From contig OX359201.1 of the NCBI GenBank assembly GCA_947172415.1, forward strand, positions 5,878,501 through 5,942,500: a DNA stretch of 64,000 nt. The letters run 5' to 3'. The stretch is from Chondrosia reniformis. Its lineage: Eukaryota > Porifera > Demospongiae > Chondrillida > Chondrillidae. A model generated the notes under the pieces. The model worked only from the letters and a program-made list of their open reading frames with translations. It had not been told where the DNA came from and did not search any database. Shown here one piece after another: positions 1 to 64,000 of the stretch. The number at the start of each line of letters is the position of its first letter. Position 1 is the stretch's first letter. A program made the translations under genes and the position numbers.

Positions 1-3000
1 AGTTTTTTCCAAGGACGGATGATCCCTTGGAAGAGGCACAAAAGATTGGGCGACCTTGGAGAGCAAGAGAATTGCGACATAAAAGCAATGCAGATCTACA
101 CAAGTTATGGTACGGCTGGCCTTATGTACATTCCAGTTATGACATCATAGTTTTGTGGTATACGCACATATTAAACCCGGCCCTCTTTAGAGTAAGCTAG
201 TATTATACAGGCTATCACGTGACATATAAGTAATCTACTGTTTTGTGAGACCATATATTATGCACCTATCAATGTATAGCCCCACTTCCACCACTGGGAC
301 AAGGTAGGGCGCCAGGTGGGAATTGGACAACCTCAGGTGTCAAATGCGCTTGTGAACTTCCCTATTATGAGAAGGAGATGGACATAGTAAGGGATTTGAA
401 CACTTAGACCACACGCTAGAAATCTAGCGATCTACAATCATGTCAAAATCCCCATTATTGGGGCAAAGTTTCAGGTCGATTCCCCCTTTCACCCATTACC
501 CCTTCTTGGGAGAAGGGTAATGGGTCCATACATTGATAGGTGCATTATTATAGGACCACTTTAAAGTGTATCTCTTTAGGCATAATCATGTATTAAGAAT
601 ATCCATAATTGTATACACAAGGAAGAGGTCTATTCTAAATTTACTTAAAAACATAGATATGGCAGTGTCAAGTTTGCCTTGGTTTATTATTGGGCTGGCT
701 CATCTTTCACTGCCTGAAGGGGTGTTGGATGAAATGCTCTGGAACACAAGGCATTGTAATTATGAGAGTCTCTATACGACTATGGATTAACTACTCCCGG
801 CTGTGGTGATACTGATTGGCACAGTTAGAAGAACCCACCCACTTCCATCCATTTCTCTAGGACCCACCCACTTCCATCCATTTCTCTAGGACCCACCCAC
901 TTCCGTCCATTCCTCTAGGACCCACCCACTTCCATCCATTCCTCTAGGACCCACCCACTTCCATCCATTCCTCTAGGACCCACCCACTTCCATCCATTCC
1001 TCTAGGACCCACCCACTTCCGTCCATTTCTCTAGGACCCACCCACTTCCGTCCATTCCTCTAGGACCCACCCACTTCCATCCATTTCTCTAGGACCCACC
1101 CACTTCCATCCATTTCTCTAGGACCCACCCACTTCCATCCATTTCTCTAGGACCCACCCACTTCCGTCCATTTCTCTAGGACCCACCCACTTCCGTCCAT
1201 TTCTCTAGGACCCACCCACTTCCGTCCATTTCTCTAGGACCCACCCACTTCCATCCATTTCTCTAGGACCCACCCACTTCCACCCATTTCTCTAGGACCC
1301 ACCCACTTCCATCCATTTCTCTAGGACACACCCACTTCCATCCATTTCTCTAGGACCCACCCACTTCCGTCCATTTCTCTAGGACACACCCACTTCCACC
1401 CATTTCTCTAGGACCCACCCACTTCCATCCATTTCTCTAGGACCCACCCACTTCCGTCCATTTCTCTAGGACCCACCCACTTCCGTCCATTTCTCTAGGA
1501 CCCACCCACTTCCGTCCATTCCTCTAGGACCCACCCACTTCCGTCCATTCCTCTAGGACCCACCCACTTCCGTCCATTCCTCTAGGACCCACCCACTTCC
1601 ATCCATTCCTCTAGGACCCACCCACTTCCATCCATTCCTCTAGGACCCACCCACTTCCATCCATTTCTCTAGGACCCACCCACTTCCGTCCATTTCTCTA
1701 GGACCCACCCACTTCCACCCATTTCTCTAGGACCCACCCACTTCCACCCATTTCTCTAGGACCCACCCACTTCCACCCATTTCTCTAGGACCCACCCACT
1801 TCCACCCATTTCTCTAGGACCCACCCACTTCCACCCATTTCTCTAGGACCCACCCACTTCCACCCATTTCTCTGGGACCCACCCACTTCCATCCATTTCT
1901 CTGGGACCCACCCACTTCTGTCCATTTCTCTAGGACCCACCCACTTCCATCCATTCCTCTAGGACCCACCCACTTCCATCCATTTCTCTGGGACCCACCC
2001 ACTTCCATCCATTTCTCTGGGACCCACCCACTTCCATCCATTTCTCTGGGACTCACCCACTTCCATCCATTCCTCTGGGACCCACCCACTTCCATCCATT
2101 CCTCTAGGACCCACCCACTTCCATCCATTCCTCTAGGACCCACCCACTTCCATCCATTTCTCTAGGACCCACCCACTTCCATCCATTTCTCTAGGACCCA
2201 CCCACTTCCATCCATTCCTCTAGGACCCACCCACTTCCATCCATTCTTCACTTTGTGCAATCTCACAAGGTCTATGGTTACTTCTTTAGTTTTCTGATTG
2301 TCTTTGGCTTCAGATGTGTCAGCTGTTGAATTCATGCATAAGTTAAGTCACCTTTTCACTGCTTCCTTTGCTTCCTCATTCCGCCAACCCATTTCTCTTC
2401 TTTTGCATGTTTTTATAGTTTGCATTTGAAACTTCTCAATGAGGTGCAAGTAATGGTTAGATTATGGTTGATTGAGCAATGTAGTTAGGAATTAAAGAGA
2501 TAATCACACCACAAGTATGAAAAATAAGAAATAAGAAACAACAAGATCAGTTGCTAGGATACCTAGAGCCACCAAACAGTCATTAACCCTCTACCGCTAA
2601 AATACAGCTATTACAGGGATACTTAGGTCATATTAATCCCCTTTGACTAACAGTTTCTTCACAGTTTTTGTGAGCTCTTTCTCATAATCATCTTTTCAAG
2701 TATCTTATAAAATCCTTTAAAGTCACTTCACAGTTGTGACTTATCATACTCCTTGCTAAAGACTTATCACACATACAATATTAAACTCCTCACCAAGTTG
2801 CTAATCCTATTTTGAATGTCTTGTAGACATTTTGGTAAGTTTATATTACCACATTTGTACTAACTGGGAAGAGAGAGAAAGTGGAACAAGAAACTGTACA
2901 CTCGTACATAGGTTTACATGTACCTCTTATGTATAGGAGAATGGTGTTCTAAATGACTTGTGTTGCTATGAGCAACAGAATGACATACTATGTCAATTAT

Positions 3001-5271
3001 TTAAATATGGCAAAATAATCACCTAAGATTGTTGATTGTCTCGGTTCAAAAAGCCCACAGTGGAGTGAAGCAATAATTTGCCATCACTTGGAATCTCTCA
3101 GATCATTTCCAGTCCTCCTGATATGTCAACACATGTGATGCTGACACCAGTCGTTATCACTTCCTCCCACTAGAGGGGCGTGGTTTGGCTGGTAATAGCT
3201 GTTCCATGACCCAAATGTGTGGCGGCGGGTCTGTTCCAAATATGGTCACTTGTTTATGAGAATAACTGATGGAGTAACTTGGTTAATATGCAGCTGGTTC
3301 TAGTGCTCCATGCATGCATCCTGCCTAGCTGAACCAGAGTACAGCTACACAGGATGCATGCATACAAGAGTGGTTCAATAGAGCATACATTGAATAGAGC
3401 CAAATGCTTCTTCCTATTACCTGCCTAACTACTCATCTCTGATCAACCCGAAAATATTCCTACTTTATTTACTAGCACAACTGATGAAGTTGTGAGCTAA
3501 CTGATTGGTTGACTGTAGAGTGGAGGGTATGATATAGAGCAGGTACTCAGTGATATATGATAATTATGTGGCTTTGAAGGTCAGACTGAAGTATGTGGTT
3601 GTTTGTTTTAGGTAGGGTTTGTATGGGATATACTTCATATTTTGACTAGAAGCAAATCTTAAAAACTACTTTTGATACCTATTTATATGTAATAAGGCCA
3701 ACTGTACAACTATAATAATACTACGATCACAGTATCATCAACAAACCTATCTTATCTTAAAGTTTTCCCATTATACGATATATTATTTAACATGAAATGC
3801 ACGGGTAAAAGTGTCCAACGGTATATTATTTCGATTATGCTTAAGTAATACTTGATTATTATCCATTATGGCCTTAGGGGCCAAGTGGAGTGTGGGTTTA
3901 TGAAGACCATCATTAGTAGTTACCTAATGTATGCGGCATACTGGTTCACGGCCACAATATAAACAAAAAACCTTTCCTTATATGGTAGGGGGATGATGGT
4001 GGTGCTCAGTGAATTTAGTTCTGTCTATTGTGATGGAGACTTGACTGAGTAATGTTTAATGTAGTCATTTCATGTAACAGGCAATGATGTGTGAAGTATC
4101 TAATTTAAGTAATTTGTTTTTCCATTTTGTGGGATTATCGGAGCTTATCTAAATCCAGGCTGATCCGGTATTCCTATAGTAATTTATAATTTTCTAATAA
4201 TCTCTAATAATAGTGTTAATGATATTAAACCTTACCTAGGTTTGTCTTGCTGAAGGAGAGAAATATGCTGTTGACAGTCAAACATGAAGCCAACAGAAGA
4301 GGATTCATCATGCCAGCCCCCACCAGGCTAGGCAAGGTCAATATGCTTACATACAGTAAACTTTATTGCTGAATACCCTAGCTAGATATTTCTGTAATGT
4401 ACATATAGAAATGCCTTTATCACTTAAACCCCTATCTAAGGGCATTAACTTTCTCACAATGTACATGAATTTATATTCAAAAAAAGGATTTCCAGGAGAT
4501 GCAATAAGGTATGAACAAGTTTACCGCTCAATAAAAACAATAGGCTGTTTGAACACTTGGTTAATGATGTGTAGAGTGTGTTTATATTATGAAAAATCTA
4601 AGATACCATTTTCCTACATGCTATGCCTATTTCTGTAAAAGAGCCTATAGGGGAACTAAACCTGAAGAGAGCTTTGGATGAAGATACAGGAGTCTTTTAT
4701 TCCTTCTTTTCCCTTCTTTCATCTTCTTCTCCACTGGGTCAGACAGGCGTTTCTGGGAATTCCACCCTTCATCAGTGATTCTGGGAGTCTTTGTCTTTAT
4801 CTTGATCTTCTGTGAATCCTAATCTTAATATTATGAACATCATATTTATTTGACATAATATTGTTATGCATAGCGTATACAAGACATAGGTTCACTACAT
4901 TTATATTTATTTTAAGGTTTAATTGAGAATTTTGAACTTGTAATGTGATGATTGATCGCCTCACTGAAAAGAGACAATATAACACATAATTTTGTGTTAA
5001 TTTTTAAATTTCACAGCAACCCTATTTTCCTTGCTTTACTATCTAGGTTAAAAATTCAATGGCTATGATCAAAGTAGTCATAGGAGAAAGAGTAAGTGTT
5101 AACTCCAGATATTTTTAATTATTGATATATGCTTTTGGAACTGAAACTGATGTTATCTGCGTTTACCTGTTTTTCTCCACCCAGGAACGAGCTTTAAAGT
5201 TCGCAAAGAATCTGTTGAAAAAAGAAGAACAAGAGACAGAGAGTGAAACACCACTTGATAACAAGAAATAG
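1..5271 (+). CDS. MRPL47: Mitochondrial ribosomal protein L47 (uL29m), 5' end outside window
   Basis: Large-subunit mitoribosome protein of the uL29 family. Four exons can be read: up to about 109 (ending NADLHKLW), 4240-4336 (FVLLKERNMLLTVKHEANRR and on to MPAPTRLGK), 5047-5091 (VKNSMAMIKVVIGER) and 5185-5271 (ERALKFAKNLLKKEEQ to stop). Phases join across GT/AG sites. The HKLW-x-VLLKERNMLLT core and the MPxPxRL motif are typical of animal MRPL47. The protein ends soon after this, shorter than I recall for vertebrate MRPL47. The first visible intron (110-4239) is about 4.1 kb, very long for this window, and carries the 29-bp minisatellite. The N-terminus and transit peptide lie upstream of the window. 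Family assignment is firm; exon borders are by eye. Confidence 0.85.
833..2246. repeat. 29-bp minisatellite, about 49 copies
   Basis: Direct tandem array with a 29-bp unit built on acttccatccatttctctag followed by gacccaccc. Copies differ mainly at a few positions (ccatcc/ccgtcc/ccaccc, tttctc/ttcctc, ctagg/ctggg), and the variants are clustered, which points to growth by local block duplication. It lies inside the first visible MRPL47 intron. A 109-residue minus-strand reading frame inside it is an artefact of a repeat without stops. Confidence 0.97.
2247..4239. other. Rest of the long MRPL47 intron, no gene seen
   Basis: AT-rich intronic sequence with no convincing exon on either strand. 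The only structure noted is a short inverted repeat with 14-bp arms (3310-3323 and 3350-3363, atgcatgcatcctg and its complement) around a 26-nt spacer. Confidence 0.6.
4640..4790 (-). repeat. Dispersed repeat family A, copy 1
   Basis: Reverse-complement copy of a roughly 150-200 bp family seen eight times in this window. Diagnostic pieces are cctatagggg-aactaaacct, gagagctttggatgagga, cttcttctccactgg, and gggaattccacccttcatca. It lies in the MRPL47 intron between the exons ending at 4336 and starting at 5047. Confidence 0.8.
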
Positions 5272-5437
5272 GAACTGGACAGATACAACATACAATGCAT
5301 CAAATGAACCTGTAATGTAATATTTCACACGTGACAAGTTTTTATCGTTGTCGAATATATGTGTATATAGCGTTCGTAAATACGGCATTCGGACACAGTC
5401 GGTATATGGATGTCGCAGGTTGTCGTAGTGGCGGAGA

Positions 5438-8400
5438 ATGAATACTGCGAAGGTGGGATTTGCTATAATCCTGACGTGCAGGGAAAATCGCCTAGAGATA
5501 CTATGTGTAAAGCGTGGCCATTCTTCGCCAGCACCGGGAAAATGGAGCTTTCCCGGAGGAAAATTAGGTCAGGGAGAAGGTACAGAGGAGGCCAAGACTA
5601 TAGCACGGGTACGGGCTCAGTGTGGTGGAGGTGAGCCACCTGGACTTCCTCCTCTTATTCACATCATTCGGCTGCTAAATGAAAGTTCTGCCAAGGTACC
5701 ATTAATACATTGCTGCAAACTGATGTGTGTTTTAAAAATTGTTTTTATCGTTGACGAATATATGTGTATATTTCGTATTTGGTAACAGAAGGACACTATA
5801 TTAAATTGCTGCCACTCAGATTAGTATACTATTTCTGCTTTAACTATTAGCTGTGTCAATGAGACAGAAAGTTAACCGGATGAAACAGTGCAATGTGTTG
5901 GTTTTAAGGGGTCTCAATAAAAGAATCGAAACTGAGGGAATTATTACTAATATTCCCGACGCTATATATGCTATTCGCAAATTACCAGCCGTATACAGTG
6001 TAAGCAAGTATATACGTACGTATACTTGCTTATATTAGTTTTTCTAACCATATGACTTTCAATATTGAGCAGTGTTGTGTTGGTAAACTGAAGAGGTGGA
6101 AAACTGTTTTTTTTAGGTAATTTGTTTTGAAATATCTGATCTTGTAGTTTCCTGTACTTTTAAGCCAATTTTTATACATATATATTTATACATAAGCATA
6201 ACAGATGTATAGTCGAGTTAAAGGCAGCCCTTAGTTGGATGCGTCTATTGTCGAACCTTCGCAAAGCTGGTTCTGAGCAGACATCATGGCATACCTCAGA
6301 GAGGAGCTCTACAGTCAGATCAGATTATCCAATCTTGTTGTGTCGGTGGATGGGAAAAACCCCTCTGTTGCAGCTTAGGACGTGATACACAGAGAATACT
6401 TTACCACAAATACAGTTGGTTGGTAGGAAGGGTGGAATCCAACCATATATACCTCAGATAAACTGTATCCTTAATGTTCTCTTATGCAGAGTAAAGCCCA
6501 TGTTCTTGATGGGTAATGTGGAAACACCTTTCTCTCCAGCAAGAGACAAAGATCTGATTTGCAGACAAGTCTTCCTTCAGTTTCTGTAGGTCTTCTTTCT
6601 GCCTCCACCATTTCTCCCTCTTTGAGGTATTTCTCCATTCTCTCACTTGCTGCTGAGGTGCTGTATTGGGTACTCTAGTTGACAGTTAAAGCAGCCATGA
6701 CAGATGTTATTCCCTTGGACATTTCAAAGTTTGGGGAGCTCTGGTGACAGGGTTGCATATTCCAATACCACCCATGCAACAGGGAAGGCAAAAATTCAGT
6801 TCCTCATCACCTCATTAATCTGTCTTCCAATCAGTGCTGGGATGAATGACTGCCTAATATCATCTTCCAGAGGTTGCATTAAGTCTGCAATATTGGGGAC
6901 AGTGTGTAGTAGGAAGTTCCCATCTGCTACACGGTCCCTTGGTCAGAGCCGAGTATGTAGCACGGGGTTGACTTGTTGCAATGTCTGAAAACACTTCTCT
7001 ACCTCACTCTTCCATTTCTCAACTTTCTTCCTGACATAGCTCTCAACAGAGGATCTAGTCCCCACAGCAGAGCAAAGATGTCGTTTCCTCTCAGCCGTCA
7101 CATTCAGGCCAGTTACTGAGAATATTTTTCAGCTGCTTCCAGGTGGTGTTCTTTGACTATTAGGATTTTGCTGTGTTGGGATAGTAACCATACTCTGGAC
7201 CAATGGACCTTTACTTTCAAGTCTATATTTATATAATAAAGGGATTAAATGATTGGTTTAGAATGATTTAGATTTAATTGATTATCAGTTACATATCTTT
7301 ATTAAATATAGCCTATAAAATTAGAAGCCAAACTTGATTCCATTATTTGTTAATTATACTTGTTGTAATTACAGGTACTAAACTATAAACATTTGTACAA
7401 TGTTGTAATTTTATGATGGATATATTACCAGTTATATGCTTCATACATATACACATTAATTTTATATTTCCTAGATATTATGCAAAATGCAGCCTAATGT
7501 TTAAGAATAATAACTGTCTCTCTATTGATTTATTTAATCAAGGCAATTTATGAATGCAGTAGCTTCCATGCACGCAATGATTTTGTCATTAATGGGAACC
7601 ACATTAACATTGATGTCTGGACACCCTTGACCATATATGGAGGGATATACTATGTAATAAGAGGTTATATAAAATAGCCATCATTGGGATAGTATTATTG
7701 TTTTCGTGCCATCTAATATGTTTATCTCCTCCTCCTGTCTGAAAAACTTGACATAGGTATAATTGTCATTCCTCAATGTTTTTTTTATTCTCTCCTTCTG
7801 AATAATTAAAATGATAACATATTAACTTTTCTGTAAATTTTGACATAAATTTGAGAAGTCTTGAAGTGTGTGTTGGATGAAATGTAGTCAAGTTTACTTT
7901 CACTCTGTGTTGAAATTTTAATTCAATTTTACTTAATTTCTTTTGAATGTCATATTTATATACTGTACATGTGTGTTTATATGTGTGTGTATTTAATATC
8001 TCTTACATAGCTTAAACAATATAATGAATGTACTATAGAAAACTTGAATTGTATATATACAATATGTATGTAATGTACGTATATGGCATGATTTTGTGCA
8101 CACGGGTAACTGCTAGGATTGTACAGTATATATACACGTACATACAGGCATACATATATATATATTTATATGTATTACAATTGGCATATGTAAAGGTGTA
8201 CTTGCATACTTACATTTGTAACATTTATCAATCTTCTTGCGTAATATTTGGGTTATACCTACATACGTTTATAATTTGCTGTTTAGGGGAAACAACAGAC
8301 AATTTACCATGTGTTTGTACTGGACTGGGATAAGGACACTTCATGGGCCAACTGGAAGCCTAGTATTATTCCTGAAGAAGCTGATGGAGATATTGATGAT

Positions 8401-11400
8401 AGCTCGGTAAACGTCTCATTTGCTGGAGAAGGTCGCAAGGACAATAAAGGATATATGTGGGCAGATCTTGACACATTGCTAAATTTTACAAATCAGCCAA
8501 ACTCAAGCAGTGTGAGTCACCTTATAACGTATTGGGCACATGAATTCACACAAGTTTCATTCCTCAGTTCACTCATCATGCTGTGTTAATTAATTTTGGT
8601 TAGAAGCCTTGCCCTTTTTAGTTCCCCACCCTATGTGGGTAGGATGGAACAACAGTTCATTGTTGCTGAAGTTGATCCATTTACAAACAAGTTATATTAA
8701 TTCATTAAACCCTGATTAGATTAATGTCATGGATCATCTAGCGCTCTGTAATATTGTTTTTTCTTGTATATAGATTGCAATAGATAGCAAGGGTGGTACG
8801 CTGCATCCAGGTATGGTAAAATGGCTACAGAATCATGGAGCCTATGTAATGAGGACCCTTATCTCACGGTCTCCAACAACAGGTGCTGATGTGGTTGATG
8901 CCAGCTCAACTCAAAGTACCACAGGAATCAGAAGTTCAGAAACTAAAAGTCCACCAGACCCTAATTCAAAGTGGCTTCCTGCTGGTGCCAGACCTTCTGT
9001 TGTCATGACTCCCGCTGTATTTCAACCCATTTCAATGATGCAGCAGATCACTCCAATGAGCGTACAGAATGTTCCAATTTACCCCATTCCTTCTTCTGTA
9101 ATGTATGGACAGCCACCACGAAGTGTGTACCAATCTTTCTTGGTTAAGCAAGCTGCAGATAAAGTGACCCAATCTCATCACCAGCCAAGGCATATCATTT
9201 GCCAGTACTTCTTGAAAGGCTCATGCAAGTTTGGGGGGACATGTAGATATCTTCACCCCAGTATTTCGCAAGGATCCTTCCTTCCATCACCTCTGAACAG
9301 TCCAGCCCCTCCCACTGCTCCTCCCACTACCATTCTTCCTTCCCTGCCTACTACACAGGCATTACCACCTGTTTACCACCAGGTCCAGGTCTCACCCAGT
9401 CTGACTTTACAGCCTGAGCTTCACTCTGCCACTCATGGAATTTTTAGCTCATTACCTTCTCCGACGCAGCCAATTTCTCAGTCAGTATCAACAAGCCATT
9501 TTTTTGATCTAAAATTTGATCTTATCTGCCAAATTAATACCCTGCCCCACGATACCAGTACCAGCCACCCTGAAAGGTCCTCCTTGTTTGATTACATGGT
9601 GCTGCAAGGCAAAATGCTCTATCTAGCTAAAGACCGAGTTATCCAAAACTATAAAGTTATATTTTCGGAAGAATCGTTAGATCAAATCCATCCTGAAGAT
9701 GCCTTTAGTTATGTTGGTAAAGTTGACCTTCAATCACTTAATGTTTCTGAGAGTGACTCTGTATCCAGTTTGTACTCCCCTGTTGACTCAAACAGCATGA
9801 TATGGATGGGAACAAGTCATGGGAGCATCTTGAGATATGACTTTGTCAATCAGAAGATGTTGAAAATTCTAAATGGACAGGTAAGAACTGATGTGACTTC
9901 ACTTATTTAAGTACAGGGAAGCATGCAACAGTGCGTTAGTTCTTGTGCGTAGCTTGTGGAAGTCTTTAAGTAATTGGGGTCAGTGTTTCAAGGAGCGTCT
10001 TTGTTTTCTGTATGGGTTGGGAGTATGACGAAGAATGTTCCAGAAGGTACCTTTTGTTATGAGGATAACATTCCATATGTTGTGAAAATGAATTTCAACA
10101 GATAGGCTAGCATTGGGGGAGCCGCTGAGGTTGAACTTTAGCCCCACACTTACTGATTAAATTATAAAGTTATTCTAAATATGGACCCCAAACTGTGTAG
10201 AACCACAACCCAGCCCCTCTACATGCACAATTAACATGTACCCTATGAATATGATTAACCCTTGTGGACATACTTGCTATGTTTACTTAAGGAGTATAAT
10301 TCCTTACAGCAAGTCAGCTGTGATTAATTGAATTGAACTGGAGGCCATAGAGTTAGCATTTTATTGTCTTCATCTAAATGATTGCCCAGAGGTTGCATTA
10401 ATCCAATTAAGTAAACACTGGGTTTGCCATTTATAGTATGGAATTTTGTATAGTACATGTGCTGTCTGGCTCAGTGGAGAAGAAGAAAACTCTTGTATCC
10501 TCATCCAAAGCTCTTACTAGGTTTAATTTCCTATAGGCCTTTACTCTAAAGTAGATGTAGCATATAAGAAATGGTGTGTTAGATTATTCATGTATTGTTG
10601 GTCTATATACCTACTCCTACTTCCTTGCCATGTGGTATTCCTTCAGTGCCCACTTGGTTACTTTGTTTACATAAGACTTGTATATATAGATGGCCTAAAA
10701 AGGGGAATGGTATAAAGAATCCCCTTGGATATAGAACTTCAAGCCAGTAGCTCTTAAACTGTTTCAAAGGTAGTGAAGTTTTAACTTTCTTTTTATAGAA
10801 TGAACCAGAAATCACTTCTCTCCTCCATTTTGTGAGTGTGGAAAAGGCTCAAGTCGTAGTCGGCGGCAACAAGGTGGGAGTACTCTTCTGGTTCATGCAA
10901 AGAATGGGGCAAGAATTCTCTGTGCTGCTAACAGAGCAGAAACACCATTCTGCCATCACAGCACTGCAGGTATGTGTGGAAGATTAACAAATTTGATTGA
11001 CTTTATTGTTTACAATTGTATTACACCAAATTGGCCATGCTCTTGAACCTCAAATTTATATTATGTAATTAGTAATGCAGTACAGTATAAAGTGGGCTCA
11101 TGGTACGTATATCTGGACATTTATAACCTACTGGCTTCTGCACTATCACACAGATGTATTATCCCAGTGACTGGGAGCTGGCCTTCCTCACCTGTATTGT
11201 ATAGTTCTGTTACTGGGAGATGTGACTGTGAGACTGTCAAATGATTTTAGATTATAAATAGAAATATGCAAACAAACAGATAAAGCAAGAAAGTTATTGA
11301 TTAATGTTTTATTGCATTAGATTACAGGCGATAAAATCATCTCTTCTAGTTCAGACGGGTGTATCCATTTCTGGAGCATATGCAAACCATTGCCTGTTGG

Positions 11401-11902
11401 GATTGGGAGCTTTCAGATTCCCGGTTGTCACTCTCTCTGTTCTCTATACACTGTGGAGAACTTCTCCCAGCTGATATTCATCACTCTCACAAGGCAGCTT
11501 CAGTTCTTTCAGCTTGCTGCAGTGGAGCAAGAGGGAGATGTCTCCCTTAAGATCCCCCAGGCCTGGGTGTTTGGGAATCCCCCTCGGCTTCTCCCCTACA
11601 AGCTTGGACATGATCCTTCCTCAAGCGACCCGCACAGTGTAAGTGGAGTTGTTTCTGCATGCAGCCTGACTATCCCTGGGACAGGCTCTCTGTTCATTAC
11701 CGGACTGAAGCATGGCCATGTGAAGATCTTCTCTATTCCTCAGTTCATCCTCTCTGCTGATCTGATTTTTGAGGACATGAAGGACCATAATTGCGAGTGC
11801 ATCTCAGCAGCCATGTGCACAGGTGTTTCACAGATATTGACTGACATTGTAGTAGCCACTTTATGGTCTAATGGCATCATCAAACTTTTGAGGGTGTCAT
11901 AA
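5438..11902 (+). CDS. Nudix-like + CCCH zinc finger + WD40 protein
   Basis: Multi-exon gene. The first exon (from 5438) reads like the start of a Nudix fold: KVGFAIILTCRENRLEILCV, then KRGH, then GKWSFPGGKLGQGEGTEEAK. The second half of the Nudix box (REVxEExG) is absent from the exon as read (it continues TIARVRAQCGG to a GTGAGC donor), so the catalytic glutamates are lost or supplied by an exon I could not place between 5.64 and 8.29 kb. Later exons: 8288-8513 (YHVFVLDWDKD, NKGYMWADLDTLL), 8775-9880, 10799-10969 and 11321-11902. The 8775 exon holds one CCCH finger (ICQYFLKGSCKFGGTCRYLH, spacing C-x7-C-x5-C-x3-H) in a P/S/T-rich region, followed by beta-propeller-like sequence. WD40-type segments include IISSSSDGCIHFWSI and SLFITGLKHGHVKIFSIPQF. 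CCCH plus WD40 resembles plant zfwd proteins; the Nudix-like head is unusual. That all parts belong to one transcript is inferred from strand, phase and order. Confidence 0.65.
6230..7160 (-). mobile_element. Decayed retroelement fragment (reverse-transcriptase 3' region)
   Basis: On the minus strand, interrupted frames read LPCCMGGIGICNPVTRAP and, further on, FSVYHVLSCNRGVFPIHRHN followed by DLTVELLSEVCHDV. These match the LPxRLGGLGIxNP and HxLSCxRGGFPSxRHNExRD-LT-x-LLxEVCHDV signatures common after reverse transcriptase domains of animal retroelements. Stops and frameshifts are frequent, so it is dead. It occupies the large intron of the Nudix/CCCH/WD40 gene in antisense. Confidence 0.6.
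7161..8287. other. AT-rich intronic stretch, no gene assigned
   Basis: Low-complexity AT-rich sequence with TATA/TGTA microsatellite-like patches near 7960-8180. It may hide a short exon of the Nudix-like gene, but I could not support one. Confidence 0.4.
10455..10595 (+). repeat. Dispersed repeat family A, copy 2
   Basis: Plus-orientation copy: ctgtctggctcagtggagaa, gaaaactcttgtatcctcat, ccaaagctcttactaggttt, tataggcctttactctaaag and gtagatgtagcatataagaa. It lies in an intron of the Nudix/CCCH/WD40 gene. Confidence 0.8.
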
Positions 11903-12113
11903 TTTTAACCTTCGTTTCCATTAATACATTCCTAGGTCTCATTTTCACGTCTGCTTTTCTTTTTGTGTTATTTATTTATTTATTGATAGGTTTAGACTAT
12001 AACCTTTTTAACTAAGACATGATCGCCATCATATGTGACTTTGTAACATAACTTGTTTTGAAACTGAGTATAATGACTTCAGATAGATGGTGAGTATATT
12101 GCGTAATCCTAAA

Positions 12114-13195
12114 ATGGCTCTTTTAACATTGATAGCGCGGGCCTCGGATGGTCTGCCATTATCTTCTTCTTACCAAGGGGAGACGGTAAGCGTGCGCATT
12201 ATAGGACTTTGTTTAGATGTACTGTATAATAAGGGTGCGGTTTGGTGTAATTATGTTTACCTCGTCCTATCCAATTAGAGTACTGTAGGCGACCTCACTC
12301 AGTTTCAGAATAAGGCCAAAGCGATATTTAAAAGCCTCACTCACCAATCGCCCACAAAGTGCACCATAGAAAGTCCACCTTTGGTATTCCAGTAAGTTTG
12401 CCAGTTCGCCTAATCTTCTCGGAATGTTAATTTAGTAGTGTATTTCTCATAAGGTTTAATATGAGTATATATATTATTACCGACAATATATCTGCGGTTT
12501 TCTTTATTTTTTCCTTTAAAATTTGTGTTCATTTAAGTAAGTTCATTAAATCAATTCTTCTACTAGTTACTATATTGAAGAAGGCATTTGTTATTTATGT
12601 CTTTGTGAGCCCTCCTATCCGACTGGACTTGCCTATGAATACCTTAAAGCTGTGAGCGAAGCCTTCTCTGAACAAGGTCACAAGATATATGAATCTCAGA
12701 GACCATATCACTTCATTGAATTTGGTCAGTTGTGCCTTATGAGTATAGTCTGATGAAATCAGACCCTATTCTTACACAATAATTGTGTAAGAATGGGCTC
12801 TGATTTCATCAGACTGCCTCATGAGTGTTTGCACCATAAACAAAGATGTCTGCTATACCAGAATAATTGTCCCCAATAGGAACTGAGATTGAAAAGCTGA
12901 AAAAGAGCTTCAATGAAAATAGACCTCGATCTCAGTTGTCTCACGTAGCAGGTGAATTGCAGGGAGTACAGCGTATCATGTTTGAGAACATTGATGCAGT
13001 CATAAAGAGAGGGGAAAAACTGGAATGTAAGGACGTTGTCAACTCATCCTATTACATAGATTTGTGGTAGTTACACTAGTGGACATTGTTATGGCAATTT
13101 GTTACATCTTCTGTCCGTTGCGTCAGCCATCTTTGTTTATTCATGTAGTTTTGACAGAGAAGACAGGTAGATTAGCGATGGATTCACAGAAGTAG
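12114..13195 (+). CDS. SEC22: SEC22-like R-SNARE, copy 1, truncated before the membrane anchor
   Basis: Same exons as copy 2: MALLTLIARASDGLPLSSSY, then GDLTQFQNKAKAIFKSL, then YYIEEGICYLCLCEPSYPTG (longin domain), then the start of the SNARE motif (SQLSHVAGELQGVQRIMFEN, IDAVIKRGEKLE). The last exon runs EKTGRLAMDSQK and hits TAG at 13193-13195, created at the duplication breakpoint. The product would lack the end of the SNARE helix and the transmembrane anchor, so it would be soluble and probably unable to drive fusion. Its exons could also splice into copy 2's terminal exon, which would restore a full protein. Copies differ by very few bases, so it is a recent duplicate or an assembly artefact. 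Confidence 0.8.
12747..12815. repeat. Near-perfect hairpin (MITE-like) in SEC22 copy 1 intron
   Basis: The arm agtctgatgaaatcagaccc-tattcttacacaat (12747-12780) is followed at once by its reverse complement, with one imperfect position and almost no loop. It is too long and regular for chance and looks like a short foldback element. The duplicate lies at 14064-14132. Confidence 0.85.
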
Positions 13196-13435
13196 TCTAA
13201 TGGCATCATCAAACTTTTGAGGGTGTCATAATTTTAACCTTCGTTTCCATTAATACATTCCTAGGTCTCATTTTCACGTCTGCTTTTCTTTTTGTGTTTA
13301 TTTATTGATAGGTTTAGACTATAACCTTTTTAACTAAGACATGATCGCCATCAGATGTGACTTTGTAACATAACTTGTTTTGAAACTGAGTATAATGACT
13401 TCAGATAGATGGTGAGTATATTGCGTAATCCTAAA

Positions 13436-14620
13436 ATGGCTCTTTTAACATTGATAGCGCGGGCCTCGGATGGTCTGCCATTATCTTCTTCTTACCAAGG
13501 GGAGACGGTAAGCGTGCGCATTATGGGACTTTGTTTAGATGTACTGTATAATAAGCGTGTGGTTTGGTGTAATTATGTTTACCTCGTCCTATCCAATTAG
13601 AGTACTGTAGGCGACCTCACTCAGTTTCAGAATAAGGCCAAAGCGATATTTAAAAGCCTCACTCACCAATCGCCCACAAAGTGCACCATAGAAAGTCCAC
13701 CTTTGGTGTTCCAGTAAGTTTGCCAGTTCGCCTAATCTTCTCGGAATGTTAATTTAGTAGTGTATTTCTCATAAGGTTTAGTATAAGTATATTATTACCG
13801 ACAATATATCTGCGGTTTTCTTTATTTTTTCCTTTAAAATTTGTGTTCATTTAAGTAAGTTCATTAATCAATTCTTCTACTAGTTACTATATTGAAGAAG
13901 GCATTTGCTATTTATGTCTTTGTGAGCCCTCCTATCCGACTGGACTTGCCTATGAATACCTTAAAGCTGTGAGCGAAGCCTTCTCTGAACAAGGTCACAA
14001 GATATATGAAGCTCAGAGACCATATCACTTCATTGAATTTGGTCAGTTGTGCCTTATGAGTATAGTCTGATGAAATCAGACCCTATTCTTACACAATAAT
14101 TGTGTAAGAATGGGCTCTGATTTCATCAGACTGCCTCATGAGTGTTTGCACCATAAACAAAGATGTCTGCTATACCAGAATAATTGTCCCCAATAGGAAC
14201 TGAGATTGAAAAGCTGAAAAAGAGCTTCAATGAAAATAGACCTCGATCTCAGTTGTCTCACGTAGCAGGTGAATTGCAGGGAGTACAGCGTATCATGTTT
14301 GAGAACATTGATGCAGTCATAAAGAGAGGAGAAAAACTGGAATGTAAGGACGTTGTCAACTCATCCTATTACATAGATTTGTGGTAGTTACACTAGTGGA
14401 CATTGTTATGGCAATTTGTTACATCTTCTGTCCGTTGCGTCAGCCATCTTTGTTTATTCATGTAGTTTTGACAGAGAAGACAGGTAGATTAGCGATGGAT
14501 TCACAGAAGTACAAGACTTCAGCAAGACAACTTAACCTGTCCACTTCTCTAGCAATGAAGATTGCGTTAGCTGTGGGTGTCTTTCTTTTCATTTTGTTTA
14601 TTTACTTTTGGTTCTTTTGA
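13436..14620 (+). CDS. SEC22: SEC22 R-SNARE, intact copy 2
   Basis: ER-Golgi vesicle SNARE with an N-terminal longin domain (MALLTLIARASDGLPL; YYIEEGICYLCLCEPSYP; QRPYHFIEF), a SNARE helix (ELQGVQRIMFENIDAVIKRG, then EKTGRLAMDSQKYKTSARQL) and a C-terminal membrane anchor (MKIALAVGVFLFILFIYF) ending in a few residues, as expected for a tail-anchored SNARE. The central arginine of R-SNAREs is present in GVQRIM. Five exons are separated by short introns. Its promoter region is the duplicated tail of the WD40 gene, so upstream control should match copy 1. Confidence 0.93.
14064..14132. repeat. Same hairpin in SEC22 copy 2 intron
   Basis: Identical in arm sequence to the hairpin of copy 1, so it predates the 1.3-kb segmental duplication. 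Confidence 0.85.
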
Positions 14621-14796
14621 GTAAAGCAAATAACAACTATAACTCTGAGAAGCAGATTATTTTTGATATAAAGGAGTACAATATAAAGGAGTACAATATC
14701 CGATTTAAATTATGTACATTCATGATTCTGTTGTGGAAAAAAGTAAAAAAAGTTGAAATTGAGGTAAGTGTTCAGCATATGTTCACATACATGTAA

Positions 14797-17432
14797 TTAG
14801 GAGTCCCAGTCTTCTTCAGGCTGACCTGTGACAATTGTGTCTTGGTTGTCTTCATCCTTATCAGTCCACTGGTCATCTGCCTCCTCTGGGCTATCAATGG
14901 TGTCTGCTACACAGAGAGTAACTACATTATCTTTCAAAGTTAGGTCCTCGCACGAAGTTAAGACTTTCCTATAATACACATATGCACAATATGAATATAT
15001 CTTTCGGATGATTTGGGGTTAGAAAGGGGTTAGTCGCTAAAGAAGACCCTTGGGTTCAAAACATTTGAAAAAAGATTTATTGAACTGTCTTGAGACGCCT
15101 AAAAAGTTGAAAGATGAACCATCTAAAAGATAAATTTGACCCTTATTCTATATGAATATAGTACTGTAATACCTATATATATAAACTACGTATTAACATA
15201 TACATATACATAATGATAGATCTTTTACAACGAGGCTCACAATAAGAGAATTTCAATGGTTAACTGCTTGTATGGTACATCTTTAAAATGATTGGGGATC
15301 AAGGAAGACTATTAAAGAACTGTGTCTAATTAAAATCTAAATGCCCATTTTACCTTAAGTATTCTTTGTTGCCATCAGTTAGCTTTTGAATGCTGTGGAA
15401 ACCCATTAACTTGTCAATGGTAACAATACTATTTTCCGTAAAACAACCGTTTTCATGTTTATCAGTTTCCAAAACAGTTCCTTCCTCACAGCTGCTCTGC
15501 TCCATCCAATACAGTAGGTATCTGGTGTAATAGATCACTTGATTGATCAACTGGTCTTCTACTGAACTGTCTTCAGCAGCAAGATAAACACCTTCAGACA
15601 CCTATATACCATGGACCAACCACAAACCTTAAATACTTGCTATTCAGCCACAAAAGAATATACCAACTGCATATGTCCTTAGAAGTTGAAAATGAACTAT
15701 CTAAAAGATATGTTCAATGCAGTTAGAAGAAGCACAAAGTTAGTTATTCTATCATCTATGTACAGTATCCTTAATTACTTAAAATTGAGGAGTTGAAACT
15801 CTGAAATATTTAATTCTTATTTCTGTACATCAGGTGGTTCATAGGATGTGAGCCAACCAATAGAATAAGCAGCTTGTTTCCATTAAGATGTGTTACAAAT
15901 GTATTATATATAAAATCTCATTTTCCCGCAGATATAGTTTACATTCATACGAGGCGGAGGAAACAGATGAATAGAATAGACTAATATCTTCCTACACTCA
16001 ATTCAGTCATGTGACTTTCTCTGAAGGATCCCATTGGTTGGAGGTCACATGATCAGCAGTTATTACATATAGTCTATCCTAGACTCATTACTTAGGGAAA
16101 GCCTATAGAACATACGATGAGGATACAGTTTTTTACAAACAACTTTCTTCCTTTTTTCCACTGAGTCAGAGACATACGTACGTATACTATTCTATACTAT
16201 TACAAACTTATGCAAGAGTTGATACTTGTTATCTGTATGACATTGAATCACTCACAAATGTGTATGGCAAATTTTCAGGATCCATCTTCACAACTTTATC
16301 TTGCCTCTCAAAACGTCTTGTAAATATTGCAATCTGACTACAAAACCCAACCATTTCAAAACCAGGTGTTGGTTTACCAACTCCAGTATACTCTACACTA
16401 TAATTGTAACTTTTTGAAATGTTTGAACACCATTTGGTAAATTCTTTTCTTGTCCATTCAAACTTGTGATCCCAATGTCGAAAACCAGTGAAATTGGGAA
16501 ATAGAACATTATATTCAGAATTAGGCGTGGATACAATTGCATAACAAGGTTGCAGCTGCCCGAAGACTACTTCTGGAAGCTTAGATAGTGTATTCGGGTG
16601 AAGATGTTCAATTCTAAAAGAAATACAAAAAGAAGACAAAGACTCCCAGGGTCACTGATGAAGGGTGGAATTCCCAGAAACAGCTGTCTAGCTAATGGAG
16701 AAGTGGAGAAAAGGAAAAAGAAATCCTCATTCAAAGCTCTATATACGTACTTAACCTATGTCTCATAATTATATTCTTTATGTTACCTTTAGCCTCATAT
16801 GATGTAGGAAATGGTAATTTAGATTATTTGTGTGTATATATGTAGATATGTACTATTCATCACTAACAGTTCAATCATGGAAATCACATCAGCATTTTGC
16901 ATGCGAGCATCATAGTCCCCAACAGAACCTGTAAACAAAGTGACATCTGTTGCCATGGTTTCAAAGTACACCACGCCCACTCACCCTCAAATAGTCTAAT
17001 ACACAAAGCCTTTTCTCTACGAATCAGAAAATCTGTGGTAAGCGGTTGTATAGCTTTTGATCGGCCCTTCAGTAGCTGTCCATCTATATCTACTCCAAAT
17101 ACTTCCTCAACTGATGGACTCTCCTTTAGCCTTCGTACGAGTTTACATTTAGCACACCCGAAATCTACCACCTAAATAAAGGTGCACACGTCTATATAAT
17201 CTACGTATATAGAGACTAGTCATACGTACGGTAGCCTACATATGAAGAACATGCCTGCAGCTGCGTATTTAAGTTGATAGCTCGTCTTATGAATTACCTT
17301 TCTAGCCTTAACGCGGTCAACTAAGTTAGTAACCATCGTGTAACGTTGGATGTACAAAGGAGGACTGAACAGAGCGGTAGTTTCTTTGTCTTTGTGCGAG
17401 TCAGCCATTTTATGATTAATTGGGCTAGCCAT
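14797..17432 (-). CDS. HENMT1: HEN1-type small-RNA 2'-O-methyltransferase
   Basis: Methylates the 3'-terminal ribose of piRNAs and related small RNAs, protecting them. Exon 1 (about 17299-17432) has the family start FSPPLYIQRYTMVTNLVDRV; a second in-frame ATG at 17408 (MADSHKDK) is an alternative start. Exon 2 gives the SAM-binding loop VVDFGCAKCKLVRRLK and the acidic EVFGVDIDG. Exon 3 (VGDYDARMQNADVISMIE) joins exon 4 to make the metal-binding E-L-I-E-H motif. Exon 4 has LPEVVFGQLQPCYAIVSTPN and WDHKFEWTRKEF with the second metal-binding histidine. All key catalytic residues are present. The C-terminal exons (15354-15602 and about 14797-14950) are acidic and poorly conserved. It is transcribed toward SEC22, and its start lies 10 bp from a duplicated EHBP1 3' end. 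Confidence 0.93.
14990..15145 (+). repeat. Dispersed repeat family B, copy 1
   Basis: Shares gtcgctaaagaagacccttg, ggttcaaaacat, aactgtcttgagacgcct and aagatgaaccatctaaaaga with copies near 20795-20965 and, in part, 15655-15745, 60840-60895 and 63400-63520. It lies in a HENMT1 intron. Confidence 0.65.
16620..16745 (+). repeat. Dispersed repeat family A, copy 3
   Basis: Contains gactcccagggtcactgatg, aagggtggaattcccagaaa, cagctgtctagc and aatcctcattcaaagctct. It is truncated at its right end and lies in a HENMT1 intron. Confidence 0.8.
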
Positions 17433-17442
17433 TTAAATTCAT

Positions 17443-17722
17443 ATTAACAAAATTCATTAATTATTCCAATGCACATATATAAATATGCTTGCAATATATA
17501 TAAATGTTACAACTGACAAATGTATTAAACATCATGTATACATTTACAAAATCAAAAAATACAATTCAAATAGAAGAATCATGATTACATAATGGAGCAG
17601 TCTTTTTGCTTGGCATATTTGTGGACAGTGATATCTGGCACATGATCACGAGCTTTTTCTAACTGCTCAGTTTCATCTTCTTTGCTAAAGTATATTTACT
17701 AGTATATGACTGACTGATTCTG
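17443..17722 (-). pseudogene. Duplicated EHBP1 terminal exon and 3' UTR
   Basis: Nearly the same sequence as 19214-19525. On the minus strand it still encodes the EHBP1 C-terminus ([32 protein letters not shown], stop) and matches the 3' UTR down to about 10 bp from the HENMT1 start codon. It is cut off from the rest of EHBP1 by the insert that carries the 662-bp candidate ncRNA, so in the simplest model it is a stranded duplicate. It could still act as an alternative terminal exon if transcription reads through the insert. Confidence 0.85.
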
Positions 17723-18092
17723 ATGATATCTGGTTTTGGCCTATAACTGTAGTTGTTGTCCTGTTTCTTCCCACATTTTGTCTCTGTAGACACTAAACCT
17801 ATCTTATTACTGCTATAAACTGTCACAGAGTTCTTTGGGCACAATTCACAAATCTCTGCTTCATCGGTTTAAGCGTTTTACAGATTTAATAACGTTTAAC
17901 TGCTGGTCAGCGTGAGATTAAGAAAAGCTTCGGAGAGATTCGACAGACGACTTCTTTAGGCATCACAAATTTGTAATGTTCTCAAATTCATCAAGGACTG
18001 CGATGATTTCGCGCCTCTTCAATTTTGTAGCACTTCGTCAGCCATTTTGTATCTCTTGCGAAAGTTGGTAGAAGCCAACGCATAATTAACGC
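17723..18092 (-). other. Left module of the inverted repeat: decayed divergent gene start
   Basis: Matches, in inverse, the plus-strand stretch 54411-54815. On the minus strand it begins aaaatggctgacgaagtgct (start-codon context like other genes here) and contains a broken frame with LKRREIIAVLDEFENI and then EICELCPKNSVTVYSSNKIG and STETKCGKK. The other copy reads ICELCPICSSKNSVTVYSSN, so copy A has a short deletion. Both copies have stops and frameshifts. It looks like the 5' end of a gene once arranged head-to-head with the 662-bp sequence. I do not recognise the family. Confidence 0.5.
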
Positions 18093-18170
18093 TGACGTCA
18101 TCTAAACACGTGACCGGAAATTCCTAATAAGGAGTTTGCGCGGGAAAATTTGAATGCAGCCATATAAAAG
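18093..18170 (+). promoter_or_regulatory. TATA promoter with CRE, E-box, ETS and E2F-like sites (copy A)
   Basis: The sites in order are TGACGTCA (18093-18100), CACGTG (18107-18112), CCGGAA (18114-18119), an E2F-like TTTGCGCGGGAA (from about 18135) and TATAAAAG (18163-18170). All are kept in the inverted copy (TGACGTCA at 54403-54410, TATAAAAG at 54333-54340) although bases between them differ. The TATA box sits about 20-25 bp ahead of the perfectly conserved block, so it should drive its transcription rightward. Confidence 0.65.
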
Positions 18171-18189
18171 ATGGCGAGGTGTGAAAAAT

Positions 18190-18846
18190 TTCAGTTTACC
18201 CCCAGTGGCTTACTTGACGCGTGAGATTGCTAAAGTTTCTGTGCCTGACGGTGGTCTTTCCTTATCCCGAGTAGTCCTGTTCGGAGCGCTAGACAAGTAG
18301 ACCCAGGATTCCCCTCGGCTCCGCCAGCGAGCCGAGAATGCGGCCTGGTGTCACGTTGGATATGCAATCTGATCAGGAACTCAGTGGGAGGGTTGGTGCT
18401 TGGGATTGGTCCTCACTAGCTCTGGCTTCGGCTGGGGTCTGACGGCACGGAGATTGAGGTGATCACGTAACTATGTAAGTTGAAGTCGGTTGTCGACACC
18501 TGATTTGGGCAGTTGTTTCGCCAGTCCCCACTTCAAGGACGTCATCCGATCCTGAGGAGTTAAAGGTGTGGCAACACACTGATTCTCATCGGGGCAGTTT
18601 GCGGTTCGGGAGGGTCGGACTTGGCATAGGCTGAAAGTGAGGCTAACGCTGATCGATTCCTATGTCATGGCTAGTAACTCCATGAGTGCAGATTACTGCG
18701 CAGTTACAGCTTCTGTTACACAATAGTTAGTGTCAACGCTGTGGGGTGGGGCACGATGTACTTTCACCTCCTCGTGGTGTGCCCTGGGGCAACTCTACTT
18801 GAGTTGTGCTGAGAGAAGTACATGACCAGTTTCAAGATTTATTTTT
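18190..18846 (+). ncRNA. Candidate structured ncRNA, about 650 nt, copy A
   Basis: The block 18184-18845 is identical base for base to the complement of 53658-54319, with no difference in 662 bp, while the 134 bp upstream differ at 6 positions and the downstream flank has many indels. It holds no open frame of 60 codons on either strand and is GC-richer than its surroundings. A TATA box precedes it and a TTTTT run (18842-18846) ends it; no run of four T occurs inside. Predicted stems include CTCGGCT/AGCCGAG (18314-18320 with 18330-18336) and a junction closed by ATGTACTT/AAGTACAT (18756-18763 with 18816-18823), enclosing CACC/GGTG and CAACTC/GAGTTG hairpins. This fits a type-3 Pol III or short Pol II RNA gene. 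Which RNA it is I cannot say; RNase P, RNase MRP and 7SK are candidates to test. Start and end are inferred. Confidence 0.55.
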
Positions 18847-19213
18847 CTCAAGTTAAGTCAATTATGATATGAAACATGATTATTATTTCATGTATATTTC
18901 ATTCTGTAGAATTAGGAGGAGCTGTTGTGTCTTGAAATGCAGATTGTATTTGTTATGTATGATGAAATTTTTTTCCCAAATCTTAACTACTTATATTCCT
19001 CACCATTATTTGGGACCATGTTTGTAATATAGAAAAATAAAATTTTTACATGTTTATAAAATATTCTTGATAATGGTTACTCCACTTTGGTTTCAGACTT
19101 CAGTAAGGGTGCAACTGATATAAGAACAAGCATGAGCCCTGCGGGAAAGATTACTGCATGATATGCTCTTGTCCAGCCAAGGTTACAAAGTACATTACAG
19201 TCATTTTATACTT
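18847..19213. other. Right part of the insert, between candidate ncRNA and EHBP1 3' UTR
   Basis: AT-rich. The first 90 bp or so match copy B with indels; the rest is unique here. A short plus-strand frame near 19120-19200 reads HEPCGKDYCMICSCPAK, cysteine-rich but too short to assign. Confidence 0.4.
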
Positions 19214-19525
19214 ATTAACAAAAATTCATTAATTATTCCAATGCACATAAATATATATACATATATAATATGATGCTTGCAATATATATAAATGTTACAA
19301 TTGACAAATGTATTAAACATCATGTATACATTTACAAAATCAAAAAATACAATTCAAATAGAAGAATCATGATTACATAATGGAACAGTCTTTTTGCTTG
19401 GCATATTTGCGGACAGTGATATCTGGCACATGATCACGAGCCTTTTCGAACTGCTCAGTTTCATCTTCTTTACTAAAGTATAGAGAATCATATTTACTAG
19501 TATATGACTGACTGATTCTGACAAC
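19214..19525 (-). repeat. EHBP1 3' exon/UTR, duplicated copy still attached to the gene
   Basis: Direct-repeat partner of 17443-17722. The copies differ by several substitutions and small AT indels (for example an extra atatataca step here), so the duplication is not brand new. This copy supplies the real EHBP1 terminus. Confidence 0.9.
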
Positions 19526-22500
19526 ATGTCATCTAAGACTAAGAGAATAAAATAACTTACTCCACTTCATATGTCAGCTTGCGCTGTTCCAGTCGATCCC
19601 TCTCGTTGACTATTTTTAAGAGTTCCTCCACTAGTTCCTGTTCCTTCTGTCTGTCTTCTATAGTTTTCTGATATTCTGTAGAATATATCCAATACATTAT
19701 ACTATACAATACCATCCAGTCCAATACAATACACACAATACACACAACAATATATCCAGTACAATATCCAATACAATCCAATACAGTAGAACCTCGGTTA
19801 TCCGAACCTCAATTAACCGGCTGCTTGGATTATCCGGACTCGAAGGTTGCATAAACTTATTAACGCCCATCGTTTGTTTGCAAAGTGATGGCTAGTTCAA
19901 GTGGCTCTGTGAGGAAAAGGAAGCGCTTAGTTCTTCCCCTAGAGAGCAAGATAGCTATACTGGAGTGACTGAAGGCTGGAGCAACCCAAGCGCAGCTTGC
20001 AGAGGAGTACGGGATCAGAAGTTCGACTGTTGGCGATATCAAAATTATATATTCATTAAGATGATTCACATATCCGGCCGTTTCACTTATCCGGCCATAG
20101 CTTGGTCCCATTGAGGCCGGATAACCGAGGTTCTACTGTACAATCCAATATAATGCAATACAATATAATATATCCAAATACAATGAAATACATACAAATA
20201 CAATACAATACAATACATACTTGGTCCCCGATTATCAGCTTGTTAGATGAAATCTCCAATAATCATAACTAATCACTTACTTTGCAGTTGGTATATAAGA
20301 GGAGAAACATGAATGGAGCATTTCTGTGGCAAGTGGCAGAGCACTGGTAGTCATAATGTGCTGTCCTGGGTTCAATTCCCAGCAATGCTTCTTTCACATT
20401 TTCCCTTCTTATTTCATGATGTTTAAGAAGATTCATTTAAACATATTTTACGTACCCTGCAAAGCTTGAAAACTCTTGAGTTGTTGTTTCACCAGAAATT
20501 GGCTCCTTGCTAAATCTTTATCTCTCTTACTAAAAAAAGGCAACTTTGCAGTATGTAGCATGTATGCATGTATTATATTATGGGGTTCAGTCAGGAGAAG
20601 AACTCACATTATATCAATTTCTGTTTGCCTATGAATCAAATTATTCTTCTTTCTCATTAAACTTAGCCACTTGTCCATGCAGATTTCCACTTTCTCCTGA
20701 TCACCTAAAACAAAATGGCTACCAAAATGATATTCCCAAACAACACTTATGCATCAGGCAATCACGATATGGAACATGTCACTTGAAGAAAATAGAAGTC
20801 GCTCAGTCACTGAAGAAGACCCTCAGGGTTGAAACATGCGCAGAGAAGAAAAAAACAACTGCGTCTCTAGATGCTCCAACATAAAATTATAAGATGAACC
20901 AATTAAAAGACACAACACAGCTAGAAGGAATCCTTATCAGGAATAAAGAAATCTTTACATTCTGATTCATATGAAAAATATGATTGGTTTTCTTATCTAT
21001 CTGACAGATCACACAAAATCTCTTGATTTCCAGCTTTCCACAAGCTTATAATTACCTGTAATATTGGCATTCTTCAAGTCACATTGAATGATTTCTCCAT
21101 TTTCCTCAATCTCTTGTAACTTTTTCTTTATTTCTACCTTCTCCGGCTCATGGTACTCAGAAGCTGTCAATAGATTTCCTTCTTCAAAGGAAGCCTGTAT
21201 GGTAAAAAATATTCAAATTTTTCAGATAAACAACTTGTTGATTACACTACAGGTCAAGAAACAGACATGCCTCAAGCTGCCTAATACAGTCACTTATGGT
21301 ATTGGAAGGATGACAGGACGTAAACGTATAATGTTGGGACTCAATTGAGATAACTGCTTTATTAAGCAGGTGACCATCCTAGAGAGGTGACCTTCCTAGA
21401 GAGGCGACCATCCTAGAGAGGCGACCTTCCTAGAGAGGCGACCTTCCTAGAGAGGCGACCTTCCTAGAGAGGCGACCTTCCTAGAGAGGTGACTATTCCT
21501 ACAGGTTCGCCAGGAGTTTTGACACTTGTAGCAGCCATAAGCACATTTGAGATTTATCTTTAGCATTACCTGATTGCTTTCTTTTTTGTCAGAAGCTTCC
21601 AGCGCCGCTTCCTATATAGGAAAGATTTAGTGCATATTACATAATTCTTAGGCACAATTGCGAAATTCACAGCCAAGATTGCACAATACTCACTGGAAGG
21701 GGAGGAGAATGCACTCCAGGATCATTGTTGACCACTTCCTTGAGGAGGCCCTTGGAAGGAAGGTGCTTAACGACATCCTCCATTTGACCCAGTTGTGAAG
21801 GATTCTCTAGCAGGTTGATAGAGGTCTGTTTTGGTGGCTGCTGAGCTAGATTGAGAGCAGACTCGGAAGGAGTTGTGTTAGCCACTCCTCTCGTCATTTG
21901 TGACAACTGCTGCCCACCTGACTTCCTCCTCCGCCCACCGACAGTGGGACTGGAGTCTGCTAGGACATCCACCGAACCAACTCTTTGCTTCAGTGAAACA
22001 TCTGACTGCTCCCGTAAAGGATCTGCTGTGGCTGGTCGTTCAAAGGGCTCCTGCTTTCTGTTTGGTCGAGGAAACTTTCTCAATGGTAGCTGTTCTATTT
22101 CATAATCATTCTTAGTAAACTCTTTCTTGGGTCTCTTCTCTCTGCTTGGCATCGGTGGTGGGGTGGCATTACCATAATTGTTGAGAATCCTGACATCCGA
22201 TACTAGCTGTGATTCTGACTTCACAACTTTGACCATTTTCTTTGGTTTATTGTTATCTGCTCCTTCTCCACCTTCACTGGTCTCTCTCCCAACTGATGGA
22301 CTAGTTTGTCCTTGGTTGGATGGGGATCCACTTGTCTTGACTCCCGAGACCCCCGACACACTGTGACCGTTCTGCAACCGAAAGGATACTCCAATTATAG
22401 TAATATCTCAATCACAATCATTTATGATAACAAACAAAAATGTCTCCAACAGTGATTAAATAAGTCAGAAAGGCTGGCTATTAGAGACAGACCCAACATG

Positions 22501-25500
22501 GAATGGTGAGACCTGTTTTCCAAAGCTTATGTAGCTAGAAACCACCCAATTTGGATCAGTTCAAAGATGATTTATACATTTTATACATTTCTAAAGGTTG
22601 ATCTAACCATACACTAAAGGAAATAACATTGAAAACAAGAGTCTGACTGAATAATCCACAAATTCTTCATTAGGTTTCCTAAAGCCTTCAGAACCACACG
22701 CCTATCTTTGATTCCTGGAGTGTCTATATATGCAATTCTGATAAAGAGCCTTGACAACAATTCTACACTTTTGCCTTTATAGTTAAAAGGCATGGCCTGT
22801 TAAACGTAAAGCTACTTCTACCAGAAATGCATCACTAGATGCTCCCAGGTATGAAAGGCATTGAAAACAGGTTAGTGATGCTTTAACATGTGTCAAGTAT
22901 TGAACTATACATAGTCACTGGTCTACATCTCAAGCATGCCGTGTTCAATATCACGTCCTTATTTGGTGTTACGCAGCCAATTACAGTTATCAGAGAACAT
23001 TCCAGAATTTTAAGCATATCTACATCTCCGAAGCCATTTTATCATACAAGGTAGTGTTTACATTGAACATATGTGATGTCTACTCACCTCCTTAAGGTGT
23101 GTTAGCAGTGTAGGAAGTGACTTTTGAGGTGGTAAAGGTGGAAGTTTCCTCTTCTTCTCCTCTGGCTGTAAAGGGAGAGATCTTTTGGGAGAACTTCTGA
23201 CTGGTACGGCTGGTGAATTAGTGTTATCCCTGGCGGGCAAATCAAGATTATTAGAGAAAGTGGAGTCATTTTTGACTCGACTGGTTACTTCTGTCTCCTC
23301 AGAAGATGACGGAGAAACAATTTTCTCCTTGAGGGAATCATTTGTGACATGACCATTCTCTTTGGTAATTTTAGAGGATGACGGGGAAGCAATTTCTTCT
23401 TTGTTGGTCTTGCTTGGAAGCTCAGAACACTTCTTCATTTTGAAGACTGGACTGCAAGCAGGTCGCTCAATCACAGCATCATCTTCAGTGCTTGATCCAT
23501 CATCGTCAGCATCAGCATACATATTACTCTGCTTTGCACGCACAAAGGTGGGAGATGCATTATACTCCAGCATCATTCCAAACCCACCGTCCAATCCCTT
23601 TGTATCAGGGTTGGTATTCTTGTTACACTGTTCCTCACCATCCTCCAAACTGCCATTGATTGCTACAGATGGAGCAGTCACAGGAGGTTGTCTGATGTTA
23701 TCAGGGGGCGTGTCTCGGCCGGCAGTACGCCCATCAAGTTTGGGAGAGGCGGGGAAGAGGCCGGGCTTGGGAGCCTCAACCACCGGAGAAGGTAGATCTT
23801 CCACTTTACCCTCTGTCAAGTACAGAAACAGGTTGTACAAAAAACTGGCAATCATGTTTGCCTTTGGTAAGGCAGTAGAGTTGGCCATGACCTCTGGTCT
23901 GATGGGGCAGGGGATAAGCAACCGTTTACATATTTCTTTCACCTACGTACACGAGTAGACAGAGAAGCAGACACTAATAACAACAACACAAATCTATAGA
24001 TAGTCAACACCAGTCCCTTCAACTTTGTAGAAGAGAGAGAAGAACTTGTTTACCTTTTGATTGTTCTCTTTGATGCTTATGGGATTAAGGCTTGTGAAAT
24101 CGCTATGGAAACAAACAAAAAAACATTCAAAAACATGTTCTCTAACAATGCACACATAATTACATATCTCTACATCTTAGCATTAACATGATTCAAATGT
24201 AAAAATAGCAGTACAAACCCAACACTACATTGATATAGATACAAAAAAGAGCTAATTTAAATTTCCAGTTTAATTGAAACTTTATCAGTTTTTGGGTCAT
24301 AGTATATACTTATATATTTAGGATGTACGACATTTTTATTCTACTCCTCTCACATTTCAATAGGCCTGTAGTGATGTATGATAGCCAAGAAGCCCAGACC
24401 ATTCCTCCAGCTCGTCGTTAAGTTGTTTAATTTCACACTTCGATAGCCATCGGTAATCAGCACAGCCCAAGCTACGTACAGACATACAGATAATGGTATA
24501 TAGGCTTTGGTAGTATACATGTAAAGAACTCAGATCAAGAAGAAGAAGAAAATCCCAGGATCAAGAAGAAGACAAATTTTCCCAGGGTCACTAATGAAGG
24601 ATGGAATTCCCAGAAACAGCTGTCTGGCCCAGTGGAGAAGATGAGAAGTAGAAGGAGAAAACTCTTGTATCCTCATCCAAAGCTCTCACTAGCTTTAGTT
24701 CCCTATAGGCCTTTACTCTAAAGTAGATGAATCATGCAAGAAAAATATTGTGTATTGATTATTTATGAGATACACTATTAACAGCAAAACTAGCTTTAGG
24801 ACTAAAAGTGAACGTCAACAACTTATAAACTGACAAATCAGCAAATAAGAAAATGGGAAAGTCATTACACAATTTTCACTTTCAAATATCATTTAATGAT
24901 TAGCCTTCTATATACAGTGTATCCAGTATATCAGTAATGTTAGCTAAGCAGAAGTTGGACAAGTGCATCTCAGAAAGCTGATGAGGAAAGAGTTCCCCAA
25001 ACACTATAGTAAGCAAGTTTACATTGACAGCAGAGTAAAGAAAGAGCTGCTGAATCCATATATTATTCAGCAGTAGCCAGATGGCTTATCACAGGGTCTT
25101 GTCCAATGAAGGGGTTTGAGATTATAGTGATTCTTATTATCTAATATCACTTACAAATACAATGTTATCTCATTACACAAGAATGTGTGCCTCACTGACC
25201 TAAAAGCTGCTCCTGAGTGACATTGTGAGGCAGGGAAGTCTGAAAGGGGACAAAAATAAAAGTTATTAGACAAGTTCTGATATACGGGGATGGGGTCTGC
25301 AATTTATATATAGGTATGGGGTCCGGGACTCACATACGGGGATGGGGTCTGGGACTCACATACGGGGATGGGGTCTGGGACTCACATATGGGGATGGGGT
25401 CTGGGACTCACATATGGGGATGGGGTCTGGGACTCACATACGGGGATGGGGTCTGGGACTCACATATGGGGATGGGGTCTGGGACTCACATATGGGGATG

Positions 25501-28500
25501 GGGTCTGGGACTCACATACGGGGATGGGGTCTGGGACTCACATATGGGGATGGGGTCTGGGACTCACATATGGGGATGTAGGTTTGAGGCTCTCCTGAGA
25601 GGTTAAACTCAGGGCATCATCCTCTTCATCAGAAGAATCCATAAGATCCGGATATTCCGAGAAGCTGACAGCACTAGATATGCTAATCATATCATCATCC
25701 CTATAGATACACAGGACTCTGTAGTAACTGTTTCATTTAATGGCATTGAGGATTGAAAATGGATGAACTTACGTCGCTTTACCCTCTCTTAACAAATTAA
25801 CTGAAATTGCTACATCTAACGTAGCATTGGATATCTTCTTTGATACTGACTTCATTTTCAAGTTCAATGTGTTTTCCCGTTCACCTAACTGCTTTGCATA
25901 GTGGGCCACGTTTATTTGTGATTTAGACAATATTTTCTTCTTTCCAAGTTGATCTTTGTCCACCAGTAATACATCCCATTCCTTGGGTTCGGGCATACCC
26001 TGTTTCTGAGGTTGTGCGGATGGGGAGAAAAAAAAGAAAAAAGTTACTTCCTGGGACTGTATTGACCTTCATAGGAGGCACATGTGATGAGCACCACATT
26101 TCAGTGCTACGTACATCCCTTTACCACACAAAAGTGCAAAAGAGGTGAAACACATCAAATTTGTGTCTAGTTTTACATATTAATCCTTTGAATTATTATG
26201 GATTCTTCCTCTCCCAGTTCCATCAGCTTTATCTACTCTTTCTTATAAGGCAATCACATTCCTCTGTATAGCATTCATGTATATAGCCGGCAGACTGCAA
26301 AACTATGTTAACTCAGTTTCAGTTACACCAATGTAATTTAGCTTAACCCTGAACTGTAATATTCAGTAGACAAAATATATTTTAGCAGTTAGAAAAATAA
26401 GCTTAAACATTCAGTCAAATCCTTGCACAATAATCAATCAGTAGTCAACCACTTTGAACACTTCTTACTCTGTAGAGTGTGGTTACGAAGTCAATGGGTT
26501 CCGGGTCAGGCCATATTATTTGCCCTCGCACCTTGCTGTTGACAGCGTGTGTCCAGGGGCGGGACTGTGAGAATGCAAGAGTAAAATGATCCATGTTACA
26601 CACACACTCAATTGATGGCATGCTATTACAATCAAAACCTGACTATATATGAACTTTGACCTATGACCTAGGGTGCAGGCACACACATATACACAGAGAG
26701 TATATCAATAATAGAGTACACATTATCATGTTAATCTGATAAATAGTGTAATAGTAGTTTCGCTTGGGAACAATGGCTTCCTTTAATTGACTTTAGATTT
26801 TTGGGAAAAAGAGTAGAACCCCCTATCTTGAGGGTGTATATTAAAATAGTAACATTACATCATAATTGCTTAGCAACCAATTATGTAATAATGACACACA
26901 TGCAGGGGTAACCAAGTGAATCCCCACTACAGGGTAACAGTGCAGCAAGTGTAACAAACAGATTATTTATTCCCAAATCAAGTGTTGAGGATTTTATGGG
27001 ACATCACAATCTGGTTTCAGTAAAGCTCAAAGGCAGTCCAGAAGTGATAATTAGGCATACTGAGACAACAAAGGGACAAATGGAAACCATAGCAACTAGG
27101 ACAGCTATATGGTCATTTGAGGTTTAAAACTTTCTTTAGAAATGGTAATGTTCACTTTATCTGGTGTAGATTGACATAATGTAAGATGTGTGAAATTGGA
27201 CACATATATTGTTCATTACACACCTGTGAATTGTATCTTCTTGATCTTCTGGTAAACACTACACTAATATTTGAGGGAGACCTACAGGGTAGACCAGATT
27301 CATGTGATCGGCCATTTTTAAAACATCTCACTCAATGATTTCATGTTGGGAATTGAAAGTAAAACATGATATAAAATTAAAAGTAATCACTTCACTATTA
27401 AGTAGTGTAATGGATCTATAAATAACTACACCTTCCTCAGTCAGGAAGTGATTCAAGGGGAAGGAATTGAAATGTCTCTTCAAACATCACACCCTTCCTT
27501 TCCCAAGGCAGTCATGCCAAATAAGGTAAATGACACCCCAGTATTCAACTATGAAGAGATTTCCAGGACCTGTGTTAGTATGTATGATGTCATCAAAGTC
27601 CATTTTCAGTGGATATTATCTATTTATAGAATAAACACCACCCCTATTCTATTATAAACACCAATCAGCTTTTCTACTTTGTTCCAATTGTCAATCTATA
27701 TCCAGTTTGTTTAATTAAAGGAGGTTGCTTTAAAGATCATTTTCATTCATCTTTGTCTCAGTGACCTATGAATGAAGCCTCATGAGGTCATAGACCTTCT
27801 ATAGCACCCTTGACTTACTGCACCATTTAGAACTCTTACAATGACCAGTCAATAGGTATGCATTAATAGACAGTACAAGGTGGTCCCACTAGCTTTGAGA
27901 ATAGAGTTAAGTGCAAGCAAGGAGATATAAAATACTTCCCACTAGTAACAAACAAATTTATGTATAAGTAGATTGACACTTTAAAACTGTCCTGCAAAGA
28001 ATTGCCAATTTTAACTTTATTATGAGAAATATTCGTGATGATATTCACAAGTGGTAGAAATGACAATCAACTCAATCCTCAAAGCTTTATATGCATCTCT
28101 TTGAATTTCATACATTCACGTGGGAGGAGCTTGTTGCTAGGGTATATCAAAATGAATCTTGCATACATAGTGTGGCTAGTTTCGTCAGTATAGCACAAGT
28201 TAACAAGAGCAGTTTAATATTTTAGCATGCACCACTCCATATGTGACAGGCCGTCTACGTTGAGATAATTTCTGTACACTTGTAACATGCTCATCAAAGT
28301 TATCAGTGTTTTTAGAAAATTCAAATCACGATAAGGCAGACATCTCGACACACCGTGTCTGTTCTTACCGTATCTGTGGTATCACCAGCAGTACAACCGT
28401 CTCTTTCAAGAGGTGTACCCGTACAGTTGTATCCACACGCAAAATGGTGGTAGCTTATTCTACCACTGGTGACAGATATGTTAATCTCGTGGAGTATAAC

Positions 28501-28801
28501 TACGGCAGCTAAACGTATTGTACAAGTCACATTTTCTTCAACTCGCAAAACATTTAGGTAATTGGGTGGGGCAAACGAACCACGTATCCACAGATAGCGT
28601 ATATTGCGCCAGAACTATTAATATCAATGGTCGCGTCAACAAAGTCGCTTAATTAGTACAACGGCCAGACACAACTTCTCCCCTAGGTGCAACATACCAT
28701 TTCTTCGTGCTCAGCTCCAAGACGACCGACTGCACAGTGCAGGAAAACTTGTATTTGGAAGCCCTCTTGCCAATTCTCTTTACTTTACTGAAGGCCGACA
28801 T
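19373..28801 (-). CDS. EHBP1: EH domain-binding protein 1 (NT-C2, CH, bMERB, CAAX)
   Basis: Links Rab GTPases and EHD proteins to actin during endocytic recycling. About 16 exons were read. Exon 1 (28698-28801) starts [19 protein letters not shown]; the next exons give [13 protein letters not shown] (about 27240), [15 protein letters not shown] (26476-26570) and [20 protein letters not shown] (25773-26002), completing the NT-C2 domain. The CH domain is split over about 24360-24480 ([20 protein letters not shown]), 24053-24104 ([16 protein letters not shown]) and the start of the 23088-23944 exon. Two long disordered exons (23088-23944, 21695-22375) are S/P/K-rich. The bMERB coiled coil is at about 21061-21195, 20610-20700 ([18 protein letters not shown]), 20458-20530 and 19560-19680 ([19 protein letters not shown]). 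The last exon ends KDCSIM, a CAAX prenylation box, as in animal EHBP1. Introns hold a pogo MITE, family A/B repeats and two minisatellites. Head-to-head with RAB14. Confidence 0.93.
19784..20138 (+). mobile_element. pogo/Tigger-type MITE with transposase N-terminal remnant
   Basis: Terminal inverted repeats cagtagaacctcggttatcc and ggataaccgaggttctactg, flanked by TA on both sides (19782-19783, 20139-20140), as for Tc1/mariner/pogo elements. Inside, the plus strand starts ATGGCTAGTTCAAGTGGCTC and encodes [17 protein letters not shown], then a stop, then [19 protein letters not shown], which is the CENP-B/Psq-like helix-turn-helix start of a pogo transposase. At 355 bp it is internally deleted and non-autonomous. 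It sits in an EHBP1 intron inside a caatacaata-rich simple repeat. Confidence 0.9.
20318..20388 (+). tRNA. tRNA-like sequence, possible tRNA-Met (CAT) relic
   Basis: A 71-nt stretch with partly paired ends (gcatt/aatgc), an A-box-like tggcaagtgg, a perfect T-arm (CTGGG-TTCAATT-CCCAG) with a canonical B box GGTTCAATTCC, a CAT in the anticodon region and TTTT at 20399-20402. The D and anticodon stems pair poorly, so it is more likely a tRNA pseudogene or tRNA-derived repeat than a working gene. It lies antisense in an EHBP1 intron. Confidence 0.3.
20795..20965 (+). repeat. Dispersed repeat family B, copy 2
   Basis: Shares gtcactgaagaagaccctca, gggttgaaacat, aactgcgtctctagatgctc, aagatgaaccaattaaaaga and aaggaatccttatcaggaat with the copies in HENMT1 and INTS5 introns. 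It lies in an EHBP1 intron. Confidence 0.65.
21368..21490. repeat. 17-bp minisatellite, about 7 copies
   Basis: Tandem gaccttcctagagaggc (with gaccatcc variants) in an EHBP1 intron. Confidence 0.9.
24545..24745 (+). repeat. Dispersed repeat family A, copy 4 (longest)
   Basis: Near full-length copy: atcaagaagaagacaaattt, tcccagggtcactaatgaag, gaattcccagaaacagctgt, ctggcccagtggagaag, ctcatccaaagctctcacta and ccctataggcctttactcta. It lies in an EHBP1 intron and is the best guide to the family consensus. Confidence 0.85.
25316..25577. repeat. 26-bp minisatellite, about 10 copies, each containing a splice-donor sequence
   Basis: Unit ggggatggggtctgggactc-acatat. On the gene strand (minus) each unit reads ccccatat/GTGAGTccc, the same as the 5' splice site used at the end of the EHBP1 exon at 25568. 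The array therefore repeats the exon edge and its donor. Open frames across it on the plus strand are artefacts. Confidence 0.93.
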
Positions 28802-29153
28802 GTCTTTATTACTATTTATTAAATTTATCGATATGTCCTCTATTTATTTAAGTACGCCTACCTTTATATTGTCACATGACGAGCACCTGCCATGTGTACG
28901 ACTTAATTATACAAATAACAATACATAGTAATTCTATACTTTTGTATCTATATCGGCTAATTTGTATGGGACCCACCAGTCTAGAAGCGAAGTCTACGCA
29001 AGGAATCAAGGACCCGGTTGCATTCGGTAGAAGAAGAATTGACCATTTTTCATTTCATCCGAGAACACTGTTGAGAGACCAGCTGTAGATTCTATCAAAC
29101 TATTTACCGGTTGAAATTACCGTTTATTTTATAAAAGTTCGTCACTGTTCAAA
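28802..29153. promoter_or_regulatory. Shared head-to-head region of EHBP1 and RAB14
   Basis: The two start codons are 352 bp apart on opposite strands. RAB14 starts in ttcaaaatggccgg, close to the AAAATGGC start-site element seen at many genes here. A tataaaag (29130-29137) lies about 17 bp before the RAB14 ATG. Confidence 0.45.
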
Positions 29154-33084
<3,931 letters not shown>

Positions 33085-33221
33085 ACTAAGTAAATTTTTG
33101 TTAATGTACAATAGCATGTTTATTAGATTAATAACGAAATGCTAGCCTTTTCCAATGTTTTGCAATTGAAGCGGTTGACATGTTGGGGAGATTCCGAAGG
33201 AATTAATTATCTAACTAGAAA

Positions 33222-34362
33222 ATGGCGGATATCGTTCGTAGAAATAAAGAAGGCATAATGTAAGTATTTTGTGAATACGCTCTTGGGGAGTAACAGGTTT
33301 GATCATTATTTGTTTTTCTTTAGTAAACTACCTCCAATTCCTCAAAATGGTAAGTCCAGACGGTGTTTAGTATATGTCAATTGGCAACTAATATTTGTCC
33401 TCAACAGCCAATATAAGGTACGATACGCTATATCTCCATGGAACTGACGCAATGACCACTGAAGACGTATCTGAATACTTCAATCTGTATCACCCGTATT
33501 TTAAAATCGAATGGGCCACTAATGGTAACGCTTGTAAGTTGACAAAACATGCTTTCGTGACAGAAAATAGCTTATCCGATTTGAACACGTTTTAGGTGCC
33601 ATTTCGTTTAATGACTTGTCCACTGCCAAAGATGCTTTATCCACTTTTGCTCCAAACATCCTTACCCGAAAGGACCAGTCGAAAGAACTACCAAAGGAGA
33701 AGCTGATGTATTTGCAGTGGAGAAGATGTCTGGTGGGACACACCAGGGCTCCCGGCGGACTGTATGTAAGATATGCTACTGAGGGAGAAGGGTTTAATGT
33801 ATCGGAACCGTTTGGTAAGAAGAAAGACCTATCTGAGTCCAACAAGAGAGGTCCACCAAGTGGACCTGATGATGACTTGAGGTAAAGCAGTGACCAGAAG
33901 TAACCTTGCATAGTGAAACCAGTCTAATGTGGTCAGCTTGGGGCCAGTTGAACTTGGCCTTATTAGAGAGGTGGCTATATTGTAGTAACCCTTATGTACA
34001 GCCCATTTTAACTGTACAAAAATATAGATCCTTCTATGTTGTGATAAGTAAATCACAACTGTTTTGTCATATATATGTGACTATTATGCCTGTGTGTTTG
34101 TAGATATACCTTAATTAGGAAAAGAGGCAGTAAATTTGATGAGATAGCAAGTTCCAAGTCAGCTGAGGATGATCTGCGGTCAGAGATTTACCAAGCAAAG
34201 AGGAAGAGAGGAGAAGACAAGAAGGATTCTTTCAAACTGCAGAAGGATGATTTGAGGAGGGGTCTAGTTCAGCAACAAGCACTCAAAAGAGTAGAGAGGT
34301 CCTCTGTTCACTCAAATGTCCTTTCCAGACTGGGCGGACGCCTTGGACCTCCACCAATCTAG
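33222..34362 (+). CDS. NCBP3: Nuclear cap-binding protein subunit 3-like
   Basis: Alternative cap-binding subunit implicated in mRNA export. It starts MADIVRRNKEGI in an aaaatggcgg context 137 bp after the RAB14 stop. The RNA-recognition-like segment RYDTLYLHGTDAMTTEDVSE-YFN followed by FKIEWATNGN matches the human GVDEMSTQDVF-x-YF-x-EY ... HIEWLDD region; AISFNDLSTAKDAL follows as the next strand. The human WLDD motif is not kept (WATN here). Later GGLYVRYATEGEGFN and the C-terminal VHSNVLSRLGGRLGPPPI match the conserved FMRFAT and VHSRLG blocks. It is much shorter than the vertebrate protein because the long acidic and R/S-rich parts are missing. Convergent with the divergent Rab gene. Confidence 0.8.
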
Positions 34363-35006
34363 GTTTATTTTACAATAATATTATGTATATACTGCATGCT
34401 ACTCATATATGTACCTTCCACCATCTATCTTGCAAGACCAGTGATTCACCACATTCAAAAATTAATAAGTGATACAGTTATTTGATTTGTGTTGATTGAA
34501 AATGCATTTGCCCATCCCTACCTAGAGAATTCTATCGTCTCTGATTGTGTATGAATGCATGAAACTGAAATCACTGATTAAATGGTAGGGTAGTTATCAT
34601 TGGTAATCTATTCCACAATGTCCAGGGGTTACCCCACAGAGGACATATAATAGTGCTGATTCAAAAATTGATAATGAATGTGACTTTAAACCATTGTATA
34701 ACTATAATATTCACAAACATTGCACAATATTAATTTATAATGTATTATTATGTATTCACCTACATCCTTCACTTTCACTCAAACACCGCTTTATCACTGT
34801 ATCCCTAAATGTAATGTACTGCCACATCTAATTGCAGTTACATTAGACTTAATTGTAATTTACTGAGTATTTCAATTCATGTCATGATGCATGAATATAC
34901 TGGATATAGTGTATATTTGGTAAGTTTATAATAATCTGGTCCTATGCACCTCCTCAATAGAACCAGAAACAGGAGAAAAAGAGCCAAAATATAGTCGCAC
35001 TTCTTA
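34363..35006. other. Intergenic, convergent 3' ends
   Basis: AT-rich sequence between the NCBP3 stop and the divergent Rab stop; 3' UTRs and poly(A) signals presumably lie here. No gene or repeat family recognised. Confidence 0.6.
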
Positions 35007-36896
35007 TTAACAACATTTCTTTGATTGACTAGTTTGTCTATAATCTGCATCTTTTCTTCTGACAGTAAATCTTGAATCTACAAAAATTGGCATGAGATTT
35101 ATATTTATATATATTTAATAAATTAATCCTTATCAGTACTACATAGCAATGGTGAAGTGTTCCCTAGAGTATCTTATAGACCTGTGGCTCTTTGTAAAAC
35201 TTCCCAAATTACACTGTCAGCGGGAATGAGACAAAAAGAAGCCATTGTCAAGGGCTATCAAGCATGTACATACATATAAATCCTGAGCAAAATTTAACCT
35301 ATCATTCTCGAGATTGAATAAATAATACAATACTATATAAGTGTCATTAATAGAAATATGATCACCATTTACTACAGCCATTTTTTGCAATCTCTACTGA
35401 TGGTGCTCATGTCAATAGAGATTGGCACACAAGAGTTTTCTTCTCACCTTTAACTAGTGTATCCTCTCCCAGTCTTCTGTAAACTTGTGCTATTAAATTA
35501 GTAAAGATTCTACTGACTGCCTCTACATCCAAAGGATCACACTCCACATATGACAGTTTCTCACGTTGTGCAAAGGCTTCTGCCTTTTCTCTTGATACTT
35601 CTCTAAACTCATCCTGCTGGTTGCTTGGAAGACACCCTGTTATCAGTATCACTGCCTCTTTTGGAGCCATCTATAATTGTGAATAAATACTGATAATCAC
35701 ACCACAAGTGTTTTAATTATTATGGTGTATATATATACAGTGCAAGTTACAATATACTAAGGTAATCTAATATAAATAATATAATATAATATAATGTAAT
35801 TAATTCATAATATATATATATATATATCATAGAAAAATTGTTTTACAAATCTAATAAATAAATTGGTGAAGTAGAGTTAAATGACACACGTTACCTCTCT
35901 GACTTCTGATAACCAAGAATCAAGACTATCAAAAGTTGCAGTGTCAGTTGAGTTGAATGTTAATAAAACTCCCTATATGGAACAAAGCAGTATTTACAGA
36001 TCACTTTAATGCTTTTTGCTACTTGGAATGCCAAGGACAATATATATTTTACTGTTATTTATGAGCCATGGACCATAATTACATATACTACAGAAAATGC
36101 TCAGATGTAGTGATAAGGAGATTGGCTGCCAAGCTGTAACTTCCAGTCTGTACATTTAGAATTAAGGAAACTCTGAACAACCTTTCGCCTCATTGGTGGG
36201 GCTTATAGAAGGAAAGACATCCTTGCTCTAACCCTATTCATGTAAATTGCAATCTTGCAAGAAGAAGTACCTTCAATACAGCTCAGACAGTAAGGGAACT
36301 AAAAGATTTCAAGGTAGCCTTATAAGTCTGGGGGTTCCATTTGTATTATACCTACAATGCACTTCAAGAGGTTAATATTCATTTCATAGACCCCGGAAAG
36401 CAGATGTTACTGTATATAGTAACAAATTAAGCACAAATATAAAACCACAAATAGTTATCGCAAGAAAATGCATCTTCAACATGTACAGTATCGCCCCATT
36501 TGAATAGCCTATCTTGCATTCAACGCTTACGTGCGAGCCCCTATAATACTGAGCCGTGACGGATCTAAACCTTTCCAAGCCCGAAGTGTCCCTACAGAAA
36601 GCGACGATAACATTAAAATGAACCAATAATATTGAAAGTCCAACTTACCACAACTGGATACGAACTTTCTTCCCTCGATAGTCTAAGTCCTTGATGTAAA
36701 AATCCAAACCTACAATTAACGGACGCAGGAATATAATTATTATTGATAAGTAATTACCAAAATCGTCGATTTATTCACTTGTAGATACTTCTTCGTCCTT
36801 GCCAATAAATGTCTGCAGTAAATCTGTCTTTTTCGAGTTAGTATCTCCCAATAATATCACTTTAAAGAGCAAATCGTAACCTCCAGAATCCTCCAT
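35007..36896 (-). CDS. Divergent Rab-family GTPase with degenerate nucleotide motifs
   Basis: Rab fold assembled from about five exons: MEDSGGYDLLFKVILLGD, then LDFYIKDLDYRGKKVRIQLW, DTSGLERFRSVTAQYYRGSH, GVLLTFNSTDTATFDSLDSW, MAPKEAVILITGCLPSNQQD and a last exon DSRFTVRRKDADYRQTSQ-SKKCC. Splice phases are consistent throughout. WDTSGLERFRSVTAQYYRG and the CC prenylation end mark it as Rab. The P-loop is GDTNSKKT instead of GDSGVGKS, so the glycine before the lysine is lost. The expected NKxD box reads ITGCLPSNQ, and no SAK box is visible (ECDPLD). Switch II has Leu in place of the catalytic Gln (DTAGQE to DTSGLE). It may bind nucleotide weakly or not at all. Membrane targeting seems intact. 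Subfamily not assigned. Confidence 0.8.
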
Positions 36897-37043
36897 CTTT
36901 CTCATTCAACTTTTCCCATATGAGCAAGTAACGGTCACGTGACTACAGTTTCAAACAATGTACTTTCTATACTAGATCATATTCACACGAAATCCATTAG
37001 TGAAAAAGCTAACATATTAGTTCGCTATATTATTATAAGTAGT

Positions 37044-38098
37044 TCACACTGTCTTCCTGTCCACCATAACTCTTACAATACTTCCGACACCAACTGCAGC
37101 TGTTATCTAGCAGAGAAGGCAACACACATAAACACATCTACTGCTGCTTAGCGACTCTTACACAAACTGCTGCTACAACTCATATATCTGACATTACTAA
37201 CAGACTTTTTAAAGACATTTTCACTTGAAAAATAGGGAAATCTACACCTGATTTATTGCAGCTATACTAAACAGTGAGAAGTCAGCAATGCCTACTATTG
37301 CACAATCACCATGGTTCTAGTCAACAGCAAAGAAGTAAGCCATGAACCAGAAGACAAACACCAGTCATTGCTTAACAGACTGTAACTGATATACATATAT
37401 TTGTATGTACATTCACTGTAGACTGCTTTACCAATAGCATTCCCATTTGATCAAAGTGGGTTTACCACAAGACAGGCTAATTGACCGCCCCAAACAGTCA
37501 AAATAAGATGTAGATTACCCAATGCTTAAATAAAAATCAAACTCTACATTGTGATAGAGGACAGGACATAAGATTCCTTCTACAAAACTTGTAGTCTTAC
37601 TTTCTCGTGCCATGTTAGGAGTATTCCGCACGAGTTCTCAGTTGGTTCGGCAAAGCCTCGATACACGTACTTCATCAAAACATCCAATTCTTCATCAGCA
37701 AGAGACCCTACCGTACTCTGTACATCTGCCTGCTTGAAACGTGTTAATACGTCCAGTACTAATCCAAAACTTTTACTCTAAAAATCGAAATAATTATACC
37801 ATTAAGTGCAATCACCATGCGATCGTATTCTTAAGTACAATTTCTTTCCGTTAAGCCAACATTGCTTACTTACCTTGATATGAGGATCGACCGAACCGAT
37901 TGGCGGATCTTTCAGCGCAGCAGCCAGTGCTCCTTTCAAGTTGCTTGTATTAATGAGTTTCTTGACTTCCGTTTCTCTGGAAGAGAACTTGGCGGCATCG
38001 TCGGTTTCAGCTCCATCAGTTTCTTCACGAAACTTGTCTTCATCATATTCATCTACATCTACATTTCGAAATTGAGCTCCTCGCGTATTCTTCGACAT
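37044..38098 (-). CDS. ARPC5: Arp2/3 complex subunit 5 (p16-Arc)
   Basis: Structural subunit of the actin-nucleating Arp2/3 complex. Start chosen at MSKNTRGAQFRNVDVDEYDE, which matches the conserved ARPC5 N-terminus MSKNT-x-x-x-FRKVDVDEYDE; the longer open frame upstream to 38191 would enter the TGS1 side of the promoter. The middle has LKGALAAALKDPPIGS and ADVQSTVGSLADEELDVLMK, then YVYRGFAEPTENSCGILLTW. The last exon (about 37044-37107) reads ITAAVGVGSIVRVMVDRKTV and stop, the expected C-terminal helix. Tandem with the divergent Rab upstream of it on the minus strand and head-to-head with TGS1. Confidence 0.92.
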
Positions 38099-38204
38099 TT
38101 TTTCTCCTTCTCCTGATGAATTTCCAAATAAGGCAGGAAGCAGAGAGGAAGCCCCTAATAAATTGAAATGGGCCGATCCCAATAGATTCAACGATAGTTC
38201 AACG
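38099..38204. promoter_or_regulatory. 106-bp bidirectional promoter, ARPC5/TGS1
   Basis: Only 106 bp separate the two start codons, so 5' UTRs and promoter must overlap. No TATA box or clear shared motif was recognised. Confidence 0.5.
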
Positions 38205-41804
<3,600 letters not shown>

Positions 41805-41977
41805 TACTTTTTTTATGTTTTATTGTTTTAACCTTTGACTGTGCATGTTATATATTCATGAGAGTAACAACAGCAAAATAGATGTGGTAATCAGCTTGGC
41901 CGTGTGCATATGTCACTTTAATAAAACACTGTTATTAAAAGATTGAAATCAGTTACTAAAGCATTACTGATGGTATT

Positions 41978-42295
41978 TCAGCTATCGCTTGGTTGAGTAG
42001 CGTCCTCTTGGTTTAAGGGAGTATCTTTAACCAAAGGAGCATCTTCCTGTTGATTTTGCTCATCTACTTTACTGTCTTTCTGGTCACTTTCTTTAGGCTT
42101 CTTCAACGAATGTGCTAGCTGGTCAATAGATTGTTGATTTTGCTCTACTTGACTGTCTTTTAGTTCATGTTCTCTGTACGTTTTCAACCAATGTGCCAGG
42201 TACTCAATCGGATCGGCTGGTCTCACTGCGACTACCTCAACCAAGCCTTTACTAAGAGCCTCTCCCACAGCTTCAATTGCATAATTTGCCTCCAT
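41978..42295 (-). CDS. DPY30-motif protein (DYDC-like)
   Basis: Single-exon frame of 105 residues starting MEANYAIEAVGEALSKGL. The segment ALSKGLVEVVAVRPADPIEY followed by LAHWLKTYRE is a DPY30 motif, the dimerising helix pair found in DYDC1/2, axonemal and MLL-complex proteins; VRPADPIEYLAxW is closest to DYDC. The C-terminal half is charged and contains a degenerate internal repeat: LAHWLKTYREHELKDSQVEQ against LAHSLKKPKESDQKDSKVDE, both followed by NQQ. Shorter than human DYDC1, which I recall as about 177 residues. Head-to-head with ZFAND4 (134 bp between starts). Confidence 0.75.
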   Translation of the reverse strand: MEANYAIEAVGEALSKGLVEVVAVRPADPIEYLAHWLKTYREHELKDSQVEQNQQSIDQLAHSLKKPKESDQKDSKVDEQNQQEDAPLVKDTPLNQEDATQPSDS

Positions 42296-42429
42296 TTTTG
42301 TTTATGTGTGGTGCCGTTTCTATGGTTACCGCACCAAGACCACCTTTGTAGTATAGGGATATTTCCGTAAAATATCGTAGATCAAGTGGAAGACTAGGTG
42401 GTCCCTGAAATGGTCTCTGGCCTATAGGA

Positions 42430-44366
42430 ATGGCAGATGATACTGAAGTAGAAATAACCATCGAAACGTTAACTGGGACTATCTATGAGTTACGGATAAG
42501 CATATTTGAAACCATCCTCGGTATTAAGGCCAGAATTCAGAGACTCGAAGGTACATCCAGAATTGTCACACGGACTGTGGCCAATTTTCTATTCGTCAAA
42601 TCTGTTCCGTGTAGGCCTATCCGTCCATCAGCAGGTTTTGGTGTACAACAATCAGGTTCTCAGAGATGACGCGTGTCTGCTGGAATGCGGGTAATGCCGA
42701 ATTAACCGCATGTCGACCTGGAACTAATTTTGACCCCTTTGTACTCGTCTTGTGTGTAGAATCAGCAGTGGCTCGAGACTGCAGCTCCTTTTGGCAATGC
42801 GCGGAGGACCGATTCAGACTACATCTAGTTAGTATAGTCTGATCGTAGCAGCTCCATGGGAGCATTTTATCATATTATTAAGTGCAGCTGTTTATGTGGG
42901 GAGTGCCACTATTGTTTTAATTGTTGCCCTCTTTCTATCTACAGTATTAAGTGATGAAGGAAATGAAGCAAGATATGAAGATGATGATGAAGTTGTTCAA
43001 CTTCCTTTTGTGTTGTTCAGGTCGGTCAGAAATTATGTGCAAAACAGACATTCTGTTGTGCAAATTTGTCTGTTAAAAGTGTCAATGACTGTGATTGTAT
43101 ATGCTGTCATTTTGCAGGGGAAGAATTATTCCATGTTCAAGTGATGTATTTTCAAACCGGAATGACAGAAAGTGAGTTACCATGTTGTTAGCAAATTACA
43201 CGGTGACCTATGAGTCAAATGTATGCATACCTTTTGTGATCTTTCTTGAGATAATGAACATATATATCAGTATCTTTTTAAAAGCCAATTCATCTCTAAT
43301 CTAGGAAACTGTGACTAGGTATATAAAAGTATTATATATCCATATGTATATATTATTATGTAATATAAAGTTACAGTGACATTTAATTTACATTAATAAC
43401 ACTTTTAATTTGAGAGAGCAATACCCAAATGGCATTAATATTTGAACTGCTTAGCTTGAGAATGAGCTACTTGTTGTGTGTGCCACAGGTCCAGTGGCCA
43501 GACAACTAAAGTTCCCTCACGGCCATCCACTCAACTGAGAAGGGAGAGGGAGGTGATGCAGGCAAAGGTCGACAAGTTGAAGGGACAGATGAGGGAGATT
43601 AAGAGATGGAGATCCCAACAGCACCTACCTAGAAGACGAGTAACAACCTTGGAACCGCAACCTGATATTCAACCTCACAGATCATTTGAACATCTACCTA
43701 AGGTAGGAATTAATAATTCCATGTTGTTTAACAACAAGCATCATTTTAGAAGGAAAAAATTACAGTGGAAGCATCCAATCCAGAGGTCCTTTTCCTATTC
43801 AGCAGTGCTAGACCATGGAGCTGTTGTTGTAACGGTGGCATGTTTCCCTCTTAAACTATATAGGATAACTATTGTTTGTCTTAATTTAATTGACTGATAC
43901 ATCTGGCCAATATAAACTGGCTTGCAGTAACTCGGTACATTTATGCACAGTTCTTGTGCTGTGTACTACTACATACGTCCTGTGATGGACAACGTCTGTT
44001 CCCTCACTACAGATCGATGAAGCAAGAACAAGTGTGACCACGCAGTTAGAGAAGAAGAAGAAGAGGCAGAGAAGACTTGGTAGATGTGATGAGTGTGGTA
44101 GAAAGACGGGGATCACATCTGCATTTCCTTGCAGGTTTGTACACCAATATATATAAGATCAGTCCATGCAACTGTGTGTGTATTTCTCACATCCCAATTG
44201 TTGAAATGTACTACGACCCCCTCTATGCAGGTGTGGGGGTTCATTTTGTAGTAAGCACAGATATGCAGAAATGCATGATTGTACATTTGACTACAAGAAA
44301 GCAGGCAAGGTCACATTAGCGCAGGAGAACCCAGTCGTAACCGCTCCCAAGTTACCAAAAATATGA
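42430..44366 (+). CDS. ZFAND4: Ubiquitin-like and AN1 zinc-finger protein (ZFAND4-like)
   Basis: Starts MADDTEVEITIETLTGTIYE, followed by LRISIFETILGIKARIQRLE and, in the next exons, LSVHQQVLVYNNQVLRDD and LQLLLAMRGGPIQ, forming a ubiquitin-like fold as in ZFAND4 (IETLTGTxFELRVSPFETV; LAMRGGPI). The middle exons are weakly conserved but basic (REREVMQAKVDKLKGQMREI). The last exons encode an AN1 finger, CDECGRKTGITSAFPCRCGG then SFCSKHRYAEMHDCTFDYKK, with zinc cysteines and histidines in place, and the family-specific end NPVVTAPKLPKI. About half the length of vertebrate ZFAND4 as I recall it. Its stop is 73 bp from the CDK9 stop (tail-to-tail). Confidence 0.9.
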
Positions 44367-44439
44367 ATTTCTTAAAACTTTTTTGATTATTTTATCACTG
44401 TATATACAAAATTAATTTAGAATGATTTGAATTGCCAAG

Positions 44440-45714
44440 TTAGTATACCCTATCATGAACCGTGGAGGACACATTTAGAGGATTAGTCTGTCTTTGTGCA
44501 GGAGGGGCTGGGCCTGCCCTCCGCCTGGCTGCATGCAACTCAAACATTGAAATGGTGACTTTAGATAGAGTGACTTTGGGGTCACTTGGCATTGGGTCTG
44601 TCCAAAAGAAGTCGTGATTGAGGACAGAGTCACTGTCAATTCTTCTCTTCGGATCAAGGGTGAGAAGTCTATCTAAGAGTTCTAAAGCGTGGCTATCTTT
44701 GATGTGGTGTTTTAGTCTCTCCTTAACCCTTCTACTGCTCTTTTGAGGCAGCTTCAGCTTTTGAAAGAGATCCAATTTGACTACATCGGGCCAAATCTCA
44801 GGAGTTATAGACCCACACAACAGGCTGATAAACTCCAACTGGTTCTGCTCATTTTTTCCTTGCATTATGGGACTGCGAGTCCACATTTCAGCCATAATAC
44901 AGCCAGCTCCCCAAAGATCAATGGCTGGGGTATAGTGCCTGTCTCCAAGCAGTATTTCAGGTGGACGATACCAAAGGGTGACTACTCTGTTTGTAAAACG
45001 TTGTGATTTTGAACTAAATGTACGAGCTAATCCAAAGTCTGTCAACTTTAAAACTCCCTCCTTAGTTATTAGAATGTTGGAAGCCTTCATGTCACGATGC
45101 AGTATCTTATTTTGATGGATAAAGTACAGTCCATTAAACATTTGCTGCAATAACTTCTTCTTCTCTCCCAAACTGAATTCTATTTGAGGAGTACTCAAAA
45201 GCCCTGCCAAGTCATGCTCACAAAATTCCAGAACCAACCAAATACTTCCCTTATCCTTGTTGTAGGGACTTGCTGTGAATTTGAATACAGAAATAGTATA
45301 TCTTTACCATAACAACTAATATCAGACTTACGCTTGGATCGACATATTTCTATCAATTCAACCACGTTGGCGTGTTTCAACATTTGTAAGATTTTTATCT
45401 CCCGCAATGAAGTTAAGGGAAACTAAAAGATGGAATCACCATTTACTCAATCTTATCATTTAAAATATGACGATTCAGTGTACTCACACCCTCTTTTTCA
45501 TTCTCTAGTCGAACCTTTTTCAAAGCGACAAGTCTCCCCGTCTGTCTGTCCTGGGCTTTGTGAACCTCTCTGCCATCGAAAGCCAAAGTGACTTACATAT
45601 TAACTAAGCAAGAGTCCCTACGTAACCTTACCCAAACGTCCCTTCTCCCACTTTTGTCAGGCGTTCATATTTTGCGACATCTTGGCAGAAGGGATATGGA
45701 TCTTTAGCAGCCAT
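44440..45714 (-). CDS. CDK9: Cyclin-dependent kinase 9 (P-TEFb kinase)
   Basis: Phosphorylates the Pol II CTD, DSIF and NELF to release paused polymerase. Start MAAKDPYPFCQDVAKYERLT; glycine loop VGEGTFG-KVHKA; PITALRE-type helix reads FPLTSLREIK, close to the CDK9 signature; catalytic loop ILHRDMKASNIL; LTDFGLAR; T-loop FTNRVVTLWYRPPEILLG with the activating threonine. The C-lobe has YTPAIDLWGAGCIMAEMWTR and LLDRLLTLDPKRRIDSDSVL. It ends with HDFFWTDPMPSDPKV and a basic/proline tail like CDK9. All catalytic residues are intact. Five or so exons. Head-to-head with RPS16, tail-to-tail with ZFAND4. Confidence 0.97.
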
Positions 45715-45792
45715 TTTGAACAATGTGATTCTACGCATGCGCAAAATGCTACCTTTTTGCAAAGAACCCACGTGTTAGCAGTCTTATACAAA
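45715..45792. promoter_or_regulatory. 78-bp bidirectional promoter, CDK9/RPS16
   Basis: Starts on opposite strands are 78 bp apart. Both ATGs lie in an AAAATGGC-type context (minus: ttcaaaatggctgc; plus: acaaaatggcgact). A ribosomal protein gene thus shares its promoter with the pause-release kinase. Confidence 0.5.
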
Positions 45793-46520
<728 letters not shown>

Positions 46521-46597
46521 CTGTTTTCTGTACATCCTGAAAACATCATTGTTTATTGAATTGTTGATTAATTTACAATGTTATTTTACAAATTCAG

Positions 46598-47840
46598 TTA
46601 TTCAAATTTGACTCCACTGGCAACCTTTTTCCTCTTGTTGGCTGGGTTAACAATGCTCTGGCCAGGAACCTTCTTTCCCTTTGTAGCGGCTGTACCTAAG
46701 CTCCTTTTTCCCATTGTACCACCCATTTCCATTGATGGCAACACCTACGTAATAAGCGTAATTCAGTTGGTACAGTAGATTCACAAATTTAGTTAGTTCA
46801 GCCCTTGTGAATACTTTGAAATATTTTTTGTTTGGTCATGTAAAGGTCAACTCACAGATGGTTTCTCTTGGTCTAATTTTCTTTCAAGAACTAAAAATAA
46901 AACAGGCATCAATGTAATGAGGAAATCACCTGACTGAAATAAGTTTATTCCTTGGATGTGGAGGGATAGAGTTAAAGGCACAGGGACCTCAAGGCACCTT
47001 GACCAGTACAGGGAAACATTAGTGACAGACTAATAAACTTGACAAAGCAAAAATGATGTTACCAGTAAGGGGCAAATGTTAAATACAAATTTGCAGAAAT
47101 TATAACATAAAGACACTACAAATGTATGTACCTTGAACTGACTGTTTCAAGATGTTCACTTCACCTATGGTATCAATAAGCAGTTGCTTCATCTCTTCTG
47201 AAGCTTTAGAGGTCGCAATCTTGTTCAAAGTGTACTCCGAATCACTTCCCCAAGTAATCTTGATAGCTTCATCTTTAATTTTCAAAATCTTTACAGTACC
47301 TCGAGTCAACGAATCACTGTTCAAGCAAATAAATATGCGAATCAATTAATAAGCCTTAGGGATGAAATTAAGTACATTGTAAATTATTTGTCTTTAATGA
47401 TTAAGAAACATTCATACCTTCCTTACTATCAATATCAATATCAATATCAATATCAAATCATTATTATACTGGTGACTCCACTTAGCCAATTGGCTACTTT
47501 ACAGGGAGCCCAGTGAAGTAACAAACAAATAGTACATAGTAATATGAAAGAGTAAGATGAGGTAGTGAAAACAAAAAAAAGAGAAAGGGAATGATAATAA
47601 TCATTGGTGACATTGGAATACATTCATAACAGTGGATTAATAAGAGTTCCTTAATTGGGTTAATCTACTACATTGCTACAATAAAATATTAGCCATTATA
47701 TATATATACCTGCGGACGACATATCATTCATTGGTTGCTCACTTCAGCTCCTTTAAAGTTATATTTGAGGATAGCACGCCTTCAATGGCAGTTTCAAAGA
47801 CGTCAGTGAAATCGGTACATCTAAAATATATGCAGATACA
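46598..47840 (-). CDS. PAXX: PAXX-like non-homologous end-joining factor
   Basis: Three C-terminal exons are clear. One encodes CTDFTDVFETAIEGVLSSNI (about 47730-47820), one SLTRGTVKILKIKDEAIKIT followed by LNKIATSKASEEMKQLLIDT and a coiled-coil start (about 47130-47320), and the last ends KKVPGQSIVNPANKRKKVAS followed by GVKFE (46598-46740). The end matches the Ku-binding tail of PAXX (SLINPG-x-KSKKPAGGVDFD) in layout: an IVNP core, basic residues, then a hydrophobic-acidic finish. The middle fits the head-domain strands followed by a helix seen in the XRCC4/XLF/PAXX superfamily. I could not find a convincing first exon; the coordinates give the supported part. Convergent with RPS16 and divergent from ROPN1L. 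Confidence 0.6.
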
Positions 47841-48281
47841 TCCAATCATTAATTCCAAGCCATTTGATTACTCATCATGCAATTGTCCGGTAGGTCCACC
47901 ACACAGAAGTTTGACCCAATCATAATTTCACACTTCTTTGTACTCTGCGGGACCCCTTGCCCCTTAACTCGTTGAACCCAAGGGACCTTTCCATGTTTAA
48001 AAATCAATTACAGCGGATGCTCTATTATATCCCATTTCTGTTGACCTCATCATCAATCCGTCCCTTTTGTTGAGCAAGTACACTACATAGGAGTTGCTGC
48101 TAAGCGTATAAATCCATAAAATATCAGCCTTGCCTGAGCTCATGACTGTACACCTCTATATAGCATTACAATAGCATTACAATACATTATACTATATGCA
48201 GAGTTCGGTTTTAGGAAATTAAAGTGGATATAGGACATTTCCATACAATAATTAGACTACGTTGCTATAGAAACGTGAAAA

Positions 48282-50848
48282 ATGGATCCTTATGCTGAAG
48301 GCCCAATTTATACATCAGAACAAATTAAAGTACCACCAGAGTTACCGCAGGTTATAAAGGAGTACACTAAAGCGGCAATTAGATCGCAGCCCGCGGATCT
48401 CATCCAGTGGAGCTCGGCGTGAGTTTCTCTGGCTTAGCCAAGTCTGTCTCTCTGCCATTGATTTCAATCACGTTGGTCTGCAGCTATTTTACTGCTCTGA
48501 ATTCCTCGAAAGTTCCTCCAGTTAAAGAGAGATTTGAAGACGTTTCGCAGGCTGAAGATAGTGCTGTAACTAAAGGCAAGCTCCAAGTTTTGAACAAGCA
48601 GGTACAGTTGCTCGCTATCTACATGCAAGCAATGGTATACATGTATCTGATGCAATTGTCTAGCTCCTTGAACAGGAAACTGTGGACAGATCAGATTTGC
48701 TGCAATACTGGAAAGCTGTCGGGTGCAGTGAAGATCCTTTTGTGGACCTTCTAAGGTACCATGTGGGTATGGTACCATGTGCTCTTCTCCATCTCATACC
48801 TCTATTTTATAGCTTAGGTGGATTTGAAGATCAAGTGCCTTGGAAAAAGTTTCTTGTCCTAGCTTGTTCTTCAATTGCACCAGTGAGTTGTGCTGTAGTA
48901 TTGCACTATTTTAATTTGAGTCAAAATATGTATGTATACGTGTATATGTATCAGAGAGTACGGTAGTACTCTCTAAGTAGGAATGGCCGGAAAAAAAAAT
49001 GGCCGCCCTATCCAATGTATTAGCAATCAACACCTAATAAATCGCCAACGAAGCGATTTTCGGTTATATTCGGTTATTTGCAGCGATTAATGCACGCTTT
49101 CCTAAATGCCAAAACATGTTTCGACGCTCTACACGCTCTATAGCGTTCAAAAAGCGGCTAACTAGGAATAGACCCACTTCCAAAATTCATTTTTTCTTCT
49201 TCTTCTTCTTCTTCTTCTTCTTCTTTTATTGAATAGACTAGCGCTAATATGCGAACTTGTGCGGGCACGTACTAGTTATAAATCGTCATAAATATTTCGG
49301 AACTAGGGAATAGACAGCCCTAAATCTGAATGCGCTCTACAATAAACATGTTAATTGTGAAGAGCGAAAATTGTGGTCTTCTCGGACGCCATTTTTTAAT
49401 TAAGAGATCATGGCTTTTCGGTATATTTCTCTTGTCTAAGACGTTATTTTGAGATCTTCGCCAAGAAAACTTTCAAATCAATTTAAAACAAGTAATATTA
49501 AGAGGAAAAAAGGGGGAATACAAGTAAATAAAAAACATTTACAAAAATGATGTTAGAAGTAGAAATGGCAGTGTTCACTAATACATCTGCAAAAAGTATC
49601 GAAACAAGACACTAATTATATGATAAGGCTAATCATACAGAAGTTGCATATATACTGAAATTTAAGTAACTTAACCATACACTTCTGTGTTTGGGCGCAC
49701 CATTCCTACTTAAGGTTAGTGCGCCCAAACACAGAAGTGTATGGTTAAGTTACTTAAATTTCAGTATATATGCAACTTCTGTATGATTAGCCTTATCATA
49801 TAATTAGTGTCTTGTTTCGATACTTTTTGCAGATGTATTAGTGAACACTGCCATTTCTACTTCTAACATCATTTTTGTAAATGTTTTTTATTTACTTGTA
49901 AATAATAAACATGTAGTCCCCTTATACTCCCTCTCTCTCCCTCTCCCTCTCCCTCTCCCTCTCCCTCTCCCTCTCCCTCTCCCTCTCCCTCCCTCTCCCT
50001 CTCCCTCTCCCTCTCCCTCTCCCTCCACTTCCCTTCCGCTACAAATATATATATATAGTATGTATACTAGCTGACAAAGTACATAGTAGAGTTCTTGTCT
50101 ATTTGAATGTCTTTCATCAACAGGACCTACCTAATGCTTTAAAGTTGCTTTGTGAGATCCTTACTACTGAACCTGATGGGAGTGCTTGTAGAATTAATTA
50201 TGACGAGTTTGAATCGCTCTACACCTTTTTGGCAGAAGTGGATGGGAACGTTGAGATGAGCCAAGTAAAGTCTGTTCTTGATTACCTCAAGTCAGACCCT
50301 GTGTACGTTTATCTCTGATTGATTCAAGCATGTGATAATTGTATGATATGCAGGACATTTTAACATTTTGTTTGACAAGAGTTTGACCCACTGGGACGTC
50401 CCCTAACTATGTATTCATTTACTTAATATGAAGAAAGATTAGAATTTAGTCACGTTGAAATTGTGCAATTTGTACCACCTTCTATCTAATCCCTCAACTT
50501 CTCGCCTATACTTAATAACTTAGGAACAGAGGCTATTGATTTACAAGACACAATCTACGTACGTATGTTTCCATATACATATGAATTATCTTAAGCCTCG
50601 TATTCCAAATACTATAGTTATCATACCTATGAAGCTAAGAGAATAGACTAAAACACAATTTTTATTAGATTTAGGGCAAACCTATGTAGAGATATATATT
50701 ACAATACCGCACATCATGTATGTATGTATGTATGGGAATGCTTTATAACGTATAAGTGTTAATGTTTGTTTGCAGTCCCAGGTTTGGAGGACAGGTTGGT
50801 CCAGGTGACTTTCTACATCAGAATTGTCCGTCTCTAACATCATCATGA
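48282..50848 (+). CDS. ROPN1L: Ropporin-like RIIa-domain protein
   Basis: Sperm/cilium fibrous-sheath and radial-spoke protein that binds AKAPs through an N-terminal RIIa-like dimerisation domain. Exon 1 starts MDPYAEGPIYTSEQIKVPPE, then LPQVIKEYTKAAIRSQPADL and IQWSSAYF, closely matching IPPELPxMLKEFxKAAIRxQPxDLIQWxxDYF. Later exons give VPPVKERFEDVSQAEDSA, LLQYWKAVGCSEDPFVDLLR, FEDQVPWKKFLVLACSSIAP and FESLYTFLAEVDGNVEMSQV, each with a counterpart in ROPN1/ROPN1L. The last exon is PRFGGQVGPGDFLHQNCPSL. The intron 48882-50122 holds the TIR element, the palindrome and a CCCTCT array. Confidence 0.92.
48974..49712. mobile_element. Putative TIR element, about 740 bp
   Basis: The 13-bp inverted ends taagtaggaatgg (48974-48986) and ccattcctactta (49700-49712) bound AT-rich sequence with a TTC microsatellite (about 49196-49225). 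There is no coding capacity. Target-site duplication is not clear. Its right end falls exactly in the loop of the palindrome. Confidence 0.4.
49521..49898. repeat. Perfect palindrome, 180-bp arms, 18-nt loop
   Basis: Bases 49521-49700 are the exact reverse complement of 49719-49898, and the loop is 49701-49718. There is no mismatch over 180 bp, so it is very young or maintained. It lies in a ROPN1L intron, so the pre-mRNA would contain a 180-bp dsRNA hairpin. Confidence 0.97.
49925..50030. repeat. CCCTCT hexanucleotide array
   Basis: Nearly pure (ccctct)n run of about 17 units, just after the palindrome, before the next ROPN1L exon. Confidence 0.95.
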
Positions 50849-51394
50849 TCATCAGTTTTTTCAACAGAAGAATGTGTTGTGGTGTCAAGTGTAAATTGTT
50901 TCTTTCAAACTGCTTAATCAAACGTTTCGTTACACCTTATAACCTTTACCACATATTAAATATTGTTAACGTTATATCTAGCTGTGTATAGGCATCTTGA
51001 CCTGTGTCGTGTGTACATATATATATATATATATATGGTTTGAATCAATGATCATTTATAAATTTTAACATTATATATAGGAGCTATTTTTATATGTAGC
51101 CATTTTTAAATGGTTTCTGTAGTGTGTATGACTGCATGGGTAACAATATATATACATGAGTGAATATGTAGGACTTGGTATATGTACCACGCCCACGGTG
51201 TGATGTGTCTGAAGCATTCAGTAGATCATACAATCTTACAATGATTATTCAAAACAATGACTGAAAAATTTTCAAAACAGTATATATTGAGGTATATGTG
51301 TATACAAATATAGTCTATAATAATAATAATAATAAAAATGTATGTAACGGGTAATGTATGGACTTATGATAAAATTAAAGGTTATCTGTGTCTG
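50849..51394. other. Intergenic, convergent 3' ends
   Basis: AT-rich sequence with TA and TAA microsatellites between the ROPN1L stop and the receptor gene stop. Nothing else seen. Confidence 0.6.
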
Positions 51395-52892
51395 TTAAAC
51401 TTGCTCATTTATAACCTTGCATTCTGGTTCCATCGTCTGGTAAGTACTTTCCGCAGACAATTGTCGGTTGACCTTCAAACCACGTGTATACCCTGGATTC
51501 GGGGTCATTGGGATCTCATAATCTACAGGATCTTCAATTTCTGTGACTGAAATTCTTGGCACCATATACCCATGTTTCTCTGTGGTATTTTTGAGGGAAC
51601 CTAGTTGACTAGCTGAATCATCTTCCATGCACCAATTCTGCAAATCTACAGTACTAGTGACCTCCACGTAACCATCTTCAGAAACTTGTGAGATTGATGT
51701 GTTCTCCTTCATTGCATCGTTAGGGCTGTCAGAATCTCTTCCATCTGTACCTCTAGCTATCTCTTCCAACATAGCTGTCTCCACGTAGACATATAGCTCA
51801 CTTTCATTTTCATTATGTGAAGAAAAATAGGTTTCCAAGCTTGGTGGCAGTGGTTGGAAAACTGAGGATTTTATTGTTGCTGGTTTACTGATGTCATTCA
51901 CACCAGATTTGAATTGATCAGTGTATCTATTTGAATCTATTGTTTCTGTGAATACTCTACATTCAGTCAGTGGGTTAGCAGGAACGGGTTTCTGCCTTCC
52001 TTTTCCCTTACACAACACCAGATAGAGTGTCAGAACTGTGATGGCACTCACACCACTGACCAGTAATACACAGAGAATGGACACTCCTACAGCCAATCCT
52101 ACCTCACTAAAACTTGTGGTAGCCTGTGAAGGAGGGTAAATTGTCACATTTATTGTTGGGTTGGTGGTTTCTGGACTGGTAGAGCCCACGAAGACTATAT
52201 CTGGACTTGAGGCTGTGTTGAATGGTGTTTGCATACTTGAAGATGCCGTAACTGGATCTACGCCATTGTTATTCTCAGTACTATCGGTTGGAGTGTTAAC
52301 TGTTTCAGTACTCGTTGAAATATTGCTTAGAGTAATACTTGTGGTCTGTCGGGTCCCATTTACTGCTGCAAAACAAACATATTCACCAAGTCTATCTGGA
52401 CTTCTAAGAAATAGCTCTATTTGACAACTGCTGTTGTTTAAAGGAGCTTCATAGGAGAAAACATTTCTTTGAGTAATTCCACGGTATAACCATTCAAAGG
52501 AATTTTCAACTTTGGCTACCTCGCAAGCCACATCCACCTCAATGAAACACAGAAGTCCTATTATCTCATTCTCTGATCCTTCAATATTTGGCGGGACCCT
52601 CACCTCTTCAATGTCAACTTTAATAATGTTCCTTCTTCTTCTGCTCAGGGACCCATCAGCTATATAGAAAACATACATTTTGCATATACTGATATAAAAT
52701 TAAAATAAACCATTTTTTAGTTACCATGCATATATATAGAGCTAGTATTATGAAATATGCATATATACAAACTTTAAGTTCAGTATCTCTCTGTTCAGGG
52801 TATACTGGATACATACCTGTTGTTAAGGAATTAGCACAAAATAGAATGAAACCAATTGCCAACTTGAAGAGGAATAATATCCTTGCAGACAT
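51395..52892 (-). CDS. Single-pass Ig-like receptor with phosphotyrosine docking tail
   Basis: Two exons. Exon 1 (52817-52892) encodes a signal peptide, MSARILFLFKLAIGFILFCA. Exon 2 (51395-52661) begins DGSLSRRRRNIIKVDIEEV. An Ig-like domain is indicated by paired cysteines around FEWLYRG and the DRLGEYVCFAAVNG motif, followed by an S/T-rich, N-glycosylation-rich stalk. The transmembrane segment is VGLAVGVSILCVLLVSGVSA followed by ITVLTLYLVLCKGKGR. The cytoplasmic tail of about 190 residues has no kinase but several tyrosine motifs: ELYVYVE, DGYVEVT, HGYMVPR (YxxP), VDYEIPM (YxxP), GYTRG and STYQTME (YxxM). YxxP suits Crk/Nck SH2 domains and YxxM suits PI3K p85. I recognise no orthologue by name. 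Confidence 0.8.
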
Positions 52893-53569
52893 TGTCAGCT
52901 TCTAGAAAGTTAACAGAACTGGGATTAAAAATACTCCACAACTATATAGCTAGTGAAATGAGTAGTATACACATGTGTATATGTATATAGATGGATGTAT
53001 GGCTGTCTAAATTCCATTTATAGGCAAATGTCAAGCTGTTTGAAAATAGAATCTTTTAAAATGTCAATTAATATTTATCCAGAGGAAACCTAGCTACAAA
53101 TATAATGACCGGCACACTCTACCAACCACCCAGTATAAAGGTACACAAAAACTACATGGTCATACTCCCCCCCCCCACCCCCACATCACCCTATAGTCCA
53201 CATCAAAATCCTTACAGACAGACTTTAGACTTGATCTACAGACAGATTTGGGGAAAAAATTTCATTCTACATAAAACCTTTCCTTCTCATTGATGGTTGA
53301 CTTTCAGTCAAACTCACTCAAAGGCCTTTGCATTTAAAATGCAGCCAATGAATAGGTATAGATTTCACAGTGACATCAATTAAATTTAAGTTTATAGGAT
53401 CAGTGATTGGCTATATAGCCATAAAACTATTACAAGACAACTCATTCAAATGATAAGAGCATGCTACACAGTAATATAGTTAACACTGTCAAATGAACAA
53501 CTTCATGAAAACAATCTGCATATACCATAATATTATACAATCTGCATTTCATAAAAGTTCAAGACACAT
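52893..53569. other. Intergenic stretch, no gene seen
   Basis: Between the receptor start and the second copy of the inverted 662-bp repeat. A poly-C tract lies near 53167. No repeat family recognised. Confidence 0.6.
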
Positions 53570-53657
53570 GCAACAGCTCCTCCTAATCCTACAGAATGAA
53601 AATACATGAAATATAATGATATCATGTTTCATATCATAATAATTGACTTAACTTGAG

Positions 53658-54313
53658 AAAATAAATCTTGAAACTGGTCATGTACTTCTCTCAGCACAAC
53701 TCAAGTAGAGTTGCCCCAGGGCACACCACGAGGAGGTGAAAGTACATCGTGCCCCACCCCACAGCGTTGACACTAACTATTGTGTAACAGAAGCTGTAAC
53801 TGCGCAGTAATCTGCACTCATGGAGTTACTAGCCATGACATAGGAATCGATCAGCGTTAGCCTCACTTTCAGCCTATGCCAAGTCCGACCCTCCCGAACC
53901 GCAAACTGCCCCGATGAGAATCAGTGTGTTGCCACACCTTTAACTCCTCAGGATCGGATGACGTCCTTGAAGTGGGGACTGGCGAAACAACTGCCCAAAT
54001 CAGGTGTCGACAACCGACTTCAACTTACATAGTTACGTGATCACCTCAATCTCCGTGCCGTCAGACCCCAGCCGAAGCCAGAGCTAGTGAGGACCAATCC
54101 CAAGCACCAACCCTCCCACTGAGTTCCTGATCAGATTGCATATCCAACGTGACACCAGGCCGCATTCTCGGCTCGCTGGCGGAGCCGAGGGGAATCCTGG
54201 GTCTACTTGTCTAGCGCTCCGAACAGGACTACTCGGGATAAGGAAAGACCACCGTCAGGCACAGAAACTTTAGCAATCTCACGCGTCAAGTAAGCCACTG
54301 GGGGTAAACTGAA
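53658..54313 (-). ncRNA. Candidate structured ncRNA, copy B (inverted)
   Basis: Exact reverse complement of the 18190-18845 block. It has its own TATAAAAG (complement of 54333-54340) and upstream CRE, E-box, ETS and E2F-like sites. It ends in a run of four T rather than five, still enough for Pol III. Unlike copy A it has no EHBP1-derived direct repeats around it, so it may be the older location. Confidence 0.55.
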
Positions 54314-54332
54314 ATTTTTTACACCTCGCCAT

Positions 54333-54410
54333 CTTTTATATGGCTGCATTCAAATGTTCCCGCGCAAACTCCTTATTAGGAATTTCCGGTCACGTGTTGA
54401 GATGACGTCA
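54333..54410 (-). promoter_or_regulatory. TATA promoter of copy B
   Basis: TATAAAAG (complement of 54333-54340), an E2F-like gcgcgggaac, CCGGAA, CACGTG and TGACGTCA (54403-54410) occur in the same order and spacing as in copy A, with changes only between sites. Confidence 0.6.
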
Positions 54411-54840
54411 GCGTTAATTATACATTGGCTTCATACCAACTTTCGCAAGAGATACAAAATGGCTGACGAAGTGCTACAAAATTGAAGAGGTGCTAAATCA
54501 TCGCAGTCCTTGACGAATTTGAGAACATTCCAAATTTGTGATGTTAGGCATCACAAATTTAGAAGTCGTCTGTCGAATCTCTATGAAGCTTTTCTTAGTC
54601 TCACGCTGACCAGCAGTTTAACGTTATTAAATCTGTAAAACGCTTAAACCGATCGCGATGAAGCAGAGATTTGTGAATTGTGCCCAATATGTAGCTCTAA
54701 GAACTCTGTGACAGTTTATAGCAGTAATAAGATAGGTTTAGTGTCTACAGAGACAAAATGTGGGAAGAAACAAGGGAAGAACTACAGTTACAGGCCAAAA
54801 CGAGATGTCATCAGTCATAAGGACTTTTGGTGCGAGCACT
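54411..54840 (+). other. Divergent decayed module beside copy B
   Basis: Counterpart of 17723-18092. From 54460 it reads aatggctgacgaagtgctac, and later EAEICELCPICSSKNSVTVY, then STETKCGKKQGKNYSYRPKR, ending DFWCEH and stop. The first part is broken by stops. Only the shared cysteine-rich piece looks once-coding. Family unknown. Confidence 0.45.
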
Positions 54841-55144
54841 AAACATCTTTTTGAACTTTCGAGTGGTGTCAACATCTTCAATGTCGCCTTCTCTTTTTTT
54901 AGGTTTATAATATAATTTTGCACTTAATAATGTTATTGTTTTTGTAGTGCATTTGTTATTTTGTACCTACGTATTTTAAAGAGCTAAGGGATTACAAGAC
55001 AGAAGAAAACAATAGTAAGTAGTAAAACCTGTGTTAGCAGTCACCTCCGAATTATGGTTGGTCTTTGAGTCCAAAGAATTTTAGAAAAATTGATGTATAA
55101 TATAATCTTGCATGTACACAAAAGATCAGAACATTATAAAAAGG
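54841..55144. other. Intergenic, no gene seen
   Basis: AT-rich sequence up to the MRPS31 stop codon; nothing recognised. Confidence 0.6.
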
Positions 55145-57218
55145 TTATTCTTTTGAAGAAAGCTTCTGAGGGATGGGTGGTTGAATTGCTGCCTTGAGTT
55201 CCTCCAAATTAAACTTGCTAAAGTATTCTCTATACCAATCAATGTATTCTAGCTTCTCTTCAACAGTGTAATAAGGGTTCTTTGATAAACCAGCTAGCAC
55301 CAACTCCATAAAGTGTCTAACTGGGCCTTAAGAGATGTAAAGAGATGGTTGATGGTTATATTGCTCTGGTTTCGTGAACAATCTCTAACAGACCATTTTT
55401 CTTACATCCTATGTCTACTAAAGTAAAGGACCTATAGGGAACTAAACCTAGTGAGAGCTTTAGATTAGGATACAAGATCTCCTTCTCTTCTTCTCCACTG
55501 GACCTACACACTACATAGATATGGAATAATGAATCTTCTAATCATAACTATACGCCTTCAAACATTAAGAGGAGTAGAAATAAACAGAGGCAGGACAACA
55601 TACTAGCCAACCACCTGTTCAGCTGCTAGTCTTAGTAACAGTTTTGGTTGAAATACATATGGCCAGTGGAGAAGAAGAGAAGTAGACTGAGAAACTATTC
55701 TCATCCAAAGCTCTCACTAGGTTTAGTTCCTATAGGCCTTTACTCATAAGTAGACGTAGCATGTAAGAAAATTGGTGTATGTCTGTGTAGTGGACATGGT
55801 AATGATTAGCTGTAAGGTATTAGAGTAGACGTAACCTGTACAGAACTTGTACATAACTACAGGTAACTATAAAACTTAAGGATGACTTAAAACATGATTT
55901 AATTATACCTTTCTCAGGAAATCCCTTGAGGTGTCTGTTCAATAACACATGCTCTTCAAATCCATATTTGTTCTCCTCCCTACAATAATGGTTAGGATTC
56001 TAGTTGCTTGCATTGTGCTTATATAATACATTGAATATCTAACTCACTCATTACAAGCTTCATTATCAATCGGATATTGCCACATCTGATCATAGTCTTG
56101 CATCTTTTCTTCAAAGGCATTTAATGGTTTTAACTTCATCATCATTTCAACATTTTTCTTTAGATAATACTAGGTACATGCATATAATCAGTAACCTTGT
56201 TTCTAAAGGGTACTTACTGTATGACATGAAAATTTGTTAAATTTGTTAAATTTACATCTCAAAATTGACCAAATAATTTTATAATCCTAATAATAAGACT
56301 AGTGTGTGTATGTGGAGTATGCACAAGTATCGGTAGCTCTTAGTTATGAATTTAACAATCTCATTAGTGTGACCAGCATTGAAACACTTGTGGTTCAATG
56401 CAGCAAGATAACAAGAGAGTTAGTACAATCTGTACTTACTTCTGTCAGGTTTAACTCTGGCTCTGGCATCACAGGTGTATCTGCATCTGGCTTTTTAAAG
56501 ACTCCTAAAAAGGACAATAAACCTTGGCTGTGTCTCTCATTCTTACAGGTCAAAGTTCACAATATATAAACTGGGACTCATGCACATCAATATTCGGATA
56601 TGGTGTATTTTCAAGTCAATTAACATGATCTAGTGAAATAAAATTAAAATCTTTCCTAGGAAAGCCAGATTCCACTGCAGAACAATGGCTCAAAATGTTA
56701 AATTACACATTACAACAATAATATGCATGAGATGCTCTTTCTGCAGCATCTGGCTATATCAGACTTCTTTCAAATTGGTAACCAGGACAACCTGATACAC
56801 AGAGTGGCTCACCTAATCTTCTTGGGAAGGCAAATAGCTGTTTTCTGTTGACACTGATCATTGGAGAAGTCTTTATATCCGGAGACCTCTTTGTGGTAGA
56901 TGTGTTCACATTGGCATTAGGATCAACAAAGACCTTCATACTAGCTACAAGATCTGTCAGATCTTTATTGTCCTTTTCTGTCCTCTCCTTCACTTCAGAC
57001 TGATACTCTTCCTTTACTTTGGTTAAACTATCCAGTAAAACTTGAGCTTGAAATTTCTTTTCCTTCTTTGCAAGTTTCTTTTGTTTCTTAATGAAATTCT
57101 TTTCAGGTCCAGGATCAGCCGGCTTATTCGCTTTAGAATAATACATCAATGGCAGTAATCCAGTACTACGGATCCTTAGCATTAATGTCCGATTGCAAGC
57201 AGCCGAAGGGCCTGCCAT
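55145..57218 (-). CDS. MRPS31: Mitochondrial ribosomal protein S31 (mS31)
   Basis: Small-subunit mitoribosome protein. Start [20 protein letters not shown], a plausible transit peptide, in exon 56780-57218, which continues with a lysine-rich coiled coil and [14 protein letters not shown]. Later exons give [20 protein letters not shown], the conserved [31 protein letters not shown] and [20 protein letters not shown], then [15 protein letters not shown] and the stop. The LWxFPINNEA, EHxFLExHLExFPxxGPIRHFMELVxxGLSKNPY and VExIEWFRNYF blocks identify mS31. Introns contain two family A repeats in opposite orientation. Head-to-head with INTS5. Confidence 0.92.
55395..55500 (-). repeat. Dispersed repeat family A, copy 6
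   Basis: Reverse-complement copy (cttacatcctatgtctacta, ctatagggaactaaacctag, tgagagctttagattaggat, cttcttctccactgg), about 160 bp from copy 7 in opposite orientation, in an MRPS31 intron. Confidence 0.8.
55655..55775 (+). repeat. Dispersed repeat family A, copy 7
   Basis: Forward copy (ggccagtggagaagaagaga, attctcatccaaagctctca, ctaggtttagttcctatagg). Forms an inverted pair with copy 6. Confidence 0.8.
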
Positions 57219-57257
57219 CGTGGTAAGGTCGGCAGAAGGGGATTTCCCTCATTTAAA
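57219..57257. promoter_or_regulatory. 39-bp gap between MRPS31 and INTS5 start codons
   Basis: The shortest head-to-head spacing in the window. INTS5 starts in aaaatggcgg. Either both 5' UTRs are almost absent or transcripts overlap. Confidence 0.5.
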
Positions 57258-60200
57258 ATGGCGGAAGAGAAAATGTTGCACCAGAAATGGTTGGAAGTGC
57301 TTTTGGAAGAGACAGGGCATCCTGTAAGTGATACACCTATACAAGTTGAGGTTTAAATGAACAACTTTGCAAAGAAACCTCTTTCAGTAGCTCCTCGTTA
57401 TCATTCTGTTAGATTTGTTATTTTTACTGTTGTAGGATCGAGTAGACGTAGCCGTTCAAGTCTTATACGCCGTACCGAGTGGAAGGGAGAGAGCGCTTGA
57501 TATTATCAGCGAATATTTAGTTCATTCGTACAGCATAATAGAGGAATGCTTGCCAAACGAAGAGCAAAAAGGAGGCGTTATTCTGCACCAGACGATTCCA
57601 CAGATAACATCGTCCCTCTTTTCCCTAATGAACCACAACAAGGAAATATGGATGCCTATTGTTCTAAAGGTATGTCTTATTTATGCCGTAAAGCCTGCCT
57701 AACCCAGTTACCTATGGGACCTAATCTAGCTGGCTTCTATGGGACCTAATGTTTAGCTGGCTCCTATGGGACCTAATCTAGCTGGCTCCTATGGGACCTA
57801 ATGTTTAGCTGGCTCCTATGGGACCTAATCTTGTGTTAGACATGTGACTAAATTATCAGAATTTAAAAGTATATATTGTGTGACTTTTGGGACTTGCTTG
57901 AAGCAGCCCCACTTTAAGTGTCTGTTCTAGAGGGTGTATGTACAATATAAGCACATGTGTGACTTTACTAAGCCTAGTTCTGATATTGCTATCCAGTGGA
58001 GCTTATCTTTGTTAAAGAAGATTACACAAGAGTACAACAGTTCAGTAGGAGGCGGAGCTGGGATGCGCGTGGATAGCCTTGTAAAATTCTGGGTAAACCA
58101 TCCCATAGTGAGCAACCTTTGTGACATTATGAAACACAGCATCAAGTATCTGTACGTAACCATGACAACCATATTAACCTGTGTACAAATGTTTAAGGAT
58201 ATCTTATCTTCTTCAGGTTGCTCAAAGATGCTACAACATTCACATCTCTGCTGATGGCAGAGATTGGACAAAATATTCAGTTTTCATGGATTTTTGCTTA
58301 TATCATGTGAGTGTGTTTGTATGTATATAAAGTATATATCTTTATGACAGTGTGTTTGTATAGAAAGTACATATCTTTATGACAAATAAGGCAGTAACCT
58401 TTTACTGTAATAATGGAAGTAGTGATATTATCGCTATCTTTATTGTCCAGGTCACTGCATCCCACGGTTCTGTCTTCCTGTTTGTTGAAATCTGTTCTTG
58501 ATGGTCAAGTGGTCAATCAGAGGATCTTTCAAATGCTTGAATTTGCCGTACAGACGTCTGAGGAGGATGTGGAACAGTCGCTGATGGAAATTGTCAACAC
58601 GTTCAATGAAAGCATGGACAAAGAAACAATGACCTCGATGTTATTTTTCCTCCAACAGATCTTGAGAAGTAGTCAACGGTTGGTACATTTATTGGCCCCA
58701 AAAATGATGAAGAAATGTAAGTTTGTGTAAATAAGAGAGTGGACATTGAGATGTAGCTGATGAAGAAAAGTTTATTTCAGTATTTGAGATAGTAAAGAGA
58801 ATGGATCCTCCCTTGAAAGGGTGTGGTCTCTCATGAAAGGGTGTGGTCTCATGAAAGGGTGTGGTCTCATGAAAGGGTGTGGTCTCATGAAAGAGTGTGG
58901 TCTCATGAAAGGGTGTGGTCTCTCATGAAAGGGTGTGGTCTCATGAAAGGGTGTGGTCTCATGAAAGGGTGTGGTCTCATGAAAGGGTGTCGTCTCTCAT
59001 GAAAGGGTGTCGTCTCTCATGAAAGGGTGTCGTCTCTCATGAAAGGGTGTGGTCTCTCTAATGGTTGTACTTATGTTTTGTCTTCTAGTCACCACTGAAT
59101 CATTGTGCAATTTAATTGCCACCTGCAAGGAAGCAGAAATCAGTGTTGACCTTATTGGAGACCTAATATTGGCCATAATCAACCTTCCAGAGTCCCTGAT
59201 TGTGCAAACTTTCGAGGTTATACTGGAGTGCCATGCACTCTGGGAGGAAAGGCATCTGAAGATCAAGGAGGAAGAACAGATGGAGGAAGGGGAGTTGCTT
59301 GATGCCGAGGCCGAGGGTCACCAGACTTCCTACATAGATCCAATATCTAGATTAATGGTTGGTTGTTAAGAGAACACTCTACACTCACTCTCTCATCACA
59401 TTTTGATAAGATGATTAATCTTTTCTTTATAATGTTGCAGAATTTCCTCTACTTGCTTCCTCTACCCTCTGCTTCACCAGCCTCCTCATTGACTGTCAGT
59501 GGGGTGGAGTCAATGGGTGGAGTCAGTGGGGCAGTGCCAGTGGGGTGGAGCACTGCCCCACTGACTCCACCCACTGACTCCACCCCACTGACTCCACCCA
59601 CTGACTCCACCCCACTGACTCCACCCACTGACTCCACCCCACTGACTCCACCCCACTGACTCCACCCCACTGACTCCACCCCACTGACTCCACCCCACTG
59701 ACTCCACCCAACTGACACTGCCCCACTGACTCCACCCACTGACACTGCCCCCACTGACTCCACCCACTGACACTGCCCCCACTGACTCCACCCACTGGCA
59801 CTGCCCCCACTGACTCCACCCACTGGCACTGCCCCCACTGACTCCACCCACTGGCACTGCCCCACTGACTCCACCCACTGACACTGCCCCCACTGACTCC
59901 ACCCACTGGCACTGCCCCCACTGACTCCACCCACTGGCACTGCCCCCACTGACTCCGCCCACTGGCACTGCCCTGCTGGTATCTCTCTTTCACTCTAATA
60001 ACTCCACAGAATGAGTTGCTGTGTTGTCTGCATGATGTTCAAATGAACCTCTTATTCGGAACTCACAAATCTGGAAACTTTTCCTCTGTGGTCCAGTTCC
60101 TGTGGAAGCTACAGTCACACAGTGACACACTAGTGCAATGGTACTGCAAGGAGACCAACAAAGGAAGGTACAAGACCTACATGCATCTCTCCATTGTGTG

Positions 60201-63200
60201 GTGTACATGCTCCTATTGATTTATCTGAATGGCCTCTGCTTATCAGCAAGTTCTGATAATTAAAATCACCACTAATTAGTGTGATTATCTAATTACTGTA
60301 TAGCTTGAAATATTGGTGGGGAATTTATTTTGGTAAATTGGCGATTTTCACACTTATTGCCAAATAATGATCTGCCAATATTATTGCACCATAGTGACGT
60401 AATCCATTGTGACGTATTAACCACCAAAATTAAAACTGCCAATATTTAAATCAGTCCAAAATCGCCAAATATTCTTCCCACCAATATTTCCAGCTATACG
60501 GTAATACTTTGTAGTTAGTATAACCACCAGTGTATTGCTATTGAGTTACAATCGGCACAGCAGTGACTTTCTTCTGTTGGACTGCTCTCCCAGGTCTGGT
60601 TGGCTACAGATAATATTGACCACCCTTTGTCAAACTATGCCCGACACTGCAGCTGGGAGCCTCCTGGCCAGCTTGTTCTGTTGCTATGGCAACCCTGACA
60701 AGGTAACAATTGATAAGCTATGAACTTGGTCTAAGATAATTAGCTACTGTATTCCTAGCCACCATCTATGAATATATCTTTGGGATGGTACATCCTTCGA
60801 CTTTTGAGCGTTTAAAAGTCGAAGGATGTACCATCCCAAAGATAAGTTCGACGCAGTTATAAGGAATCCTTATTCTATTATCTATGAATATAATTAAAAA
60901 TGCTTTAGATATCTGCTGGTGATGAGTTGTTGATATGAATGAGAATTCTTATCACACAATTTTTATCTTTTAATACAAAATGTGATCTCTTTATTAGCAC
61001 TATAGTTAGTAGTTTCTGGTAATTTCTTGTAATAAAATGTAAATGTACAAATTTGCTCTTTCTTCTTTTTGTTTCTTATGGTTCATCCAGTTTGAACAAG
61101 TCGTCTGCATACTTCAGGAAGTACAGGCTACTAAACCCAGTGTGATTCAATACCTCATTACCAGTTTACCACACAATGAAGCTACCTTAGTTTGCGGTCT
61201 CCAGAACCTGGAGAGATTGTGTCTTCTCTGCCAATCCAGCAAGCAGTCATTAAGGTAATCGAAATGCCAGAATAATATTGCTCAATATAGAGTTCATTCT
61301 GTTGTTGCTTTAAGGAGTAACTGAAGCACTGAAAGCAACTTCAATCAGCCATATGCTTTAGCCACAATTTGACAACTTGTAACACAAAATGAAAAGGTTT
61401 TCAAGATTTTAATCTATTTTAACTCCAGTCTTTCAGAAGTAAACTTTCACCAGATTAAAGTAATTTTTAAATTATTCTGCTATATGACCGGACAAGTAAA
61501 GGTTCAAGTCTGGTCTGAAAATTCCTCAAACTTTAAAACCTTCTAAAACATAAGATAGACATATATACTCACAAGAAATCTGCAACTGTCATTAGAATTA
61601 TCTTTATAGTTAATCATAACCATTACCTTTTTCATCAGGGCTTCGCTTGCAGCTGCTATCCAATTCAATATCACAGAATTGTTAGAATCATTGTTAAGGG
61701 GTGTGTCCTCATTGGCTGTTTTGACTCTACTGAAAGAAGTCAACATTAAAACTCTCAGCTACGGCCTTCAAATGTCACTTACAAGTGTATTGTTGACAGT
61801 ATTCAAGAGGAACAGCTCACAGAACGCCAAGAACATATCAAATGGTACGCCTAAGTCATTGTATTTGTTTCTTGTATGGAGTTACATATGTATGTATCAT
61901 TTAATAGGTGTACAAATTAATCAAGTGGCCGAAGCTGTTCTACTGAAAATTTTACCTTTCTTCAACAAATTAACAAATTCAAGTCAACCCCTTGCAAGCT
62001 TTGCTGCTCAGGCAATCATCAAAAGTATTCTGGATCCAGTGGGTTCATTATGAGCAGAGTGTTAAGTAACAACATATAAATAATCTAATACAATATTTTT
62101 CTTACATGCTACATCTACTTTTGAATAAAGGCCTATAGGAAACTAAACCTAGTGAGAGCTTTGGATGAGGATATAGTTTTCTCCTTTTACTTCTCTTCTT
62201 CTCCACTGGACCAGACAGCTGTTTCTGGGAATTCCGCCCTTCATCAGTGACTCTGGGAATCTTTGCCTTCTTCTTGATCTCCTGCAAGTTCTGTGATATG
62301 TACAAGATGGGTAATCAATTGAGTATTACTAAACCAATCACATGACCTGAGTCCTATCTTTGTAGGAAGGGAGCAAAGCAGCTGTGGTGCTGTAATTATT
62401 TATTGTTTTCTTGGACTCCTGTTACTGTTTATCTTGTAATTTAGCAAATGTCCCTCTGTAACTCTCATTTTACATGATATATAGTATGTGTGACCATCAA
62501 TTGCTGAAGAGATAAATGGAGTCTATATATTTCTTAGGAAGTGAACATTTATTTGATGAAAAGTAGAACAGCGTTCACAAGCCCAGCCAGAGTGTTTAAG
62601 TTTGAAACTCAACAATCCTTGCTCTCGCTCCACCAATCAAAAGGAGATGTCAGACAGACGGGTCAGAAGGAAAGTATTGACCCTCACACTGGTACGCTCG
62701 GCTCCAGGAGGACAAGGTCACTTAGTTTCTCCTCAAGGGCCCATCTGGATGCTGATAGTGAGAGCTTGTCGAGGGTGTACTTCACTGAGCAGATGGTTAT
62801 GCTGATTCAACAGTGTTGCCGACTGAACAATTTTATGTGTCAACAGGTTGTCCGAAATATTTTGTTATTAATTGCTCCGGTGTTCCCTCCCGGTAAACAA
62901 GTGCTAAATGTCAACGATGAGACACAAAAGATGCTCACTGAATGGTTAGTGGTTTCCATTTCAGAATTGGAGGATTGAAATTGGTTTCAGTCCAGCCTTT
63001 CCTCTCTCACTTAGGGAACTCACAATTAAGAAAAAAATGGAGAGTTCTGCCATTTTTTGGTATCTGTTATTTGTGGTTGCTGAACAAGGCAAGTTGTTCA
63101 ATTGATTGCTATACGTATATGGTAATTATTTGACTGTAGTTAGATTTACCTTCAGATCCAGCAAGCCTGAACGACCTTCAAGGTGTTGTCATAAGTCTGT

Positions 63201-64000
63201 TTGGCGTCATGGCCAAGTACTGGTACTTCAGCCGTGCTAATAGAGCAATCGAGAACTCAGCGGAACTGGATGTTACTTGCTTCCTTGTACAGCTTTGTAG
63301 AAAGGTAATAATTGGTGTACAAGAATCATGAAGTGATGATAAAACCACAAGTATTCTCTACTCACATAACATGTGAGTATAGAATACTTGTGAGAAGACC
63401 TTTTGAGCATCTAGAGACGCAGTTTTGTTGTTAAACTTTAGTCAGACATTTGGCCCTAGGGGTCTTCTTCAGTCATCATCCAAGAGATAAGTTTGACACA
63501 GTTGGAAGGAATCCTTACTTTTTAAGGGTATTTCAATGTTTACTTGCCTAGTGTCATCTTAATTGTAATGAAATATATGGTTTAAACAGTGAAGAAGGTT
63601 ATGACCAATATATGTGTATACGGGATATTTATTGACATCAACGTGTTCCTCTTCCTGTAGGCTGATTGGCTGGATGAACCACTGAATAGAGTGGACGAAC
63701 TGTTTGAACTCATTTCGCCATATGAAATATATGTTCTCCTTGATGCCATGCTTGAAAATCTAAAGGTAATAATATTTCATATATTATAATGCATCTATAT
63801 CTGTTAATATATGTTCTCCTTGATGCCATGCTTGAAAATCTAATATTTCATATATTATAATGCATCTATATCTGTTAATATATGTTCTCCTTGATGCCAT
63901 GCTTGAAAATCTAATATTTCATATGTTATAATGCATCTATATCTGTTAATATATGTTCTCCTTGATGCCATGCTTGAAAATCTAATATTTCATATATTAC
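57258..64000 (+). CDS. INTS5: Integrator complex subunit 5, 3' end outside window
   Basis: Integrator processes snRNA 3' ends and attenuates paused Pol II. More than ten exons encode an all-helical protein. MAEEKMLHQKWLEVLLEETG; NHNKEIWMPIVLK then DIAIQWSLSLLKKITQEY, and SLVKFWVNHPIVSNLCDIMK line up with the human [20 protein letters not shown] and LLQLWMGCRATRTLMDIYV region. NIQFSWIFAYI and SLHPTVLSSCLLKSVLDG match [28 protein letters not shown]. Near the window edge, VDELFELISPYEIYVLLDAM matches the C-terminal [20 protein letters not shown] of INTS5. Other exons include VQFLWKLQSHSDTLVQWY, VVCILQEVQATKPSVIQYLI and VYFTEQMVMLIQQCCRLNN. Sequence identity is low, so the call rests on collinear blocks. 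Introns carry several minisatellites, a hairpin and family A/B repeats. Confidence 0.8.
57700..57830. repeat. Short tandem repeat gctggctcctatgggaccta
   Basis: About five imperfect units of 24-27 bp starting soon after an INTS5 splice donor (57669). Confidence 0.85.
58812..59060. repeat. 18-bp minisatellite, about 13 copies
   Basis: Unit tctcatgaaagggtgtgg, with some units extended by a tc step and three ggtgtcg variants; in an INTS5 intron. Confidence 0.92.
59494..59985. repeat. 13-14 bp minisatellite with a polarity switch, starting at an INTS5 donor
   Basis: It begins gtcagtggggtggagtcaat at the presumed donor after the exon ...SPASSLT. It keeps that orientation for about 55 bp, then flips at about 59550 (gtggagc/actgccccac) to the reverse-complement unit actgactccaccc, mixed with actgacactgcccc. 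The flip makes a long imperfect hairpin. Three overlapping minus-strand frames of 152-166 residues are artefacts. Confidence 0.9.
60776..60843. repeat. Perfect hairpin, 30-bp arms, 8-nt loop
   Basis: atctttgggatggtacatcc-ttcgactttt (60776-60805) and its exact complement at 60814-60843, in an INTS5 intron. Family B-like sequence follows directly (gataagttcgacgcagttat). Confidence 0.95.
62095..62290 (-). repeat. Dispersed repeat family A, copy 8
   Basis: Reverse-complement copy with cttacatgctacatctactt, ggcctataggaaactaaacc, cttcttctccactggaccag, tgggaattccgcccttcatc and ctttgccttcttcttgatct, in an INTS5 intron. Confidence 0.85.
63400..63530 (+). repeat. Dispersed repeat family B, rearranged copy
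   Basis: Contains gagcatctagagacgcagtt, an inverted ggtcttcttcagt piece, and ccaagagataagtttgacac followed by agttggaaggaatccttact. Pieces occur in mixed orientation, so it is rearranged or a hairpin relative. In an INTS5 intron. Confidence 0.5.
63731..64000 (+). repeat. Tandem repeat that copies an exon end; 71-bp unit
   Basis: The first unit (80 bp) spans the last codons of the INTS5 exon (tgatgccatgcttgaaaatc), its donor aaag/gtaata and 45 bp of intron. The next units are 71 bp and lack a 9-bp piece that includes the donor. At least three further copies run to the window edge. Confidence 0.93.

Follow-up and report, generated by a model that had tools for sequence, protein, structure and literature searches.

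Here we report that a 662-bp block of the sponge Chondrosia reniformis, carried in two inverted copies by the 64-kb stretch analysed (chromosome 13, 5878501-5942500; this whole stretch is called the window below), is probably a Pol II gene whose product is a structured noncoding RNA, about 555-575 nt long, with a 3' end that would be made by predicted ribozyme cleavage. The block appears to belong to a large family in this sponge, with some four hundred related RNA genes. Tentatively, and with doubt slightly outweighing confidence, we extend this to a class of about 400 host genes under E2F/CRE promoters tied to proliferation, the products of which are structured nuclear RNAs, transcribed by Pol II and in part spliced, that owe their mature 3' ends to an encoded HDV-like ribozyme; the evidence base is two families in one species. 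The assembly of C. reniformis, odChoReni1.1, has 14 chromosomes, and an RNA-seq run for the species (ERR10177766) is named in the same source (accessible part of PMC12181767).

The block at 18184-18845 is the exact reverse complement of 53658-54319, as a first-pass annotation of this DNA had claimed. The six differences counted there in the 134 bp before the block are five base changes and one single-base indel, and the sequence 3' of the two copies is indel-rich, as also described. The 662-bp limits reflect only the closeness of the two window copies; over 56 non-redundant copies of the same family (family A), the near-invariant part runs from about 18193 to 18822. The features of both copies are as follows.

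18093-18170, plus strand: promoter of copy 1, with motifs found in both window copies and kept in most of the diverged copies displayed
18093, plus strand: CRE-like TGACGTCA of the copy 1 promoter
18107, plus strand: E-box CACGTG of the copy 1 promoter
18114, plus strand: ETS-like CCGGAAAT of the copy 1 promoter
18123, plus strand: CCTAATAAGG of the copy 1 promoter
18135, plus strand: E2F-like TTTGCGCGGGAA of the copy 1 promoter
18163-18170, plus strand: TATA box TATAAAAG of the copy 1 promoter
18193-18747, plus strand: RNA body of copy 1 (about 555 nt), putatively starting at the A of TCAGTT and ending at the predicted cut
18748-18822, plus strand: predicted HDV-like ribozyme of copy 1, with predicted cleavage between 18747 and 18748
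18748-18754 with 18779-18785, plus strand: P1 of the copy 1 ribozyme
18757-18764 with 18815-18822, plus strand: P2 of the copy 1 ribozyme
18766-18768 with 18776-18778, plus strand: P3 of the copy 1 ribozyme
18789-18794 with 18802-18807, plus strand: P4 of the copy 1 ribozyme
18809, plus strand: putative catalytic C of the copy 1 ribozyme, in J4/2
18823-18845, plus strand: last part of the 662-bp identity, left out of the RNA core since its conservation across the full set of copies is lower
53681-53755, minus strand: predicted HDV-like ribozyme of copy 2, with predicted cleavage between 53756 and 53755
53756-54310, minus strand: RNA body of copy 2, identical to copy 1
54333-54410, minus strand: promoter of copy 2, from the CRE-like motif at 54410 to TATAAAAG from 54340, in minus-strand reading

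Protein coding was rejected, as the RNA part holds no sense ATG frame above 34 aa: the longest ATG-started sense frame in 18193-18747 has exactly that length, bearing out the earlier remark on the lack of a long ORF, and the longest stop-free sense stretch is 56 codons. Minus-strand RNA was set aside as well, with a folding z of -1.04 against -2.82 for the plus strand (20 shuffles each). A direct repeat of 87.7% identity, at 17427-17723 and 19199-19521, flanks copy 1.

In a 40-copy alignment of family A, mean conservation per 20 bases was 0.95-1.00 at 0-640, then 0.88 for 40 bases and 0.40-0.80 after that, and on the upstream side 0.62-0.95 in the last 140 bases, which hold the promoter, and 0.43-0.72 farther up. 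Mean identity, taken per aligned base over 300 sampled pairs of the 56 non-redundant copies (decayed L053 and L069 and 12 double-fetched loci having been dropped from these identities and from the rates below), was 98.9% for the body, 98.1% for the ribozyme, 81.5% for the promoter, 69.3% for the far 5' sequence, 73.1% for the 3' flank and 61.6% for unrelated window stretches. The near-invariant run stops at 18822, the last base of P2, so that the boundary of conservation is the end of the HDV-like ribozyme, about 20 bases before the T-run at which it had been placed. The reported deficit of differences relative to the flank rate is real: nearest-neighbour substitutions came to 202/21357 in the block, 447/9637 in the 5' flank and 487/6413 in the 3' flank, sums that count reciprocal pairs twice and cover 34 of the 56 rows, namely those whose 5' flanks differ by less than 12%, the 22 rows at 12% or more being left out. 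The block rate is about one fifth of that of the 5' flank and one eighth of that of the 3' flank, and the equal divergence inside and outside the block that had been named as a possible refutation was not found.

In family A and in a homologous family B alike, the conserved part finishes at its 3' side with a predicted HDV-like ribozyme. The covariance-model search suggested by the first-pass annotation gave no Rfam 15 match at gathering score anywhere in the 64-kb window; below that score, at relaxed thresholds, three HDV-type models, RF00094 and RF02682 among them, matched over 18746-18823 on the plus strand. The RF02682 match scored 26.6 bits against a gathering score of 44, with an E-value of 0.013 in the 1-kb stretch 18000-19000, and in longer sequence the HDV-type E-values were poor (0.036 to 0.94). 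Genome-wide, RF00094 reached at best 31.6 bits against a gathering score of 50, with a best E-value of 0.49 (86 of 711 candidates scored); at E<=1 it gave at least 10 matches, the six that were fetched all being the end of a family B body, and two further matches adjoin listed family B bodies. The same search also matched in 2 of 14 control genomes, none above the cut-off.

Ribozyme cores were fetched with a pattern spanning only P3, L3 and the P1 3' strand with the following GGG. Of the 98 fetched cores (double-fetched loci included), 95 nevertheless have the elements outside this pattern, namely the 5' strand of P1 and the two strands of P2, the exceptions being L069 and L083, with the P1 5' strand unmatched, and L086, with P2 unmatched. 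With these three excluded, the 95 cores represent 33 distinct sequences (alignment A2), and the pair counts of P1 and P2 come from rows selected for having those strands. Over the 33 rows, 97.2% of 790 cells in the whole ribozyme structure were paired, and 47 cells were double-changed; shuffles averaged 18.3, and none of 500 reached the observed count. Two other counts did not exceed the control, with 150 of 500 shuffles as high for pairs with change on both sides and 493 of 500 for further pair types.

Among the individual helices, P4 was left free in all selections; 94.4% of its cells are paired, four of its six pairs show double changes, and it is built from different pairs in families A and B. 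P1 has all seven pairs in all 33 distinct rows, without variation, and its first pair is the G.U at the cleavage site; P1 of HDV-like ribozymes is 6-7 bp long (accessible part of PMC4908430). The pseudoknot helix P2, which lies outside the nested structure of the Rfam models, has 8 pairs, where about 7 bp are expected of an HDV-like ribozyme, with 96.2% of its cells paired and little variation; of the 33 rows, 24 keep its pair 11-86 and 32 its pair 17-80. P3, with 99.0% of cells paired, likewise varies little and is largely fixed by the fetch pattern. In P1.1, the CC of L3 and the GGG after P1 are invariant and therefore carry no pairing signal. The J4/2 cytosine (C18809), whose role we take to be catalytic, is invariant in the 33 rows and aligned with the C of the Rfam model. 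A model built from A2 (R1), which includes the window copy among its own sequences, found only the two known places in the window, at 103.7 bits each, copy 2 at 53680-53756.

The block had been described as present twice, which holds for the window; genome-wide there are 83 places with a family A body and some 330 relatives. These pattern counts allowed up to 3 mismatches, and the reversed-pattern control gave 0 every time. Family B has 331 exon-2 places and 320 exon-1 places, and there are 417 ribozyme cores (reversed control 0); since 83 and 331 add up to 414, the body and ribozyme counts nearly agree. A DNA search for the block scored the best 40 of 436 candidates, every listed one at 98% or above. 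The 81 exact-core places, which were treated as family A and include one mere fragment (L069), lie largely (75 of 81) in the outer quarter at either chromosome end (binomial p 3e-16 against one half). Family B places, among the matches listed, are scattered along contigs 1-4. A strict body pattern had 0 matches in the prokaryotic (genome_contigs) and viral (viral_contigs) collections, which, given their content, says little on other sponges.

Family B bodies stand in front of the one-mismatch ribozymes L077-L090, with the exception of L088, which is an A copy. The body is about 570 nt long, in two exons around a short intron. Both sites of a GT...AG intron of 73-117 nt, with the form GTTGGTT or GTTAGTT...YAG, were found in all 18 family B copies examined, the splice sites being predicted from sequence; L083, which lacks the body, was excluded from this comparison beforehand. 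Over 17 copies (L085 was excluded from pairwise means), identity was 95.2% and 96.5% in the exons, 88.0% in the intron and 78.7% after the ribozyme. Close family B pairs mostly repeat this pattern: substitutions between L089 and L090 follow it (32/247 upstream, 1/297 in exon 1, 3/108 in the intron, 1/277 in exon 2 and 9/57 after the ribozyme), and L078 and L079 depart from it in one respect, with 1/59 after the ribozyme. On contigs 1-4, 93 of 100 listed exon-2 places were paired with a listed exon-1 place, and the estimated intron was 40-200 nt in 91 of these 93 pairs, one of the others being longer and one shorter; the shorter one retains the intron. Because the intron is less alike than both exons, DNA gene conversion alone is hard to fit, and the pattern points to selection at the RNA level on family B genes.

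The two families are related beyond the ribozyme. Three of eight comparisons aligned about 280 bases of the 3' half of A and B with 61-64% identity, and in the remaining five the alignment fell into two shorter pieces of 75-80%. A shared fold of this half (A3), predicted on the same alignment rows that were used for counting (on the A side the first 12 of 18 distinct stretches, on the B side all 16), had 99.5% of 1175 cells paired and 111 double-changed cells against 48.1 in shuffles, and much of this covariation is a single A/B split. Here too the control was not exceeded for pairs with change on both sides (449/500) or further pair types (219/500). In minimum free energy (MFE) folds of A bodies, from which L047, L053, L069 and L070 were dropped, the ends are predicted to pair, 5' CCCC with 3' GGGG; the B copy L085 was likewise left out of the folding. 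The L094 fold pairs GGCCTCCGG with CCGGAGGCC just upstream of the ribozyme, and end pairing fails in B copies like L081, with the 3' end TAAACAATTTTT.

Judged by its motifs, the predicted promoter is of the TATA/Inr type with E2F/CRE/E-box-like elements. The upstream box TATAAAAG starts at 18163 as had been claimed, and the CRE/E-box/ETS/E2F-like sites noted with it were recovered in both window copies; our assignment of the copy 1 motifs to CRE, E-box, ETS and E2F factors is presumptive. An Inr-like TCAGTT lies 30 bp after TATAAAAG and family A conservation starts there, which is consistent with a transcription start near 18193, the A of this motif. Upstream of family B, TTCCCGCC occurs within 60 bases of TCAGTC in all five stretches fetched; the box is TATAAATA in two of them and AATAAATA in three, and by a count made by eye it stands 23 bp before the A of TCAGTC, compared with 30 bp in A. 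At the other end of the gene, about 25 bp past the ribozyme, a moderately conserved CTCAAGTTAAG at 18847-18857, also found in other A copies, is perhaps a termination signal.

Based on these observations, we suggest that Pol II would start near 18193 and transcribe through the ribozyme, that in family B the intron would be removed by splicing, and that the ribozyme would fold and cut between 18747 and 18748. HDV-like ribozyme cleavage leaves a 2',3'-cyclic phosphate, and the product released would be a non-polyadenylated RNA of defined length (555-575 nt) with such an end, the piece downstream of the cut being discarded. Selection would act on the RNA and not on a protein, most likely through a cellular role needing many gene copies, which is the weakest step of the explanation. 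The many gene copies, the proliferation-type promoter motifs and the structure together suggest an abundant cellular RNA as the product. If this is true, a normal animal gene leaves to a ribozyme what Integrator, RNase P or poly(A) processing otherwise do, and RNA-catalysed 3'-end formation in such a gene would become directly testable. It would also add a large RNA family that Rfam 15 misses at gathering scores, and show that annotation at those scores can overlook hundreds of ribozymes per genome.

The main rival, to which we allow a real if minor chance, is a selfish non-autonomous mobile RNA element with its own promoter and ribozyme, of which only intact copies spread and are therefore over-represented. 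About 414 dispersed places, exact cores on all 14 chromosomes and some decayed copies (L053, L069 and L083, the last retaining only part of its ribozyme) would suit such an element, and genomic self-cleaving ribozymes seem mostly linked to retrotransposons or other mobile elements (accessible part of PMC7761336). However, the search for transposon ends found no shared terminal direct or inverted repeats: in a self-comparison of 70 sequences (12 double-fetched), 11 had direct repeats across the block, at differing places, and 2 had inverted pairs. Family A also lacks shared sharp homology ends, the pairwise ends being scattered and the flanks decaying. Family B copies retain their intron, and retrocopying of spliced RNA was rejected, with no intronless copy among the 93 paired places on contigs 1-4 (one longer place left aside). 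Even the nearest copies are 5-8 times less different in the block than in the flanks, which speaks against dead insertions, for which no such reduction is expected. Retrozymes, in the partly accessible literature, are likewise numerous and dispersed noncoding units that have their own promoter and a self-cleaving ribozyme, but differ by hammerhead ribozymes in LTRs and by circular RNA; as to flanking repeats of the retrozyme type, none of the direct repeats in the 11 of 70 sequences includes the ribozyme.

The other readings are far less probable. A type-3 Pol III RNA gene with its terminus at the T-run, proposed in the first-pass annotation with 7SK, RNase P and MRP in mind, seems very improbable: the TATA box near -30 and the absence of internal TTTT, confirmed for 18193-18747, agree with it, but the start is Inr-like, conservation stops at the ribozyme and not at the T-run, the window has no gathering-score Rfam match, and 7SK, RNase P and MRP are not among the six Rfam matches at E<=5 in 18000-19000. 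The GT...AG intron of the homologous family B likewise argues for Pol II. Of the earlier interpretation, the conserved structured RNA gene with decaying flanks stands and the Pol III type falls. Slightly less probable again is that the ribozyme is the 5' end of a downstream R2/LINE-type retroelement and the upstream block incidental; HDV-like ribozymes do occupy 5' ends in R2 and L1Tc, according to sources accessible in part, but here the conserved body lies upstream of the ribozyme, and the downstream sequence is far less conserved than the body in both families. An assembly duplication or a single recent segmental duplication, suggested by two exact copies in one window, has a negligible chance and is refuted for the family as a whole by the differing flanks of the copies and the 83 body places genome-wide.

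The host RNA gene that we favour shares with known HDV-like ribozymes (RF00094, RF02682 and RF01787) the P1-P4 topology, the G.U at the cleavage site, the J4/2 C and the L3, TCCTCGT here and TCCCCGC in L091; the predicted sponge ribozymes differ in scoring below Rfam gathering and in their place, directly 3' of a conserved RNA body. Multicopy snRNA-type genes, we presume, are alike in having a conserved RNA body and promoter motifs with decayed flanks, whereas the sponge family has no Rfam match, an apparently ribozyme-made 3' end and an intron in family B. In the partly accessible literature, HDV-like ribozymes are known in R2, L1Tc, other LINEs and a CPEB3 intron; those of animal genomes lie mainly at the 5' ends of retroelements, besides the one in a mammalian intron. 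R2 and L1Tc also carry genomic eukaryotic HDV-like ribozymes, but at the 5' end of the element, whereas the conserved RNA here is the upstream product; the CPEB3 ribozyme, also within a Pol II gene, is intronic in a protein-coding gene. Within the literature covered, with subscription papers mostly outside its scope, we found no description of this family, of an HDV-like ribozyme in a sponge nuclear gene or of any family of sponge noncoding RNA genes terminated by a ribozyme, and the use of an HDV-like ribozyme for trimming the end of an RNA gene appears not to have been described there.

Elsewhere, the window has no tRNA genes. It encodes a protein-kinase domain at 44443-45303 on the minus strand, by eye presumably of the cyclin-dependent type, and a CCCH zinc finger exon at 8774-9907 on the plus strand; for the remaining five open frames of the scan, Pfam gave nothing at 0.001. 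A head-to-tail duplication of about 1.33 kb at 11866-14511 is 98.3% identical and overlaps the end of the open frame 11321-11902, and a near-perfect palindrome of 382 bp (97.4%) lies at 49519-49900. Minisatellite-like arrays at 830-2249 and 31735-32801, with steps of about 58 and 62 bp, show strong strand skew. A repeat of about 110-225 bp, possibly a SINE or MITE, is dispersed over both strands, with copies 75-88% alike among the matches listed (at 4588, 10461, 16626, 24559, 40977, 55384, 55651 and 62075).
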